The notes: generated from the letters alone by a model not told the origin. DNA of 64,000 nucleotides from Adlercreutzia faecimuris (GCF_022669055.1 NZ_JAJMLW010000003.1:124001-188000), one strand, 5' to 3'; positions 1-64,000 are shown, counted from the first letter of the stretch. Numbers and translations: made by a program.

Positions 1-336
1 CAGGCCGTCGAAGAAGTCGCCGAGCTCGGCGAAGCCCTCGTCGCGCGCCACCTTCGCGAACTCCTTGTACTGGACGTCCCACTCGTAGTGCTCGGAGTCG
101 TGCGCCAGCTTGAGGCACTCGGGCGTGGGCGGGGTGCCGCCGTCGTGCAGCTTCTTGAACAGGAGCTTCGCGTGGTGCAGCTCGTTGTCGGCGGTCTCCT
201 GGAAGAGGTTGGATATCTGGACGTAGCCGTCCTTCTTGGCCTGCTGGCCGTAGAACACGTACTCGACGTAGGCCAGGGCCTCGGCGTTGAGGGCGGTCTC
301 GATGTTCTTCCACGACTGGGAATCCTGCAGCTTCAT
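1..336 (-). CDS. Rubrerythrin-like diiron protein (3' end cut by window)
   Basis: Only the first 112 codons are in the window; the gene runs off the left edge. The protein opens MKLQDSQSWKNIETALNAEA and has the ferritin-like diiron signature: Glu19 on helix 1 and an ExxH pair (Glu52, His55) on helix 2. Rubrerythrins are cytoplasmic peroxide-scavenging enzymes that take electrons from rubredoxin and are typical of anaerobes. The usual C-terminal rubredoxin domain, if present, would lie outside the window, so a rubredoxin-less ferritin-like protein is also possible. The ATG at 336 follows an AAGGAG ribosome site with good spacing. Confidence 0.85.
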   Translation of the reverse strand, partial: MKLQDSQSWKNIETALNAEALAYVEYVFYGQQAKKDGYVQISNLFQETADNELHHAKLLFKKLHDGGTPPTPECLKLAHDSEHYEWDVQYKEFAKVARDEGFAELGDFFDGL

Positions 337-436
337 GGCATCTCCTTCCGCATGATGGCGTGACGGGGCCATCATGCGCGCGGGGCGATGCGCTGAGGGT
401 CGCGGTCAGGATTTGGGGCCGGCAAGGCGGGCGGGG

Positions 437-1306
437 CTAGGCGGCGCACCAGGCGGCGATGGCGTCGCGCAGGAAGGCGGTGGCGCCGGGGCCCGCGGCG
501 TCGTCGTAGTAGCGGGTGAAGCGCGCGTCGGCCACGTAGCCGTCGGCGAGCGCCGCATGGGCCTCCCGCGTGTAGGCGCCCTCGCCCCAGTGGAGGGCGA
601 GCCAGCGGCCGTGCATCTCGGCCAGGGCGCGGGCCTCGGGGCCGGCCGGGTCGCCGGCGCCGTCGGCGAAGGCGGCGCGCAGCTGGTCGAGCACCGCCTC
701 GCCCAGGGCCTCGCGGTCGTTCCAGGCGTCCTCGTCCAGGGCGAGCGTCCTCTCGTTGGCGGCGTCGACGGCCGCGTCGCCCCAGCGCTCGCGGGCCTCG
801 GCGCCGTAGGCCTTCTCGTTGTCCTCGACGGCCTGGCGCTTCAGGCCCTCGAATCGCTCGTGATCGGTCATGATGGTTTCTCCTTCCAGGGCGGCGATGG
901 TCTTCTCCACCGTGCCCATCAGGGTGTTCAGTTGCTCTTGCTGCGCGCGCAGGGTGGCAAGGCGGGCGCGGAGCGCCGCGGCGCGGTCGAAGCCCGGGTC
1001 GTCCAGGCTGCGGCGGATGTCGCCGAGCGCCAGCCCGCAGGCGCGGAACAGCAGGATGTGCTGCAGCCGCTCCACCTGGTCGGGGCCGTAGCGGCGGTAC
1101 CCGCTCGCGTCCCGCGCCGGCGCCAGCAGGCCCTCGGCCTCGTAGTGGTGCAGGGCGCGTACCGTCACGCCGGCCAGATCCGCCAGCGCCCCGGCCGTGT
1201 AGCCGCCCGCCGGGGCGGCGGAGGCGGGCGCGTCGCCGGGGGCCGCGGGGCGGGCGGCGGCGCGGGATGCGGGGGCGGCGGTGCCGCGCGGGGTCGTCTG
1301 TGCCAT
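437..1306 (-). CDS. MerR-family regulator with TipAS-type effector domain
   Basis: 289 residues. After an Ala/Pro-rich stretch, residues about 36-105 form a MerR winged helix (GGYTAGALADLAGVTVRALH, then HYEAEGLL). Residues about 108-142 form the dimerisation coiled coil, and about 148-289 resemble the TipAS domain that binds thiopeptide-like drugs in TipAL of Streptomyces. Such proteins activate promoters with overlong spacers by untwisting DNA. The ATG at 1306 is preferred over an upstream in-frame ATG at 1348 because GGAAAGGAG sits 6-7 nt before it and the upstream ATG lies inside the promoter operator. The gene is probably autoregulated from 1334-1364. Its drug ligand cannot be told from sequence. 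Confidence 0.88.
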   Translation of the reverse strand: MAQTTPRGTAAPASRAAARPAAPGDAPASAAPAGGYTAGALADLAGVTVRALHHYEAEGLLAPARDASGYRRYGPDQVERLQHILLFRACGLALGDIRRSLDDPGFDRAAALRARLATLRAQQEQLNTLMGTVEKTIAALEGETIMTDHERFEGLKRQAVEDNEKAYGAEARERWGDAAVDAANERTLALDEDAWNDREALGEAVLDQLRAAFADGAGDPAGPEARALAEMHGRWLALHWGEGAYTREAHAALADGYVADARFTRYYDDAAGPGATAFLRDAIAAWCAA

Positions 1307-1333
1307 GGGGCTCCTTTCCTCTTGCCGGGGACA

Positions 1334-1364
1334 AGCATAGACCCTCACGTTACGTGAGGGTCAA
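1334..1364 (-). promoter_or_regulatory. MerR-type promoter with palindromic operator
   Basis: Reading the minus strand, TTGACC (1364-1359) and TATGCT (1339-1334) are separated by 19 bp (1358-1340), the distorted spacing that MerR-family activators correct. A perfect inverted repeat of 11+1+11 bp (1340-1362; half-site GACCCTCACGT) occupies the spacer and touches both boxes. The promoter faces the MerR/TipAS gene, so autoactivation is inferred. Confidence 0.88.
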
Positions 1365-1478
1365 GGGGGAGTTTCGGGTTTTTCGAGTCGGGGGTATCGG
1401 GCGCTGCCGGGGCCGCGCGCCTCGCCCTTCCCGTCCGCGCCGAAATAGGGGGGGCGCGGGCGCAGGAGCGCGCCCCAT

Positions 1479-1507
1479 TTGCCTTCGCGGCGCCGGTGGG
1501 GGACAAT
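1479..1507 (+). promoter_or_regulatory. Sigma-70-type promoter for the tfoX-like/dtd pair
   Basis: TTGCCT (1479-1484) and GACAAT (1502-1507) are separated by exactly 17 bp and precede the start at 1544 by 36 bp. Assigned from consensus similarity and position only. Confidence 0.6.
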
Positions 1508-1543
1508 GGGCGCCATCCCGGCCCCTCGCAAAAGGATCCCCCC

Positions 1544-1816
1544 ATGGCAGCTCTCACCGACCTTCCCAACATCGGTCCCCATGCCACCGATCAGCTGCGC
1601 GCCGTCGGCATCGACGCGCCTGATCAGCTGGTGGCGATCGGCGCCAAGGAGGCGTGGCTGCGCATGCAGGCCGTCGATCCCGGCGTGTGCCTCCACCAGC
1701 TCCAGGCGCTCGAGGGCGCCGTCCTCGGCATCCCCAAGGCGCGCCTCAGCCCCGAGCGCAAGGCCGAGCTCAAGGCCTTCGTCGCCGCGCACCGCCCCGC
1801 GAAGGACGCGCGATGA
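1544..1816 (+). CDS. TfoX C-terminal-domain protein
   Basis: 90 residues. The opening [20 protein letters not shown] and the later helices match the stand-alone TfoX_C domain, a helix-hairpin-helix-like fold found at the C-terminus of the competence regulator TfoX/Sxy. Proteins with only this domain have no settled function. The ATG at 1544 follows AAAAGGAT; an in-frame ATG at 1496 would lie upstream of the predicted transcription start. The stop codon overlaps the dtd start (ATGA), so the two genes are translationally coupled. Confidence 0.75.
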
Positions 1817-2259
1817 GGGCCGTCATCCAGTGCGTCAGCGAGGCGCGCGTGACCGTCGACGGGCGCGTCACCGGCGAGATCGGGCCCGGGTTCCTCATCC
1901 TGCTGGGCGTCGGGCACGGCGACACCGAGGCCGAGGCCGACCGCCTCTGGCGCAAGGTGTCGCGCCTGCGCGTGTTCGACGACGCCGACGGCAAGACCAA
2001 CCTCAGCCTGGCCGACATCGGCGGCGGCGTGCTGGTGGTGAGCCAGTTCACGCTGTACGCCAACTGCCGCAAGGGCAACCGGCCGTCGTTCACCGAGGCC
2101 GCGCCGCCCGACATCGCCGAGCGGCTCTACGAGTACTTCACCGGCCTCGTGCGCGCAGACGTGGCGCAGGTGGGCACGGGCGTCTTCGGCGCTATGATGG
2201 ACGTGGCCCTGGTCAACCGCGGCCCCTTCACCATCGTGCTGGACACCGACCAGCTCTAG
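1813..2259 (+). CDS. dtd: D-aminoacyl-tRNA deacylase
   Basis: 148 residues, full length for bacterial DTD (about 145). It hydrolyses D-amino acids (and glycine mischarged on tRNA-Ala) from tRNA, a proofreading step in the cytoplasm. Both family signatures are visible: SQFTLYA at residues 77-83 and VNRGPFT at 134-140, the latter carrying the cross-subunit Gly-cisPro pair. It starts within the tfoX-like stop codon, so it is the second gene of a two-gene operon. Element D1 begins 15 bp after its stop. Confidence 0.95.
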
Positions 2260-2274
2260 CGGCGCGGCGGGGGA

Positions 2275-2430
2275 TTTCCGCCAAAAATCGGACTTGTGAA
2301 CCCGTTTTTCGCGGATGGCCCGCCGCCGTCATGTTCCGCGTCGCGTTGCCCCTGCAAAAAGTCACGGCTAACTTCTGGCGGGCGCGCCTGAGGCCGCGGC
2401 GCGGGTTCACAAGTCTGATTTCTGGCGAAA
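2275..2430. repeat. Paired-arm intergenic element D1
   Basis: Arms 2278-2303 and 2403-2428 are inverted copies with about 4 mismatches in 26 (inner end ACTTGTGAACCC), enclosing a 99-bp core. The arms are clearly more A+T-rich than the surroundings. The minus strand of the core carries GTGAC and GCAGGGGCAACGCG, a degenerate form of the motif seen in other elements. It lies just after dtd and just before element F1. Confidence 0.8.
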
Positions 2431-2495
2431 AAGGGCGCCGCGTCGAACGCGGGTGCCGTGTTCGACGCGAGCATCCTCGGATATCAAGCGTTCGG

Positions 2496-2647
2496 TTGCA
2501 AATTCGAGCGGTTTTGCACCCCTCTTTGCGGGATCCCGGGCCGGCTCGCGCACTCTTGCCGACGAAAGCCCAGGTCGCTCGCGACGAGGAGCCTCGGATG
2601 CGGCGTACGCGCCGCATCCGAGGGTGCAGAACCGAGCGAATTTGCAG
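2496..2647. repeat. Paired-arm intergenic element F1
   Basis: Arms 2496-2521 and 2622-2647 (TTGCAAATTCG at the outer end, TGCACCC at the inner end) are inverted with 3 internal mismatches and enclose a 100-bp core. The minus strand of the core contains GCGACCTGGGCTTTCG (GACCTGGG at 2576-2569). The right inner boundary overlaps a separate perfect 14-bp hairpin (2592-2605 with 2610-2623, loop TACG). Together with D1 it fills the gap between dtd and the DJ-1 gene. Confidence 0.8.
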
Positions 2648-2764
2648 TAGCGCCCCGGAATTCCAAGGTACGGATCGGTGCCGGCGACGCCATGGCAGCC
2701 GGCGGGCGCAAGGCGGCGCGGTATCATGGGGGCCGATCGTGCCAAGGCGACGAAAGGAAGAGCG

Positions 2765-3319
2765 ATGAAGACAGCGGCGATCATGCTGGGCGAGGGCTTC
2801 GAGCCCGTGGAGGCCGTCGGGCCGGCCGACGTGCTGCGGCGCGGCGGCGTGGAGGTGACGCTCGTCTCGGTGATGGGCCAGCTCGAGGTGCGGGCCGCCC
2901 AGGGCGTCGGGGTGCGGGCCGACGCGCTCGAGGGCGACGTAGACCTGGGCGGCTTCGACCTTCTGGTGGTGCCTGGCGGGTCGCTGGGCGTCGAGAACCT
3001 GGCGGCGTGTGCCGCGCTGGTCGACGAGCTGCGCGCCCGCATGGCCGATAGCCGCCTGGTCGCCTCCATCTGCGCGGGACCGACCATCCTGGCCGACCTG
3101 GGCCTGCTCGAGTGTCGCAGGGCCGTGTGCTACCCCGGCTGCCAGGACGGGTTCCCGGCCGGCGCCTACCAGGAGGGCGTCGATGTGTGCGTCGACGGCA
3201 ACCTCGTCACTGCCACGGGGCCGGGCACGGCGCTCGACTTCGGCGTGGCCTGCCTGCGCGCCCTCGCCGGCGACGCCGTGGCCGACGGGGTGGCTGCGGA
3301 CATGCTGATCGCCCGCTAG
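2765..3319 (+). CDS. DJ-1/PfpI family protein
   Basis: 184 residues, the normal size of single-domain DJ-1/YajL proteins. The nucleophile-elbow cysteine is Cys103 in VASICAGPTILADLGLL, and the conserved acidic partner is Glu16 in GFEPVEAVGP. Members act as glyoxalases, protein/nucleotide deglycases or redox sensors; the sequence does not settle which. The ATG at 2765 follows AAAGGAAG. A TATCAT box at 2722-2727 is a possible -10, but no -35 is clear. The next gene follows 35 bp later on the same strand. Confidence 0.88.
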   Translation: MKTAAIMLGEGFEPVEAVGPADVLRRGGVEVTLVSVMGQLEVRAAQGVGVRADALEGDVDLGGFDLLVVPGGSLGVENLAACAALVDELRARMADSRLVASICAGPTILADLGLLECRRAVCYPGCQDGFPAGAYQEGVDVCVDGNLVTATGPGTALDFGVACLRALAGDAVADGVAADMLIAR

Positions 3320-3354
3320 CGGCGGCGCGGGAGACGACGGAGGGAAGGGAAGGC

Positions 3355-4815
3355 GTGGAGGACGCGAAGGGCGCGCCGCGCGCTGCGGCGGGCGGGCGGC
3401 GCGCGCAGGGCGCGCGGGGCGTGCTGCGGCGGCTGCGCTACCTGGCGGCGCGCCACGCCGTACTGCTGGTGGCGGCCGCGGCGGCCCTCGCCACCATGGC
3501 GGCTGTGCCGCCCGACGGCGCCTACCTGGGCTACCTCGACCTGCGCACCCTCGGGTGCCTCTTCGGCATCCTGGCCGTGGTGGCCGCCCTGCGCCACCTG
3601 GGCGTCTTCGAGCGTGCCGCCCGCGAGGTGGTCGACCGCTTCGCCACGTGCCGGGGCGCCGTCGCCGCGCTGGTGGGGGCGACGCTCCTGCTGTCGATGG
3701 TGGCCACCAACGACATGGCGCTGCTCATGATGCTGCCTCTGGCCGCGGCCACCCTGCTCGAGGCCGGCTGGGCGCGCGCCCTGCCCGTGACGTTCGTGCT
3801 GCAGAACCTGGCGGCCAACCTCGGCGGCATGATCCTGCCCTTCGGCAACCCGCAGAACCTCTACCTCTACGAGCGCTTCGCCATCCCGTTGGGCGACTTC
3901 CTGGCGACGATGGCGCTGCCCTTCGCCGTGTCGGTCGCGCTGATAGCGGCCTGCTGCGCCCTGCTGGTGCCCGCCACGCGGAAGGAGGGAACGGTTGCGG
4001 AGGGTGAGGTCGCGGAAGCGGAGGGGGCGGTCGCGGAAGGCGATGCCACGGCTGCGGAAGCGGAGGGGACGGTCTCGGAAGCGGAAGGCGCTGCCGCTGC
4101 CGCAGGCGCCGCCCGGCCTGCGGAAGGCGCTGCTGTACCCGCCTGCGCCGCCGCGCCGCCCGAACCCTCCTCTCGGAAGGCCGTCGGCGACGCGCGCACC
4201 GCGGATGCCCGGCCCGCGCCGCCCGCTCCCGGCGGCCAGGCGGTGCCGGCGATCCTGCCCTCGCGGCGCGCCCGCGCACTCGTCTGCCTGGGGCTTTTGG
4301 CGCTGATGGTCGCCTCCGTGCTGCGCCTGGTGCCGTGGCCGGCGGCCGTGGCGGCGGTCGTCGCCGTGCTGGCCGTGCTCGACCGCCGGGCGCTCGCCCA
4401 GGTCGACTACGGGCTGCTGCTCACCTTCACGTGCTTCTTCGTCTTCGCGGGCAACATGGCGCGCATCCCCGCGGTGGTGGACGCGCTCGCGCCGCTCATG
4501 GCCGGCTGCGGCCTGTGGGTGAGCGCGGGGGCGAGCCAGGTCATCAGCAACGTGCCGGCGGCCGTGCTGCTGTCGCACTTCACCAGCGACTGGGCGCCGC
4601 TGCTCGTGGGCGTCAACGTCGGCGGCGCGGGGACACTCGTCGCGTCGCTCGCGGGCCTCATCACCTTCAGCCACTACCGGTCGGTGCGCGCCCTGTTCGC
4701 CCGCAGCGGCCCGGCGGCCCTGCCCCGCACCCGCGTCTTCCTGGGGTGGTTCACCGCGCTGGGCTTCGCCTTCCTGGCTGTGCTGCTGGCTGCGTCCGCC
4801 CTGGCGCTGGGGTAA
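3355..4815 (+). CDS. ArsB/NhaD/citrate-type ion transporter with repetitive central loop
   Basis: 486 residues, an integral membrane protein of the ion-transporter superfamily. Hallmark re-entrant motifs are visible: TNDMALLMMLPL (about 118-129), FGNPQNLYLY (163-172) and ISNVPAAVLL in the second half. The substrate (arsenite, Na+/H+, or a carboxylate) cannot be assigned. Between the two membrane halves (about residues 210-300) lies a cytoplasmic linker built from imperfect repeats of Ala, Glu and Gly (units like EGAVAEG and AEAEGTV), encoded by near-tandem DNA; this is unusual for the family. GTG at 3355 is chosen because GGAGGGAAGGGAAG precedes it and the first membrane segment starts about 35 residues in. 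It ends 2 bp from the convergent nitroreductase gene. Confidence 0.8.
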   Translation: MEDAKGAPRAAAGGRRAQGARGVLRRLRYLAARHAVLLVAAAAALATMAAVPPDGAYLGYLDLRTLGCLFGILAVVAALRHLGVFERAAREVVDRFATCRGAVAALVGATLLLSMVATNDMALLMMLPLAAATLLEAGWARALPVTFVLQNLAANLGGMILPFGNPQNLYLYERFAIPLGDFLATMALPFAVSVALIAACCALLVPATRKEGTVAEGEVAEAEGAVAEGDATAAEAEGTVSEAEGAAAAAGAARPAEGAAVPACAAAPPEPSSRKAVGDARTADARPAPPAPGGQAVPAILPSRRARALVCLGLLALMVASVLRLVPWPAAVAAVVAVLAVLDRRALAQVDYGLLLTFTCFFVFAGNMARIPAVVDALAPLMAGCGLWVSAGASQVISNVPAAVLLSHFTSDWAPLLVGVNVGGAGTLVASLAGLITFSHYRSVRALFARSGPAALPRTRVFLGWFTALGFAFLAVLLAASALALG

Positions 4816-4817
4816 CC

Positions 4818-5336
4818 CTACACCCAGATGACCCGCGACTTCCGCTCCTTGGCGGGGGTCTCCCTCGCGATGTGGCCGAGGGCGCAGATGCCGTGGACCT
4901 CGTAGTCGGCGGGGATGCCGTACCCGTCGAGGAGCGCGCGGACGGCGGGGTGGTCGCACAGGCCCTCCAGCTGGTTGATCCAGCAGCTGCCCAGGCCCAG
5001 GCTCGTGGCGGCCAGGAACATGTTCTCGAGCGCGCACGAGTCGTCCTGCCGCGCGTAGGGGTAGTCGCGCGGCACGGCCACCAGCACGGCGGCCTGCGCG
5101 GCGTACATATCGTAGGCGCCGCGACCGAGCAGGGGCTCGAGGACGGCGGCCAGGCGCGCCACCTCATCGCCCGCGGACAGCACGGTGAAGGTGAGCTCCT
5201 GGCGGTTCATGCCCGACGGCGCCCACTGCCCGCAGGTGACGATTGCCTCCAGCTGCTCGCGCCCGACCGGCTCGTCCGTGAACGACCGCGTCGACCGCCG
5301 CGCCAGGATGTTCTCGATGACGGGATTGGAAAGCAT
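4818..5336 (-). CDS. Nitroreductase-family FMN protein
   Basis: 172 residues. The N-terminus has the flavin-binding RRSTRSF (13-19), and WAPSGMNRQ (38-46) and SLGLGSCWI follow in the family order. These enzymes use NAD(P)H and FMN to reduce nitro, quinone or related compounds. The ATG at 5336 follows GGCAGGAGG; an in-frame ATG 15 codons upstream lacks one. It is divergent from the radical SAM gene, with a 287-bp shared upstream region. Confidence 0.88.
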   Translation of the reverse strand: MLSNPVIENILARRSTRSFTDEPVGREQLEAIVTCGQWAPSGMNRQELTFTVLSAGDEVARLAAVLEPLLGRGAYDMYAAQAAVLVAVPRDYPYARQDDSCALENMFLAATSLGLGSCWINQLEGLCDHPAVRALLDGYGIPADYEVHGICALGHIARETPAKERKSRVIWV

Positions 5337-5551
5337 GGCGTGCCTCCTGCCTCGGGGGTGATGGTCGCCCCAGCATAGCACGGCGCGTCCTGCCGCGGCG
5401 TTCGAGCAGCGCCCCGGCGGGACGGGCGTTGGCGGGGCGCCCCGCAGTCGGTCTGTCGCGCGGCGTCCGGCTTGCGCCGGTGTCCCGGCCGGCGCGTGCC
5501 CCGGCCGCCCGGGCGGCGGAGGAGGACGCGGCCCTTCGCGGGCGGTTCGCC

Positions 5552-5557
5552 TATAAT
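5552..5557 (+). promoter_or_regulatory. -10 box (TATAAT) upstream of the radical SAM gene
   Basis: A perfect TATAAT at 5552-5557 lies 66 bp before the radical SAM start. No good -35 was seen at 17 bp, so it may be activator-dependent. The rest of 5337-5623 shows nothing else. Confidence 0.45.
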
Positions 5558-5623
5558 GCCCCCAGGGTTAATCGAAGGCCCGCGCGGGACGACAGGGCGC
5601 GGGGTCACTGGGGAGTGATTCAT

Positions 5624-6913
5624 ATGGACGAGGCACTGGCCCGCGCGCTGCGCGGCTATGACGACGTGCGCGACCGCTACATCGCGGCGCTCGAGGCGAA
5701 GGGGGTGCGCTTCGCGGCGCCCGGCGCGGCCGGGGCCGACGAGGCGCCAGGGTCATTGGAGGCGCGCATCGCCGAGGCCCGGGCGCGGCTGGCCGCCCGC
5801 GGCGTGGCGTCGCGCAACGCCGGCGCCAGCCTGAGCGTCGGGTGGCTGTCGCCGGCGTGCGTCGCGTGCACGGGGCCCGAGGGCAGCGAGACGTTCTCGA
5901 CCACCTTCCGCTGCCATCGCGACTGCTACTTCTGCTTCAACCACAACCAGCCCGACTACGAGCGCTTCGTCCGCGAGGGCTGCCCGTGGGAGGAGGGCCT
6001 CGCGACGGCGGCGCGGGAGCGGCCGGGGATCGTGGCCGTGGGCCTCACCGGGGGCGAGCCGCTGCTGGCGCTCGACGACGCGGTGCGCTTCCTCGAGCGC
6101 GCCGGCGAGCTGTTCCCCGCCGCCCACAAGCGTCTCTACACCTCGGGCGACCTGCTCGACGAGGACGCCGCGCGCCGCCTGGCCGCCGTCGGGCTGCGCG
6201 AGATCCGCTTCTCGGTGAAGGACTTCGACCCCGAGCCTTTGCAGGAGCGGGTGCTGGCCGCCATGGCGGTGGCGCGCCGCCGCATCCCCGACGTGATGGT
6301 GGAGATGCCCGTCGTCCCGGGCACGGGCGCGCGCATGCGCGAGCTCCTGGCCCGCTTCGACGCCATCGGCATCCGCGGGATCAACCTGCTGGAGTTCTGC
6401 TTCCCCTTCCACGGCTGGGATGAGTTCGCGCGCCGCGGGCTGGTGGTGCGCAACCCGCCGTTTGCGGTGATGTACGACTACGGCTACTCGGGCGGCCTGC
6501 CCATCGCCGGCAGCGAGGAGCTGGCGCTCGAGCTGATGGAGTACGGGATCGACCAGGGGTTCTCCTTCGGGATGCACTACTGCTCGCTGGAGAACAAGCA
6601 CCGCAGCGAGATGCGCCAGCGCAACGAGCGCGCCGCCGGGCTGCACCCCTGCTTCTCGCTGGACGGGGGCGACTTCATGCTGAAGGCGGGCAAGGTGTTC
6701 GGCGCCGATCGGGCGCCGGCGCGCGCGGCGCTTGCGGCCGCGGGCTGCCGCGACTTTCTGGAGGACGCCGACGACGAGGCGCTCCTGTTCCCGCTGGCCT
6801 GGGCGGGGGCGCTCGCGGGGACGGAGGTCACGCTCGCGCGGTCGGTCAACCTGATGGAGCCGGGCGAGGGCGGCACGAGCGCACTCATGGAGGTGGGCCT
6901 GGAGCTGGCCTGA
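5624..6913 (+). CDS. Radical SAM protein of unknown specificity
   Basis: 429 residues. The 4Fe-4S/SAM motif CX3CX2C is at Cys97, Cys101 and Cys104 (RCHRDCYFCF), and GGEP at 143-146 is the SAM-binding strand. A second cysteine pair, Cys79 and Cys82 (SPACVACTG), lies just before it, and HYCSLENKH and HPCF lie in the C-terminal half, so an auxiliary metal or Fe-S site is possible. I do not recognise a named subfamily. The ATG at 5624 follows GGGGAGTG. The gene stands alone, divergent from the nitroreductase. Confidence 0.8.
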   Translation: MDEALARALRGYDDVRDRYIAALEAKGVRFAAPGAAGADEAPGSLEARIAEARARLAARGVASRNAGASLSVGWLSPACVACTGPEGSETFSTTFRCHRDCYFCFNHNQPDYERFVREGCPWEEGLATAARERPGIVAVGLTGGEPLLALDDAVRFLERAGELFPAAHKRLYTSGDLLDEDAARRLAAVGLREIRFSVKDFDPEPLQERVLAAMAVARRRIPDVMVEMPVVPGTGARMRELLARFDAIGIRGINLLEFCFPFHGWDEFARRGLVVRNPPFAVMYDYGYSGGLPIAGSEELALELMEYGIDQGFSFGMHYCSLENKHRSEMRQRNERAAGLHPCFSLDGGDFMLKAGKVFGADRAPARAALAAAGCRDFLEDADDEALLFPLAWAGALAGTEVTLARSVNLMEPGEGGTSALMEVGLELA

Positions 6914-6916
6914 CGC

Positions 6917-6939
6917 GGGAAGGCGGGGAAGGCGGGCGC
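6917..6939. repeat. 23-bp G-rich repeat shared with 27829-27851
   Basis: Built on two GGAAGGCGGG units and ending GGGCGC. The same 23 bp lies at 27829-27851. Both copies sit immediately downstream of a plus-strand stop codon and face a convergent gene. Confidence 0.5.
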
Positions 6940-7030
6940 GCGGCCGTGGGGCCGCGAGGCGCGGAACGCGCGCGGGCGCGTGCGACGGCGCGATGTCCGA
7001 CGCGCGCGGCTCCCGCCCGGCGGCCGGGCG

Positions 7031-7804
7031 CTAGAGGCGGCGCACCGCCTCCCAGCCGGCCATCGTCACGCAGTGGGGGAGCACCTTGCCCAGCACGCGC
7101 AGGCCGAGGGCCTGGGGGCTGCACGTGGCCACGGCCAGGTGGGCGCGGTTGGCGGCCAGCGCGCGGGAGACGACCGTGGAGGCCTGCTGGGCGCCTAGCA
7201 GGTGCCGCACGTCCTGGCCGGCGCCCGAGTCGCGCGCCACCTTCTCGAACCCGGTTCTCACCCAGGTGGGGCACACGGCGGTGGCGGTGATGCCGGTGCC
7301 GTGGAGCTCCCAGCGCAGGGCGCGCGTGTAGCTGAGGACGAAGGCTTTGGTGGACGCGTAGACGTTGAGGTGCGGCAGCGGCGTGAAGGCGCTGGCCGAG
7401 CACAGCTGGATGACGCGCGAGCCGCGGGCCATGTGCGGCAGGCAGGCGCGGGTCATGGCCACGAGGGCGCGGCAGTTGAGCTCGATCATGGCCTCGGCGT
7501 CGGCCTCGTCGATGGCGCGCCAGTCGCCGAACTTGCCGAAGCCGGCCGCGTTCACCAGGTAGGTGATGAGCGGCGCCTCGGCGTCTATCGTGGCGGCGAC
7601 GCGCCGGCGGTCGTCGGCGTCGGTCAGGTCGGCGGGCAGGCAGCGCGCCGGCGTGGTGAGCGAGGCCGCCACCGCGGCCAGGGCGTCGGCGTTGCGGGCG
7701 ATGAGCCACAGCTCGTCGGACTGCTGGAGCAGGTCGATCTGGCGGGCGAACTCGCGCCCCATGCCCGACGAGGCCCCCGTGATGACGGCGATGCGCTTTC
7801 CCAT
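7031..7804 (-). CDS. Short-chain dehydrogenase/reductase
   Basis: 257 residues, a classical SDR: TGASSGMG at 9-16 (NAD(P) binding), NAAG at 85-88, a catalytic serine in SASAF (136-140), and Tyr149/Lys153 in YASTK. Substrate unknown; single-domain SDRs of this length act on alcohols, ketones or acyl chains. The ATG at 7804 follows GGGAAGGAG. Convergent with the radical SAM gene. Confidence 0.9.
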   Translation of the reverse strand: MGKRIAVITGASSGMGREFARQIDLLQQSDELWLIARNADALAAVAASLTTPARCLPADLTDADDRRRVAATIDAEAPLITYLVNAAGFGKFGDWRAIDEADAEAMIELNCRALVAMTRACLPHMARGSRVIQLCSASAFTPLPHLNVYASTKAFVLSYTRALRWELHGTGITATAVCPTWVRTGFEKVARDSGAGQDVRHLLGAQQASTVVSRALAANRAHLAVATCSPQALGLRVLGKVLPHCVTMAGWEAVRRL

Positions 7805-7975
7805 GCATGCTCCTTCCCGATGGCGTGGCGTGCGCGCGGGCGCGGCGGCGCGCAGCGGCTCGCGGGGCGGGCGACACGCGGCAGGTTGCGCGCGGCCAAG
7901 CCCTTCTGGCGATCATAGACCGCCTGGTGACGGCTTGGCGCCATCGGGTCGGGCTGGGACACGGAACGGTTACGT

Positions 7976-8006
7976 TTGCGGCCGGCTCGGGGCGGGGCGG
8001 TATCAT
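7976..8006 (+). promoter_or_regulatory. Possible promoter of the galactoside operon
   Basis: TTGCGG (7976-7981) and TATCAT (8001-8006) are 19 bp apart, 60 bp before the GH2 start. The spacing is long, so activator dependence or mis-assignment is possible. Confidence 0.4.
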
Positions 8007-8066
8007 TTTTCGCGATCGGCCGACCGGCCGGCTGACAATTCGCGACGAGAGTCGAGGCGACGCCGC

Positions 8067-10448
8067 ATGGACATCAAACGCATCCTGGCTAGCGCCCCGC
8101 GCAAGCACGACGTGGGAGAGCCCGCGCCCCTCACCACCCCGTGGGGCGAGGCGCTCGACCCCGCCCGTGTGCGCGCCGAGCATCCCCATCCCCAGTTCGC
8201 GCGCGAGGACTTCCGCCTGCTCAACGGCTGGTGGCAGTACGCCATCGTGCCCACGTTGGACGCGGCGCGGTCGTGGGCGAAGGTGCGCCCGCCGGCACGC
8301 TACGACGGGCGCATCCTCGTGCCGTTCTCGCCCGAGGCCCCGCTGTCGGGCGTGGGCCGCACGGTGCGTCCGGACGATCTGCTGTGGTACCGCCGCGCCT
8401 TCGCCACGCCCGCCCTGGACGAGGGCGCGCGCTGCGTGCTGCACTTCGAGGCCGTCGACTACGCCTGCGCCTGCTACGTGAACGGCGAGCTGGCCGGGTG
8501 CCACGAGGGCGGCTACCTGCCGTTCTCCTTCGACGTGACCGACCTCCTGCACGAGCGGCCCGACCACCTGCCTGCCCACGGCATCATCGAGGAGAACGAG
8601 GTGGAGCTGTGCGTGTGGGATCCGAGCGAGGCGGGCACGCAGCCGCGCGGCAAGCAGCGCATCGACCACGGCGGCATCTGGTACACCGCCCAGAGCGGCA
8701 TCTGGCAGCCGGTATGGCTGGAGGTGGTGCCCGCCTGCCGGGTGCAGGCGCTCGCGCTGCGGCCCGACGCGGTGGCCGGGATGCTGAACCTCACGGTGGG
8801 CATCCACGGCGCGGGCCGGCTCCTCCACGTGGACGTGGCCGCGGCGGACGGGACGCTCGTCGCGCGCGAGACGGTGCGCGTGGAAGCCGAGGGCATTGCC
8901 CCCGAGGTGCAACTTCCCATTCCCGACCTGCGGCTCTGGAGCCCGGGTGACCCGTACCTCTACGGCGTGACCCTGCGCTACGGCCATGACGTGGTGCACA
9001 GCTACGCCGCCTTCCGCACCGTGGAGGTGGCCCGCGACGACCAGGGGGCCTTCCGCTTCCTGCTCAACGGCGAGCCGCTGTTCCTGCGCGGCGTGCTCGA
9101 CCAGGGCTACTGGCCCGACGGCCTGATGACGGCCCCGTCGGACGAGGCGCTGGCCTTCGACGTGCAAGCCATGCGCGACGCCGGGTTCAACCTGCTGCGC
9201 AAGCACCTGAAGGTGGAGGCCGACCGCTGGTACTACCACTGCGACCGCCTGGGCATGCTCGTGTGGCAGGACATGGTGAGCGGCGGCGGGCCGCTCAATG
9301 CGTGGGAGACCAGCTACAAGCCGACGCTGCTGCGCCGGTCATGGGGATCCTACGCCGACGACACGCCGCGCCACCGCCAGCGGCTCTCGGCGGGGGACGA
9401 GGCCTACCGCGACCAGTGGCGCGCGGCGTGCCGCGAGACGGTGGCCTACCTGGCCGACCACCCCTGCGTGGTGACCTGGGTGCTGTTCAACGAGGGCTGG
9501 GGGCAGTTCGACGCCGCCGTGGCGACGGCCGAGGTGCGCGCGCTCGACCCGACGCGCCCGGTGGACGCCGTGAGCGGCTGGTACGACCAGCACTGCGGCG
9601 ACTTCCTGAGCGTGCACGACTACTTCCGCCCGCTGGCGGTGTACCCGGACGACCCGGCGCGCCTAGTGGGCGCCGCGGCGGCTCGCGGGGGCCGCGCCTT
9701 CGTGATATCGGAGTTCGGCGGCCTTGCCCTCGGGGTGCAAGATCATGTGGCCTACCAGGGAATCTACGGCTATGATACCTTCGACGGCGCCACGGCGTGG
9801 GCCGCTGGCGTGCGCGATGTGCTGGCCGCGGCCGACGCGCTGGAGGCGCGGGGGCTGGCCGGCTGGGTGTACACGCAGCTGTCGGACGTGGAGGAGGAGG
9901 CCAACGGCATCCTCACCTATGATAGGCGCGTGAACAAGCTGGCGCTGGCCGACCGGGAGGCGCGCGCCCGCGCGGCGGCGGACGCGGGCGGCGACGGGGC
10001 GGGAGCGTCCGCGCCCGCCGCGGTGGGGGACGCTGAACCCGGGGATGCCGTGGGCACGCCCGCGCTCGCGGATGTGCCCGCCGATGGCGAGCGCGCCCAC
10101 GCAGCGCCGGCCCATGCTCGCCGCGAGGCGCCCGCACCGGATGCGCCCGCCGCGGTGGGGGACGCTGCCGAGGGCGACGCGCCCGCCCCCGCGCCCGCGG
10201 ACGACCCGGATGCCCCGGCGTCCGCGCCGCGCCTCGCGGCAAGCCTGGCGGCGGCGGGCTCTCGCGTCGCGGGTACGTGGGCTCCTCGTGCCGCGGCGGC
10301 GCGCTCCCGCGCGGGGGATGCGTGGACGGCCCGCGCCGAGGCGACGCGGTCGTGGGCGCGGGAGCGGGCGGACTGGATCCGCGAGACGATCGATTCGCTG
10401 CGCGAGCCCGAGGTGCGGGTGCCGCGGGGAAGGGAGCAGAGGCCATGA
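8067..10448 (+). CDS. Glycoside hydrolase family 2 (beta-galactosidase/glucuronidase type)
   Basis: 793 residues. It has the GH2 order: a jelly-roll sugar-binding domain (about 40-210), an Ig-like domain (about 215-330), then a TIM barrel. The acid/base is Glu476 in VLFNEGWGQFD and the nucleophile is Glu549 in VISEFGG. No signal peptide, so the substrate is probably cleaved inside the cell. Residues about 635-793 are an Ala/Pro/Asp-rich tail ending in a helix with several Trp and Arg (WTARAEATRSWARERADWIR); this is not part of the GH2 core. Its stop overlaps galK (ATGA). With galK and galT downstream, a galactoside substrate is inferred. Confidence 0.88.
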   Translation: MDIKRILASAPRKHDVGEPAPLTTPWGEALDPARVRAEHPHPQFAREDFRLLNGWWQYAIVPTLDAARSWAKVRPPARYDGRILVPFSPEAPLSGVGRTVRPDDLLWYRRAFATPALDEGARCVLHFEAVDYACACYVNGELAGCHEGGYLPFSFDVTDLLHERPDHLPAHGIIEENEVELCVWDPSEAGTQPRGKQRIDHGGIWYTAQSGIWQPVWLEVVPACRVQALALRPDAVAGMLNLTVGIHGAGRLLHVDVAAADGTLVARETVRVEAEGIAPEVQLPIPDLRLWSPGDPYLYGVTLRYGHDVVHSYAAFRTVEVARDDQGAFRFLLNGEPLFLRGVLDQGYWPDGLMTAPSDEALAFDVQAMRDAGFNLLRKHLKVEADRWYYHCDRLGMLVWQDMVSGGGPLNAWETSYKPTLLRRSWGSYADDTPRHRQRLSAGDEAYRDQWRAACRETVAYLADHPCVVTWVLFNEGWGQFDAAVATAEVRALDPTRPVDAVSGWYDQHCGDFLSVHDYFRPLAVYPDDPARLVGAAAARGGRAFVISEFGGLALGVQDHVAYQGIYGYDTFDGATAWAAGVRDVLAAADALEARGLAGWVYTQLSDVEEEANGILTYDRRVNKLALADREARARAAADAGGDGAGASAPAAVGDAEPGDAVGTPALADVPADGERAHAAPAHARREAPAPDAPAAVGDAAEGDAPAPAPADDPDAPASAPRLAASLAAAGSRVAGTWAPRAAAARSRAGDAWTARAEATRSWARERADWIRETIDSLREPEVRVPRGREQRP

Positions 10449-11791
10449 TGAGCGAGCCCTGGGAGTGGGAGCCGGCCGCCAACGCGCGCGCCGAGGCGTC
10501 GGACGTCGTGGTGGCGGCGATGCAGGCGCGCCTGGAGGAGCGCTTCGCGGCGGCCTTCGGCGGCGCGCTCGGCTCGGCGCGCCCCGACGCCGTCCCGCGC
10601 GACGCCGCCTTCGCCCGGCGCGCCTCCCACGGCCCGCGGGTGCTGGCCTCGGCCCCGGGGCGCCTGGAGCTGGCCGGCAACCACGTCGACCACCAGGGCG
10701 GCCAGGTCATATCCGCCGCCATCGACGAGCGCCTGTGGGGCCTCGGCGCGCGCAACGGCCTCGACGTCATCCGCGTGTCCATGGAGGGCTTCGGCGAGGC
10801 CGCCATTGACCTGTCCGACCCCTCCTGGGACGCCCCGCGCCCCGCGGAGCGCGGCACCTCGGCCGCCCTCGTGCGTGGCATGGCCGCCGCCTTCGCCGCC
10901 GCCGGCGGCCACGTGCGCGGCTTCGACCTGGCCACGGCCGCCAACGTGCCCGCCGGCGCCGGGCTCTCCTCCTCGGCCGCCTTCGAGATGATGGTCGGCG
11001 CCGCCATCGAGGCCCTCCTGGGCGCAGGCGGCGCCTCCGCGGTGCCGGCCGACCCGGTGGCCCTCGCCCTGGCCGGCTGCCGCGCCGAGGGCGCCTACTT
11101 CGGCAAGGGAAGCGGCGCCCAGGATCAGCTGGCGAGCGCCTGCGGCGGCGTGCTGCTGCTCGACTTCGCCGGCGAGCGGCCCCAGGTGAGCCCCGTCCCC
11201 TTCGACGCGGCCGCCCACGGCTACGCGCTCGTGCTGGTGGACAGCCGCCACGACCACTCGTTCCACACCGACGAGTTCTGCGCCATCCCCGCCGACATGC
11301 GCGCCGTGGCCAACCTGCTGGGCGCCGCGCGCCTGGGCGACGTGCCGCCCGAGCGCTTCTTCGCCAGCCTGCGCCAGGTGCGCCACGAGCTGGGGGACCT
11401 GCGGGCCCTGCGCGCGCTGCACTACTACGACGAGGTGGCGCGCGTGGCCGACCAGCGCCTCGCCCTGGACCTGGGCGACTTCCGCGCGTTCCTCGCCGCG
11501 GCGCGCGTGTCCGGCGCGTCGTCGGCCCAGTTCCTGCAGAGCGTCTCGAGCCACGGCGAGGGCGGCCGCGCCCACCAGCCGGCCATGGCCATCCTGGGGC
11601 TGTGCTCGCACCTGCTCGGCGAGCGCGGCGCGTGGCGCATCCACGGCGGCGGCTTCGGCGGCAGCGTGCTGGCCTTCGTGCCCACAGGCGAGCTGGACGG
11701 CTTCACGGCCGCCATCGACGAGATGCTCGGCTACGCGGCCTGCTCGGTGGTGGAGGCCGGCGCCCCCGGCGTCTGGGCGCGCGAGCTCTGA
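10445..11791 (+). CDS. galK: Galactokinase
   Basis: 448 residues, GHMP kinase family: phosphorylates galactose at C1 with ATP. Motif 1 is GRLELAGNHVDHQGG (about 71-85), motif 2 PAGAGLSSSAAFE (about 168-180), and motif 3 HGGGFGGS (about 400-407). The usual GEHTD of galactokinases reads GNHVD here, seen in some divergent members. It overlaps the GH2 stop by 4 bp and the galT start by 1 bp, so the three genes form a coupled operon. ATG codons at 10445 and 10448 are both possible; AGGGAGCAGAGG precedes them. Confidence 0.92.
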   Translation: MMSEPWEWEPAANARAEASDVVVAAMQARLEERFAAAFGGALGSARPDAVPRDAAFARRASHGPRVLASAPGRLELAGNHVDHQGGQVISAAIDERLWGLGARNGLDVIRVSMEGFGEAAIDLSDPSWDAPRPAERGTSAALVRGMAAAFAAAGGHVRGFDLATAANVPAGAGLSSSAAFEMMVGAAIEALLGAGGASAVPADPVALALAGCRAEGAYFGKGSGAQDQLASACGGVLLLDFAGERPQVSPVPFDAAAHGYALVLVDSRHDHSFHTDEFCAIPADMRAVANLLGAARLGDVPPERFFASLRQVRHELGDLRALRALHYYDEVARVADQRLALDLGDFRAFLAAARVSGASSAQFLQSVSSHGEGGRAHQPAMAILGLCSHLLGERGAWRIHGGGFGGSVLAFVPTGELDGFTAAIDEMLGYAACSVVEAGAPGVWAREL

Positions 11792-13437
11792 TGGAGCGGG
11801 CCGCGAGGGGGCGGGGCCCCGCCGGGCGAGCCGCGGACGCGCCGGACGCGTCGGCGTCGCGCGTGGTGCCCGCGAGCGCGGCCGGGCCCGCCGAGTCCGC
11901 CGCGGGCGCGCCGGCGTCCGCGGGCGGGCGCGTCGCGGACGACGCCGCCATCCCGCCGCCGGCGCGGGTGCGCGCCCGGTTCGCGGCCCTCGAGGCCGCA
12001 GAGGGCGCCGAGGCGGCCGTCCGCTGGCTCTACGAGGCCGAGCGCGCCTGCGGCTATATCCGGGAGGAGGCCGTCGCCCGCAACGTCTGCTGGGAGTCGG
12101 CGGCGCCCTGCGGCATGCTCGAGCTGACGATCAACCGCGCCAAGCCCGAGAAGGATCCCCGCGCCATCGCCGCCGCCTACGAGGCCGAGCGCGCGGCCGC
12201 CCCCGGCCCCGCGCCCGCCGCGCGCGAGCCGCGCTGCGACCTGTGCTGGGAGAACGAGGGCTGGCCGGGCAGTTCTGCGCACCCCGCCAAGCCGGGGCTG
12301 CGCATCGTGCCGGTCGAGCTGGGCGGCGAGCCCTGGGGCCTCCAGTTCTCGCCCTACGCCTACTTCCCCGAGCACTGCATCGTGCTGGCGGCCGAGCACC
12401 GTACCATGCGGGTGGACGCGGCGGCCGTCGCGCGCCTGCTCGACTTCGCCGACCGCTTCCCGTTCTACTTCGTCGGGTCGAACGCGGGGCTGCCCGTGGT
12501 GGGCGGCTCCATCCTCTGCCACGACCACTACCAGGGCGGCCGTCATGTGTTTCCCCTGATGAAGGCGCCGGTTGAGCAGGAGCTCGCGCTCGACGGCCTG
12601 CCGGGCGTCCGGGCCGGCGTCGTCCGCTGGCCGGCGAGCGTGCTGCGCCTGGCCGCGTCCGATCGCGCGCCGCTGCTGGCTGCCGCGGCCCGGGTGATGG
12701 CCGCCTGGGAGCGCTTCGACGACGAGGCCGCCGGCATCCTCGCCCGCACCGACGCGCCCCACAACGCCGTGAGCCCCATCCTGCGCCGCCTCGCCCCGAG
12801 CGCGGGCTGGGCCGGCGCCGGCTTTCCCGCGGAGCCCGGCGCCTCCGGAGCCGCCGATGCCGCCGCCGACGCCGTCGACGCGCCGATCTACGTCCTCGAC
12901 CTGGTGCTGCGCAACAACCGCGCGACGCCCGGGCGCCCCTTCGGCCTGTTCCACCCCGACGAGTCGCTCTTCCATATAAAGAAGGAGAACATCGGCCTCA
13001 TCGAGGTCATGGGGCGTGCCATCCTGCCGGGCCGCCTGGCGCGCGAGCTGCCCGTCGTCCAGCGCGCGCTCTGGGACGCCGCGGCGGCGGGGGAGGCGCC
13101 GGACGCCCTGCGGGCGCGCCTCGCCGCCGACCCGCTTGCCGCACCCCACGCCCCCTGGGCCGCCGACGTCCTCGCCCGCCGCCGCGCCGACCTGCGCGCC
13201 GAGGCCGTCGCTCCGGGCGCCTCTGCGTCGACCGGCGTCGCAGCCTCCGCGCCTGCCGAGGCCGCTGCGTCGGACGCGCCCGCCGCCGACCTCCTCGCCC
13301 CCGTCCTGCGCGACGAGGTCGCCCAGGTCTTCCACCAGGTGCTCCAGGCCACCGCCGTCTTCAAGCCCGACGCCGCCGGCCGCGCGGCCCGTGCCCGCCT
13401 CCTCGCCGCCCTCGGCGCCCGTCCGGCCCGCCCGTAG
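11791..13437 (+). CDS. galT: UDP-glucose-hexose-1-phosphate uridylyltransferase (type 2)
   Basis: 548 residues. It matches the Firmicutes-type GalT (about 490-510 residues), not the short E. coli form. CDLCWENEG starts near residue 150, and the active-site block LCHDHYQGGRH is around His244-His246. The Leloir step moves UMP from UDP-glucose to galactose-1-phosphate. An Ala/Pro-rich N-terminal extension of about 55 residues and a similar stretch near the C-terminus explain the extra length. It starts on the last base of galK (TGATG). No galE or mutarotase is in this window. Its last 73 bp are duplicated at 13669-13741. Confidence 0.9.
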   Translation: MERAARGRGPAGRAADAPDASASRVVPASAAGPAESAAGAPASAGGRVADDAAIPPPARVRARFAALEAAEGAEAAVRWLYEAERACGYIREEAVARNVCWESAAPCGMLELTINRAKPEKDPRAIAAAYEAERAAAPGPAPAAREPRCDLCWENEGWPGSSAHPAKPGLRIVPVELGGEPWGLQFSPYAYFPEHCIVLAAEHRTMRVDAAAVARLLDFADRFPFYFVGSNAGLPVVGGSILCHDHYQGGRHVFPLMKAPVEQELALDGLPGVRAGVVRWPASVLRLAASDRAPLLAAAARVMAAWERFDDEAAGILARTDAPHNAVSPILRRLAPSAGWAGAGFPAEPGASGAADAAADAVDAPIYVLDLVLRNNRATPGRPFGLFHPDESLFHIKKENIGLIEVMGRAILPGRLARELPVVQRALWDAAAAGEAPDALRARLAADPLAAPHAPWAADVLARRRADLRAEAVAPGASASTGVAASAPAEAAASDAPAADLLAPVLRDEVAQVFHQVLQATAVFKPDAAGRAARARLLAALGARPARP

Positions 13438-13438
13438 C
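13366..13438 (+). repeat. galT 3' end, copy 1 of a 73-bp direct repeat
   Basis: The last 24 codons of galT plus stop are repeated at 13669-13741 with 2 mismatches in 73. The two copies flank element B1. Confidence 0.93.
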
Positions 13439-13448
13439 ACGCCATTTC

Positions 13449-13616
13449 CGGTTTCATATCCATTTTCGCGAGTTTCCCGAGGCTCGGCGGCCCCGAATCG
13501 CCCGAAATCGCCCGTCGGGGCGTCCGCCGTTTTTCGCGACCTGGGCAAACGTCGCCGACGCGCCCGCCGCGCCCCCGTCAAGCCTCGGGAAACTCGACGA
13601 AATGGATATGAAACCG
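13449..13616. repeat. Paired-arm intergenic element B1
   Basis: Arms 13449-13484 and 13581-13616 are 36-bp inverted copies with 3 mismatches (TTTCATATCCATTT outside, GTTTCCCGAGGCT inside) around a 96-bp core. The core carries GCGACCTGGGCAAACGTCG (GACCTGGG at 13538-13545). Same class as B3 at 48765; inner arm shared with B2. Confidence 0.9.
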
Positions 13617-13668
13617 CCTTTCCGCGTCCAGCAGGGCGCTTCGCCCGCCTGGCGCGCCCGCCGCCCTG

Positions 13669-13741
13669 CCCGACGCCGTCGGCCGCGCGGCCCGTGCCCG
13701 CCTCCTCGCCGCCCTCGGCGCCCGCCCGGCCCGCCCGTAGC
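13669..13741 (+). repeat. Duplicated galT 3' end, copy 2
   Basis: 97% identical to 13366-13438 including the stop codon, but without a reading frame of its own. It lies just beyond element B1 and 112 bp before ettA, so it is a relic of a duplication or insertion event. Confidence 0.93.
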
Positions 13742-13852
13742 GCGTTTTCCTGCTCTTCCCGTGCGCGGCGCGGCCGGCGGCTGGCAAACTCCCCGCGCCC
13801 ATGCGACAATACGCAGGTTCGTACCCCCATCAGGAAAGCGAGAGCAAGCACC

Positions 13853-15532
<1,680 letters not shown>

Positions 15533-15562
15533 CGCCGCGGGGGGGCGGCTGGCGCCGCGAGA

Positions 15563-15600
15563 CGAGAAGGGGGCCTCCCGCATGGGAGGCCCCCTTCTCG
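15563..15600. terminator. Strong bidirectional hairpin between ettA and ackA
   Basis: A perfect 17-bp stem (15563-15579 with 15584-15600) with loop GCAT lies between two convergent genes. There is no U-run on either side, so it may act as a transcript end stabiliser as well as a terminator. Confidence 0.8.
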
Positions 15601-15612
15601 ATTGCAGCCGCG

Positions 15613-16866
15613 CTACACCAGCGTCTGCTCCACCTCGTCGTCGGCGCCGGCGGCGAGGACCTCGGCCAGGCGCAGCTCGTCGACGATCTTCTCGACGTCG
15701 CGGGCGATCATCAGCTCCTCGTTGGTGGGGATCACCATGATCTTCACGCGCGAGCGGTCCTCGGATATGATGCGCTCGCCGGTGCGCAGGCGGTTTCTGC
15801 GCGCGTCGAGCACGATCCCCAGCGGCTCCAGCCCGGCCAGGCACTTCTCGCGCATGTACTCGGAGTTCTCGCCCACGCCGGCCGTGAACACGATGGCGTC
15901 GGCGCCGCCGAGCACGGCGAAGTACTGCCCGATGTAGCGCTTGATGAAGTACGCGTACAGCTCGAGCGCCAGCACCGCGCGCTCGTTGCCCGCCAGCGCC
16001 GCCTCCTCCACCGCGCGCAGGTCGCTCGACACGCCGGACACGCCCAGAAGGCCGCTGCGCTTGTTCATGATCTCGTTCATCTGCTCGGGCGTGTAGCCGA
16101 GCCGCGTCTGGATGTGGGTGACCACGGCCGGGTCGATGGTGCCGCAGCGCGTGCCCATCATGAGCCCGTCGAGTGGCGTGAGGCCCATGGTGGTGTCAAC
16201 GGCTACGCCGTGGTCGACGGCCGCGATGGAGGCGCCGTTGCCCAGGTGGCACGTGATGAGCCGCAGGTCGTACACGTCGGCGCCGATCATCTTGGCGGCG
16301 TGGCGCGCGACGTAGCGGTGCGACGTGCCGTGGGCGCCGTACTTGCGGATCTGGTAGTCGGTGTAGTACTCGTAGGGCAGGGGGTAGACGTAGGCGCGCG
16401 GCGGCAGTGTCTGGAAGAAGGCGGTGTCGAAGACGGCTACCTCCGGGATGCCGGGCATGAGCTCGCGGCAGGCGCGGATGACGTGGAGCGCCGGTGGGTT
16501 GTGCAGCGGCGCGAGCTCCGAGCAGACGGCGATCTTGTCGAGCACGTCGTCGTCGATGAGGGTGGACTCGCTGAAGAACTCGCCGCCCGACACGATGCGG
16601 TGGCCGATGGCGTCGATGTCGGCCAGGTCGCGGATGGGGCCGCGCTCGGCCTCGGTGAGCACGGCGAGCACGAGCTGCAGGGCGTCGTGGTGGTCGCGCA
16701 TGGGCTCGGCGCGCTTGAGCTCGCCCAGGCCGCGGTCGAACTTGTGGACGGCGTCGGGGCCGCCTACGCGCTCGCACAGGCCGCGGATGAGCACGGTGCC
16801 GTCGGCCAGGTCGATGAGCTGGTACTTGAGCGACGAGCTGCCGGCGTTGAGCGTGAGGACCTTCAT
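15613..16866 (-). CDS. ackA: Acetate kinase
   Basis: 417 residues. Opens MKVLTLNAGSSSLKYQL, the family's first signature, and contains GAHGTSHRYV, HLGNGAS and FTAGVGENS. It interconverts acetyl phosphate plus ADP with acetate plus ATP, the substrate-level phosphorylation step of acetate fermentation. The usual partner pta is not adjacent. The ATG at 16866 follows AAAGGAACG. Confidence 0.96.
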   Translation of the reverse strand: MKVLTLNAGSSSLKYQLIDLADGTVLIRGLCERVGGPDAVHKFDRGLGELKRAEPMRDHHDALQLVLAVLTEAERGPIRDLADIDAIGHRIVSGGEFFSESTLIDDDVLDKIAVCSELAPLHNPPALHVIRACRELMPGIPEVAVFDTAFFQTLPPRAYVYPLPYEYYTDYQIRKYGAHGTSHRYVARHAAKMIGADVYDLRLITCHLGNGASIAAVDHGVAVDTTMGLTPLDGLMMGTRCGTIDPAVVTHIQTRLGYTPEQMNEIMNKRSGLLGVSGVSSDLRAVEEAALAGNERAVLALELYAYFIKRYIGQYFAVLGGADAIVFTAGVGENSEYMREKCLAGLEPLGIVLDARRNRLRTGERIISEDRSRVKIMVIPTNEELMIARDVEKIVDELRLAEVLAAGADDEVEQTLV

Positions 16867-16981
16867 CGGCGTTCCTTTCGGGTGGGGTGGGGGAGCGCGG
16901 CGCGCGGCGGCGGGATGCCGGCGCGGGGCGCGGGCGGTGGGGCGTGGCGCCGGGGCGCGAGGTGCGACGGGCTCGGGCGGC

Positions 16982-17443
16982 CTACGCGTCCGCGCGCGCG
17001 GCGGCCGCCTGGGCGGCGCGGGCCGCGTCCTTCTGGGCCAGGTACTCCAGGGTGACGATGCGCGTCTCGAAGGTGCCCGTGGACATGACGTCGCCCGCGT
17101 CGTCGTAGGCGGTGACGCGCCAGATCTGCTTGACGCCCTCGACGCGGTCGAGCTCGGCCACGCCGCGGACGCTGCCCGCGCGCCCGGGCTTGAGGTGGCG
17201 CACGTCCATGCGCGTGCCGAAGGGGCGCTCGGCATCCAGGTCGGCGCGCAGCTCGGCGGCGCGGCTGGCTGCCGTCTCGAGCAGGGCGAGGGTGGCGCCG
17301 CCGTGCACGAAGCCGAAGGGCTGCCGGATGGCGTCGGTGATGGGCATGACGGCCTCGCAGCGCTCGGGCGTGGCCTCGGCGATGCGGATGTCGAGGAGGC
17401 CCACCAGGCCGTCTCGGCTGCGGACGATGTCCTCGTTTCTCAT
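16982..17443 (-). CDS. PaaI-type hotdog thioesterase
   Basis: 153 residues. The hotdog-fold signature FVHGGATLALLETAAS holds the HGG loop and the catalytic acid on the central helix. Such enzymes hydrolyse acyl- or aryl-CoA thioesters. Ends in an Ala-rich tail. The ATG at 17443 follows GAAAGG. It lies 115 bp upstream of ackA on the same strand but has no clear functional link to it. Confidence 0.85.
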   Translation of the reverse strand: MRNEDIVRSRDGLVGLLDIRIAEATPERCEAVMPITDAIRQPFGFVHGGATLALLETAASRAAELRADLDAERPFGTRMDVRHLKPGRAGSVRGVAELDRVEGVKQIWRVTAYDDAGDVMSTGTFETRIVTLEYLAQKDAARAAQAAAARADA

Positions 17444-17622
17444 GGGCGCGCCTTTCGTCTCGGGTTCTTCCGCGCGGTCGGGCCCAGTATAGCGGTGCGC
17501 GCCGCCCGCGCGCCCGGCGAGCGGGCGGCCTCATCCGAACCGTAGGGTGCGCCGCGGCCGCCCGCCGCCCGGCCGGCGCGGGGAGCGCGAAAGGCGCGCA
17601 TTCTGGGCGGGGGGTGCTGCCG

Positions 17623-17817
17623 TGGCCAGGGAATGCCGCGGCAGCGCACATTTTTTCAACTTTGTCGCTACTGCCGGGCGCGGAACTGCGATTTTTCCAG
17701 GGGAAACGCCCGTTTTCGCTTCCGAGGGCTCCCTTTTTGCGGCGTAAAGGGGCGGAGGCGCGTCTTTTCTAGCGACAAAGTTGAAAAAATGTGCGCGGGG
17801 GAGGGGATCGCTGGCCA
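17623..17817. repeat. Paired-arm intergenic element A1
   Basis: Arms 17623-17669 and 17771-17817. The inner 26 bp (GCGCACATTTTTTC then AACTTTGTCGCT) are perfect inverted copies; the outer 21 bp match less but both begin TGGCCAG. The core is 101 bp and holds CCAGGGGAAACGCC at 17697-17710. Inner arms are identical to those of A2 (46471) and A3 (59724). Confidence 0.93.
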
Positions 17818-17835
17818 AGGGGCGTCGCGGGGGCG

Positions 17836-18789
17836 CTAGGCCGGGGCCTGGAGGATGAGGTAGCGGTTGAGGCGGCCTGAGGCGCCGTCGGCGTCGAGGC
17901 GCGCCAGCTCGCGGGAGCCGGGGCGCGCGGCCAGCGCGGCCGCCGCCAGGGCATCGACCTCGGCCTCGTCGAAGTGGTGGCAGTAGCGCCAGGCGCTCGG
18001 CGCGCCCTGCCAGCCGAGGATGCGGTCGCCCGCGTCGAGCGCGGCGGCGTCGATCCCCAGCTCGGCCAGCGCGCGGGCGTGGTCGGCCGCGGCCTTGCGC
18101 GCCAGGCGCCCGTCGTCGAGGAAGCGCCACAGCGACACGGCCGCCACGCCGCCGGGGCGCACGGCGCCGAGCAGGGCCGCGAGCAGGCCGGCACGTGCCT
18201 CGAACCCGGGGATGTGGTGGAGGAACCCGAAGCTGACGGCCAGGTCGCAGGGCGCGGACGCGAGGGCCGCCAGGACGTCGCCGCCGGCCAGCAGTGCGGA
18301 CGCCACGTCCTGGTTGCGGAAGCGCACGCCGTCCGGCGCGGCCGCTTCGGCGGCGAGGGGCGCGCAGTTGTCGACGGCGTCCACGCGCAGCGCGGCGCCG
18401 GGCAGCGCCTCGCCGAGGAAGCGCTCGAAGCGCAGGTTGCCGCAGGCCACGTCCAGCACCGAGAGCGCCGCCGGCGTGCGGGTGCGCCCGCTGCGCGCGC
18501 CGCCCGCATCCGCCCCGCGCCCGCCGCCCCGCGCCGCCGGCGCTGACGGCTCGCAGGCGCGCCTGCCGCGCGTGCCGTCCGGGGCGCCCGCGCCCGTCGC
18601 GCCCCCGCTGCGCGCGCCGCCCGTCGCGCACCCGCCGTCCGGCGCGGCGGCCAGCGCCTCCAACGCCACGGCGAGGCAGCGGCGCCAGCCCTCCCACGGC
18701 ACCTGGCGCGTGGCCGAGAACGACGCGGCCTGCGCGCGGTAGAAGCGCGTGTTCAGGTCGCAGAGCATGCGGGCGGTGACGTCATCCAT
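17836..18789 (-). CDS. SAM-dependent methyltransferase-like protein
   Basis: 317 residues. A class I methyltransferase core follows a variable Gly/Ala/Arg-rich insert (about 50-105): motif I LDVACGNLRFERFLGE, an acidic strand RVDAVDNCAP, and LAVSFGFLHHIPGFE in the motif IV position. Substrate unknown; no tRNA- or protein-specific domain is seen. The ATG at 18789 gives MDDVTARMLC and lies only 6 bp after a TACAAT box (18801-18796 on the minus strand), so the mRNA is probably leaderless. Confidence 0.8.
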   Translation of the reverse strand: MDDVTARMLCDLNTRFYRAQAASFSATRQVPWEGWRRCLAVALEALAAAPDGGCATGGARSGGATGAGAPDGTRGRRACEPSAPAARGGGRGADAGGARSGRTRTPAALSVLDVACGNLRFERFLGEALPGAALRVDAVDNCAPLAAEAAAPDGVRFRNQDVASALLAGGDVLAALASAPCDLAVSFGFLHHIPGFEARAGLLAALLGAVRPGGVAAVSLWRFLDDGRLARKAAADHARALAELGIDAAALDAGDRILGWQGAPSAWRYCHHFDEAEVDALAAAALAARPGSRELARLDADGASGRLNRYLILQAPA

Positions 18790-18795
18790 GGCGTC

Positions 18796-18801
18796 ATTGT
18801 A
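18796..18801 (-). promoter_or_regulatory. -10 box giving a leaderless methyltransferase mRNA
   Basis: TACAAT on the minus strand, 6 bp before the ATG at 18789, places the transcription start at or next to the start codon. No -35 consensus is visible. Confidence 0.5.
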
Positions 18802-18950
18802 CCGCGTCGGCCCGCGTGCTCGCCGCCGGCCCACGTCACGCGGCGCGCCCCCGCCCGCCCCCGCGCTGCGGGACGCGGGGACCCGCCGCCCCGTCTTCCG
18901 CGCCATCTGCCGTCTGCGCGCCCCACGCGCCCGTCCGCGCCCCCGCACGC

Positions 18951-19601
18951 CTACTCGGAAAGCCGCGGCGGCAGCGTCGGCGCCAGCCGGCGGCGCAGGC
19001 CCTCGAGGGTGGCGGCGGTGAGGCGGGCGAGCCCCACGTAGAGGGGGTGGCGCGCCTCGGCGGCCAGCTCGTCCAGGAAGCGCGGCGCCCAAGGGAGCAG
19101 GTGCAGGCCCAGGTAGTCGGGCAGCATCCCGGGGCGGTGGCGGGCGATCCACGCCATGAGCAGCAGCATCGCCCCGATGTGGTCCTCGGACTCGCCGTAG
19201 GCGCCGCGGGACCGCAGGCCGCGCTCACCCATCCACCGGCGCAGCGCCAGGGCGCCCCCGCCGTCCCCGTTCCCGGCGTAGGCCGAGCCCCAGGGCGGCA
19301 CGGCCCGCGGGCCGGCACCCGTGAGCAGGCGGCGGTACTCGCGCGCCGCCCCGTCCAGGCCGGTGCCGTCGTCCCCGCCGACCCCGCCGGTCTCCGCCGC
19401 CATCAGGGCGAGCGCCTCGCGCGCCCGCGCGGGGTCGGCCAGGGGCCACGGGCGGGAGCCCTCGGCCCCGAACGCCTCCAGCGCCGCGAGCGTCGCCACG
19501 GCGCCGCCCGTGAGGGGGCTCTCGCTGAAGAGCACCCCCAGGGCCTCGCCGGCGAAGGAGACGGCGGAGCGCAGGTCGTCGGGCAGCGGGACGGCGGCCA
19601 T
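18951..19601 (-). CDS. TorD/DmsD-family chaperone, orphan
   Basis: 216 residues, all-helical. Hallmarks of the TorD family are EYRRLLTGAGPRAVPPWGSA and the EDHIGAMLLLMAWI helix with LLPWAPRFLDEL. These proteins bind Tat signal peptides of molybdoenzymes and guard cofactor loading. No molybdoenzyme gene is adjacent; the nearest is at 54247, which has its own TorD. Its client is therefore elsewhere in the genome or shared. The ATG at 19601 follows GAAAGGAAC. Confidence 0.8.
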   Translation of the reverse strand: MAAVPLPDDLRSAVSFAGEALGVLFSESPLTGGAVATLAALEAFGAEGSRPWPLADPARAREALALMAAETGGVGGDDGTGLDGAAREYRRLLTGAGPRAVPPWGSAYAGNGDGGGALALRRWMGERGLRSRGAYGESEDHIGAMLLLMAWIARHRPGMLPDYLGLHLLPWAPRFLDELAAEARHPLYVGLARLTAATLEGLRRRLAPTLPPRLSE

Positions 19602-19987
19602 GGCGGGTTCCTTTCGGGGCGGGAGGAGGGAGGGACGGAAAGGCGGAGGAAAGGAGGAAGAGGGAGGGGCAGGCGAAAGGAGACACCTGCCCCCGGCGGG
19701 AGGGGGCGCGCCGCAGGCCGTCTGCGCCTGCGTCCTCCATGCACGGGCGCAGAGCGCCCCGCGGCCCGTTCGTCCTCGGGCAGCGGGGCCCCTTCCGTCG
19801 GAGGGCGGCCGCCAGGCGACGCGCCGGGCGCCATTATGCCCGTCCTCGCGTCGCCCCGTGTCACATGATACGGGTGAATCTCGCCGAAAACCGCCTTGCG
19901 CGCCCTGCCCCCGGTGTTCCGCACGCCCGCGCCCCCGGCGCCCCGCGCGCTCGCGCCGCGCCTCCGGCGCCCCGCGCCCCGCGCGTC
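19602..19987. other. Intergenic stretch, no gene seen
   Basis: Upstream region of the orphan TorD gene. It begins with a purine-rich (GGA/GAA) run at about 19621-19682. No convincing promoter, paired arms or coding frame was found. Confidence 0.5.
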
Positions 19988-20371
19988 CTATCGCCGGTGG
20001 AAGTCGCAGTGGCGGCAGTGGGCCGGCGCGTCCTCGGACACCTCGCGGGTGAACAGCCCCGCCCACTGGCAGATGCCCTGGAGCAGCGGCACCGCCGACG
20101 CCCCCTTCTCGGTCAGCGAGTACTCCACGCGCGGCGGCACCTCGTCGTAGCTGCGCCGCGCCAGCGTGCCGCTGCCGATGAGGTCCTTCACCTCGCTCGA
20201 CAGCACGGCGTCGGATATGTTGGCCAGCTGGTCGCGCAGCTCGCTGTAGCGCAGCGTCCCCTTGGCCGCCAGCACGCAGATGATGCGCGACTTCCATCTC
20301 CCGCCGAACACGTCCAGCCCGTATTCCAGCGGGCAGCGGATGTCCTTCTCCAGCTTGCGCTTGTGCGGCAT
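19988..20371 (-). CDS. HxlR-family winged-helix regulator
   Basis: 127 residues, typical HxlR length. CPLEYGLDVFGGRWKSRIIC at the N-terminus is the family signature (conserved Cys13), followed by RYSELRDQL and the wing YSLTEKG. HxlR proteins sense electrophiles, quinones or oxidants. It is divergent from the 96-residue protein at 20554, which is its likely target. The C-terminal CRHCDFHRR adds two cysteines. Confidence 0.9.
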   Translation of the reverse strand: MPHKRKLEKDIRCPLEYGLDVFGGRWKSRIICVLAAKGTLRYSELRDQLANISDAVLSSEVKDLIGSGTLARRSYDEVPPRVEYSLTEKGASAVPLLQGICQWAGLFTREVSEDAPAHCRHCDFHRR

Positions 20372-20430
20372 CGCTCCTCCTCGTCTCGTCCTCTGCTGGC
20401 AGTATGGGGCCGCGCCCCGCCGAATGCCAG

Positions 20431-20457
20431 TTACTAGGGGGAAAATGAGTGACTCAT
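20431..20457. promoter_or_regulatory. Candidate HxlR operator
   Basis: A perfect 13-bp palindrome ATGAGTGACTCAT (20445-20457) lies in the divergent region between hxlR and the 20554 gene. TTACT at 20431-20435 and AGTGA at 20448-20452 form an additional inverted pair. Operator assignment is inferred from symmetry and position. Confidence 0.5.
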
Positions 20458-20553
20458 GTTTTGCCCGCTATCTCGATTTCCCCGCGCAGCGCGCCTAGAG
20501 TGGGCGGCGTCAGCCAACGAGGCGCCGCGGCGCCGCGAGAGAAGGGAACCACC

Positions 20554-20844
20554 ATGGAAGTCAAGGCCTACCTGGAGGCGATTATGACCATCGACCCGGA
20601 GAACCGCCCGGCGGCGGCCGAGGTGTACGCCGCCTACCGCCAGCCGTTCCTCGACGACATCGAGGGCGCGCTCACCAAGGAGCTGCTCGTCCGCGACGAG
20701 GACGTGCAGGTCATCCACGGCTTCGACAGCGTTGAGCACGCCGCCGCCTACCTCCAAAGCGAGCTGTTCACCCAGAAGGTGGCGCCGGCGCTCGCTCCCA
20801 CCTGGGCCGCCGACCCCGACGTCCGCATCTACGCGGTGGCCTAG
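20554..20844 (+). CDS. Small dimeric alpha/beta-barrel-like protein
   Basis: 96 residues. The layout (MEVKAYLEAIMTIDPENRPA, then FDSVEHAAAYLQSELFTQKV) resembles antibiotic-biosynthesis monooxygenase/ferredoxin-fold proteins, but I cannot name a family with certainty. It is divergent from an HxlR regulator, which suggests a stress-inducible role. The ATG at 20554 follows AGAAGGGAACC. Confidence 0.65.
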   Translation: MEVKAYLEAIMTIDPENRPAAAEVYAAYRQPFLDDIEGALTKELLVRDEDVQVIHGFDSVEHAAAYLQSELFTQKVAPALAPTWAADPDVRIYAVA

Positions 20845-20943
20845 CGGCCGCGGTAGAATGGGCGGGATGCGGGGCCGCGCCGGCGTCGGCGCGGCCCCTT
20901 CCCCATGAGGCGCCGCCGCGCGCGGCGCGGGAGGAGGAAAGCC

Positions 20944-21354
20944 ATGGCGAAGATGCCCCAGGACTGCATGGACCTCATCAACAACGCCTACGCGGCCGCC
21001 GTCGCCACCTGCTCGGCCGACGGCGTGCCCAACGTGGTGTGCTCGTCGATGAAGCAGGCCTACGACGACGAGACGGTGATGGTATCCGACCAGTACCTGC
21101 GCAAGACCCTGGCCAACCTGCGCGAGAACCCGCGCATGGCCGTGTCGGTGTGGGACGACGAGCACGGCTACCAGGTGAAGGGCACCGTCACCTACGAGGA
21201 CGAGGGCGAGCGCTACGAGGCCATCGCCGCGCAGGTGCACGCCATCCTGAGCTCGATGGGCTACGACTTCTACTCGAAGGGCGTGTGCTGGCTGCACGTC
21301 GAGGAGGTCTACTCGCTCACGCCCGGCGACCAGGCCGGCGAGCGCATCGCCTAG
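20944..21354 (+). CDS. Pyridoxamine-5'-phosphate-oxidase-like flavoprotein
   Basis: 136 residues. The split-barrel flavin fold is indicated by YAAAVATCSADGVPNVVCSS and RKTLANLRENPRMAVSVWDD. Family members bind FMN or F420 and reduce diverse substrates; true PdxH residues are not recognisable. The ATG at 20944 follows GGAGGAGGAAA. Confidence 0.8.
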   Translation: MAKMPQDCMDLINNAYAAAVATCSADGVPNVVCSSMKQAYDDETVMVSDQYLRKTLANLRENPRMAVSVWDDEHGYQVKGTVTYEDEGERYEAIAAQVHAILSSMGYDFYSKGVCWLHVEEVYSLTPGDQAGERIA

Positions 21355-21387
21355 CGCGGGGCCGCGGCGGCGCGCGGGCGATCGGGG

Positions 21388-21474
21388 GCGCGGGCGGCCG
21401 GCGCGCGGCGCGCGGAGCGGGTGTGCGGGCGGCCGCGGGAGGCGCGCGGGCGGCCGGCGCGCGGCGCGGGCGCG
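21388..21474 (+). repeat. Degenerate G+C-only repeats upstream of elp3
   Basis: A unit close to GCGGGCGGCCGGCGCGCGG occurs at about 21388 and again at about 21450. It is low-complexity DNA with no coding frame supported. Confidence 0.4.
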
Positions 21475-21535
21475 CGTGTGACGCGGCGGGCGCGCGGCCC
21501 CGGTGCCCCGCGGCCCGGCGGAGGGCGTCTTCCGG

Positions 21536-21541
21536 TACAAT
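21536..21541 (+). promoter_or_regulatory. -10 box for a leaderless elp3 mRNA
   Basis: TACAAT ends 8 bp before the ATG at 21550, so transcription should begin at or next to the start codon; no ribosome site lies between. Confidence 0.5.
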
Positions 21542-21549
21542 CCCGTGCC

Positions 21550-23850
21550 ATGGAAGAGGTGATCGCCGACATACTGGCGCGGCTGCGGGCCGAGGCGGCG
21601 GGGGAGGCCCCGGCGCTCGACGGGCGCGGGCTGGCGCGGCTGCTCGACGAGCACAACCGGCGCGCGGGCGGCCCCGGGCGGCGCTACGTGAAGAAGGCGC
21701 TGCTGCCGTTCTACCTGCGGGTGCGCGACGAGGAGCCCGACCGCTGGCGCGCCTGGGACGTGGATGCGGCGCTCGAGGAGCGCCTGCTCGCGCTTCTGCG
21801 GATGAAGCCGCGGCGCACGGCGTCGGGCGTGGCCACCGTGACGGTCATCACCAAGCCGTGGCCCTGCGCCGGCAGGTGCCTCTACTGCCCCAACGACGTG
21901 CGCATGCCCAAGAGCTATCTGGCCGACGAGCCCGCCTGCCAGCGGGCCGAGCGCGCCTTCTTCGACCCCTACCTGCAGGTCCATGCGCGGCTGCGCACGC
22001 TGGCGCAGATGGGGCACCCCACGGACAAGGTGGAGCTCATCGTGCTGGGCGGCACGTGGTCGGACTACCCCGAGGGCTACCGCCTCTGGTTCGCGGCCGA
22101 GCTCTTCCGCGCGCTCGACGACGGCGTGGGGCCGGCCGCTGACGCGCGGGCCGCCGAGCGGCGCGCCCGCTACGAGGAGCTGGGGATCCCCGCCGAGCGC
22201 GACGCCTGCGCCGCAGCCGCGGCCGGCGCCCAGCGTGCCGTCGCCGAGGGGCGCCTGTCCTACAACCAGGCCGTCCGCGCGCTCTACGGGGCGGGCGCGG
22301 GCGCGCCGGGCGATGCGGACGGCGCGCCGGGTGGGGCGACGGCCGGCGCCTGCTCCGCGGTGGACGCGCCGCGAGCGGATGCGGGCGCGGGCGCGCCGTC
22401 CGCGGGCGAGCTCGCCGCGCGGTGGGCGCGCGCCGCCGCGTTCCAGGCGGCCACGTGGGATGACGTGGAGGCCGCCCAGCGCGCCAACGAGCAGGCCGCG
22501 TGCCGCTGCGTCGGCCTCGTCGTCGAGACGCGCCCCGAGCTGGTGGACGCGCCGGCGCTGGCCGACCTGCGCCGCCTCGGCTGCACGAAGGCGCAGGTGG
22601 GCGTCCAGTCGCTCGACCCGGCCGTCCTGGCCGCCAGCGGCCGCGGCGACGCCTCGACGGTCGATGCCGTCGCCCGCGCCTTCGCCCTGCTGCGCCTGTT
22701 CGGCTTCAAGGTGCACGCCCACTTCATGGCCAACCTGCCCGGCGCCACGCCCGCGGCCGACGCCGGCGACTACCGCCGCCTCGTCTCCGACCCGCGCTTC
22801 CTGCCCGACGAGGTCAAGCTCTACCCCTGCGTGCTCACGGCCGGCACGCCGCTCGCGGCCCTGCACGCGGCGGGGGAGTGGGCGCCCTACGACGAGGACG
22901 TGCTGGTGCGGCTCCTCGCCGCCGACCTGCGCGCCACGCCGCCGTGGACGCGCGTCTCGCGCATGATCCGCGACATCTCGTCGCACGACATCGTGGCCGG
23001 CAACCGCAAGACGAACCTGCGCCAGCTGGTCGAGCGCCGCATCGCCGAGGAGGCCGCGGGGCGGCCGGGCGATGCCGCCGCGGAAGGCGGGGGCGCCTCC
23101 GATCGCCCCGCCGGCGCGCAGGCGGGCGCGGGAGGCGGGGGCGTCTGCGGCCGACCCGCCGGCGCGCAGGCGGGCGCCGCGGCGGCGCGCGGGCGAGCCG
23201 CGGCGGACGCGCCCCTCGTACGCGAGATCCGCAGCCGCGAGATAGCCGGCGACGAGGTGGACGAGGCCGCCCTGCGCCTGGAAGTCATCGCGTACGCGAC
23301 GGCCGCGAGCGACGAGCGCTTCCTCCAGTGGGTGACGCCGGAGGGCCGCATCGCCGGCTTCCTGCGGCTGTCGCTGCCCCGGCCCGAGGCGCTCGCGGCG
23401 CACCCGGGCGTGCCCGTCGGCCCGGGCGAGGCCATGATCCGCGAGCTGCACGTCTACGGGCGCACGTCGCCCATCGCGCGGGTGGCGGCGGGCGTGCAGC
23501 ACCGCGGGCTCGGCCGGCGCCTCGTCGAGGAGGCCTGCGTCCTGGCCGCGGAGGCCGGCTGCCGCGCCGTCCTCGTCATCAGCGCCGTGGGCACGCGCGC
23601 CTACTACCGCGGCCTGGGCTTTCGCGACGCGGGCCTCTACCAGCGCCGCGACCTGGCCGCCGCGGGGGAGGGCGCGCCCGATCGCCCGGCCGCCGCGCAG
23701 CCGCAACCCACGGTGGACGGCTGCGCCGGGGACGCCGACATGCGGGCGGCGGGAGCGACAGGCGGTTGTGCCGGGCGCGGCGCCGTGCCGTCGGCGGGAG
23801 CGCCGGGCGGTCACGCGGTGGCCGCGCCTGGGGCGAGAGGCGCGCGATGA
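21550..23850 (+). CDS. Elp3-type tRNA uridine 5-carboxymethyltransferase (radical SAM plus GNAT)
   Basis: 766 residues. The radical SAM cluster is WPCAGRCLYCPNDVRMPKS with Cys106, Cys110 and Cys113 (CX3CX2C), then a long Elp3 core (ETRPELVD, GVQSLD, HFMANLPG, KLYPC). The C-terminal GNAT domain has QHRGLGRRLVEEA and YYRGLGF. Elp3 makes cm5U at wobble position 34 and is a eukaryotic/archaeal enzyme found in some bacteria. Ala/Gly-rich inserts at about 255-290 and 500-560 and a tail of about 55 residues enlarge the usual ~550-residue core. Its stop overlaps the next gene (ATGA). Confidence 0.9.
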   Translation: MEEVIADILARLRAEAAGEAPALDGRGLARLLDEHNRRAGGPGRRYVKKALLPFYLRVRDEEPDRWRAWDVDAALEERLLALLRMKPRRTASGVATVTVITKPWPCAGRCLYCPNDVRMPKSYLADEPACQRAERAFFDPYLQVHARLRTLAQMGHPTDKVELIVLGGTWSDYPEGYRLWFAAELFRALDDGVGPAADARAAERRARYEELGIPAERDACAAAAAGAQRAVAEGRLSYNQAVRALYGAGAGAPGDADGAPGGATAGACSAVDAPRADAGAGAPSAGELAARWARAAAFQAATWDDVEAAQRANEQAACRCVGLVVETRPELVDAPALADLRRLGCTKAQVGVQSLDPAVLAASGRGDASTVDAVARAFALLRLFGFKVHAHFMANLPGATPAADAGDYRRLVSDPRFLPDEVKLYPCVLTAGTPLAALHAAGEWAPYDEDVLVRLLAADLRATPPWTRVSRMIRDISSHDIVAGNRKTNLRQLVERRIAEEAAGRPGDAAAEGGGASDRPAGAQAGAGGGGVCGRPAGAQAGAAAARGRAAADAPLVREIRSREIAGDEVDEAALRLEVIAYATAASDERFLQWVTPEGRIAGFLRLSLPRPEALAAHPGVPVGPGEAMIRELHVYGRTSPIARVAAGVQHRGLGRRLVEEACVLAAEAGCRAVLVISAVGTRAYYRGLGFRDAGLYQRRDLAAAGEGAPDRPAAAQPQPTVDGCAGDADMRAAGATGGCAGRGAVPSAGAPGGHAVAAPGARGAR

Positions 23851-24746
23851 GGTGGCCGTGGTGTCGCGCGCACGACCGCGCGAGGGTGGTGCCGACGATG
23901 TTCGGCCCGGCCCGCGTCTACGAGACGGCCGGCCCCGACGGCGAGGCCATCCGCGTGCTGGAGGTGGGCGGCGCCTTCCAGTCGGCCGCCTACGCGGACG
24001 GCCGCCCCGAGGCCCCCTTCGCCTACCTGCGCGCCTTCGACGCGGCCTTCGCCGCCGGCGTGCCCGCGCGTCGCGCCCTCATGCTGGGCGGGGGCGCCTT
24101 CGCCGGCCCGCGCCACCTGCTGGCGCTCCACCCGGGGCTGGCGCTCGATGTGGCGGAGGTCGACCCCGCCGTCGTCGCGCTGGCCCGCGAGCGCTTCTTC
24201 CTGGCCGACGCCGAGCGCGTCCACCCCGGCCTGCGCGTCATCGTCGCCGACGCCCGGGACTGCCTGCGCGCGGCCGCCGCGGTCGATCCGGGCCCCGCCG
24301 CGATGCCGGTCGCGCCCGCCGACTCCGCCGGCGCCGCCGATCCGGGTTCCGCCGCGCCCGCCGATCCGGGCCCCGTCGCGATGCCGGCCGACGGCGCCGC
24401 CGACCCGGCCCCCGCCGTGCCCGCCGCCGGGCCCTATGACGTCATCATGGCCGACGTCTTTTGCGGGGCCGACCCCGACGAGGGGCTGCTCGCCCCGGAC
24501 GCCCTCGCCCTCGTGCGCGCCGCCCTGGCGCCCGGCGGCGTCTACCTGGCCAACGTCGTCGTCCCCGACGCGCCCGAGGGCGCCGCCGCCCTCCTTGCCG
24601 CCGGTCGCGCGCTCGAGGCCGCCTTCGCCCACGTGGCGGTCATCCCCTGCGCCGACGAGGGCTTCGCCGCCCAGGACAACTACCTGCTGGCCGCCGCCGA
24701 CGTCGCCGTCGACCTGCCCGGCGCCCTGCCCCTGCCGCCCGCCTAG
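23847..24746 (+). CDS. Spermidine-synthase-like methyltransferase-fold protein
   Basis: 299 residues. The N-terminal beta segment and Rossmann core RRALMLGGGAFAGPRHLLAL, VAEVDPAVVALARERFF and YDVIMADVF follow spermidine synthase order. Residues about 150-200 are an Ala/Pro/Asp-rich insert inside the core, made of near-repeats of ADPGPAAMP. Polyamine synthase activity is not assured; many such proteins are uncharacterised. Translationally coupled to elp3 through ATGA. Confidence 0.75.
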   Translation: MRWPWCRAHDRARVVPTMFGPARVYETAGPDGEAIRVLEVGGAFQSAAYADGRPEAPFAYLRAFDAAFAAGVPARRALMLGGGAFAGPRHLLALHPGLALDVAEVDPAVVALARERFFLADAERVHPGLRVIVADARDCLRAAAAVDPGPAAMPVAPADSAGAADPGSAAPADPGPVAMPADGAADPAPAVPAAGPYDVIMADVFCGADPDEGLLAPDALALVRAALAPGGVYLANVVVPDAPEGAAALLAAGRALEAAFAHVAVIPCADEGFAAQDNYLLAAADVAVDLPGALPLPPA

Positions 24747-24758
24747 CACGGAAAAACG

Positions 24759-24925
24759 GGAATTCTAGCCAAAAAGGCGCGTTTCCCGAGGCTGCGTCCG
24801 CGCCGCGAAAATCGTGACCTGGGGAAACGCGTCGGCAACCTTCTCGGGCAGGGCTTCCGGGGCCCTTTTTGGCCCGAATGGGGCCCTCGAGCCTCGGGAA
24901 ACTCGCCTTTTTGGCTAGAAAACTC
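24759..24925. repeat. Paired-arm intergenic element B2
   Basis: Arms 24759-24792 and 24891-24925 share TTCTAGCCAAAAAGGCG and the inner GTTTCCCGAGGC; the core is 98 bp. The core contains GTGACCTGGGGAAACGCG with GACCTGGGG at 24816-24824. The outer part of the arms differs from B1/B3, so this is a hybrid-looking class. Confidence 0.9.
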
Positions 24926-25073
24926 CATCGCCCGTGCATCCGGCCCCGCCGCGGGCTCCGTTGCGCGCCCTGGCGCCCTGTCCGACGCACTCCACCGCCC
25001 GCCCCCGCCGCCCGGCGCGCCCGGCCCCGCGGCCGTCCGCCGGCGATCGGGCGGCCCCGCGGCGCCTGCGCGC

Positions 25074-25079
25074 TAGAAT
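25074..25079 (+). promoter_or_regulatory. -10-like box upstream of thrH
   Basis: TAGAAT about 100 bp before thrH. No -35 match was seen. Confidence 0.3.
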
Positions 25080-25180
25080 GGCCCCATCGGAGGGCCCGCG
25101 CCCGCCGCGCGCCGGCCGCCCGCGGGCCGCCGCGCCGGCGGACGCCCGGCCCCGCCACCTCGGCCGACGGAAGGAACCCC

Positions 25181-25783
25181 ATGTACATCACCTGCTTGGA
25201 TTTGGAAGGCGTGCTGGTCCCGGAGATCTGGATCGCGTTCGCCGAGGCCTCGGGCATCCCCGAGCTCACGCGCACCACCCGCGACGAGCCCGACTACGAC
25301 AAGCTGATGGACTACCGCCTCGGCATCCTGCGCGACCACGGCCTGGGCCTCAAGGAGATCCAGCAGACCATCGCCACCATCGACCCGATGCCCGGCGCCA
25401 AGGACTTCCTGGACGCCCTGCGCGCCGAGGGCCAGGTCATCATCATCTCCGACACGTTCACCCAGTTCGCGCAGCCCCTCATGGAGAAGCTCGGCTGGCC
25501 GACCATCTTCTGCAACGAGCTGGAGGTGGCCGACGACGGCGCCATCACCGGCTTCAGGATGCGCTGCCCGCAGACCAAGCTCACCACGGTGCGCGCGCTG
25601 CACGACTGCGGCTTCCAGACGGTGGCCGCCGGCGACTCCCACAACGACCTGGGCATGATCCGCGACTCGAAGGCCGGCTTCCTGTTCCGCAGCACCGACG
25701 AGATCAAGGCCGAGAACCCCGACATCCCCGCCTACGACGACTACGACGACCTGCTGGCCGCCATCCGCGCGGCCCTGCGCTAG
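25181..25783 (+). CDS. thrH: Phosphoserine phosphatase/homoserine phosphotransferase
   Basis: 200 residues, close to Pseudomonas ThrH (205). The opening reads CLDLEGVLVPEIWIAFAE, where ThrH replaces the DxDxT of ordinary HAD phosphatases with DLEG; the motif IV region GDSHNDLGMI is present. ThrH dephosphorylates phosphoserine and can pass phosphate to homoserine, linking serine and threonine synthesis. The ATG at 25181 follows GGAAGGAAC. Confidence 0.93.
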   Translation: MYITCLDLEGVLVPEIWIAFAEASGIPELTRTTRDEPDYDKLMDYRLGILRDHGLGLKEIQQTIATIDPMPGAKDFLDALRAEGQVIIISDTFTQFAQPLMEKLGWPTIFCNELEVADDGAITGFRMRCPQTKLTTVRALHDCGFQTVAAGDSHNDLGMIRDSKAGFLFRSTDEIKAENPDIPAYDDYDDLLAAIRAALR

Positions 25784-25920
25784 CGGCCCCCGCGACCGGG
25801 CGACGGGCGGGCAACGGCACGGCAGCGCTTGGGCCGGCGGGCCCGGGTGCGCCGGCGGCGGCGATACCATGGGCGAGGGCCCCGCGTGGGGCCGCCTGCC
25901 AATCGACCAGGGAGGTAGCC

Positions 25921-26250
25921 GTGGATACCAACGTTGACCTGCACGATAACGCCGACCATCGCCGCGTCATCGAGAAGATGGAGAGATACGAGGATAAGAT
26001 CATGCCCGTGCTCGACGAGCGCGCGGCGGGCGAGGGGCTGCCCGACGAGCTCGCGCGGGCGCGCGATGTGGTGGCCGCCGGCGACGCGACGCTCGGCGAC
26101 TACGTGGCCCTCGCCGACGCGCTGCGCCTCTACGGCGACCTGTTCACCGAGCGCGACCGCAGCCACTTCGCGGCCTACCGCGAGCTGGTGCAGGAGCTCT
26201 TCGAGATGGACGAGGGCCTGGCCACGCCCAACGCCTACGACCCGCTGTAG
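25921..26250 (+). CDS. Small acidic helical protein of unknown function
   Basis: 109 residues from a GTG start with GGGAGGT upstream. Predominantly helical and acidic (VDTNVDLHDNADHRRVIEKM at the start), with no cysteine, membrane segment or recognised domain. Its codon use resembles the neighbours. It follows thrH by 137 bp but no link is evident. Confidence 0.65.
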   Translation: MDTNVDLHDNADHRRVIEKMERYEDKIMPVLDERAAGEGLPDELARARDVVAAGDATLGDYVALADALRLYGDLFTERDRSHFAAYRELVQELFEMDEGLATPNAYDPL

Positions 26251-26263
26251 GGCGTCTGCCGCG

Positions 26264-26345
26264 CCCGACGCCCGCGGCCCGCGCGCCCGACGACCGCGGC
26301 CCGTGCGCCCGCCGCGCCCGACGCCCGCGGCCCGTGCGCCCGACG
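26264..26345 (+). repeat. Short degenerate tandem repeats
   Basis: About three imperfect copies of CGACGCCCGCGGCCCGTGCG fill the gap between the small acidic protein and the Fe-S gene. Low complexity; function unknown. Confidence 0.4.
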
Positions 26346-26457
26346 CACGCGTTCGCGCCCCGGCCTGCGTCCGGCGGCGCCCGCCCCAACGTCCTCCGCG
26401 CCCGCGCGCCGCAGCGGTTCGCTGCGGCGGCGTGGCCGAAAACCTGTGCTGGACCTG

Positions 26458-26484
26458 CCGGCCGCGGCCTGACGCCGCGGCCGG
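26458..26484 (+). other. Hairpin upstream of the CCG Fe-S protein
   Basis: A perfect 10-bp stem (26458-26467 with 26475-26484) has a 7-nt loop and no U-run. It could end the upstream transcript or act as a leader structure. Confidence 0.4.
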
Positions 26485-26523
26485 CTTGCGTTAGACTGCG
26501 CAGGTGAGGAGAGAGGACACGCC

Positions 26524-27828
26524 ATGCTGAGAGCGCAGAAGATCGCCCCCGCCGAGCAAGACGCCCTGGCCGGGCTCGGATCCCCCAAGCTGGACATCCT
26601 GGCCGCCTGGGCCAACAGGCAGCTGACCTGCTCGCACTGCCGCCGCTGCACCCTGCGCTGCGAGGTCCTGCGCGAGCCGGGCCTGGACGTGGGCGCCGTC
26701 GAGGAGGCCTACGCCGCGCTCATGGCGCTGCCGGCCGAGGAGCGCCCCGCCGCCGTCATCGCCCTCGTGCAGGAGCGCCCCGAGCTCTACCACGCCCTGC
26801 GCCGCTGCTGCTTCTGCGGCTACTGCACCGCGTCGTGCCGCCACCACGTGCTGGCCCCCGAGCGCATGCGCGCGTGGCGCGCGCTGTTCAGCGAGGCCGG
26901 CCTCCTGCCCCAGGAGAAGCTGGTGATGGTGGACGAGGAGTGGCACATCTTCAGCGCCTACCGGGCCATCTACGGCATCGGCTACCCCGAGTTCACGTCG
27001 CTGGCCCAGGCCGCCGAGCACGGCCCGGGGCTGGTCGACACGCTGTTCTTCCCCGGCTGCTCGCTGGTGAGCTACGCGCCTGAGGTGGTGCGCAGGGCGG
27101 GGGAGTGGCTGACGGCCGCCGGCGTGTCGTGGGCGCTGTCGGACGACTGCTGCGGCAGCCCGCTCATGAGCGCGGGGCTCTTCGACCGCGCGGCCGCCCT
27201 GCGCCAGCGCGTGCTCGACCAGATGCTGGCCGCGGGCATCACGCGCATGGTGACGGTGTGCCCCGGCTGCGGCGAGGAGTTCGCCGAGCTGCTGGAGGGC
27301 GTGGTGGACATCGTGCCGCTGCCCGAGCTCATGCTCGAGCGCGCCGCCGCCCTGGAGGCCGAGGGGCGCCCGGCCGGGTTCTCGCCGGCGCCGCTGGGGT
27401 CGTTCGCCGTGTTCGACTCGTGCCACGACCGGGCCGAGGGGCGCCACGGCCACGCCATCCGCGGCCTGCTCGAGCGCTACGTCCCCGGCGCCGAGCGGCG
27501 GGAGATCGACCACCGGATGAAGGGGACGCTGTGCTGCGGGGCCGGCGGCGCGGTGGCCGCCTACGACCCGGACGTGACCCAGCGCCGCGTCGAGCGCGTC
27601 ATCGCCGAGGGCGCCAAGACCGGCGCCGGCACCCTCATCACCATGTGCCCCACCTGCACCTACACCATCGCCCAGGCGCTGCTGGGGATGCCCGAGCCGC
27701 CCATCGCCGGCCGCCACTACCTGGAGGTGCTGCTCGGCGAGGAGATCGACTGGCCTCGCGTCTTCGACGAGCTCGGCGCCATGTGGACCGGCGAGTACGG
27801 CCCCTGGCTCAATGCCACCTTCTTCTAG
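26524..27828 (+). CDS. Fe-S protein with two CCG (HdrB/GlpC-type) domains
   Basis: 434 residues. Two ferredoxin-type motifs are near the N-terminus (CSHCRRCTLRC, CCFCGYCTASC). Two cysteine-rich CCG modules follow: FFPGCSL with DDCCGSP, and GTLCCGAGG with CPTCTYT. This layout is that of heterodisulfide-reductase-B/GlpC-like subunits, which pass electrons between ferredoxin-like and quinone, thiol or flavin partners. It is not beside other hdr or glp genes, so its partner is unknown. The ATG at 26524 follows GAGGAGAGAGG. Confidence 0.85.
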   Translation: MLRAQKIAPAEQDALAGLGSPKLDILAAWANRQLTCSHCRRCTLRCEVLREPGLDVGAVEEAYAALMALPAEERPAAVIALVQERPELYHALRRCCFCGYCTASCRHHVLAPERMRAWRALFSEAGLLPQEKLVMVDEEWHIFSAYRAIYGIGYPEFTSLAQAAEHGPGLVDTLFFPGCSLVSYAPEVVRRAGEWLTAAGVSWALSDDCCGSPLMSAGLFDRAAALRQRVLDQMLAAGITRMVTVCPGCGEEFAELLEGVVDIVPLPELMLERAAALEAEGRPAGFSPAPLGSFAVFDSCHDRAEGRHGHAIRGLLERYVPGAERREIDHRMKGTLCCGAGGAVAAYDPDVTQRRVERVIAEGAKTGAGTLITMCPTCTYTIAQALLGMPEPPIAGRHYLEVLLGEEIDWPRVFDELGAMWTGEYGPWLNATFF

Positions 27829-27851
27829 GGGAAGGCGGGGAAGGCGGGCGC
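27829..27851. repeat. 23-bp G-rich repeat shared with 6917-6939
   Basis: Identical 23 bp, again directly after a plus-strand stop and before a convergent minus-strand gene. Confidence 0.5.
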
Positions 27852-27853
27852 TC

Positions 27854-28807
27854 CTACGCGGCCACCACGATGCGGTAGCTGGCGTTGTCGCCGACGCAGG
27901 TCTGGAGGATGACCGACTCGCCGTGGGAGGTCACGCGGCCCTGGATCTCCTCCCAGTAGGTGGTGTCCGGCACGGTGAACACATCCACCACGTGGTAGGT
28001 GCGCGCGTTGCCGCTGCCATCGCAGACGGTGACCGCGGCGCCCTGCCCCAGCCCCATCACGCAGTGGAACGGCCCGGGGTTGTGCCCGATGAAGTAGGCC
28101 CAGCTGCCGTCGGTGGTGCTGTCCGACCCCATCCACAGCCCCGCGCCCGAGGCCGGCGCCGTGGAGGCCCGGTAGGCGTCGGCGTAGCCCACGACGGTGC
28201 CCGCCACGTTGACGGTGCGCGCCGCCTGGCCCGCGCCGCCCGTCGCCGCCGTGCCGCCCGCGGTGGCCGGCCGCGCCTGCGCCGCCGCGGCGGCCGCGGC
28301 CTCGGCCTCGCGCTGGACGGCCTCGGCCCGCAGCCCGTTGTCGTCGAGCGCCGCCACGGGCGCCACGGCGTCCACGGCCTCCTCGCCTGCGGCGAGGCCC
28401 TCGGCCAGCGCCTCGTCGGCCACCTGGGCGGCCGGCGCCTCGATCAGCCCGGCCGGGTCGGACGCGCCGCCGCCCGTCACCGCCTCGACCAGCTCGGCCG
28501 CGAGGGCCGCCGCATCGCCGTCGCCGCTGCCGTCCGCCTCGTCGGCCCAGGCCGCGCAGGGCACGAGCAGCCCGAGGGCCACGCCGGCCGCCACGAGGAA
28601 CGCGAACCACGGGTGACGCGTCTCCACGCGGGGCTCGGCGACGGCGTCCTCGGCCGTCACGTCGGCGGCGCGACGGGTCGGGCGCGCGGTGCGGGTCGCC
28701 GGACGCGCGGCGCGGCGGGTCGGGCGCGCGGCCCGGGCGGAGGTGCGGGGGGATAGGCGGGGACGGCGCGTCCTCGCGGGGGTGATCTTCTCGACACCGC
28801 TTCTCAT
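27854..28807 (-). CDS. Membrane-anchored sortase-like protein
   Basis: 317 residues. An Arg-rich cytoplasmic N-terminus (about 1-65), one membrane segment (about 67-88), an Ala-rich spacer, then a sortase-like domain whose active-site trio is visible: His242 in FIGHNPGPF, Cys304 in LQTCVG and Arg312 in YRIVVA. Sortases join surface proteins to peptidoglycan or to each other. No LPxTG substrate gene is adjacent. The ATG at 28807 follows GGAAAGG; a TTG three codons upstream is less likely. Confidence 0.8.
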   Translation of the reverse strand: MRSGVEKITPARTRRPRLSPRTSARAARPTRRAARPATRTARPTRRAADVTAEDAVAEPRVETRHPWFAFLVAAGVALGLLVPCAAWADEADGSGDGDAAALAAELVEAVTGGGASDPAGLIEAPAAQVADEALAEGLAAGEEAVDAVAPVAALDDNGLRAEAVQREAEAAAAAAAQARPATAGGTAATGGAGQAARTVNVAGTVVGYADAYRASTAPASGAGLWMGSDSTTDGSWAYFIGHNPGPFHCVMGLGQGAAVTVCDGSGNARTYHVVDVFTVPDTTYWEEIQGRVTSHGESVILQTCVGDNASYRIVVAA

Positions 28808-29214
28808 GGCGTCCAACCTTTCCGCTGCGGCGGCGCCTCCCCGGCGCGCGCCTCATGCGGAACCCGGCCTCTCTCATCGGGTGACCCCATTCTAGGCGCG
28901 CCTCTCCGGTCGGCCTGCGCGCCCGCCCGACCGTGGCGCGCGCGTCATCCCCCTCTTGCGCGCCCGTCACCAACGTCAGCGCCCCGTCACGAACGCGCCG
29001 CCTGCCCCGCGCGCCGGCTGCATGCCCCACGCCCACCCCGCCGAGCGCTCCGCGTTCCCCGCGCGCATTCCCTGTCCCGCCCCGCCGCGCCCGCCCTTCG
29101 CAGGTCGTCCGCCGCCTGCCCCGCGCGCCGGCTGCGCCCGCGGCCGCGATGGGGCATAATGGTCGCGACGCGAGGAGGCTCGGCGGGCGAGGGGCCCGCG
29201 GGAGGGGAGGGCGC
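28808..29214. other. Divergent intergenic region with a 25-bp direct repeat
   Basis: Between the sortase-like and CapA-like genes. A perfect 25-bp repeat beginning GCCGCCTGCCCCGCGCGCC is present at 28997-29021 and 29111-29135. CATAAT near 29155 could be the -10 of the CapA-like gene. No paired-arm element was found here. Confidence 0.5.
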
Positions 29215-30351
29215 ATGGCGCGAGGCGGATACGGATACGGGGCGGCGCCCGCGGGGCCCTCCCTCGGCGTGCGCGCCGTCACCATCGGCATCATCGTCGT
29301 GCTGCTGATCGCCATCGGCTTCCAGCTGGCCGGCCGCGCGGGCGGCTCGCCCGACGCCGGCGCCGGGGCCGGGCCGGGCGCGCTGGACGCCTCCGACCAG
29401 CCCCAGCCCGCGCCCGAGCCCACCCAGGTCACCGTCACCTTCGCCGGTGACTGCACCCTCGGCACCGACGAGGCCTTCGACTACGCCACCAGCCTCAACG
29501 CGCTGTACGAGGCCGTCGACGGCCCCGAGTACTTCCTCAAGAACGTCCAGCCCATCTTCTCCGCCGACGACCTCACCATCGTCAACATGGAGGGCACCCT
29601 CACCACGTCCAGCGCCCGCGCCGACAAGACCTTCGCCTTCAAGGGTCCGGCCGAGTTCGCCAAGATCCTCTCCTCGTCCAGCGTCGAGGCCGCCTCGCTC
29701 GCCAACAACCACTCGCGCGACTACGGCGAGCAGAGCTACCAGGACACCATCGCCGCGCTCGACGCCGAGGGCGTGCCGTCGTTCGGCTACGAGCGCATCG
29801 GCTACGTCGACGTCAAGGGCGTGAAGGTGGGCCTGGTGGGCGCCTACGAGCTGGCCGAGCACGAGGGGATGAGAGACGACATGGTGGCGCGCATCCAGGA
29901 GGCGCGCGACAACGGGGCTCAGCTCGTGCTCGTCTACATCCACTGGGGGATCGAGCGCGAGACGGTGCCCAACGACACGCAGATGATGCTCGGCCGCGCG
30001 GCCATCGACGCCGGCGCCGACCTGGTGGTGGGCTCGCATCCCCACGTCATCCAGGGCTGGGAGGTCTACGAGGGCCGCTACATCGTCTACTCGCTCGGCA
30101 ACTTCTGCTTCGGCGGCAACTCCAACCCCGCCGACAAGGACTGCATGATCTTCCAGCAGACGTTCACCGTCACGGGCGACGAGGTGGCAAAAGACGACGA
30201 CGTGGAGTTCATCGCGTGCTCGGTGTCGTCGTCGAGCTCGCGCAACAACTACCAGCCTACGCCGGCCGAGGGCGACGAGAAGGCGCGCATCGACGCGAAG
30301 ATCCAGCGCTCGACCGACGCCATCGCCGAGAAGGCGGCCGCGCGCGGATAG
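29215..30351 (+). CDS. CapA-family metallophosphatase-like surface protein
   Basis: 378 residues. One N-terminal membrane anchor (about 20-38) and a Pro/Ala/Gly linker precede a CapA/PgsA calcineurin-like domain: FAGDCTLG (about 77-84), VNMEGTL, LANNHSRDYG and VGSHPHVIQ. CapA homologues take part in poly-gamma-glutamate or capsule export, but the other pgs genes are absent, so that role is not assured. The ATG at 29215 follows GGGAGGGGAGG. Confidence 0.85.
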   Translation: MARGGYGYGAAPAGPSLGVRAVTIGIIVVLLIAIGFQLAGRAGGSPDAGAGAGPGALDASDQPQPAPEPTQVTVTFAGDCTLGTDEAFDYATSLNALYEAVDGPEYFLKNVQPIFSADDLTIVNMEGTLTTSSARADKTFAFKGPAEFAKILSSSSVEAASLANNHSRDYGEQSYQDTIAALDAEGVPSFGYERIGYVDVKGVKVGLVGAYELAEHEGMRDDMVARIQEARDNGAQLVLVYIHWGIERETVPNDTQMMLGRAAIDAGADLVVGSHPHVIQGWEVYEGRYIVYSLGNFCFGGNSNPADKDCMIFQQTFTVTGDEVAKDDDVEFIACSVSSSSSRNNYQPTPAEGDEKARIDAKIQRSTDAIAEKAAARG

Positions 30352-30473
30352 GGGAGGGCGCACGCAGGCTGCGGAAGGCGGGCGGCGCGTTCGCGCGCGG
30401 GAGGCGGCGCGGAGGGCGCGCGAGCCCACGCCGGCGGCGGTCGGCGCGGCCGGGGGCGCCCTGGCGTGACGTA

Positions 30474-30495
30474 AACTTGTCCTTTTCCTTAAGTT
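30474..30495. promoter_or_regulatory. Inverted repeat upstream of the tail-anchored protein
   Basis: AACTT (30474-30478) and AAGTT (30491-30495) form an A+T-rich inverted pair in otherwise G+C-rich DNA. TTGACC directly overlaps the right half and CATAAT lies 21 bp downstream. This is probably the promoter region of the 30573 gene; the spacing is not ideal. Confidence 0.35.
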
Positions 30496-30572
30496 GACCC
30501 ACGGGCGGGGCGTTTTGCGCCATAATGGCGCTGATAACGAACCCACGCAAAACGAACACGAGGTTATCGCCC

Positions 30573-31208
30573 ATGGGAAGCTATTCCGACGAACGCCGAG
30601 GTCGTGATTCCCGCAGCCGCGCGCCCCGCGGCGAGGGTCGCGGCCGCCCCGCCGCCCAGAGAACCCCGCAGCGCCGCCCGCGCCAGCGCATCGCCGAGCC
30701 CCTCTCATCCCAGGAGAGCTACGACAGCATGCGCCGCAGCCGCGCTTCCTACGAGCGCGCCCGGGCCAGCCGCGACGCCCTGGACGAGGCGCGCCGCGCC
30801 GCCGGCGACCGCGAGGTCATCGACGGGCGCGGCTCCATCGACTCGCGCACCTTCAACGAGAGCCACCAGATATCCTCGCTGTCCCACGACGACCGCGACC
30901 GCCCGCGCGCGGCCATCGACGCCTCCATGACCCAGACGCGCTGGCACTCCCGCGCCGGCCAGGGGTTCGACGCGGTGCCCGACGCCGGCGCCATGGGCAC
31001 CATCCCCGGGCGCGTGCGCTCGAACATGGGCGCCCACCGGCCGACCTCGGGGGTCGGCTTCTCCGGCGGCGTCGTCAGCGGCCGCGGCGACTACGCCGGC
31101 ACCGGCTCGGGCGGCGGCTTCCTCGCAGGCATCCCCCTGTTCTTCAAGGTGACCGTCCCGATCATCATCGTCCTGCTGGCGGTGCTCGTCTTCCTCCTGC
31201 TCACCTAG
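30573..31208 (+). CDS. Basic tail-anchored membrane protein of unknown function
   Basis: 211 residues. The first ~60 are very Arg-rich and probably disordered, the middle is polar, and the last ~25 (FKVTVPIIIVLLAVLVFLLL) form a single C-terminal membrane segment. No domain is recognised. The topology places the basic part in the cytoplasm, where it could contact nucleic acid or anionic lipid. AGGTTA precedes the ATG at 30573. Confidence 0.65.
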   Translation: MGSYSDERRGRDSRSRAPRGEGRGRPAAQRTPQRRPRQRIAEPLSSQESYDSMRRSRASYERARASRDALDEARRAAGDREVIDGRGSIDSRTFNESHQISSLSHDDRDRPRAAIDASMTQTRWHSRAGQGFDAVPDAGAMGTIPGRVRSNMGAHRPTSGVGFSGGVVSGRGDYAGTGSGGGFLAGIPLFFKVTVPIIIVLLAVLVFLLLT

Positions 31209-31234
31209 GGGGATTCCTCCTACCGGGAGTCCCC
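31209..31234. terminator. Terminator-like hairpin at a convergent junction
   Basis: A 9-bp stem with one G-T pair (31209-31217 with 31226-31234) and an 8-nt loop follows the 30573 gene; the next gene converges. No U-run. Confidence 0.45.
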
Positions 31235-31319
31235 AGGTACCGCGCGGACGGCTCTCCCAGCGCGCACGTCGACGACGCGTAAGCGAGGTGGGGGGAGTGC
31301 GTGCGAACGAGGTGCCTCC

Positions 31320-32249
31320 CTAGCAGTTGCCCACCACCACGTGGCGCAGGTGGCGGCGCGCCACGGCGGCGAGGGCGCGCACGTCGGCCACGGACGTGGG
31401 GGCGGCGTCGGCCATGCGGTGGCAGGGGAAGAAGCGCGTCACGTGGTAGGGGATGTCCGGGTCGAGCGAGGCCAGCCACGCGGCCATGGCGTCCACCTGG
31501 GCGGCGTCGTCGTTCATCCCCGGGACGATGAGCGTGGTCACCTCCAGGTGGCAGCCGGGGTCGGCCGCCAGCGTGGCGATGGTTCGCTTGACGGCGGCCA
31601 GATCGCCGCCCACCTGGTCGTAGAATTCCCGTGTGAAGCCCTTGAGGTCGATGTTGGCGGCGTCGATGAGCCCCGCCAGCTCGGCGAGCGGGCCGGGGCT
31701 CACCATGCCGTTGGACACGAGCACGCTGGCGAGCCCCCGCTCATGGGCCAGCGCCGCGCAGTCGCGCACGAACTCGTAGCCCACGAGCGGCTCGTTGTAG
31801 GTGAAGGCCAGTCCGGTGTTGCCGCGGCTGCGCAGCTCGTCGGCCATCGCCACCAGCTCCTCGGGCGCGTAGGCGCGCCACTCGACGTCGTCGGGGCCCG
31901 CGCAGGCGATGGAGGCGTTCTGGCAGAACGGGCAGCGCAGGTTGCACCCGTAGGAGCCGACGGAGAGAATGCGCGTGCCGGGCCGGAACCGGGCGAGCGG
32001 CTTCTTCTCGATGGGGTCGAGGGCGAGCGCGGTCACGCGGCCGTAGTTCTCGTCGACGACGGCGCCGCCGCGGGCCACGCGCGCCCGGCAGGCTCCCCGC
32101 TGCCCCTCGGCGAGCGAGCAGGCCCGCGGGCACACGGGGCAGGTGACCTGCGCCCCGCCGCCGCCCGCCGCGGGCGTCCCGCCGGGCGCGGGCGCGGCCG
32201 CCGGGCCGTCGGGACCGCCGCATTCGGGCGCGGCCGCCCGCTCAGCCAC
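31320..32249 (-). CDS. amrS: AmmeMemoRadiSam system radical SAM enzyme
   Basis: 309 residues. An N-terminal zinc-ribbon-like CPVCPRAC (37-44) with a further cysteine in GACRA leads to the radical SAM motif GCNLRCPFC with Cys102, Cys106 and Cys109. [12 protein letters not shown] and [15 protein letters not shown] are typical of PflA-like AmrS. The enzyme's product in this three-part system is not established to my knowledge. GTG at 32249 overlaps the stop of the upstream gene (GTGGCTGA) and is preceded by GGAAGG, so the genes are coupled. Confidence 0.88.
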
Positions 32250-33642
32250 GGCGCGCCTTCCCGCCGGCGGTGTGGCGCACCACCTCGAAGCGCTCCACCT
32301 CCGCATCCTCATCGGGCCGGATGCCCGCCTTCGCCTTGGCGATGGACAGCTGGTCGGCCACCGTGTCGACCCCCTCCAGGTCGGGGAGCAGCAGGCCGCG
32401 CCGCCCGCGGTGGCTCACGATGACGCCGTAGCGCGCCGGGTCGAGCTGCTCGAGCGAGAAGACGGGCTCCGGCTCGCCGAGCACGTCCACCGAGTACTCC
32501 AGGAAGTCCAGCTCGTCGGGCTCGACGGGCGGGAACCGCGGGTCGCGGGAGCAGGCTGACACGGCGTTGCGGATGACCTCGTCGGCCAGGCAGCGGCGCA
32601 CCGGCTCGATGGTGCCGATGCAGCCGCGCAGCTGCCCGCGCTCGTGCAGGCTCACGAAGGCGCCGGCGCGCCTCTCGCCCAGCTCGGGCGGCAGGTCGGC
32701 GGGGCGGCGGATGATCTCGCCCGTGCGCGTGAACGCCTCGACCGCCTGGCGCGCGAGGGCCACGAGGGGGTCGGCGCCGTCCACCGGCGTGGGGCCGGCC
32801 GCTGCCCCCGCGGTCGCCTCCCCCGGCTCGTCCGCGTCCTCCACGGCGAAGGCGGCCACGCCGTAGCCGACGCCGAAGGGCCCCTCGTAGCTGAGCAGCT
32901 CGCCTGTGAAGGGCAGGCCCTCCAGCGCGCCGGCCATGATCTGGAACGACCTCAGGCCGCACTCGCCGGCTGCCTCGCACAGGGCCTCGTCCAGGGAGAA
33001 CAGGCGCGTCAGGTCGCCGGCGGCAAGGATGGCGCGCAGCTCGGCGTCGAAGGCCGGCCCCTCGGGGCGAAAGCCGTAGGGCCCGTCCTCGGCCAGGTGG
33101 TGCGACCAGTCGCCGCTGGCCACCAGCACGACGCGGCGGCCCAGGTCGGCGGCGGTGGCGGCGATGGCGCGGCCCACCTGGCGGTGGTCGGCCGCCGGCA
33201 GGCCCGACAGCCCCAGGCGCACCACGCGCACGTCGTCCAGGTCGAGCTCGGCGGCCAGGAAGTGCAGCGGCACGAAGGACCCGTGGTCGAGCTCCCCGCG
33301 TCCCGCGCGGCCGTCGGCGACGGGGATGCCGCGCTCGGCCAGCCGCCGCGCCAGGTCGCGGGCGAAGGCGACGTCGCCCGTGGTGGCCAGCGCCTCGTGC
33401 GGCGCGCCGAAGCGATCCATCGAGCCGGCCTCCTCCGCGGCGTCCGAGACGAAGAACCCGTCGCGGAAGAGCGGCGCGTGGGGCGAGACGAGCACGACGG
33501 TGTCGGGCGTGAGCGCCGCGGCCCGGCGCGCCACCTCGCGGTAGGCGTCGATGGTGGACTGGATGCGCCGCTCCTCGCCCCGGCCCACGGCGGGCACGAT
33601 GAGGGGCGGATGCGGCACGACGTACGCGGCGAGGATTCCCAT
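32242..33642 (-). CDS. AmmeMemoRadiSam proteins B and A fused
   Basis: 466 residues. Residues about 1-270 are the MEMO1/LigB-like domain ([30 protein letters not shown]). Residues about 295-466 are the AMMECR1 domain ([29 protein letters not shown]). In many genomes these are separate genes; here they are one polypeptide joined by an Ala/Gly-rich linker and overlapped by amrS. The family pair is conserved from bacteria to humans; the chemistry remains unclear. The ATG at 33642 follows CCGGAGG. Confidence 0.9.
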
Positions 33643-33871
33643 GGCAGCCTCCGGTTCGCTCGGGATGACCCCCCGAGCGTACCAGAGACCGCCCCGTCCG
33701 AGGGCCGCGACGCCCTGCACGCCGCCATTTCGTCAAGAGCGGGGGAGGGAGGGCGCGCACGAAAGGGCGCGCGAACGCGGGGATGGGCGTGCGCACGCCG
33801 GGTGCGTGCGTGCCGTGGCGGCCGTCCGCGCGGTACCGAGTTGCCCCGAGTGGGCGCCCCCCGCGTCCGCG

Positions 33872-34711
33872 TCAGGCGCGCTCGAAGGACCAGAGGTTGC
33901 GGCACTGGCTGATGATGTGGTCGGCGTCCCAGGATTGGCGGCTGCGGGGCTCGCTGTTGGGGTCGTGGACGACGATGCCGCCGTTCTCGTCCACGGCGGT
34001 GAGCACGATGAAGTGGCCCTCGGTGGTGAAGTCGCCGGGCCCCACGCTGCAGATGACGGGCCGGCCGGCGGCCAGCTCGGCGCGCACGGCCGCGGCCGAC
34101 GCGCTCACCTCGCGCGACCTGAGGCCCAGCTGGCGGGCGCCGTCGCTCATGAGGCGCCAGGCGGTCAGGCCGCCCTCGACGTAGCCGTTCTGCTCGCTGA
34201 AGGCCGCCATGGCGGCCGGGTCGCGGTCGGTCTTGCCGGTGAGGGCGACGTAGACCATGGCCAGGCTCGTGGGCCCGCAGCCGCTCGTGCCGACGGTGTC
34301 GCCGGCGTAGGGCGCGTCGGCCCAGGCGGGGTCGATCTGGTAGAGGTGGGGGACGGCGCCTTTGCCCCACTGGTCGCGGGGCGTGCTCGTCGGCGGCTCG
34401 GTCGCGTCGGCCGCCGCGCCGGTTCCCGCGGCCGCGGCCTGGCCGAGGAAGGTGCCCGCCCCGGCGCCGCGGGCCGCCGGCCCCTCGCCGGCCAGCGTCG
34501 CGAGCCCCATCGCGCCGGCCAGCAGCAGCCCGGCCAGGGCGAGCGCGCCCACCACGGGCACCATGCGCAGCCGCTCGACCAGCCCGCCGCCCGCGTCGCC
34601 CACCGTCCCGCCGGCCCGCGCCGCGCTGCGCCGGCGGCTGCCGTCCGCCGTCCGGCGGGGGCGGCTCCACTGGTCGCGGCTCAGGGCGTGGGGGACGGGC
34701 GTCTCGTCCAT
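33872..34711 (-). CDS. Membrane-anchored C39-like cysteine peptidase
   Basis: 279 residues. A basic N-terminus, one membrane segment (about 51-72), a disordered Ala/Gly linker, then a papain-like C39_2 domain. Catalytic Cys145 is in GTSGCGPTSLAMVYVAL, His233 in EGHFIVLTAVD, and Asp250/Asn252 in HDPNSEP. It faces the cell exterior by topology. Target unknown; cell-wall or secreted peptide processing is likely. The ATG at 34711 (MDETPVP) is chosen over one at 34747 because CGAGGAGGAAC precedes it. Divergent from the two-component system. Confidence 0.82.
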   Translation of the reverse strand: MDETPVPHALSRDQWSRPRRTADGSRRRSAARAGGTVGDAGGGLVERLRMVPVVGALALAGLLLAGAMGLATLAGEGPAARGAGAGTFLGQAAAAGTGAAADATEPPTSTPRDQWGKGAVPHLYQIDPAWADAPYAGDTVGTSGCGPTSLAMVYVALTGKTDRDPAAMAAFSEQNGYVEGGLTAWRLMSDGARQLGLRSREVSASAAAVRAELAAGRPVICSVGPGDFTTEGHFIVLTAVDENGGIVVHDPNSEPRSRQSWDADHIISQCRNLWSFERA

Positions 34712-34770
34712 GGCGGGTTCCTCCTCGGTGGTCTCCTCGTTTCTCATCCCCACCTTACGAGGGTGCGCGC

Positions 34771-34832
34771 TTAACCTTCCCATAGCGAATGCTGAGGACT
34801 TCCTTAACCCATCTTATTTTTTCCTTAACCCG
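34771..34832 (+). promoter_or_regulatory. Direct repeats of CTTAACC upstream of the response regulator
   Basis: CTTAACC recurs at 34771, 34804 and 34825, 33 and 21 bp apart (about three and two helical turns), in a locally A+T-rich region between the divergent peptidase and two-component genes. Binding by the OmpR-type regulator itself is a reasonable inference. Confidence 0.5.
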
Positions 34833-34876
34833 CCGCGCCGCCGCCCCGCGCGCCCGCCGCCGCGGCGCGCTTGGCC

Positions 34877-34882
34877 TACAAT
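34877..34882 (+). promoter_or_regulatory. -10 box giving a leaderless two-component mRNA
   Basis: TACAAT ends 7 bp before the ATG at 34890. No ribosome site can fit, so the transcript is probably leaderless. Confidence 0.5.
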
Positions 34883-34889
34883 AGGATCC

Positions 34890-35621
34890 ATGGAGAGAGC
34901 AGCGCGCATACTGGTGGTAGACGACGAGCGGGCCATCGCCGATCTGGTGGCCAGCCTCCTCACGGCCGAGGGCATGGAGGTGCGGGCCTGCTACGGCGCC
35001 GCCGAGGCCCTCCAGCTGCTCGGGCGCGAGCGCTTCGACCTGGGCATCTTCGACATCATGATGCCGGGGATGGACGGCTTCGAGCTGTGCACGCGCGTGC
35101 GCGCCGCCTCCGACATCCCCATCGTGTTCCTGTCGGCCAAGGACGAGGAGGCCGACCAGGTGGTGGGCTTCACCCTGGGCGCCGACGACTACGTCACCAA
35201 GCCCTTCAAGCCCCGCGAGCTGGTGGCCCGCGTGAAGGCGCGCCTGCGCCGGGCGCGGGCGGACGCGGCGGCGCCCTCCTCCGACGTGCTGCACGCCGGT
35301 GCCGTGGAGGTGGACCTGCGCGCCCACAAGGCGACGCTGCTGGGCGAGCCGCTCCAGCTCACGCCGAAGGAGTTCGCCATCCTGTCGATCCTGGCCGCGT
35401 CGGCCGGGTCTCCCGTGTCCGCGCGCGACCTGTTCGAGGGCGCCTGGGGCGAGCGCTACGACGATGCGGCGGCCAACACCGTGATGGTGCACATCCGCCA
35501 CCTGCGCCAGAAGATGGCGGCCATCGACTCGTCGGCCCAGTTCATCGAGACGGCCTGGGGCGTCGGCTACAAGCTGCGCGACGGCCTGGGCGCCGGCGCG
35601 CCCGGGGGCCATGGCGCTTAG
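34890..35621 (+). CDS. OmpR/VanR-type response regulator
   Basis: 243 residues. The receiver has DDE near residue 11, phospho-acceptor Asp55 in IFDIMMPGMDGFELC, FLSAKDEEAD and DDYVTKPFKP. A winged-helix output domain follows (LTPKEFAILSILA, NTVMVHIRHLRQKM, IETAWGVGYKL). Overlaps the kinase gene by 11 bp. Similar to VanR, but no vancomycin-resistance genes are nearby, so it is better seen as a cell-envelope regulator. Confidence 0.93.
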   Translation: MERAARILVVDDERAIADLVASLLTAEGMEVRACYGAAEALQLLGRERFDLGIFDIMMPGMDGFELCTRVRAASDIPIVFLSAKDEEADQVVGFTLGADDYVTKPFKPRELVARVKARLRRARADAAAPSSDVLHAGAVEVDLRAHKATLLGEPLQLTPKEFAILSILAASAGSPVSARDLFEGAWGERYDDAAANTVMVHIRHLRQKMAAIDSSAQFIETAWGVGYKLRDGLGAGAPGGHGA

Positions 35622-37695
35622 GAGCGAGCAGGCGCGCGTCCTGCGCCGCAGCCTGCTCGGGCGCCTCGGGCGCGACCTGGCCGCCTTCACCGCCGCCTTC
35701 GCCCTGGCCTGCGTGCTGCTGGAGGCGTTCGTCATGCCTCCCCTGGCCGACTTCGTGGCCGACAGCACCTCCCGGTGGCGTCTGCTCGACTCGTCTGCGC
35801 GCTTCGACGAGCTCATGGCGGACGAGGGGCTGAGCGGTTCGCTCTACCTGGACGACCTGACGCAGATGATGGTCGACGAGGGGTTGCCGGCCACCCCGGG
35901 CAGCGCGCCCAAGGCCCTGAGCTGGGCCGAGAAGGTGGGCCTGGACGTCTTCGAGCCCGACTACCTGGTCGACGACGGGACAGAGGACGGGACAGAGGAC
36001 GGGGAGACCGCGGCCCAGGGCGCCGGCGCGAACGCCTCGGCGTCGGGGGCCGTCGCCGTCGATGGTGCGGCGGCCGACCCGATGCTCGACGCCTACCAGA
36101 CGGCCCTCGACGCCCTCGTGGCGAGCGGCGCCGTCAAGCGAGCCGACGATGCGAGCGCCGCCCAGGTGGCGGCCATGGCCGTCCTTCTGCGCTCCGTCCA
36201 GGTCGGCGGCCTCGTGCTCTTCACGCCCGCCGCCATCAACGATGCGGACGTCGATGGCATCCTGCGCGCCGCGTCCTGGCGCGGACTGTCCCAGCAGGAG
36301 CTGGACGCGATCGTCGCGCGTGCGTTCCGCCAGTCGCAGGACGACGCCTACGAGGAGTGGAAGGGGCTCACGCCCGAGGACCAGGCCCTCCGGCTGGGCG
36401 TCGCGGCGGCCGACCCCGTGTGGCAGGCGTCGTTCAGCCCCGACGGCTACTGGCAGATCCGCGAGGTGGGCACCTACGCCTTCGTGAAGTCGCTCAAGCT
36501 GCCGCTGGCCGCCGCCGTGCTGGTCACCGGCTGGATCGTCATCGTGGTGATGGCGCTCAACCGGTCGCTGCGCTACTTCGACGACCTGTCCGAGGGCGTC
36601 GCGCGCCTGCTCGCCGACCGCGACGCGCCCATCGAGCTGCCGCCGGGGCTGTCCATCGCCCAGAACGAGCTGGCCGTCATCCGATCCCAGTCGCTGGCCG
36701 ACGAGCGGGCCGCCAAGGCCGCCGAGCGCCGCAAGAACGAGCTGGTGGCCTACCTGGCCCACGACATCCGCACGCCGCTCACCTCGGTGCTCGGCTACCT
36801 CGACCTCCTGCGCGACGGCGCGGCCCTGCCGCCCGACACCCAGCGCAAGTACGCCGAGACGGCCTACGCGAAGGCGGAGCGGCTCGAGGGGCTCATCGGC
36901 GAGTTCTTCGAGATCACGCGCTACAACCTGCAGGCCATCCCCATCGAGCGCGAGAACGTGGACGTGCGGCTGTTCTGCCAGCAGGTGGCTGAGTCGTTCT
37001 TCCCCGAGACGGCGGCGCGCGGCATCGGGCTGCGGGTGGGCGCCCCGGCCGACGTGCGGTTCTTCGTCGATCCCGACAAGCTGGCCCGCGCGCTCGGCAA
37101 CGTCATGCGCAACGCCGTGGCCTACGCCGAGGACGGCACGTCCATCGACCTGGCCGCCGCCTGCGACGGGCCGTGGGTGTCCATCGCCGTGCGCAACCGC
37201 GGCCGCGAGATATCCGAGGCCCACCTTGAGGCCATCTTCGAGAAGTTCTACCGCGAGGACGGCTCGCGCACGAGCGGCAGCGGCGGGGCGGGCCTGGGCC
37301 TGGCCATCGCCAAGGAGATCGTGGGGGCCCACGGCGGCGACATCACGGCCGCCAGCCGCGACGGCGTGACCGTGTTCACGCTGCGGGTGCCGCGCGAGGT
37401 GTCCTTCGCGCGCTCGCTGGCCGACGGCGCCCCGGGCGCGCCGGGCGCGGGCGCGGCGCCGGGGCGCGTCCGGTCGGGCGGCGAGGACGCGGGCGGCCGC
37501 CGGAAGCGGGCCGCCGCCGACGCGGGCGCCGTCGCGCCGACGTGGGAGGAGGCGCCCGCGCCGGCCCCGGGCGCGCGGGGCCGCGCGCGCCACGGCGCGG
37601 CGGGCGCGCACCGCGGGAATGATACCCCCGGCATGACGCCGCTCACCGCGAATCCGCCGGATCGCCCTAGGCGCGGGCGTGCCCGGAAGCGCTAA
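35611..37695 (+). CDS. VanS-like sensor histidine kinase
   Basis: 694 residues. Two membrane segments (about 27-50 and 298-316) enclose an extracytoplasmic sensor of about 245 residues with no family I recognise. Its middle (about 125-160) is Asp/Glu/Ala-rich. The HisKA motif is LVAYLAHDIRTPLTSVLGYL with phospho-accepting His384. The ATPase domain has NVMRNAVAYAEDG and GGAGLGLAIAKEIVGAHGG. About 90 Ala/Gly/Arg-rich residues follow the catalytic domain, an atypical tail. Cotranscribed with the response regulator. Confidence 0.92.
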   Translation: MALRSEQARVLRRSLLGRLGRDLAAFTAAFALACVLLEAFVMPPLADFVADSTSRWRLLDSSARFDELMADEGLSGSLYLDDLTQMMVDEGLPATPGSAPKALSWAEKVGLDVFEPDYLVDDGTEDGTEDGETAAQGAGANASASGAVAVDGAAADPMLDAYQTALDALVASGAVKRADDASAAQVAAMAVLLRSVQVGGLVLFTPAAINDADVDGILRAASWRGLSQQELDAIVARAFRQSQDDAYEEWKGLTPEDQALRLGVAAADPVWQASFSPDGYWQIREVGTYAFVKSLKLPLAAAVLVTGWIVIVVMALNRSLRYFDDLSEGVARLLADRDAPIELPPGLSIAQNELAVIRSQSLADERAAKAAERRKNELVAYLAHDIRTPLTSVLGYLDLLRDGAALPPDTQRKYAETAYAKAERLEGLIGEFFEITRYNLQAIPIERENVDVRLFCQQVAESFFPETAARGIGLRVGAPADVRFFVDPDKLARALGNVMRNAVAYAEDGTSIDLAAACDGPWVSIAVRNRGREISEAHLEAIFEKFYREDGSRTSGSGGAGLGLAIAKEIVGAHGGDITAASRDGVTVFTLRVPREVSFARSLADGAPGAPGAGAAPGRVRSGGEDAGGRRKRAAADAGAVAPTWEEAPAPAPGARGRARHGAAGAHRGNDTPGMTPLTANPPDRPRRGRARKR

Positions 37696-38089
37696 GATAC
37701 GGGGGTCGGCGCCGCGATTAACCCTCCTGGCGTCCGATGGCGGCGCGGCCCTGCGGCCCCGCCGCGGCGAGGGCGCGGGAGGCAGGCAACGCCCCCGGGG
37801 CCGGTGGCCCCCTCGTCCGAGGCTGTCGGCGTCGGGCTTCCCAACCCTTGCGAGATGCATCGCGGCTTATCCCTAGTTTGCCGTATGCGATGCTTTCTTT
37901 CTTCAGGCGGCGGGCCCCCTCCCCAGGGACCCGCCGCCGCCCTTTCCGCGCCCCTCGGCCGACCCGTTGCCGCCCCCTCCGCCCGTTCCCAGGTTGTTTC
38001 GCGAAGACCCCCTTCCCTTCACACCCTTGTAACATGGCGTGCGCCATAATGGCCCCACCAACGCTTACGCCTGTCTCCAAGGAGGAACC
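37696..38089. other. Region between the kinase gene and ddh
   Basis: Apart from the two hairpins, it holds GATTAACCCTCC near 37717, similar to the CTTAACC repeats before the response regulator. CATAAT at 38045-38050 could be a -10 box for ddh, without a clear -35. No riboswitch was recognised. Confidence 0.4.
37857..37904 (+). terminator. Hairpin with pyrimidine tail after the kinase gene
   Basis: GCATCGCGGC (37857-37866) pairs with GCC...GCGATGC (37880-37893), followed by CTTTCTTTCTT. It may end the two-component transcript, or attenuate ddh 190 bp downstream. A second G+C-rich hairpin follows at 37906-37938. Confidence 0.5.
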
Positions 38090-39079
38090 ATGTCTGCAAT
38101 CCGCATCGGCATCCTGGGCTACGGAAACCTCGGCCGCGGGGTCGAGCTGGCCTGCCGCGACAACGCCGATACCGAGCTCGTGGCCGTCTTCACCCGCCGC
38201 GACCCGTCCACGGTCACCCCGCTCACCGACGGCGTGGCCGTCTACCCGGCCGACGATTTGGCCGCCCATCAGGGTGGCATCGACGTGCTGGTGCTCGGCG
38301 GCGGCTCGGCCACCGACCTGCCCGAGCAGACGCCGGCCTGCGCGCGCCTGTTCAACGTCGTCGACTCCTTCGACACCCACGCCAACATCCCCGCCCACTT
38401 CGCCGCCGTGGACGCCGCCGCGCGCGAGACGGGCCACGTCGCCGTCATCTCGGCCGGCTGGGATCCCGGCATGTTCTCGGTCGCGCGCCTCTACGCCAAC
38501 GCCGTGCTGCCCAACGGCGCCGACTACACCTTCTGGGGCCGCGGCGTGTCCCAGGGCCACTCCGACGCCATCCGCCGCGTGCCCGGCGTCGTGGACGCGC
38601 GCCAGTACACGGTGCCCGTCCCCGCCGCGATGGAGGCCGTGCGCGCCGGCGAGAACCCCCAGCTCACCACCCGCCAGAAGCACACGCGCGAGTGCTTCGT
38701 CGTGGCCGAGGAGGGCGCCGACCTCGCCGCCATCGAGAAGGCCATCGTCGAGATGCCCAACTACTTCGCCGACTACGACACCACGGTCACCTTCATCAGC
38801 CAGGCCGAGCTCGACCGCGACCACGCCGGCATCCCGCACGGCGGCTCGGTCATCCGCACCGGCTCCACCGGCGCCGAGGGGCGGAACACCCACGTGATCG
38901 AGTACTCGCTCAAGCTCGACTCCAACCCCGAGTTCACCGGCAGCGTGCTGGTGGCCTGCGCCCGCGCCGCGTGGCGCATGGCCGGCGAGGGCATGGTGGG
39001 CGCCAAGACCGTCTTCGACATCCCGCCCGCGTACCTGAGCGCCACCGACGATGCCGAGCTGCGCGCGACCATGCTGTAG
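38090..39079 (+). CDS. ddh: meso-Diaminopimelate D-dehydrogenase
   Basis: 329 residues, matching Corynebacterium Ddh (320) along its length: RIGILGYGNLGRGVELAC, VLGGGSATDLPEQ, VISAGWDPGMFSVARLYANA, TFWGRGVSQGHSDAIRRVPG and PHGG. It makes meso-DAP from tetrahydrodipicolinate, NADPH and ammonia in one step, the short lysine/peptidoglycan route. The ATG at 38090 follows AAGGAGG. The gene is single; element C1 follows. Confidence 0.95.
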   Translation: MSAIRIGILGYGNLGRGVELACRDNADTELVAVFTRRDPSTVTPLTDGVAVYPADDLAAHQGGIDVLVLGGGSATDLPEQTPACARLFNVVDSFDTHANIPAHFAAVDAAARETGHVAVISAGWDPGMFSVARLYANAVLPNGADYTFWGRGVSQGHSDAIRRVPGVVDARQYTVPVPAAMEAVRAGENPQLTTRQKHTRECFVVAEEGADLAAIEKAIVEMPNYFADYDTTVTFISQAELDRDHAGIPHGGSVIRTGSTGAEGRNTHVIEYSLKLDSNPEFTGSVLVACARAAWRMAGEGMVGAKTVFDIPPAYLSATDDAELRATML

Positions 39080-39172
39080 CCGCGTCGCCACGCCCAGCGC
39101 GACCCCGAGGGCCCCGAGGCGCCAGCCGCCCGGGGCCCTCGTGCGTCCGGGCGCCTGCCCGGGGCGCGGCGC

Positions 39173-39377
39173 GGACGCTTTTTCGCCCCCTGATGGCAAT
39201 CGAGGGAGGTTTGGCATACTCTCGGCCCGCTCAGGGCCGCGCTTGCGTGGGACGCGGTTTCCGTGACCTGGGAAAACGCGTTGTCGCGTGTCGCCTGGCC
39301 TGCCGAGACGCGCATTGCCGTGGCAGAAACCTATGCCAAACCTCCTTCGATTGCCATGCCGTCCGCGAGAAGTGTCC
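39173..39377. repeat. Paired-arm intergenic element C1
   Basis: Arms 39173-39218 and 39332-39377, 46 bp each. The inner 25 bp (TGGCAATCGA then GGAGGTTTGGCATA) match with one mismatch; the outer part is degenerate but both begin GGAC. The core is 113 bp with GTGACCTGGGAAAACGCG (GACCTGGG at 39265-39272). Same class as C2 at 61498. Confidence 0.92.
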
Positions 39378-39518
39378 GCCGGGGCGCGGCGGGGCGCGGT
39401 GTGGGGCGCCTGTGGTCGCGGCGTGCGCATCCTGTGGGCGCGCGGGGGCGGCGGGGGAGGCCGTCGCGGCGCGTGCTACCCTGGCGCGACCGTTATCCCC
39501 GGCTTGGAAGGAGCGCCC

Positions 39519-40565
39519 GTGGGCACCTTCGGCGGTTTCCTCATGGCGCTGGCCGACAGCGTCCCCGGCGTCTCGGGCGGCACCATCGCCTTCATCGTCG
39601 GCATCTACGACCAGCTGCTCTGGTCGCTCGACCGGCTCGTGTCCGGCACGGCCGCCGAGCGCCGCCGCGCCCTGGGCTTCCTCGCGCGGCTCGGCGCGGG
39701 CTGGGTGGTGGGCTTCGGGCTGGCCGTCGTGGTGCTCACCGGCCTCTTCGAGAGCGAGATCTACCTGGTGAGCTCGGTGTTCATGGGCTTCATCGTGTTC
39801 TCGGTGCCGCTGATCGTGCGCGACGAGCACGCCTATGTGCGCGGCCGCTACGGCAACCTGGTGTGGACGCTCGCGGGCATCGCCGTGGTGGTGGGCGTCA
39901 CCCTGGCCAACGCCGCGGCCATCGGCGGCGACGCCTCCGAGGTGTCGGCCGTCGGCGCGCTGGCGGCGGGCGCGGGCGTCATCGACCCGGGCGCGCTCGC
40001 CCACGGCGCGGGGCTCGACGCGGCCTCCGCCGTCGCCGAGGGGGCGCTCGGCGCCGACGCGGGCGGGATCGACCTGGCCGCGCTCGACCTGGGCGGGGCG
40101 GCTTACCTGGTCTTCGCGGCCATGATCGCCGTGTCGGCCATGATCCTGCCGGGCGTGTCCGGGTCGACGTTCCTGCTCATCTTCGGGCTGTACCTGCCGG
40201 TGATGGACGCGATAAAGGCGCTGATCGGCGGCGATCTCGCGGTGCTGCCGGCCATCGCGCTGTTCGCCGTGGGCGCCGTCGTGGGCCTGCTCACCGTGGT
40301 GAAGCTGGTGAAGCGGGCGCTGGCCGACTTCCGCTCGCAGACGGTCTATTGCCTGCTCGGGTTCATGGTGGGCTCGCTCGTGGCCATCGCGCTCGGGCCG
40401 GTCACGCTGGACGTGCCCCAGCCGCCGCTCACCGCCGACACCTTCAGCGTGGCCGGCTTCCTGCTGGGCGGCGCCGTCATCGGCGCCCTCGAGCTGCTCA
40501 AGCACGCCGTCCAGCGCCGCCAGGTGGCCCGTGCCATAGCCACCCAAGCCCGCCACGCCCGCTAG
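39519..40565 (+). CDS. DUF368 (PopT-type) polyprenyl-phosphate transporter
   Basis: 348 residues, about 8-10 membrane segments. The family's two internally repeated motifs are visible: DSVPGVSGGTIAFIVGIYDQ near the start and ILPGVSGSTFLLIFGLY in the middle. DUF368 proteins were shown to flip undecaprenyl phosphate back across the membrane for wall synthesis. An Ala/Gly-rich insert (about 150-190) lies between the halves. GTG at 39519 follows GGAAGGAG. Functionally allied with uppP at 50059. Confidence 0.88.
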   Translation: MGTFGGFLMALADSVPGVSGGTIAFIVGIYDQLLWSLDRLVSGTAAERRRALGFLARLGAGWVVGFGLAVVVLTGLFESEIYLVSSVFMGFIVFSVPLIVRDEHAYVRGRYGNLVWTLAGIAVVVGVTLANAAAIGGDASEVSAVGALAAGAGVIDPGALAHGAGLDAASAVAEGALGADAGGIDLAALDLGGAAYLVFAAMIAVSAMILPGVSGSTFLLIFGLYLPVMDAIKALIGGDLAVLPAIALFAVGAVVGLLTVVKLVKRALADFRSQTVYCLLGFMVGSLVAIALGPVTLDVPQPPLTADTFSVAGFLLGGAVIGALELLKHAVQRRQVARAIATQARHAR

Positions 40566-40832
40566 GGCCGCGCCGCCGGGACGGCCGTGCCGCCGAGGCC
40601 GCCAGCGCCGGCACGTCCCGTTCCCGTCGCGCTCGCTAGGGACACGCCGGCGGGCCGCCGAGGCCGCCAGCCCGCTAGCTGGCCGGCGCGCTCGCCTTGC
40701 GGGCGCCAAGCGTGCCGCGTCGAGCTCGCTACGCGCCGCCGCGGCTGCCGCGGCTGTCCGCCCCGCGCCGCTCCTGTCGCGCTCGTCCGCCTGCGCCAAC
40801 GTATGCCGTCCCCTCCGCGCCTGCCCTGCCTC
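40566..40832. other. Intergenic G+C-rich stretch, no gene seen
   Basis: Contains two loose copies of GGCCGCCAG, and at 40745-40769 a 25-bp word repeated at 41116-41140 with one mismatch. The pair brackets elements E1 and E2. Confidence 0.45.
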
Positions 40833-40977
40833 GCTGCCAGAAAATGCGACTTATCACACGCGAAAGCGCTCCTTCGACGCGCAAGCTTCCGCATTTCCCC
40901 AGGTCAGGTTTCGCGGTGAGCGCCCATTCCCCTATCTGGCGGCGGAATCGGTGTGATAAGTCGCATTTTCTGGCAGC
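40833..40977. repeat. Paired-arm intergenic element E1
   Basis: Arms 40833-40859 and 40951-40977 are perfect 27-bp inverted copies (GCTGCCAGAAAATGCG then ACTTATCACAC) around a 91-bp core. The minus strand of the core reads GACCTGGGGAAATGCGG (GACCTGGG at 40905-40898). Confidence 0.93.
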
Positions 40978-40979
40978 CA

Positions 40980-41036
40980 GATGTGATAAGTCGCCGTTTC
41001 GGGCAGATTCTGCCAAAGTCGGCGACTTATCACATC
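40980..41036. repeat. Compact palindrome E2 with E1-type arms
   Basis: Three bp after E1, two more arms (about 40980-41006 and 41010-41036; GATGTGATAAGTCGCC outside) form an almost closed palindrome with no core, 5 mismatches in 27. The locus therefore has four arms. Confidence 0.85.
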
Positions 41037-41346
41037 GCCGCGCACCCCGCACCGCAGCCGCCCAGGCCCGCCGCGCCGCCACGCCCGCCAGGCGCCGCCG
41101 GAGTGCCGCGTCCGTCTGCTGCGGCTGTCCGCCCCGCGCCTGCTCGCGCTGTCCCCGCCGCGCTCGTCCTCCCGCCACCCCGCCCGGGCGCCGCTTCCGC
41201 CCCTCGTCGCCCATGGGCATCCGGCCCTGAAAAAGACGCCCGATCTTAGCTGCCAGCTAATGAAATCGTCCCCGCGGAACGAATACCCTGCATTCCTGCA
41301 ACCAACGCCGCCCGCGGGCGGCGCCAAGGAGAGAAGGGGATTCGCA

Positions 41347-42069
41347 ATGACCAATCGTCATACCGACCAGCCTGTTTCGCCTGCTAGCGTCCCGGCGCAG
41401 CCAGCGCCCGCACCGACGCTGCCCAAATCCGGCATGGCCATCACCTCGCTGGTGCTGGCCATCATCGCCGCGGCCACGTCGTTCCTGCCGTTCATCAACA
41501 ACCTGTCGTTCATCCTGGTCATCCTCGCCGTCATCTTCGGCATCGTGGGCCTGGTCGGCATCGGTCGCGGCAAGCGCTCGGGGCGAGGGCTCGCCATCGC
41601 CGGCATCGTGGTGGCCGTCGTGGCCGGCGCGGTGGTGCTCGGCACCCAGGCGATGTACTCCGCGGCCATCGACAAGGCCGCGGCGGAAGCTGACGCGGCG
41701 CTCGACCAGGCGCGGGCGGAGGCGGATGCGAGCCTCGACCGCATGACGGGCGATGCCACCGACAAGGTGCTCGCCGACGAGGTGGACGTGCAGATAGGGG
41801 CCTTCACCGCGGAGGAGGGCAAGTACGGAATGATCGACGCCGCCCTGCCCGTCAGGCTGACGAACAAGTCCGATGAGACGGCCACCTTCAACGTTCACAT
41901 CGAGGCCATCGCGCCTGACGGCAGCCGCCTCGACGACGGCTATGCGCTGGCCAGTGACCTGCGCCCCGGCCAAAGCCAGGATTTCGAGCTGTTCACCCTC
42001 GTTACGTCGGACAAGCTTGAGGCCATGCGCGGCGCCACCTTCGAGATCGTGGAGGCGTCGGCCTACTAG
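41347..42069 (+). CDS. DUF4190-type membrane protein with extracellular domain
   Basis: 240 residues. Pro/Ala-rich cytoplasmic start, three close hydrophobic segments (about 30-105), then a charged helix (AEADAALDQARAEADASLD) and a beta-rich C-terminal domain (ATFNVHIEAIAPDGSRL, PGQSQDFELFT) resembling FxLYD/DUF4352 immunoglobulin-like domains. Probably an envelope protein; no enzymatic residues. The ATG at 41347 lies after GGAGAGAAGG. Confidence 0.72.
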   Translation: MTNRHTDQPVSPASVPAQPAPAPTLPKSGMAITSLVLAIIAAATSFLPFINNLSFILVILAVIFGIVGLVGIGRGKRSGRGLAIAGIVVAVVAGAVVLGTQAMYSAAIDKAAAEADAALDQARAEADASLDRMTGDATDKVLADEVDVQIGAFTAEEGKYGMIDAALPVRLTNKSDETATFNVHIEAIAPDGSRLDDGYALASDLRPGQSQDFELFTLVTSDKLEAMRGATFEIVEASAY

Positions 42070-42094
42070 GGCGGCCGGACGCGATGCGAGCCGC

Positions 42095-42100
42095 TACAAT
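42095..42100 (+). promoter_or_regulatory. -10 box of the HTH-kinase pair
   Basis: TACAAT at 42095-42100 predicts a start near 42107, upstream of the strong ribosome site at 42121-42127. This supports the GTG start at 42137. Confidence 0.5.
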
Positions 42101-42136
42101 GGAAGCCGTCCGATGGCGCGAAGGAGGAAGAGACGG

Positions 42137-42556
42137 GTGGAGGAGCCGCTGACCGAGGACTTGCTGGCCGAGCTGCTGGCGGCGCCGAGCCCGGAGCGGT
42201 TCATCCGCGAGCATCGGGTGGGCGAGCGCGACCTGGCCGGCTACCTCCAGCAGCTGCTTGCCGAGAAGGGGCTCAAGCGTGCCGATGTGGTGCGTGCGGC
42301 CGGGCTCAACGAGACGTTCGGCTACCAGATATTCACCGGCGCCCGCGGCGCCTCGCGCGACAAGCTGCTGGCGCTCGCCTTCGCGCTGAACCTTAGCCTC
42401 ACCGAGGCGAATCGCCTGCTCAAGGCCGGGGGCGCCAACGAGCTGTACTGCAAGAGCCGCCGCGACGCCATCATCATCTTCGCGCTCACCCACGGCTACT
42501 CGCTCCAGCGCGCCGACGAGGAGCTCTACCGCTTCCGGGAGGACACCATCGGCTGA
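42137..42556 (+). CDS. XRE-like helix-turn-helix protein paired with a kinase
   Basis: 139 residues. The helix-turn-helix region is AGYLQQLLAEKGLKRADVVR, followed by AAGLNETFGYQIFTG and LLALAFALNLSLTEANRLL; a conserved-looking C-terminal part (SRRDAIIIFALTHGYSLQRA) is not usual XRE. GTG at 42137 is chosen because AAGGAGG sits 9 nt upstream; an in-frame ATG at 42113 lies before that site and has none. The Ser/Thr kinase gene follows 81 bp later, so this protein is a probable substrate or partner. Confidence 0.8.
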   Translation: MEEPLTEDLLAELLAAPSPERFIREHRVGERDLAGYLQQLLAEKGLKRADVVRAAGLNETFGYQIFTGARGASRDKLLALAFALNLSLTEANRLLKAGGANELYCKSRRDAIIIFALTHGYSLQRADEELYRFREDTIG

Positions 42557-42637
42557 CGCCGGCTCGAGGCGTCCCGCTGCGCCGCCGGTGCCGCGTCCCG
42601 CTTACCTGGCTGCCCGCGGTTTGCTACCATCACCTTC

Positions 42638-43983
<1,346 letters not shown>

Positions 43984-43987
<4 letters not shown>

Positions 43988-44014
43988 CGCGTTTCGCCCC
44001 GCCGCGGGCGCTAC
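43984..44014. terminator. Inverted repeat spanning both stop codons
   Basis: GTAGCGC (43984-43990) and GCGCTAC (44008-44014) are perfect inverted copies; each contains the stop codon of one of the convergent genes (kinase and ldh). A possible bidirectional terminator with a short stem. Confidence 0.45.
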
Positions 44015-44988
44015 TCGGCGGGCGCGGGCGCGGCGTCGCCGAAGTCGATGCCGTCGATCACCTCGCGCAGGAGGGCGGCCGACGCCTTCAGGCTCTGCTG
44101 CTCGGCGTAGTTGAGCGACGGGGGCAGCCGGCCCTCGATGCCGCCGCGCCCGACGATGCACGGGGTGGACAGCGCCACGTCCTCGATGCCGAACTCGCCG
44201 TGGAGCACGTTGGACACCGACAGCACCGACTTCTCGTCGCGCACGATGGCCTCGCAGATGCGCTTGACCGTCAGCGCGATGCCGTAGTAGGTGGCCTTCT
44301 TCCGGCGGATGATCTCGTAGGCCGCGTTGCGCACCAGGTCGGTCATCTCGCGGCGGAAGTCGTCGTAGGACCCGTCAGCGCGCATGTTGTAGAAGTCCTC
44401 GAGCGGGATGCCGGCCACGTGCGCGCTCGACCAGGCGATGATCTCGCTGTCGCCGTGCTCGCCGAGGATGCGGGCGTGCACGTTGCGCGGGTCGACCTCG
44501 AGCCGCTCGCCGATGATCTGCTTGAGGCGCGCGGTGTCGAGCACGGTGCCCGAGCCGATGACGCGGCTCTCGGGCATCCCCGACAGGCGGATGGCCGCGT
44601 AGGTGAGCACGTCGACGGGGTTGGACACCACCAGCAGGATGCCGCCGCAGTCCCGCGCGCGGATCTCGCCCATGATGCCGCGGAACACCTCGACGTTGCG
44701 GTGCACCAGATCGATGCGCGTCTCGCCCGGCTTCTGCCCGACGCCCGCCGTCACCACGATCACGCCGGCGTCGGCGATGTCGTCGTAGGTGCCGGCGTAG
44801 ATGCTCATGGGGCTGGCGAAGGCCATGCCGTGGCTGATGTCGAGGGCCTCGCCCTCGGCGCGCTCGGCGTCCACGTCGATGAGCACCATCTCCGAGAACA
44901 GCCCCGACTCCAGCAGGGCGAAGGCCGAGGCGGCTCCCACGAAGCCGCATCCGATGACGGCCACCTTCCGATCGTTGACTCGTCCCAT
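44011..44988 (-). CDS. ldh: L-lactate dehydrogenase
   Basis: 325 residues. NAD-binding VAVIGCGFVGAASAFALLES, substrate loop GQKPGETRIDLVHRN, SNPVDVLTY, and catalytic His in ARILGEHGDSE. The GQKPGETR loop carries the Gln of lactate rather than the Arg of malate dehydrogenases. Converts pyruvate to lactate during fermentation. The ATG at 44988 follows GAAAGGACG. Divergent from the SNF symporter. Confidence 0.94.
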   Translation of the reverse strand: MGRVNDRKVAVIGCGFVGAASAFALLESGLFSEMVLIDVDAERAEGEALDISHGMAFASPMSIYAGTYDDIADAGVIVVTAGVGQKPGETRIDLVHRNVEVFRGIMGEIRARDCGGILLVVSNPVDVLTYAAIRLSGMPESRVIGSGTVLDTARLKQIIGERLEVDPRNVHARILGEHGDSEIIAWSSAHVAGIPLEDFYNMRADGSYDDFRREMTDLVRNAAYEIIRRKKATYYGIALTVKRICEAIVRDEKSVLSVSNVLHGEFGIEDVALSTPCIVGRGGIEGRLPPSLNYAEQQSLKASAALLREVIDGIDFGDAAPAPAE

Positions 44989-45061
44989 GGGCGTCCTTTC
45001 TCGGGGGATGTGCGTGCTTGAGGGGTATCATGATAGGCTCCGCGCGAGGGAAGGGAAGACC

Positions 45062-46456
45062 GTGAGGGAAAACCGCGACAATATCGTTGAAGACGAGGCG
45101 CTGGCCGCCGACGGCGCGGCCGCGGCCGCCGGCGCGAGGGGGCGGGACGCCTGGGCGTCGCGCACCGGGTTCATCCTGGCCTGCGTGGGCAGCGCCGTGG
45201 GCATGGCCAACATCTGGCTGTTCCCCTACCGCGTGGCCGACCTGGGCGGCGCGGCCTTCCTCATCCCGTACCTGCTGTTCGTGGCCCTGCTCGGGTTCAC
45301 CGGCGTCATCGGCGAGATGGCCTTCGGGCGCGCCATGGGCGCCGGCCCGCTCGGCGCCTTCGGCAAGGCCATGGAGCTGCGCGGCATCGCCCACGGGCGC
45401 GTGATCGGCCGCGTCATCGGGCTGGTGCCCACCATCGGGCAGCTGGCCCTGGCCGTGGGCTACGCGGTGGTGCTCGGCTGGGCGTTCAACTACCTGGTGG
45501 CCTCGCTCGACGGGCAGCTCATCGCGACCGAGCAGGTGGGGGCGTTCTTCGGCGCCGTGGCGTCGGACATGGGCAACGTCGTGTTCCACCTGCTGGGCCT
45601 GGCGCTCACCTTCGCCATCATGATCCTGGGCATCTCGCGCGGCATCGAGCGCATCAACAAGGTGCTCATGCCGGCGTTCTTCGTGCTGTTCGTCATCGTG
45701 GGCGTCCGCGTGCTGATGATGCCGGGGGCGCTCGACGGCTACGAGTACCTGCTGGTGCCGCGCTGGGAGGCGCTCGCCAACCCGACCACCTGGGTCTACG
45801 CGCTCGGCCAGGCGTTCTTCAGCCTGTCTCTGGCCGGCGGCGGCACGCTCGTGTACGGCAGCTACCTCAAGCAGGACGTTGACGTGGTGCGCTCGGCCCG
45901 CGACGTGGCCATCTTCGACACGCTGGCGGCGCTGGTGGCGGCGTTCACCGTGGTGCCGGCGCTGTTCGCCTTCGGGCTGGACGTGTCGAGCGGCCCGCCG
46001 CTGCTGTTCATCACGCTGCCCGGCGTGTTCCAGGAGATGCCGCTCGGCAATCTCTTCATGATCGTGTTCTTCCTGGCGGTGGTGTTCGCCGCGGTGACGA
46101 GCCTGATGAACCTGTTCGAGTCGCCGGTCGAGGCGCTGCAGGACCAGTTCCGCCTGCCGCGCTGGGCGGCCGTGGCCGTGGTGGCCGTCATCGCCGTGGC
46201 CGTGGGGCTGCCGCTCGAGAGCGGGGACGCGGTGTCGCTGTGGATGGACGTGATCTCCATCTACGTCATCCCGGTGGGCGCGTTTCTGGCCGCGGTCATG
46301 TTCTTCTGGGTGTGCCCGCGCGGGTTCGCGCGGCGCCAGGCCGAGCTGGGGCACGGCCCCATCGGGCCGTGGTTCGACGTGCTGACGCGCTACGTGTTCG
46401 TGGGCGTGACGGCCGCCGTCATCGTGCTCGGCATCTTCTTCGGCGGCATCGGCTAG
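45062..46456 (+). CDS. SNF-family sodium-dependent amino acid transporter
   Basis: 464 residues, about 11-12 membrane segments of the neurotransmitter:sodium symporter fold. TM1 reads GSAVGMANIWLFPYRVADLG with the unwound GxGN-type region; LGQAFFSLSLAGGGTLVYGSY corresponds to TM6. Likely substrate an amino acid. GTG at 45062 follows GGGAAGGGAAG. Element A2 starts 14 bp after the stop. Confidence 0.9.
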   Translation: MRENRDNIVEDEALAADGAAAAAGARGRDAWASRTGFILACVGSAVGMANIWLFPYRVADLGGAAFLIPYLLFVALLGFTGVIGEMAFGRAMGAGPLGAFGKAMELRGIAHGRVIGRVIGLVPTIGQLALAVGYAVVLGWAFNYLVASLDGQLIATEQVGAFFGAVASDMGNVVFHLLGLALTFAIMILGISRGIERINKVLMPAFFVLFVIVGVRVLMMPGALDGYEYLLVPRWEALANPTTWVYALGQAFFSLSLAGGGTLVYGSYLKQDVDVVRSARDVAIFDTLAALVAAFTVVPALFAFGLDVSSGPPLLFITLPGVFQEMPLGNLFMIVFFLAVVFAAVTSLMNLFESPVEALQDQFRLPRWAAVAVVAVIAVAVGLPLESGDAVSLWMDVISIYVIPVGAFLAAVMFFWVCPRGFARRQAELGHGPIGPWFDVLTRYVFVGVTAAVIVLGIFFGGIG

Positions 46457-46470
46457 CGCGTCGGGCGCCG

Positions 46471-46664
46471 TGGCCAGCATTCGGCTTGATTGCGCACATT
46501 TTTTCAACTTTGTCGCTATCTTTCGGCATCGAGGGGGCCTTGGGAGGGCGTTCTGCCCTCCTTTTGGGGCCCGAGTGGCCCCAGAGGGGGCATACGCGTC
46601 AGATTCAGCGCTGATTTAGCGACAAAGTTGAAAAAATGTGCGCTGAGGCACCGATTGCCGGCCA
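46471..46664. repeat. Paired-arm intergenic element A2
   Basis: Arms 46471-46517 and 46618-46664, 47 bp each; inner 26 bp (46492-46517 and 46618-46643) perfect and identical to A1 and A3. Outer ends start TGGCC. The core is 100 bp; its motif is degenerate (CCTTGGGAGGGCG). It fills the gap between convergent genes and ends 4 bp from the RNA methyltransferase stop. Confidence 0.93.
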
Positions 46665-46668
46665 GAGG

Positions 46669-47628
46669 TCAGGCGCGTACGCGGGTCTCCCAGAAGGCGA
46701 CGGCGCTCGCGGCGGCCACGTTGAGCGAGTCGACGCCGTGGGCCATGGGGATGCGCGCCACCCAGTCGCAGGCCGCGATGGTGGCCGGCGCCAGGCCGTC
46801 GCCCTCGGTGCCGAGCACGAGCGCGAGCCGCTCGCAGGCAGCCAGGCGCGCGTCGTCGACGGGCAGCGCGTCGTCGGTGAGCGCGAGTGCGCAGGTGGCG
46901 AACCCGGCCGCGCGCAGGAGCTCCGGCCAGCCCTCGCCTACGCGCGCCCAGGGCACCTGGAACACCGTCCCCATGGATACGCGCGACGCCCGCCGGTAGA
47001 GCGGGTCGTGGCAGCGCGCGGTGAGCAGCAGCGCGTCGATGCCGAGCGCCGCGGCGCTGCGGAACAGCGCACCCAGGTTGGTGGCGTTGGTCACGTCCTC
47101 GAGCACGGCCACGCGGCGCGCGCCCGCGACGAGCGCGACCGGGTCGGCCGGCGCGGGGCGCAGGAAGGCGGCCAGGGGCCCGCGGGTCTCGCGGTAGCCG
47201 GTGACGACGCGGCGCTCGGCGGCCGTCAGGACGAAGGCGGGCGCCGCGGGGTCGGCGGCGGCCATGCGCGCGGCGAGCGGGGCGGCCGCGTCGCGCCAGC
47301 GCTCCTCGGTGATGAGGGCGAGGGGCGCCGCGCCCTCATCCAGGGCGCGCTCGATGACGTTGGCCGACTCGGCGACGAACAGGCCGTTTGCCAGGCGCTC
47401 GGGGTCGGCCGACGGGTCGAGCGCCCGGGCGAGCCCCACCAGCTGGCGCGGGTCGCGCAGCTCGGCGTCGGTCATCGACGAGAACGGCGCCAGGCGCGGG
47501 TCGTCGAGCGACGCGGGGCGGGTGAGGACGGGCGCGGGCGCGGCGGCTGCGTCGGCACCCGCGCCGCGAGCTTCGGCCGGCGTCCGGCGTTCCGCCGCCG
47601 CGGGCGCGTCGCGATGAGGAGCCGCCAC
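46669..47628 (-). CDS. SpoU/TrmH-family RNA 2'-O-methyltransferase
   Basis: 319 residues. SPOUT trefoil-knot motifs: LEDVTNATNLGALFRSAAAL (motif 1), LVLGTEGDGLAP (motif 2) and RIPMAHGVDSLNVAAASAVA (motif 3). An N-terminal substrate-binding domain includes LFVAESANVIERAL. Methylates ribose in rRNA or tRNA; exact target unknown. GTG at 47628, 6 bp after the upstream thioesterase stop, has GGAG nearby and starts an Ala/Pro-rich leader. Last gene of a three-gene minus-strand operon. Confidence 0.85.
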   Translation of the reverse strand: MAAPHRDAPAAAERRTPAEARGAGADAAAAPAPVLTRPASLDDPRLAPFSSMTDAELRDPRQLVGLARALDPSADPERLANGLFVAESANVIERALDEGAAPLALITEERWRDAAAPLAARMAAADPAAPAFVLTAAERRVVTGYRETRGPLAAFLRPAPADPVALVAGARRVAVLEDVTNATNLGALFRSAAALGIDALLLTARCHDPLYRRASRVSMGTVFQVPWARVGEGWPELLRAAGFATCALALTDDALPVDDARLAACERLALVLGTEGDGLAPATIAACDWVARIPMAHGVDSLNVAAASAVAFWETRVRA

Positions 47629-47633
47629 CGCGC

Positions 47634-48068
47634 CTACTCCGGCTCGACGATGCCGTCGTAGAAGGCGTACAGGTCGGGCAGCGCGCGCTTGATGCTGACG
47701 GGGCGGAAGCTCCCACGTTCCACCATGCATGCGGTCACATGGCCGCTGACCAGGGGCTTGGCCGTGGCCGGGTTGTCGCCGGCGCGGAAGACGCGCTGCA
47801 GGTAGGTGGTCTTGGTCGGCCGCGACTCCACCACGCGCGTCGCCACGAAGGCGTCCTCGCCGTAGCGCAGCGGCTCGCCGTACTGGAGGTCGACGGAGTA
47901 GACGGGGCACATGTAGCCGGCCGCCTCGATGTCCGCGTAGGGGAACCCCGCCTTCTCGAGGAAGTCGGTGCGCGCGTCCTCGAAGTACAGCAGGTAGTTG
48001 GCGTGGTAGACGACGCCCATCATGTCCGTCTCGGCGTAGCGCGCCTTGATGGGGGTGAGCACCTCCAT
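47634..48068 (-). CDS. YbgC/FadM-type acyl-CoA thioesterase
   Basis: 144 residues, hotdog fold: ARYAETDMMGVVYHANYLLYFEDARTDF carries the catalytic Asp and His of the 4HBT class. Hydrolyses short or aromatic acyl-CoA. It begins 2 bp after the stop of the upstream flavoprotein gene; its ribosome site AAGGAGG lies inside that gene's last codons. Confidence 0.9.
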   Translation of the reverse strand: MEVLTPIKARYAETDMMGVVYHANYLLYFEDARTDFLEKAGFPYADIEAAGYMCPVYSVDLQYGEPLRYGEDAFVATRVVESRPTKTTYLQRVFRAGDNPATAKPLVSGHVTACMVERGSFRPVSIKRALPDLYAFYDGIVEPE

Positions 48069-48069
48069 G

Positions 48070-48561
48070 CTAGGCCTCCTTCCCGGGCACCAGCTCGATG
48101 GCCCGCTTGCCCGTGAGCCGCTCCACGTCGATGACGACGATGGCCGTGCGGCCGATGAGCTTGTCGATCTCCTCGTCCACGCCGGCCTCGAGACCGGCGC
48201 AGTACCTGAGCGCGAAGGCGCGGCACAGCGCGCGCTTCTCGGCCTCGTCCTCGACGATGCGCGCGGTACCGAAGGCGATGGCCGACGTGAACACGTTGGT
48301 GTACTCCTCGGGCCGCACCTCGTTGGAGCCCACGACGGCGAAGGACACCCGCGCGTCGGCGCGCAGGGCGTCCAGCTTGTGGCCGGCCGGCGCGCTGTGG
48401 AAGACGATGCGGCCGTCGATCCAGGCGTAGCTGAGCGGCACGGCGTAGGGGAAGCCGTCGGTGCCGGCGGTGCCGAGCACGCCCCACTCGCCCTCCTCTA
48501 TGATGCGGACGGCGTCCTCGGGCGGAAGCTCCTGCTTGCGGCGGCGCATGGCGGGTGACAT
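48070..48561 (-). CDS. PPOX-type flavin-binding protein (NimA-like)
   Basis: 163 residues. Split-barrel features: GEWGVLGTAGTDGFPYAVPL, IVFHSAPAGHKLDALRAD and VSFAVVGSNEVRPEEY are close to 5-nitroimidazole-resistance NimA proteins and heme/FMN binders of that group. Substrate not assignable. The ATG at 48561 follows GAGAGGACC. First gene of the operon with the thioesterase and RNA methyltransferase. Confidence 0.85.
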   Translation of the reverse strand: MSPAMRRRKQELPPEDAVRIIEEGEWGVLGTAGTDGFPYAVPLSYAWIDGRIVFHSAPAGHKLDALRADARVSFAVVGSNEVRPEEYTNVFTSAIAFGTARIVEDEAEKRALCRAFALRYCAGLEAGVDEEIDKLIGRTAIVVIDVERLTGKRAIELVPGKEA

Positions 48562-48764
48562 GGCGGTCCTCTCGGTCGGGTGCGGCTGGGCGCGCGGGCC
48601 GTGCGGCGGCGCGGGCGCGGCGCGGGCGTGGCGCGCGAGCCGCGTGACGGCTGCGCGGGCGCGGCACGTGGCGTGCGGTGGAGCCCCCGGCGCTCGCGCG
48701 CCTGCGTGGCGCCTATTGTAGGACTTCGCCGCGGGAAGGGCCGCGATCTGTCGGCAAAACCGCG

Positions 48765-48926
48765 TTTCATATCCATTTCGGCGAGTTTCCCGAGGCAAAA
48801 CGGCCCCTCAGGCGGTCCCTGCCGCCGATGCCACAATGGCGACCTGGGGAAACGCGGAATGACGCGGCGCCGTTGAGCGCAGAAGCGCCCGCAAGCCTCG
48901 GGAAACTCGCCGAAATGGATATGAAA
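48765..48926. repeat. Paired-arm intergenic element B3
   Basis: Arms 48765-48796 and 48895-48926 are perfect 32-bp inverted copies (TTTCATATCCATTTCGG outside, CGAGTTTCCCGAGGC inside) around a 98-bp core. GCGACCTGGGGAAACGCGG begins at 48839 (GACCTGGGG at 48841-48849). Nearly the same arms as B1 at 13449. Confidence 0.95.
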
Positions 48927-48940
48927 GGGCGATCTGGCTG

Positions 48941-49708
48941 TCAGCGGGCGAGCAGGCGCTCGCTCGTGGCGGCCAGCGCGGGGGCGAGGGCGGCGGCCTC
49001 GACGCCGCGGGCCGCGGCCAGGGCGTCCAGGGCCTCCTCCAGGCGCGCGCGCCAGGCGGCGCCGTCGAGCGCCTCGCCGTCGCGGGCGGGCTCGTCGGTC
49101 TCCAGCAGCAGGCGGTCTACCGGCAGGTCGCGGGCGTAGGCGCGCCCCCGGCGCGTGGCCAGCATCCGCGGCCCCACCGAGAAGCAGCATCCCAGGTCGC
49201 GGGCGCGCGTGAGCTCGGCGGAGGTGCCCGAGAACCAGTGGAAGACGACGTCGTTGCCTGTGTGCGGCGCGAAGGCGCCCGCCTCCTCCAGCACGTCGAG
49301 CGCGACGCCGGCCGCGCGCACGGCGTGGACGGAGTAGAGGTTGGCGTCGAACCGCTCGCAGGCGGCCAGCATGCGGCGCAGCGCCGCCACCTGGGCGTCG
49401 CGCGTCGCGGCCCGGGTGCCGCCGAAGTCGAGGCCGACCTCGCCGATGAGGGGCGTCTGGCCGGCCAGCTCGCAGAACAGCGCGAGTTCGTCCTCGCCGG
49501 CCGCGCCGTCGGCGAGCTGCCAGGGGTGCAGGCCCAGCGCGGCGTGCAGGGCGGGGTAGGGGGCCAGCGCCTCGCGCAGGGCCGGGAACTCGCCCGGCGC
49601 CACGGTGCACGCCAGCGCGCCGATCCCTGCGGCTGCCCCCTCGCGGGCGAGCACGGCGACGTCGGGGGCGAACCCCAGGTGGCAGTGCATGTCGTAGAGG
49701 TCCGCCAT
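48941..49708 (-). CDS. TatD-family metal-dependent hydrolase
   Basis: 255 residues. TatD/amidohydrolase-fold markers: YDMHCHLGF (metal-binding HxH), [15 protein letters not shown], and [12 protein letters not shown] with the last metal ligand. Members act as DNases or deoxynucleoside repair enzymes. The second-ligand region differs from E. coli TatD, so this is the divergent subgroup common in anaerobes. The ATG at 49708 is preceded by GGAGGCGAGGGG. Confidence 0.85.
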
Positions 49709-50058
49709 GGCCCCTCGCCTCCGTTCCGCGTTTCGCGCGCCCAGCGCCCGGTGCCCGGGGCCGCGCCGGTTGCGCCCACCGCCCGCGTCCGCGCGCCTCC
49801 CGGCATCCGCCGCCCGGGGCGCCTGTCGCCTGCGCGCCCGGGACGCGCGCTCGTCGCACGCCTCGCGCTGGGAGCCCGCTACGCCCGGGTGCCGGCGCCC
49901 GCCGGCGCCCGCCGCGGCACCCCGCCTTCGCAAATGTGTTTCCTTTCCGGAAGTATACGCCCCCTCCGGCGGCCCGTGATACCATGCGACGGATGTTGAC
50001 GCGGCGTGAGGCCGCGTTCGCGTCTCCGGAGCTGCCCCCGACCCGTGCGAGGTCCACC
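49709..50058. other. Intergenic between tatD and uppP
   Basis: Divergent region without paired arms. A TACCAT box at about 49979-49984 is a possible -10 for uppP. An in-frame ATG at 49984 follows it directly but lacks a ribosome site and would add about 25 polar residues. Nothing else seen. Confidence 0.4.
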
Positions 50059-51114
50059 GTGGATATGATCATCGAGATTCTGAAAGCACTGCTCATCGGC
50101 ATTGTGGAGGGCATCACCGAGTGGCTGCCCATCTCCTCGACCGGCCACATGATCCTGGTCGACGAGTTCGTGAGCCTGGCCGTCAGCCCCGACTTCCTCG
50201 AGCTGTTCCTGGTGGTCATCCAGATCGGCGCCATCTGCGCCGTGCTCGTGCTGTACTTCCACAAGCTCAACCCGTTCTCGCCGCGCAAGACCGCGGCCGA
50301 GAAGCGGGGCACGTGGCGGCTGTGGGGCATGGTGGTCGTCGGGTGCATCCCGGCGGCGGCCATCGGGCTGACGCTGGACGACTTCTTCAGCGAGCACTTC
50401 TACAACGCCTGGACGGTGGCCGTCGCGCTCATCGTCTACGGCGTCGTGTTCATCGTGATCGAGCGCCACAACCGGCGCCGCGAGGCCGCCTACCTGGCCG
50501 CCGCCGGCGAGCGCCGGCGCGCCGCGGGCAGCCGCGCCGCCCAGCAGCCGGTCTTCGAGCGCCCGCGCGGCAAGCACGCGCGCGTCCCGCGCGACTACTA
50601 CGAGCGCCCCGTGGCCGAGCGCGCGGGCGACGGCGTGGTGGACGTCTACGTCGGCCCTGGCGACGACGGCGACGACGCCGAGCAGGCCCTGTTCAAGGTG
50701 CGCACCGTCGACGAGATCGACTGGAAGACGGCGCTTAAGATCGGCTGCTTCCAGATGCTGGCCATCATCCCCGGCACGTCGCGGTCCGGCTCCACCATCA
50801 TCGGCGGCATGCTCTGCGGCTGCTCGCGCACGGCGGCGGCCGAGTTCACGTTCTTCCTGGCCATCCCCGTGATGTTCGGCTGGGGCCTGCTCAAGGCGCT
50901 CAAGTTCGTCATGGGCGGCCTCGTCATGACGACCACCGAGATCGCCGTGCTGGTGACGGGCATCGTGACCGCCTTCGTCGTGTCGATCCTGTCCATCAAG
51001 TTCCTCATGGGCTACATCAAGAAGAACGACTTCACCGCCTTCGGCGTCTACCGCATCATCGTGGGCGTCGTGGTGCTGGCCTACTTCGGCTGCAAGCTCG
51101 CCAGCATCCTGTAG
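50059..51114 (+). CDS. uppP: Undecaprenyl-diphosphate phosphatase with enlarged loop
   Basis: 351 residues against about 270 in E. coli. Family motifs: [17 protein letters not shown] near the N-terminus and [17 protein letters not shown] in the second half, the catalytic Glu and Ser/Arg. About 70-80 extra polar residues (about 135-215; Arg-rich then Asp-rich) are inserted between membrane segments, on the side of the second catalytic loop. It recycles the lipid carrier for peptidoglycan and acts with the PopT transporter at 39519. GTG at 50059 follows GAGGT. Confidence 0.9.
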
Positions 51115-51177
51115 GCGCGCGGCGCGGAAGGGGACTGGCGGCGGAAGGCCGCCGGGCTGCGTCGGCCCGTGGGCCTG

Positions 51178-51347
51178 TTTCTGCCAAAAATCGGGGTTGT
51201 GCGCGCCGCCCTGCGTCGATGCCAGGGGCAATGCGGCTGGTTCGCTACTGTGACCTAGCGTTTCTGCTGCATCGGCTGGGCGTCTCCCGCGAGGACGCCT
51301 CGGAAACTCCCCTGAAGGGTTCACAGGCGGCGTTTTTGGCGGAAACC
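51178..51347. repeat. Paired-arm intergenic element D2
   Basis: Arms 51178-51207 and 51318-51347 share GTTT-TGCCAAAAA with weaker inner ends (about 11 mismatches in 30), so the element is decayed. It is class D: the right arm resembles D1 (GCCAAAAA then TGTGAACCC). The 110-bp core has GTGACCT at 51250 and CCAGGGGCAATGCGG near 51222. Confidence 0.7.
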
Positions 51348-51416
51348 AGGGCGGCTCCGCGCAAGCGCCTCGGGTGGCCGCCGTCATCGTCGTCGCCCCG
51401 GGGTCGCGCAAGCGCC

Positions 51417-51422
51417 TATAAT
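51417..51422 (+). promoter_or_regulatory. -10 box upstream of the first NrfD gene
   Basis: TATAAT at 51417-51422, 51 bp before the start. GCGCAAGCGCCT is repeated at about 51359 and 51407, the second copy abutting the -10 box, possibly an operator. Confidence 0.45.
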
Positions 51423-51472
51423 GCTGCCGAATCGGTGAGAGGGCGATAAGGCGGGAGGGGAGAGGACCGGCG

Positions 51473-52405
51473 ATGAGCGACCTGGTGGCGGCATACCTGT
51501 TCTGCGCGGGCGCGGGCTCCGGCGCCGCCTTCCTGACGGCGCTCTACGGCCTGGTCGCCGGCCGGCGCGCGGCCGGCCCCGGCAGCCCGCGCGTGCGCGC
51601 CGAGCTTACCCGCGTGGCCCTCGCCTCCTACGGCGCCGCGCTCGCGCTCCTCGTCTTCGGCATGCTCTGCCTCGTGTTCGATCTGGGGCGCCCCGACCTG
51701 GCGCTCAAGCTGTTTTTGCGCCCCCATCCCACGATGATGACCCTGGGCTCCTACGCCCTGGCCGCGCTGGCGGCGGCCCTGGTGGCGCTCATCGCGCTCG
51801 AGCTGCGCGCCCCGCGTCGCGCGGGGGCGCCCGGCCCGCGCCGGGCCCGCGTCGCCGCCCAGGTGGCGGCCGTCGTCGCGGCGGCGTGCGTCATGGTCTA
51901 CGCGGGCCTGCTGCTCGGCGCGTCCGACGAGGCGCCCCTGCTCACGACCCCGTGGCTGCCCGTGCTGTTCGTGGCGTCCGCCCTGGCCTCGGGCCTGGCG
52001 GTGGCGATGCTCGCGCTGGCCCTCGCCGGCAGCCCGCGCCTGCCCGCCGTGCGCGCCCTCGCCGGCCGGCTGACCGTCCGCGCCGATGTCGCCCTCATCG
52101 CGGCGGAGGCCGTCGCGGCAGCGGCCTACCTGGCGTCAGCGGGCGCAGGCCCCATCGGCCTGGGCGCCGCCGCTCCGCTCCTCGCCGGCGACGAGGCCGG
52201 CCTGTTCGTCGGCGGCTTCGCGGTGATCGGGATGGCGGTGCCGCTCGCCCTCGACCTGGCGCAGCTGCGGGGCGCCCTGCCGGGCTGGGCCTATCCGCTC
52301 GCCGCGGCGGCCACGCTCATCGGCGCGGCCTGCCTGCGCGTGGCCGTCATCCACGCCGGCTCGCCCGTCCTGGAGGCGCCCCTCCTCGCCCTGGGTTTTG
52401 CCTAG
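51473..52405 (+). CDS. NrfD/DmsC-type membrane anchor, stand-alone copy 1
   Basis: 310 residues, 8 or more membrane segments. DmsC/NrfD-like features: AYLFCAGAGSGAAFLTALYG at the N-terminus, FDLGRPDLALKLFLRPHPT in the second loop and TTPWLPVLFVASALASG. Such subunits hold the quinol site of molybdoenzyme complexes, but no catalytic or Fe-S subunit is adjacent. GntR and SPFH genes follow, the same order as the cassette at 62168. GGGAGGGGAGAGG precedes the ATG. Confidence 0.78.
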   Translation: MSDLVAAYLFCAGAGSGAAFLTALYGLVAGRRAAGPGSPRVRAELTRVALASYGAALALLVFGMLCLVFDLGRPDLALKLFLRPHPTMMTLGSYALAALAAALVALIALELRAPRRAGAPGPRRARVAAQVAAVVAAACVMVYAGLLLGASDEAPLLTTPWLPVLFVASALASGLAVAMLALALAGSPRLPAVRALAGRLTVRADVALIAAEAVAAAAYLASAGAGPIGLGAAAPLLAGDEAGLFVGGFAVIGMAVPLALDLAQLRGALPGWAYPLAAAATLIGAACLRVAVIHAGSPVLEAPLLALGFA

Positions 52406-52414
52406 GCGCGCCGA

Positions 52415-52450
52415 AGTGTCGCATGACATTGCGCCCGTCCGTGGGATAAT
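52415..52450 (+). promoter_or_regulatory. Promoter and candidate operator of the first GntR gene
   Basis: AGTGTC-N4-GACATT (52415-52430) is an inverted repeat with one mismatch that overlaps a -35-like ATGACA (52423-52428). GATAAT (52445-52450) lies 16 bp downstream. The word AAGTGTCGCA (52414-52423) recurs twice in the dms promoter. Autorepression by the GntR protein is inferred. Confidence 0.55.
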
Positions 52451-52495
52451 GGGCGCATAGGAGGACTCACGAGGCGAGGGAGGGTCGCGGACGCG

Positions 52496-52915
52496 GTGAC
52501 GGGCAAGGCGGTTCCAAGGTTCGAGGTGGACAAGGCGAGCAGCCTGCCTTTGTGGGTGCAGCTGCGCGACCGGTTCGTGTTCCTCATATCCTCGGGCTAC
52601 TACGAGCCCGACGAGCAGCTGCCCTCGGTGCGCAAGTTCGCCGCCGAGAACCACGTGAGCCTCAACACGGTGAGCAAGGCGTTCATGGCCCTTGAGCGCG
52701 AGGGCTACATCGTCACCCGCCACGGCAGCGGGGCCTACGTGCGCGGGGGCGTGTCCGAGGCAGTGCTGTCGGACATCGACGTCATAACGGAGGACTACGT
52801 CAGAAGCTGCCTGGAGCGCGGCATGGACCTGGAGGACATCCCGCGCTTCGTGGGCCAGGCCATCGCCCGGCTCAGGGCGGCGGGGGAGGGAGATGACCGC
52901 GATGCTCGGCCATAG
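52496..52915 (+). CDS. GntR-family (YtrA subgroup) repressor, copy 1
   Basis: 139 residues. Winged helix: LPLWVQLRDRFVFLISSGYY, EQLPSVRKFAAENHVSLNTV, GYIVTRHGSGAYV; a short C-terminal helical tail, as in YtrA regulators that control ABC or membrane genes. GTG start at 52496 with GAGGGAGGG somewhat far upstream. It overlaps the SPFH gene by 23 bp and follows the NrfD gene. A close paralogue is at 63302. Confidence 0.9.
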   Translation: MTGKAVPRFEVDKASSLPLWVQLRDRFVFLISSGYYEPDEQLPSVRKFAAENHVSLNTVSKAFMALEREGYIVTRHGSGAYVRGGVSEAVLSDIDVITEDYVRSCLERGMDLEDIPRFVGQAIARLRAAGEGDDRDARP

Positions 52916-53912
52916 CGCGCGCGGCGGCCGCGACCGCCGCGACGAGGGGGAGCGCTACCCGCTCTACGAGGGCGCGTCCGGCAACGGCCGGACCGACGTC
53001 GAGTTCGGCGCCGCCGCCGACGCCTACCGATCCGGCCGCGACCGGCGCTCGTCGCGCCTGGGGGCGGTGGCGCTCCAGGCGGCCTTCGGCCTGGCGCTCT
53101 TCGCCGTCGTCCTGGCGGCGGCGTGGCAGGCGGCGGGCGGCGTGTCGCTTCTGGCGCTCGTCGCGGCCGCCGTCGTGGGCCTGCTCGGCCTGTCGTCCAT
53201 CCACGTGGCCCTCGACTGGGAGCGCTTCGTGGTGCTGCGCGGCGGCCGCTTCCAGCGCCTGGCGGGGCCCGGCATCTTCTTCACCATCCCGCTTCTGGAG
53301 TACTGCACGCTGCGCGTCGACCAGCGCACCCAGGTCACGCCGTTCGGCGCCGAGGAGACGCTCACGGCCGACGTGGTGCCGCTCGACGTGGACGCGGTGC
53401 TGTTCTGGGTGATCTGGGATCCGGAGAAGGCGTGCACCGAGGTGGAGGACTGCTGCTTCGCGGTGGCGCTGACGGCCCAGACGGCCCTGCGCGACGCCAT
53501 CGGGCGCGCGGACGCCAGCGAGGTCATCATGCGCCGCGACCAGCTCGACCAGGAGATCAAGGACGCCATCGAGGCGCGCGTGGGCGACTGGGGCATCACC
53601 GTGCTGGGGGTGGAGGTGCGCAACATCATCCTGCCCCGGGCGCTCCAGGACGTCATGTCCCAGGAGGCCCAGGCCGAGCGGCGCCGCAGCGCGCGGCTCA
53701 CGCTCATGGAGTCCGAGAAGATGGTGGCCGAGCTGCTCTCCGAGGCCGCCGAGGTCTACCGCAACGACGAGATCGCCTACGACCTGCGCCGCATGCACCT
53801 CGTGCACGAGGGCATGCGCGACGAGAACAGCTCGCTCGTGGTGCCGTCGGCCTACACGGAGGGCTTCTCGGAGAAGCCGGCGGGGCTGGAGGAGAAGCCC
53901 CCGGCGCGCTAG
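52893..53912 (+). CDS. SPFH/band-7 (slipin-like) membrane protein
   Basis: 339 residues. A polar N-terminus (about 50 residues), two hydrophobic segments (about 55-100), then an SPFH domain: FQRLAGPGIFFTIPLLEY, RVDQRTQVTPFGAEETLTAD, DVDAVLFWVIWDPEKA, GITVLGVEVRNIILPRALQD. Slipins form membrane microdomain scaffolds and often pair with NfeD proteases, which are absent here. It starts inside the GntR gene and is translationally coupled to it. Confidence 0.88.
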   Translation: MTAMLGHSARGGRDRRDEGERYPLYEGASGNGRTDVEFGAAADAYRSGRDRRSSRLGAVALQAAFGLALFAVVLAAAWQAAGGVSLLALVAAAVVGLLGLSSIHVALDWERFVVLRGGRFQRLAGPGIFFTIPLLEYCTLRVDQRTQVTPFGAEETLTADVVPLDVDAVLFWVIWDPEKACTEVEDCCFAVALTAQTALRDAIGRADASEVIMRRDQLDQEIKDAIEARVGDWGITVLGVEVRNIILPRALQDVMSQEAQAERRRSARLTLMESEKMVAELLSEAAEVYRNDEIAYDLRRMHLVHEGMRDENSSLVVPSAYTEGFSEKPAGLEEKPPAR

Positions 53913-54027
53913 GGGGCGCCCGCGCGCGGCGCGGCGGTGGCATCGCCCGCGTCCTCGCGCCGCGCCGCGTCGCGTCGCGCCCGGCGGCCGGGGTGCGGCA
54001 GCGCCCGTGGAGGGGGCCTTCCCGCGA

Positions 54028-54093
54028 AGTGTCCCAACTTTTTCAAAAAGTGTCGCAATACACCTTGACTGTATTGCGACACTTTTGCATACT
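54028..54093 (+). promoter_or_regulatory. Promoter and operators of the dms operon
   Basis: TTGACT (54065-54070), 17 bp, CATACT (54088-54093). A perfect 16-bp inverted repeat (54046-54061 with 54071-54086, arm AAAAGTGTCGCAATAC) surrounds the -35 box and fills the spacer. ACTTTTTCAAAAAGT (54036-54050) is a second, overlapping palindrome, and AGTGTC occurs again at 54028. AAGTGTCGCA is shared with the gntR promoter at 52414. Repression by the nearby GntR is a reasonable inference. Confidence 0.75.
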
Positions 54094-54102
54094 GTGGCCC
54101 AT

Positions 54103-54118
54103 GAGAACAGGCCAGTTC
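54103..54118. promoter_or_regulatory. Inverted repeat in the dms leader
   Basis: AGAAC-N6-GTTCT lies at about +3 to +18 of the predicted transcript, a possible further operator or small hairpin. Confidence 0.35.
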
Positions 54119-54246
54119 TGATCACCTAGCCATGAGAGGGGGCGGCGGGGTGGGCGAGGCGCCGCGGGCGCCCTCGCCGGCAGCCGGCTCGCTGCAGCGC
54201 CGGCCGACGCACCGCCGCGGCCCATCAGAATCACCTGGGAGGAGAT

Positions 54247-56661
54247 ATGGGAGAAACCACGGTTTCACGGGGAGCGCTCTCTCGACGCAGCTTCCTGAAG
54301 GGCGCCGGCGCCGCAGCCGGCGCGCTCGGCCTGGCCGGCGCGGCCGGCATGACCACCGCGCAGGACTGGCTCGCCCCCGCCAAGGCCCACGCCGAGGGCG
54401 AGGAGCGCGTGGCGTACCTGTGCCATCAGTTCCACTGCCTGAGCGCCTGCTGCCTCAAGTGCACGGTGCGAGACGGCCGCCTGGCCCTCATCGAGCCGAA
54501 CGATGCCCTGCGCGAGGAGGACCAGCGCATCTGCCTGCGCGGCATCAACGAGATCCAGCACGTGTACGCCGCCGACCGCATCCAGACGCCGCTGCGGCGC
54601 GTCGGCGAGCGCGGCGAGGGCAAGTTCGAGGCCATCACCTGGGACGAGGCCATCAAGGCCGTCGCCGACGCCATCAAGGAGTCCCAGGCCAAGTACGGCG
54701 ACAACTCGTTCTTCTTCCGCAAGTCGACGGAGGCGAGCTCGGCCCACGGCTCCGGCTACCTGGCGGCGCTCCTGCATGCCGAGACGGGCGGCAACTGGGG
54801 CCTCGACCGCGGCCAGGCGAACGGCCTGGACGCCGGCTGTGGCGTCGGCGCCTTCCGCGCCACTAACAACGCCCTGGCGGAGTGGCCCCTGGCCTCGACC
54901 ATCATCTTCCTCGGGTTCAACCCCCTGGAGAGCAGCATCGCCTGGACCAAGGCGTTCTTCGACGCGAAGGACGCGGGCGCCAAGATCATCACCGTCGACA
55001 CGCGCTTCAGCCCCACGGCCTCCAAGTCGCACCAGTGGGTGTCGGTGAAGCCCGGCACCGACGCGGCGCTCGTCATCGGCATGGTGCGCGCCATCATGGA
55101 CGAGGGCTGGTATGACGAGGAGTTCATGAAGGCCCACACCGGCTATCCCTTCCTCATCGACCGGGCGACCGGCGAGGTCTACGGCGTCATGCGCGATGTC
55201 ACCGACGAGAAGACGGGGAAGGTGTCCCGGAAGAAGGCTCCCTACGTCTGGGACGTCGCGACGGGCACCGCGCGCCTCTTCGACGAGGAGGGGGTCGACC
55301 CCGCCCTCGAGGGCACCTGGGAGGTCGACGGCCGCACGCTCGTCACCGAGTTCAGCGCGCTCAGGGAGGCCTACGAGCCCTATACCCTGGAATGGGCGGG
55401 CGAGGTCTCGAGCGTCGATCCCGCCGTCATCCGCGGCTTGGCCGATGATTACGCCAACCGCGGCCCCGCCTTCCTCTGCTTCGGCCTGGGCGGCCCGGAC
55501 AAGTACACCAACGCCGACGTCCTGGGCCACGCGCTCGTCCTGGTGACGGCGCTCACGGGCAACACCGGCAAGAAGGGCTGCGGCACGGGATGGTACGGCG
55601 GAGGCGGCGCCTTCCACGCCACTTCGGCCCTGCAGTCGTGGAAGCTGCCCGAGGAGTTCAAGGCGAGCAAGTCGCAGATGCCCATGTACGACATGCCCTA
55701 CAACGACAACAACGTCCACGTGGCCCTCACGTTCGGCGATGCCTTCACGCTCGAGGCGGCCGACGCCAACAGCATGCTCGAGTGGGTGAAGGGCCTCGAC
55801 TTCTTCGCCATCTGCGACATCTACCACTCCTCGGCGGTGGATTATGCCGACATCGTGCTGCCGGCCTGCTCCAAGTTCGAGTGCGACGAGGAGGTCACCG
55901 ACCTGCGCGACGCCAAGGGCTACCTGTCGTTGGGCCAGAAGTGCATCGACCCGCTGTTCGAGTCGAAGACCGACCTGGAGATCGAGCGACTCATCGCGGC
56001 GCAGTGGGGCTACGACCAGTACCTGCCGAAGAGCCACGAGGAATACGCGCGCCACCGCCTCTCCAAGGCCAAGGGCAACATCGAGGGATTCACCATCGAG
56101 AAGTTCCAGGCCAACCAGGGCGTGCTTCGCTACCTCGACTCCGACGAGCCGGTGCGCAGCACCCTCAAGTTCGCCACCGACACCGGCCGCATGGAGCCCT
56201 ACTACGAGAAGCAGATCAAGTTCGGCCAGGCATTCCCCACCTATGAGACGCCCAACGAGGCCTACGAGGACAACGCCAAGCGTCAGCAGTACCCGCTCGT
56301 GTTCATGCAGGGCAAGAGCTGCTTCCGCATCCACGCCTACTACAGCGCGTCGGCGTGGTTCCAGGAGTACTTCGGCCCGCAGGTCAACATCAGCCCCGTC
56401 GACGCCGAGGCGCGCGGCATAGCCACCGGGGACGCGGTGCGCATTACCAACGACCGCGGCACGTTCGTCTGCACGGCCCTGGTGAACAACGCCATCCAGC
56501 CGGGCACCCTGTTCATGGCGGAGACCACGTACAACCACTACTACCCCGAGGGATTCCTGCAGAACGTCACCAACTCCCATCGCCAGGAGCGGTGCTATGA
56601 GATGACCTACGGCCCGCAGATTCCCTATAACGACACCCTCGTCGAGATCGAGAAAGCGTAG
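54247..56661 (+). CDS. Tat-exported molybdopterin oxidoreductase, DMSO reductase family
   Basis: 804 residues. Twin-arginine signal SRRSFLKG (12-19) with likely cleavage after AKAHA (about 49). The N-terminal Fe-S motif uses Cys59, Cys64, Cys68 and Cys96. Further family blocks: FLGFNPLES, DTRFSPTA, the cofactor-binding region ACSKFECDEEVTDLRDAKGY, and GDAVRITNDRG in the C-terminal barrel. The Mo ligand cannot be assigned with confidence, so the substrate (sulfoxide, N-oxide, catechol or other) is open. Followed by Fe-S, membrane and chaperone subunits. GGAGGAG precedes the ATG. Confidence 0.92.
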   Translation: MGETTVSRGALSRRSFLKGAGAAAGALGLAGAAGMTTAQDWLAPAKAHAEGEERVAYLCHQFHCLSACCLKCTVRDGRLALIEPNDALREEDQRICLRGINEIQHVYAADRIQTPLRRVGERGEGKFEAITWDEAIKAVADAIKESQAKYGDNSFFFRKSTEASSAHGSGYLAALLHAETGGNWGLDRGQANGLDAGCGVGAFRATNNALAEWPLASTIIFLGFNPLESSIAWTKAFFDAKDAGAKIITVDTRFSPTASKSHQWVSVKPGTDAALVIGMVRAIMDEGWYDEEFMKAHTGYPFLIDRATGEVYGVMRDVTDEKTGKVSRKKAPYVWDVATGTARLFDEEGVDPALEGTWEVDGRTLVTEFSALREAYEPYTLEWAGEVSSVDPAVIRGLADDYANRGPAFLCFGLGGPDKYTNADVLGHALVLVTALTGNTGKKGCGTGWYGGGGAFHATSALQSWKLPEEFKASKSQMPMYDMPYNDNNVHVALTFGDAFTLEAADANSMLEWVKGLDFFAICDIYHSSAVDYADIVLPACSKFECDEEVTDLRDAKGYLSLGQKCIDPLFESKTDLEIERLIAAQWGYDQYLPKSHEEYARHRLSKAKGNIEGFTIEKFQANQGVLRYLDSDEPVRSTLKFATDTGRMEPYYEKQIKFGQAFPTYETPNEAYEDNAKRQQYPLVFMQGKSCFRIHAYYSASAWFQEYFGPQVNISPVDAEARGIATGDAVRITNDRGTFVCTALVNNAIQPGTLFMAETTYNHYYPEGFLQNVTNSHRQERCYEMTYGPQIPYNDTLVEIEKA

Positions 56662-56671
56662 GTGAGAGGCG

Positions 56672-57289
56672 ATGACTAAGCTCGGCCTCGCGATCAGCCT
56701 TGATCGCTGCATCGGCTGCCAGACGTGCGCCAATGCCTGCAAGATGCAGAACAGCGTGCCCATGGGCATGCAGTGGAACCGCGTGGTCACCGAGGGATGC
56801 GACATCATGGACGGCGCCCACGGCACCTACCCCGACCTGTCGCGCACCTACCTGCCCATCGCGTGCCAGCACTGCGAGAACCCGGCCTGCCTGAAGGTGT
56901 GCCCGACCGGCGCCACCTACAAGGACGAGATGGGCCGCGTGGAGATCAACTACGACAACTGCATCGGGTGCCGCATGTGCATGGCGGCGTGCCCCTACAA
57001 CGCGCGCTCCTTCAACTGGGAGGACCCGGTGCACGACCCCGACTTCAACTACGGGGACAAGGACGTGCCCGTCCGCGTGAAGGGCGTGGCGGAGAAGTGC
57101 ACGCTGTGCAAGGAGCGCACCGACCGCGGCGACGAGCCCATGTGCGTCAAGTGCTGCCCCACCAAGGCGCGCACCTTCGGCGACCTCGACGACCCGAAGA
57201 GCGCCATCTCCCAGCTCATCCGCGAGAAGCACGCCTACGTGCTGCTCGAGGACAAGGGCACTAAGCCCCAAGTCCACTACTTCGATTAG
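56672..57289 (+). CDS. DmsB-like four-cluster ferredoxin subunit
   Basis: 205 residues. Four cysteine groups for 4Fe-4S clusters: CIGCQTCANAC, CQHCENPACLKVCP, CIGCRMCMAACP, and CTLCKERTDRGDEPMCVKCC. It wires electrons from the membrane subunit to the molybdenum subunit on the periplasm-equivalent side, travelling through Tat with it. 10 bp separate it from the preceding stop. Confidence 0.95.
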   Translation: MTKLGLAISLDRCIGCQTCANACKMQNSVPMGMQWNRVVTEGCDIMDGAHGTYPDLSRTYLPIACQHCENPACLKVCPTGATYKDEMGRVEINYDNCIGCRMCMAACPYNARSFNWEDPVHDPDFNYGDKDVPVRVKGVAEKCTLCKERTDRGDEPMCVKCCPTKARTFGDLDDPKSAISQLIREKHAYVLLEDKGTKPQVHYFD

Positions 57290-57301
57290 GAGCGTGCGAT
57301 C

Positions 57302-58489
57302 ATGCGACTGCTTACCAAGAACAAGCTCCTCACCGGCGTGCTGGCCGTGCTGTCGGTCGCCGGCGTGGGGGCGTGGATCTACCAGCTCATGGGCGGCCTG
57401 GCCGTCACCGGCATGTCCAACGCCAACTCCTGGGGCCTCTACATCGCCCTGTTCATGTTCTTCGTGGGGCTCTCGGCCGGCGGCCTCATCGTGGCCTCGT
57501 CGGCGAGCGTGTTCCACATCGAGAAGTACAAGCAGGTGGCGATGCCGGCCATCATCCTGTCCACGGTGTGCATCTGCTGCGCCGGCGCCTTCGTCCTCAT
57601 CGACCTGGGCGGCATCCAGCGCATCTGGCACCTCTTCGCCAGCCCCAACCTGGCGAGCCCGCTCGTGTGGGACATCTGCGTCATCACGCTGTACCTGGTC
57701 ATCAACGTGCTGTACCTGCGCTTCATGCACCGGGGCGCCGAGCACGCGGTGGCGGTGCTCTCCCGCTTCGCGCTGCCTACCGCCGTACTCGTGCACTCGG
57801 TGACCGCGTGGATCTTCGGCCTGCAGATCGCCAAGGAGGGCTGGTTCTCGGCCATCATGGCGCCCATCTTCGTGGCGAGCGCCATGGACTCGGGCCTGGC
57901 CCTGCTGCTCATCGTGCTGGTGGCGCTCAACGCGGCCGGCGTGTTCGAGACGCCCAAGCGGCTCATCGCGTCGCTCGCGGGGCTGCTGGCCACCTGCATC
58001 GCCATCGACGGCTTCCTCATCTTCTGCGAGGCGCTCACCATGGGCTACCCCGGCGCCGCGGGCGCCGAGACGCTGGCCGTCATGGTGTCCGGCCCCACGG
58101 CCCCCTTCTTCTGGGCCGAGGTCGTCGGCGGCCTGGCCGTGCCGTTCCTCATCCTCGTGTTCGCCAAGAATCGCGAGCGCACGGGGCTCGTGGTGGGCGC
58201 GAGCGTGCTGGTGGTGGCCGGCGTGCTGTGCAAGCGCCTGTGGCTTCTGCTGACCGCCTTCGTCATCCCCAACATCGTCGGCGCGCCGGGCGTGCTGAGC
58301 GGCGCCTGGATGATGGCGGGCTCCTACGCGCCCACCGCGGTGGAGGTGCTCATCGTGCTGGGGGTGCCGTCCCTGGGCGCGCTGGCCTTCATGGCCCTGG
58401 GCTCCAAGCTGCTGGCGCCGGCCGGCGCCGAGGAGCGGGCGTCCGCGCCCGCTGCGGCCGAGCTCGACCTGGAGGCGCAGACGGCCTAG
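57302..58489 (+). CDS. NrfD/PsrC-type membrane anchor
   Basis: 395 residues with 9-10 membrane segments: NSWGLYIALFMFFVGLSAGG near the N-terminus is the NrfD signature (GLSAG), with IDLGGIQRIWHLFASPNLAS and HSVTAWIFGLQIAKEGWFSA. Oxidises menaquinol and passes electrons to the ferredoxin subunit. This is the PsrC-like 10-TM type, unlike the DmsC-type genes at 51473 and 62168. Ends with an Ala/Glu tail. Confidence 0.92.
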   Translation: MRLLTKNKLLTGVLAVLSVAGVGAWIYQLMGGLAVTGMSNANSWGLYIALFMFFVGLSAGGLIVASSASVFHIEKYKQVAMPAIILSTVCICCAGAFVLIDLGGIQRIWHLFASPNLASPLVWDICVITLYLVINVLYLRFMHRGAEHAVAVLSRFALPTAVLVHSVTAWIFGLQIAKEGWFSAIMAPIFVASAMDSGLALLLIVLVALNAAGVFETPKRLIASLAGLLATCIAIDGFLIFCEALTMGYPGAAGAETLAVMVSGPTAPFFWAEVVGGLAVPFLILVFAKNRERTGLVVGASVLVVAGVLCKRLWLLLTAFVIPNIVGAPGVLSGAWMMAGSYAPTAVEVLIVLGVPSLGALAFMALGSKLLAPAGAEERASAPAAAELDLEAQTA

Positions 58490-58507
58490 GGCCGCGTCTC
58501 CGCGCGA

Positions 58508-58545
58508 CGTCGCCGCGGCCGGATCCCTCCCCGGTCGCGGCGACG
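58508..58545 (+). other. Hairpin between the NrfD and torD genes
   Basis: CGTCGCCGCG (58508-58517) pairs with CGCGGCGACG (58536-58545). A second stem, CGCGGGCCCG with CGGGCCCGCG, lies at 58569-58602. Without U-runs these may attenuate or process the operon so that torD is made at a lower level. Confidence 0.45.
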
Positions 58546-58630
58546 CTCCCTCCCTGCTTGCGACCTTGCGCGGGCCCGCTGCCGCCGCGGCCCGGGCCCG
58601 CGTTCCCGCACCTCCGAGAAAGGCACCGCC

Positions 58631-59278
58631 ATGAGCGCTCTTCAGCCCGCCGACCACGGAACCCTCGCCGACGCCTACGCGTTTCTGGGCAACTCGCTGC
58701 TTAAGCCGCTGTCGCAGACGCCCGCCGTCGGGCTCGACCCCGCCTTCTGGGCGGCGTTCCCCGACTTCGGCTCGGATGCCGTGGCCGCGGCGGCCGATGC
58801 GCTGGCACGCTGGGCGGCCGAGGACGCCGGCCGCCCGGACGGCGATCGTGTCCGCGACGTCTCCGTCGAGTACACCCGCCTGTTCATCGGGCCGCCCAAG
58901 CCGGCCGCCCCTCCGTGGGAGACCATGGGCCGCGGCGAGGGCGTCACGGTGGGCTTCGGCGACCCCACCTTCGAGATGCGGCGGCTGCTGCGCGAGGCGG
59001 GGCTCGAGCTCTCCAACGAGAATCGCCAGTACGAGGATCACCTGGGCATCGAGCTGCTCTACCTGAGCGAGCTCTGCCGCCGCGCCGCCGAGGCCGCCGC
59101 CGACGGGCGCGCCGACGAGGCCGCGCGCCTGGACGTCCAGGCGGCCGCCTTCGCCGCCGAGCACCCGCTCGCCTGGATCGACGCGCTTCGCGCCCAGGTG
59201 GCCGAGGCGGCGCCCGGCGGCTACTACGCGCTCCTGCTCGCGCTGGCCCGGACGCTCCTGGCCCTGCAGGTCGGCTGA
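58631..59278 (+). CDS. TorD-family molybdoenzyme chaperone
   Basis: 215 residues. Family markers: VEYTRLFIGPPKPAAPPWE, then YEDHLGIELLYLSEL and EHPLAWIDALRAQV. It binds the twin-arginine leader of the oxidoreductase at 54247 until the cofactor is inserted. Last gene of the dms operon, 141 bp after the membrane subunit with hairpins between. GAGAAAGG precedes the ATG. Confidence 0.9.
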   Translation: MSALQPADHGTLADAYAFLGNSLLKPLSQTPAVGLDPAFWAAFPDFGSDAVAAAADALARWAAEDAGRPDGDRVRDVSVEYTRLFIGPPKPAAPPWETMGRGEGVTVGFGDPTFEMRRLLREAGLELSNENRQYEDHLGIELLYLSELCRRAAEAAADGRADEAARLDVQAAAFAAEHPLAWIDALRAQVAEAAPGGYYALLLALARTLLALQVG

Positions 59279-59332
59279 TCGGCGGGCCGGGCGCGCGGCA
59301 CCCGCGGATGCCCCGCCGCCCGCCGCCCGGCG

Positions 59333-59368
59333 CCGGCAGGCGCTCCGCGTCCGCCCGGCGCCTGCGGG
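59333..59368. terminator. Hairpin between torD and the SMR gene
   Basis: An 11-bp stem with one mismatch (59333-59343 with 59358-59368) lies between convergent genes; no U-run. Confidence 0.4.
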
Positions 59369-59375
59369 CCGCGCG

Positions 59376-59699
59376 CTAGCCCTCGCCGCCGACCAGCTTC
59401 AGGCCGATGACGCAGCCGACGAGCCCGGCGATGAGCGCGATGCGCGCGAAGGTGGCCGGCTCGCTGCCCGTCGCCATGCCGTAGACGACCGTCAGCGCCG
59501 CGCCGATGCCCACCCACACCGCGTAGGCCGTGCCCATGGGCAGCGTCTTCGTGGCGAAGGCGAGCCCCGCCATCGACAGCGCCATGGCCGCCAGGAACAC
59601 GACGGTCGGCCCCGGCTGCGTGAGCCCGTCGGACTTGCCGAGCGCGACGGCCCACACCGACTCCATCACCCCCGACGCGATGAGCACCGCCCAGTCCAT
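59376..59699 (-). CDS. Small multidrug-resistance (SugE/Gdx-like) transporter
   Basis: 107 residues, four membrane segments. The essential Glu is in VMESVWAVALGK; TLPMGTAYAVWVGIGAALT is the SMR signature. SugE/Gdx proteins export guanidinium or quaternary ammonium as antiparallel dimers. No guanidine riboswitch was recognised upstream; element A3 begins 25 bp before the start. The ATG at 59699 follows GAAGGGGG. Confidence 0.88.
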   Translation of the reverse strand: MDWAVLIASGVMESVWAVALGKSDGLTQPGPTVVFLAAMALSMAGLAFATKTLPMGTAYAVWVGIGAALTVVYGMATGSEPATFARIALIAGLVGCVIGLKLVGGEG

Positions 59700-59723
59700 C
59701 AGCAGCCCCCTTCGACGGCGCGC

Positions 59724-59930
59724 TGGCCAGCAAACGGGCCCGCGGCGCACATTTTTTCAACTTTGTCGCTGCCGGCGGGCACGTTGGCAGCGAATCGGAA
59801 TACCGCCACCTGGGGTTTCGCCGATGCCGGCGTTCGGCGGACGCGATGGGCCCTGTATCTGATGGCGAAAAGCGGCTGAATCGAGCGACAAAGTTGAAAA
59901 AATGTGCGCGAAACCGCCGTTGCCTGGCCA
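59724..59930. repeat. Paired-arm intergenic element A3
   Basis: Arms 59724-59770 and 59884-59930, 47 bp each, with the perfect class A inner 26 bp (59745-59770 and 59884-59909) and outer TGGCCAG ends. The core is 113 bp with CACCTGGGGTTTCGCC at 59807. It separates two minus-strand genes and includes the probable sugE promoter region. Confidence 0.93.
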
Positions 59931-59966
59931 GGCGCCCCGCCTTGCGGGCGCCGCGGGCCTGCGGCG

Positions 59967-60692
59967 CTAGGCATCGATGACCATCTCGCGGTTGTCGCGG
60001 GTGATGATCTCCCGCGCGAAGATGGTGGCGCCCAGGTGCCCCTCGACCAGGCTGGCCAGCTCGTCGACGGCGGCCTCCAGGTCGGCGGCGCGCGTCGGGT
60101 CGACCGACTCGATGATGAGGAACGCCTTGGCCGTCTCGTCGGTCAGCGCCGTGCGCTCGCCGTCGCGCCAGTTCCAGCAGCGGCAGATGGCGCCCGCGTC
60201 GTCGCGGTAGCACAGCTCGCCGGCGAGCGTGGGGGCGTCCTCGTCCTCGCCGAGCGGGCGGAAGGCGTCGCCGCCCTCGGTGACGCCCAGGCGGATGTCG
60301 CCGGCCATCGCGTCGATGTCTTCGCCGCCGACGGGCAGCGCATAGGCGAGCGACACGGCGTTGTAGGCGTCCACCGACGGCGTGATGGAGCCGACGGGAT
60401 TGCCCTTCAGCACGCGCTTGAGCAGGTTCTCCACCGAGCAGCGCACCCCCTTCTTCGTCTTGAACCGCTGGTAGGCGTCGCGCCAGACGGCTACCGCCTC
60501 GTTCTGCGAGATGGTGTTGGACGTGAGGTGCGCATCGGCCGCGGCGTTGGCCTCGGCCAGGCGGCGGGCGAGGGCGCGGGCGTCCTCCTCGGGCACCGCG
60601 GCGGTCGGGCGCATCCCATGCGCGACGACGACGCCGATGCGCGCGTCGGGGAACAGCTCCCAGAACGACTCCTCGGTCACGAATCTCTTCAT
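59967..60692 (-). CDS. Stand-alone B3/4-domain protein
   Basis: 241 residues. Matches the B3/4 domain of phenylalanyl-tRNA synthetase beta chains: SITPSVDAYNAVSLAYALPV, TLAGELCYRDDAGAICRCWN and AFLIIESVD. Free-standing copies may bind or edit mischarged tRNA, or have other ligands. AAGGAGGAG precedes the ATG at 60692. It lies downstream of the small-RNA/attenuator candidate 60801-60894. Confidence 0.85.
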   Translation of the reverse strand: MKRFVTEESFWELFPDARIGVVVAHGMRPTAAVPEEDARALARRLAEANAAADAHLTSNTISQNEAVAVWRDAYQRFKTKKGVRCSVENLLKRVLKGNPVGSITPSVDAYNAVSLAYALPVGGEDIDAMAGDIRLGVTEGGDAFRPLGEDEDAPTLAGELCYRDDAGAICRCWNWRDGERTALTDETAKAFLIIESVDPTRAADLEAAVDELASLVEGHLGATIFAREIITRDNREMVIDA

Positions 60693-60800
60693 GGCTCCTC
60701 CTTCGGTCGGGCGCCGGCATGGCGACACGGCGCGGGCGTGCCGGCCGCCGTCCCCGCTGCGTTGGCGCGCCCTCGCGCGGTTCCGCCTTCGCGGCGCAAC

Positions 60801-60894
60801 AAAAAAGCACCCACCTGATGAGCATCTTCAAAGGCCTAACGATGCGCATCAAATGAGTGCTTGGGGCCTACCCGGCGGCAGGCTATGTCTACGG
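60801..60894 (-). ncRNA. Small RNA or transcription attenuator candidate
   Basis: A promoter (60901-60929) and an intrinsic terminator bound about 94 nt on the minus strand. The predicted RNA has a 5' hairpin (GCCTGCC with GGTAGGC) and a long terminal hairpin (60862-60857 AAGCAC with 60810-60805 GTGCTT, plus nested TGATG/CATCA and GATGC/GCATC pairs) followed by six U (60806-60801). It ends 108 nt before the B3/4 gene, so it is either a free small RNA or a leader attenuator of that gene. No known riboswitch or T-box was recognised. Confidence 0.5.
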
Positions 60895-60900
60895 CCGCGT

Positions 60901-60929
60901 ACTATAGCATGCGCCGCGCCGCCGCGCAA
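60901..60929 (-). promoter_or_regulatory. Promoter of the small RNA/leader
   Basis: On the minus strand TTGCGC (60929-60924), 17 bp, TATAGT (60906-60901). Confidence 0.6.
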
Positions 60930-61297
60930 CGGCGTCGGGCGCAGCACGCGGGAGCGGCGGTGCGGTGCGTGCCGGGTGGGGCGGCGCGTGGGCGCCGCGC
61001 GCGGCGTTCGACCGGCGGGGCGTCCTGGCGGGCACGGCGGCATGTCGCGCCTGCGCCGACAGCCTGCGGTGCGGCACGTGCCGCGGCGCGGCGAGATATG
61101 TGCGCCGTGCGTCGGCAAGGCGGTATGCCGCATCCGCGCCGACGGTCTATGGCGCGGGGCGAGAAGTTCGCGGGCGCCGCGAACGGGGAGTGTGGGGGAG
61201 GGCGCGGCTGCGACAGGCGGCGCATGGTTGCGGCGGGCCCCGCACGGAGGTGGGGGCGGGATCGGCAGCCGCCTATCGCGCCGCGGATGCGCCGAAA
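60930..61297. other. Intergenic, no supported gene
   Basis: Upstream of the small-RNA promoter. Open frames exist on several strands, but they have no ribosome sites, no recognisable protein and no codon periodicity I would trust. Confidence 0.5.
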
Positions 61298-61300
61298 GTG

Positions 61301-61437
61301 CGATTTGGTGCAGGGCTGGGCCGCCTTGGCCGGCTGGGCGCCTTCGACTTGGATGCGCGACCTGGCGAGGCGCCCGCGCATGCGACCATGCGCGCCCGGC
61401 CTGTCGTCTCCCGTGGGGCCTTCTATGCACCAAATCG
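61301..61437. repeat. Paired-arm intergenic element G1 (decayed)
   Basis: Only 12 bp of each arm match perfectly (CGATTTGGTGCA at 61301-61312 and its complement at 61426-61437). The 113-bp core contains GCGACCTGGCGAGGCGC (GACCTGG at 61359-61365), which supports membership. Confidence 0.65.
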
Positions 61438-61497
61438 TAATTCTCGCGTATTCGGGATGCGCCGGCTGGCGTCGCGCCGCCGCGCGACGGTGCTGTC

Positions 61498-61722
61498 GGA
61501 CACCTTTGCCGACCACGATGGCAAGATAGCGAGGTTTGGCATACTGTGTCGGGTTTCGGCGTGAGGCCCTCCGTAGGGCCATTCGCGAAAGGCCTGGTGA
61601 ACATTGTTCTCGGCGAGGGTTAGTCTTTGCGCCGGCGGCTGTTCGGGCGAAAAACCCGCGATTCGGCGCCCGTGACTATGCCAAACCTCGCTATCTTGCC
61701 ATCAGGCGGGCTAAAAGTGTCC
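61498..61722. repeat. Paired-arm intergenic element C2
   Basis: Arms 61498-61543 and 61677-61722, 46 bp. The inner 26 bp (GATGGCAAGATAG then CGAGGTTTGGCATA) are perfect inverted copies; outer ends share GGACAC. The core is 133 bp, the longest seen, with a weak motif (CCTGGTGAAC at 61593). Class C, as C1. Confidence 0.92.
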
Positions 61723-61828
61723 ACGGTCATCGCGGCGGCGCCTCGCCGAGCGCCCGATCCAAACGCCCGCGCTCCTGCCTCCTGGCAGCTGCGACCCCTC
61801 TTCCCGATGCGCCCCCCGCGGGCGCCCG

Positions 61829-61920
61829 CGTCCCCGCCTCCTGCTGCGTCCCCCGCGAGCCCCTGCGTCTCCGCCTCCTGCTGCGTCCCCCGCGAGCCCC
61901 TGCGTCTCCGCCTCCTGCTG
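61829..61920 (+). repeat. 37-bp tandem repeat, 2.5 copies
   Basis: Units begin at 61829, 61866 and 61903 (CGTCTCCGCCTCCTGCTGCG at each start); the first two differ by one base and the third is partial. No protein is supported in any frame. Confidence 0.8.
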
Positions 61921-62111
61921 GTCTCCGCGCGCCCGCGGCTCTACCCCGCCGGCGCGCACCCCTGCCGCATCCCGGCGCTCTCACCGCGCTCCCCGCCTCG
62001 TCGGTGCGCGGCCCCGTCGCATCCCGGCGCTCTCGCCGGGCACGCCTCGCCGCGCACCGCGCCGCCGCACAACGGCGCGCATCGCGAGGCCGCCCTACCC
62101 GAACGCGCGAA

Positions 62112-62127
62112 ATTGTCTTATGATAAT
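62112..62127. promoter_or_regulatory. Candidate operator upstream of the second NrfD gene
   Basis: ATTGTC-N4-GATAAT, with the same geometry as AGTGTC-N4-GACATT at 52415. GATAAT or the overlapping TATGAT may be the -10 box. Binding by the GntR protein encoded downstream is inferred. Confidence 0.45.
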
Positions 62128-62167
62128 CCGAGAAACGGTGGCGGCGCGAGCGAGAGGGGAGGGGAGC

Positions 62168-63268
62168 GTGTTCGGCGAGCTGGTGGTGGGCTACCTGTTC
62201 CTCGGCGGCGCGGGCGCCGGCGGGTGCCTCACGTGCGCCCTGCTGGGGCTGCTGGCCGATCGCGAGGCGCTCGCCCCGGCGCTGGCGGCGCGCTTCCGGA
62301 CGGGCGCGGGCCGACGCTGGACGCGGCTGCTCGCCCCGGCGCTCACCCTGTCGGTCGGGTGCCTGGTGCTGGGCATCGTGTGCCTGGCGGCCGACCTGGG
62401 GCGGCCCGACCGGCTGCTCTTGCTGATGGTGTCGGCCACGCCCTCCTACATCTCGTTCGGCGCGTGGGCGCTCGTCGCCTGCACGCTGCTGGGCGTGGCG
62501 CTCGCCGCCGTGTGGCGCGGCGCCGTGGCCGCCCGCGCGGGCGCGCTGGCGGCCCTCGAGGCGCTCACGGCGGCAGCGGCCCTCGCCACGGCCGCCTACA
62601 CGGGGCTCCTGCTGGCGTCGATGCCCTCGGTGCCGCTGTGGTGCACCCCCTGGCTGCCGGTGCTGTTCACGCTGTCGGCGGCCTCCTGCGGCATCGCGCT
62701 CGTGATGGCCGCGGCGTGGGTGTCGGGCGCGGCGACCGACTTCGGCGCGGTGCTCGCCCGGCTCGCGCTGGCCGACGCGGCGCTCATCGCGCTGGAGGCC
62801 GTCGCCGCCGCGGGGGCCCTGCTGTCGGCGTGGGCGTCATCGGGCGCGCCGGCCGCCGACCTGGCCGCCGGCCTGCTCGCGGGCGCGGGCGTGCTGCCCG
62901 ATGCCGCCGGCGCCGCCGCCACGCCCACGGCCGCCGCGGCCCGCGCCTCGGTGCTCACCCTGACGGCCGGCCCCGACGCCTGGCTGTTCTGGGGCGGCTT
63001 CGGCCTCGCGGGGCTCGCGGCGCCCCTGGCCCTTGACCTGGTCCTCTACGGCGACGGCCGCCGCCTCGCCCGGCGGGCCGCCCGCGCCGCCGCGCCCCGT
63101 GCCCCCGCGGCCGTGCCCCGCACCCCGGCGTCGGCGCCCCCGCTTTCCCCATCCGCCCGCGCCCTGACGGCCATGGCCGCCGCGGCCTGCGTGCTCGTCG
63201 GCGGCCTGCTGCTGCGCGTCCTCGTCGTGGGCGCCGGCTTGCACCCGCTGATCGGCGCCGTCCTGTAA
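62168..63268 (+). CDS. NrfD/DmsC-type membrane anchor, stand-alone copy 2
   Basis: 366 residues, 8 or more membrane segments; N-terminal VVGYLFLGGAGAGGCLTCAL, loop LAADLGRPDRLLLLMVSATP and CTPWLPVLFTLSAASCG align by order with the copy at 51473. Ala/Pro-rich inserts (about 235-265 and 305-330) enlarge it. No catalytic subunits adjacent. GTG at 62168 follows GAGGGGAGGGGAG; an in-frame ATG at 62120 would start inside the operator. Cotranscribed with the GntR gene 33 bp downstream. Confidence 0.78.
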   Translation: MFGELVVGYLFLGGAGAGGCLTCALLGLLADREALAPALAARFRTGAGRRWTRLLAPALTLSVGCLVLGIVCLAADLGRPDRLLLLMVSATPSYISFGAWALVACTLLGVALAAVWRGAVAARAGALAALEALTAAAALATAAYTGLLLASMPSVPLWCTPWLPVLFTLSAASCGIALVMAAAWVSGAATDFGAVLARLALADAALIALEAVAAAGALLSAWASSGAPAADLAAGLLAGAGVLPDAAGAAATPTAAAARASVLTLTAGPDAWLFWGGFGLAGLAAPLALDLVLYGDGRRLARRAARAAAPRAPAAVPRTPASAPPLSPSARALTAMAAAACVLVGGLLLRVLVVGAGLHPLIGAVL

Positions 63269-63301
63269 GATGCCAACCGCCTGAAGAGAGAGGTCGTGCC
63301 C

Positions 63302-63769
63302 ATGTTCCCCTTCGAGATAGACGAGTCCAGCGACGTGCCCCTGTGGGTGCAGCTGCGCCAGCGCATCGCGTACCTCATCAACTCGGGGTACTTCAAGCCG
63401 GGCGAGAAGCTGCCCACCGTGCGCGGCCTGGCCTCGGAGATATCCATCAACTACAACACCGTCAACAAGGCCTACCTGAGCCTGGTGTCCGACGGCTACC
63501 TGGAATCCACGCGCGGCCGCGGCGTGTTCGTGCGCGATGTGGCGGCCGACCTGGGCGAGGACCAGGCGGGGCGCGTGCGCGGGGTGCTGGACGACTGCAT
63601 CGTCGCCTGCCGCGAGATGGGCATGGGACTCGACGAGATCGACCAGGCCATGTCGCGGCGTATCAAGCGAATCAAGTACGACGAGGCCCAGGTCGCGGGC
63701 ACGACGCCCGGCGGCCGCATCCTCGACTTCGACCGCACCCGCGACGACGCGGGCGCCCAGGGAGCGTGA
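63302..63769 (+). CDS. GntR-family (YtrA subgroup) repressor, copy 2
   Basis: 155 residues. FEIDESSDVPLWVQLRQRIA, EKLPTVRGLASEISINYNTV and GYLESTRGRGVFVRD parallel the first GntR almost residue for residue in the winged helix. The C-terminal tail is longer and more charged. The ATG at 63302 fits GAGAGAGG at 8 nt; GTG at 63296 is too close to it. Likely autoregulates the NrfD-GntR unit. Confidence 0.9.
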   Translation: MFPFEIDESSDVPLWVQLRQRIAYLINSGYFKPGEKLPTVRGLASEISINYNTVNKAYLSLVSDGYLESTRGRGVFVRDVAADLGEDQAGRVRGVLDDCIVACREMGMGLDEIDQAMSRRIKRIKYDEAQVAGTTPGGRILDFDRTRDDAGAQGA

Positions 63770-63774
63770 GGCAG

Positions 63775-64000
63775 ATGGCGTTCGGGAGAAGGCGGGCCGC
63801 CCAGGCCCAGGTGGCGATGGCGGACGGCGGTGCGACGCCCGCGGCCGCGCAGGCCCGCGGCGGGCGCGGCCGCCTGCGCGTGGCGCCCGACCCGGTGACC
63901 GAGGTCATCGGCGAGCGCGCCTCCAACGGCGGCGTGCTCCTGTTCTCGGTCGTGCTGTTCGCCCTGGCCTTCGCCGCGGTGCTGGCGGCGGGCACGGCCG
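63775..64000 (+). CDS. Membrane protein, possible second SPFH-like gene (cut by window)
   Basis: 75 codons are visible. A polar Arg/Ala/Gly-rich N-terminus of about 50 residues is followed by a hydrophobic segment (VLLFSVVLFALAFAAVLAAG). The layout matches the first ~75 residues of the SPFH gene at 52893, and the position after NrfD and GntR is the same, so a paralogue is likely. The SPFH domain itself would be outside the window. GTGAGG precedes the ATG at 63775. Confidence 0.55.
   Translation, partial: MAFGRRRAAQAQVAMADGGATPAAAQARGGRGRLRVAPDPVTEVIGERASNGGVLLFSVVLFALAFAAVLAAGTA

Follow-up and report, generated by a model that had tools for sequence, protein, structure and literature searches.

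Three kinds of described system come close to the genes analyzed here: respiratory operons of the DmsABC, PsrABC and Nrf types, short GntR regulators of the YtrA type, and membrane-bound proteins of the SPFH superfamily. The respiratory operons share with our loci a catalytic subunit, a 4Fe-4S subunit, an NrfD anchor, a Tat signal and a TorD-type chaperone; here, however, an extra anchor gene, a dedicated gntR gene and a dedicated SPFH gene lie upstream. YtrA-type regulators resemble the GntR proteins of this study in being short winged-helix proteins with no effector domain, encoded beside membrane protein genes and near palindromes. Genes of the YtrA type usually sit with ABC transporters, whereas those described below sit with respiratory anchors and molybdoenzymes, and no ABC transporter was seen inside the six cassettes of this genome or in the gaps between cassettes and operons when the gene list was read by eye. 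Slipin/stomatin-NfeD operons likewise encode a stomatin-type SPFH protein with a membrane hairpin, but the partners here are GntR and NrfD-like genes. HflK-HflC also has a membrane-bound SPFH domain; the cassettes differ in encoding a single SPFH protein each.

The combination of NrfD-like, GntR and SPFH genes gave no hits in the open-access literature beyond two mentions from Eggerthella lenta. Eggerthellaceae hold dozens of molybdoenzymes (58 catalytic genes in the present genome), with drugs, steroids and dietary compounds among the substrates of relatives. For a subset of these enzymes in each genome, our analysis, which is based on sequence, predicts a dedicated regulator and its exact sites.

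Two cassettes and their neighboring operons

The window, by which we mean the whole stretch of 64,000 nucleotides analyzed, is C3:124001-188000 of the 2.79-Mb genome of Adlercreutzia faecimuris. The order NrfD-like, GntR, SPFH that the initial annotation had proposed at two sites was borne out by Pfam at both. Copy 1 and the operon that follows it comprise these features:

51473-52405, + strand: copy 1 NrfD-like membrane anchor, 310 aa, multi-helix (Pfam NrfD, E = 8e-22)
52414-52428, + strand: putative operator AAGTGTCGCATGACA before gntR, overlapping the promoter-like site at 52423-52450
52423-52450, + strand: promoter-like site ATGACA-16-GATAAT of gntR-SPFH
52496-52915, + strand: copy 1 short GntR, YtrA-like, without effector domain (Pfam GntR, 3e-13)
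52893-53912, + strand: copy 1 stomatin-type SPFH protein, polar N terminus and membrane hairpin (Band_7, 6e-30; presumptive start)
54048-54062, + strand: putative operator 1 before the catalytic operon
54065-54093, + strand: promoter-like site TTGACT-17-CATACT of the catalytic operon, between/within the operators
54070-54084, - strand: putative operator 2, in the -35/-10 spacer
54247-56661, + strand: molybdopterin catalytic subunit, DMSO-reductase family (Molybdopterin, 8e-40; Molydop_binding; TAT_signal)
56672-57289, + strand: 4Fe-4S electron-transfer subunit, a ferredoxin (cysteine motifs in the translation; Fe-S profile match)
57302-58489, + strand: second NrfD-type anchor (DsrP-like), in the catalytic operon (NrfD, 3e-45)
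58631-59278, + strand: TorD/DmsD-type chaperone (Nitrate_red_del, 1.5e-25)

Copy 2 lies at the end of the window:

62113-62125, + strand: putative operator TTGTCTTATGATA before the NrfD-like gene, one of exactly five genomic sites
62168-63268, + strand: copy 2 NrfD-like membrane anchor (Pfam NrfD, about 8e-17)
63302-63769, + strand: copy 2 short GntR (Pfam GntR, 4e-15)
63775-64000, + strand: first part of the copy 2 SPFH gene, which runs to about 64782 (C3:188782) (Band_7, 8e-36)

The last gene, which ends about 782 bases beyond the window, does encode an SPFH domain (C3:188075-188587). Against family models, the copy 1 catalytic subunit scored 287 bits with dmsA_ynfE, below the cut-off of 777.7, and the anchor at 57302-58489 matched the DsrP model at 1e-42, under its cut-off.

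The initial annotation had described a cassette without catalytic subunits, which proved to be wrong. All six cassettes in the genome lie upstream, on the same strand, of a molybdopterin-oxidoreductase gene with an Fe-S partner; given 58 catalytic genes in the genome, this arrangement is very unlikely to be due to chance. The context suggests that copy 1 serves the dms-like operon inside the window and that copy 2, which is followed by another molybdopterin operon just outside it, serves that one. Five of the six downstream operons also have an NrfD gene. A LysR-like gene in one case, and a toxin-antitoxin-like pair in another, stand between cassette and operon.

The anchors scored 62 to 79 bits against the NrfD family (cut-off, 25.8). 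The predicted model of the copy 1 anchor (pLDDT, 92) has its structural counterpart in ActC/NrfD, the C subunit in alternative complex III (TM, 0.76). The anchor consensus keeps the DLGRPDR stretch, and an Fe-S partner gene is adjacent. The NrfD-like protein is presumably a quinone-type membrane subunit. The GntR proteins of copies 1 and 2 are 139 and 155 aa long, with PF00392 as the sole domain above cut-off, and their best PDB relatives are short single-domain GntRs of 113 to 134 aa.

In the SPFH proteins, the Band_7/SPFH domain follows an N-terminal membrane hairpin. SPFH profile scores were 160 bits for stomatin, 98 for QmcA, about 50 for HflC/K and 29 for prohibitin, making stomatin a closer relative than HflK/C, prohibitin or flotillin, and the best fold match of the copy 1 model is human stomatin. 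The polar N terminus noted earlier for copy 1 is present; it is modeled with low confidence, as if disordered. Identity with HflK/HflC was rejected, as the matches reached 50 to 61 bits against a cut-off of 159 for HflK and stomatin was nearest in both fold and sequence. A slipin-NfeD identity was rejected as well: NfeD (PF01957) had no match in the genome, whereas the control search gave matches in 12 of 14 genomes. PDB 9zd2, in which human stomatin is bound to aquaporin 1, sets a precedent for a polytopic membrane protein as the client of a stomatin.

Palindromes at cassette and operon promoters

Palindromes of the TGTC-N4-GACA type precede the cassette, and matching ones stand in tandem around the -35 box of the catalytic operon. 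With up to one mismatch allowed, the word AAGTGTCGCANNACA has three occurrences in the window (0.02 expected): one precedes gntR, and two, in inverted orientation, precede the copy 1 catalytic operon. Its 14-base core has three sites in the 2.79 Mb, all at the copy 1 locus. Likewise, the copy 2 word TTGTCNTATGAYW has five genomic sites, all at the copy 2 locus: one before the NrfD-like gene, two before the first catalytic operon and two before a second operon following it. For the cassette at C1:868k, the word has three genomic sites with one mismatch allowed, the first lying upstream of the cassette and the other two ahead of the operon. In each of the three cassettes tested, the palindrome words are therefore restricted genome-wide to their own locus (3, 5 and 3 sites), and reversed-pattern controls gave zero matches. 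Within the 12.9-kb region from 51100 to 64000 there are only two promoter-like sites, and the copy 1 words overlap both. No operator was found before the copy 1 anchor gene itself.

The layout recurs in other cassettes. Tandem palindromes were found at 28 loci among 108 cassette-to-operon gaps, compared with 0.15 (maximum, 2) in random sequence. The order is operator, TTGA, operator inside the spacer, and a TATA-type -10 box, so that the pair straddles the -35 box. Exact TGTC-N4-GACA was present 13 times in 58 gaps (0.3 expected) and absent from a 205-kb coding control. Because the motif was picked after inspection of this genome's six loci, only the other loci count as independent evidence. 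A single consensus for the tandem motif covers only about a quarter of the gaps, with other palindromes or none recognized in the rest. Cassette and operon sites of the same locus agreed at 11.8 of 14 positions, compared with 10.5 after permutation (p = 5e-4). The word core thus matches within a locus and differs between loci, the pattern expected of paralogous regulators that each have private sites. A direct comparison of upstream regions by 16-mers yielded little signal (13.4 observed versus 13.0), because the high G+C background swamps such matching.

We infer that GntR binds these palindromes, because it is the regulator shared by all these loci. Locus-specific putative operators are present at the cassette's own promoter. 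Repression rather than activation is proposed because the putative operators overlap promoters. The sites suggest that each cassette's GntR controls its own enzyme operon. Since cassettes recur by molybdoenzyme operons and have sites confined to their locus, the trio looks like a dedicated control-and-membrane module, not an orphan.

On this basis, we consider it fairly probable that the trio serves anaerobic molybdopterin-oxidoreductase operons as a self-regulated accessory module, in which GntR represses cassette and operon and the SPFH protein scaffolds the anchor and the enzyme. A short GntR dimer would bind one palindrome at the cassette promoter and the tandem pair at the -35 box of the catalytic operon, repressing both until a signal, the putative inducer, released it. 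In operons that lack an NrfD gene of their own, the NrfD-like protein may be the sole anchor of the enzyme; elsewhere it may be a second one. The stomatin-type protein, co-produced with the anchor, would probably assemble into a ring or cage in the membrane and so gather or stabilize the anchor/enzyme complex. The module would thereby offer a concrete candidate client for a bacterial stomatin-type protein, and the function of bacterial SPFH proteins would become testable one enzyme at a time.

Distribution and co-inheritance of the trio

Six of the seven Band_7 genes in the genome lie within NrfD-GntR-SPFH cassettes. We defined cassette-type SPFH proteins by a score of 335 bits or more, the next score after a gap being 125 bits (HMM thresholds were chosen in this analysis, and genome-search E-values are per genome). 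They occurred in 21 of 40 sampled genomes of the family, with up to 11 per genome. Among 149 genomes of the class, they were limited to Eggerthellaceae and one genome of another family; among 296 genomes of the phylum, none were found outside Eggerthellaceae. Carriers among public genomes included Gordonibacter, Raoultibacter, Slackia, Adlercreutzia, Parvibacter, Eggerthella, Paraeggerthella, Enteroscipio and others. The scan also returned one Bacillota metagenome-assembled genome (MAG) and two Anaerolineales MAGs; the systematic survey covered the family, its class and its phylum.

The gene order is kept across many genera. In a first collection of 87 cassettes from whole genomes, GntR adjoins SPFH in 86, far too often for coincidence, and a catalytic or Fe-S gene lies downstream in 60 of the 75 that have at least 5 kb of downstream sequence. 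The union of all searches comprises 160 distinct cassettes, nearly all from Eggerthellaceae and not a random sample, in which close kin were counted apart unless identical and loci cut by contig ends were included. GntR is present in 156, an NrfD-like anchor in 145 and a downstream catalytic gene in 110. Catalytic and Fe-S genes lie upstream in 20, where the NrfD-like gene takes the position of the C subunit of an A-B-C operon; the Bacillota MAG has this order (catalytic-chaperone-FeS-NrfD-GntR-SPFH). Overall, catalytic or Fe-S genes adjoin 135 of the 160 cassettes on the same strand, and none is within reach in 25, some of them at contig ends. In 32 cassettes with downstream catalytic and Fe-S genes, the NrfD profile, which would miss anchors of other families, detected no further anchor; the cassette's anchor may thus be the sole one.

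The near-invariance of the GntR-SPFH pair (156 of 160), which extends outside the family to the Bacillota and Chloroflexota MAGs, would also be expected of a signal relay, in which the NrfD-like protein acts as the sensor of quinone state or substrate and the SPFH oligomer retains GntR at the membrane or lets it go, thereby derepressing the operon and acting more as an antirepressor than as a scaffold. A GntR with no effector domain of its own would suit such a role. Many short GntRs work without a membrane partner, however, and the contact that GntR and SPFH would have to make is hypothetical; we regard the relay as doubtful. Its fuller form, in which SPFH is a membrane-bound antirepressor that responds to the state of the anchor or enzyme by taking up GntR or letting it go, making the cassette a private membrane-to-promoter switch movable between operons, appears unlikely.

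The two copies in the window had been called duplicated. There are indeed two, yet a recent local duplication was rejected: they are 38 to 47% identical, each has orthologues in other genera, and they are two of six genomic copies. In the SPFH tree, the six paralogues occupy six clades, all of which include orthologues from other genera; copies 1 and 2, in different clades, are ancient paralogues. The minor order NrfD-SPFH-GntR forms a single clade of 21. Across 103 cassettes, distances of anchor, GntR and SPFH intercorrelate (rho, 0.46 to 0.63), whereas their correlation with distances of the catalytic subunit encoded downstream is weak (0.15 to 0.22). Agreement among the trio, and hardly any with the catalytic subunit, points to an old unit that moves as one module and changes operons.

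The same pattern could favor the initial annotation's suggestion of a stand-alone quinone-pool sensor or complex organizer without an enzyme of its own. In the two Anaerolineales MAGs, moreover, GntR-SPFH is followed by a YhfC-family membrane protein with no molybdoenzyme seen nearby, so the pair is not tied to molybdoenzymes everywhere. Against this, a catalytic operon adjoins most cassettes, and its promoter is the only other place in the genome where the cassette palindromes recur, which makes a free-standing sensor very improbable. What survives of the proposed unrecognized membrane unit is a repressor-type regulator and a microdomain-type scaffold, each dedicated and conserved together; the absence of an oxidoreductase does not.

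Co-inheritance also bears on a plainer account, in which the operon is under GntR control, the NrfD-like protein serves simply as its anchor, and SPFH is a linkage passenger or provides generic membrane quality control with FtsH. HflK-HflC, an SPFH complex, has a general effect on respiration in Escherichia coli (PMC12005517), and HflK/HflC models do match the SPFH proteins weakly. Yet each cassette has its own SPFH gene, even in genomes with 11, the protein tracks its anchor best of all (rho, 0.63), and it is nearest to stomatin rather than HflK/C. This account therefore seems quite unlikely, and we retain the accessory module with a scaffolding SPFH protein as the preferred reading.

A cassette at a probable steroid-metabolizing locus

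In the relative genome G103, which we take to be E. lenta DSM 2243, a cassette at 2.87 Mb (L263) has NrfD-like, GntR, SPFH, catalytic, ferredoxin and FdhD genes in that order. Elen_2451-2454 (FdhD, ferredoxin, molybdopterin oxidoreductase and SPFH) have been reported for steroid 21-dehydroxylation in a comment on McCurry et al. (PMC11835702); as described, their order is that of L263. The position of cgr2 (PMC5953540) would place them at the same 2.87 Mb. We infer that the L263 genes are Elen_2451-2454, the locus tags being presumptive. Cac6, the SPFH protein of the E. lenta digoxin cluster (PMC5953540), was considered as a member and not counted, with no cassette-type match near its position in G103. 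In its available part, PMC11835702 presents a four-gene cluster with an unexplained SPFH gene and does not mention the upstream NrfD-like and GntR genes, operators or recurrence in the family. If L263 is Elen_2451-2454, these upstream genes belong to the steroid 21-dehydroxylation system, as candidates for its membrane subunit and regulator.

Putative operators and molybdoenzymes around copy 2

The putative operator pair of copy 2 (the cassette of NrfD-like anchor, short GntR and stomatin-type SPFH genes at 62168-64000 of the window, with its SPFH gene ending past the window) occurs again before a second molybdoenzyme operon (C3:193589-193621; L032:13590-13622 in the extracted locus). The recurrence of these predicted sites suggests that two enzymes are regulated by one cassette. 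Across the whole 2.79-Mb genome, the molybdopterin oxidoreductase family PF00384 had 58 matches, or approximately 1 per 48 kb.

Guanine runs at two cassette loci

The Tat signal of the catalytic gene 3' of copy 2 contains a nine-G run at which the reading frame is broken (C3:189083-189189; L032:9084-9190), which may reflect either an assembly error or phase variation. At the C1:854k cassette (locus L027), a ten-G run flanked by palindrome arms lies within the promoter region of the following catalytic operon (C1:856077; L027:13078), and slippage control is possible. A pair of PIN-like and antitoxin-like genes on the opposite strand (L027:12093-12873) separates the SPFH gene from this operon.

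GntR-SPFH pairs in Anaerolineales

The GntR-SPFH pair is common to the Eggerthellaceae cassette and two Anaerolineales MAG loci (L259:9480-12456 and L260:5511-7534), whereas the membrane partner differs: in the MAGs, the gene after the pair belongs to the YhfC family of intramembrane proteases.
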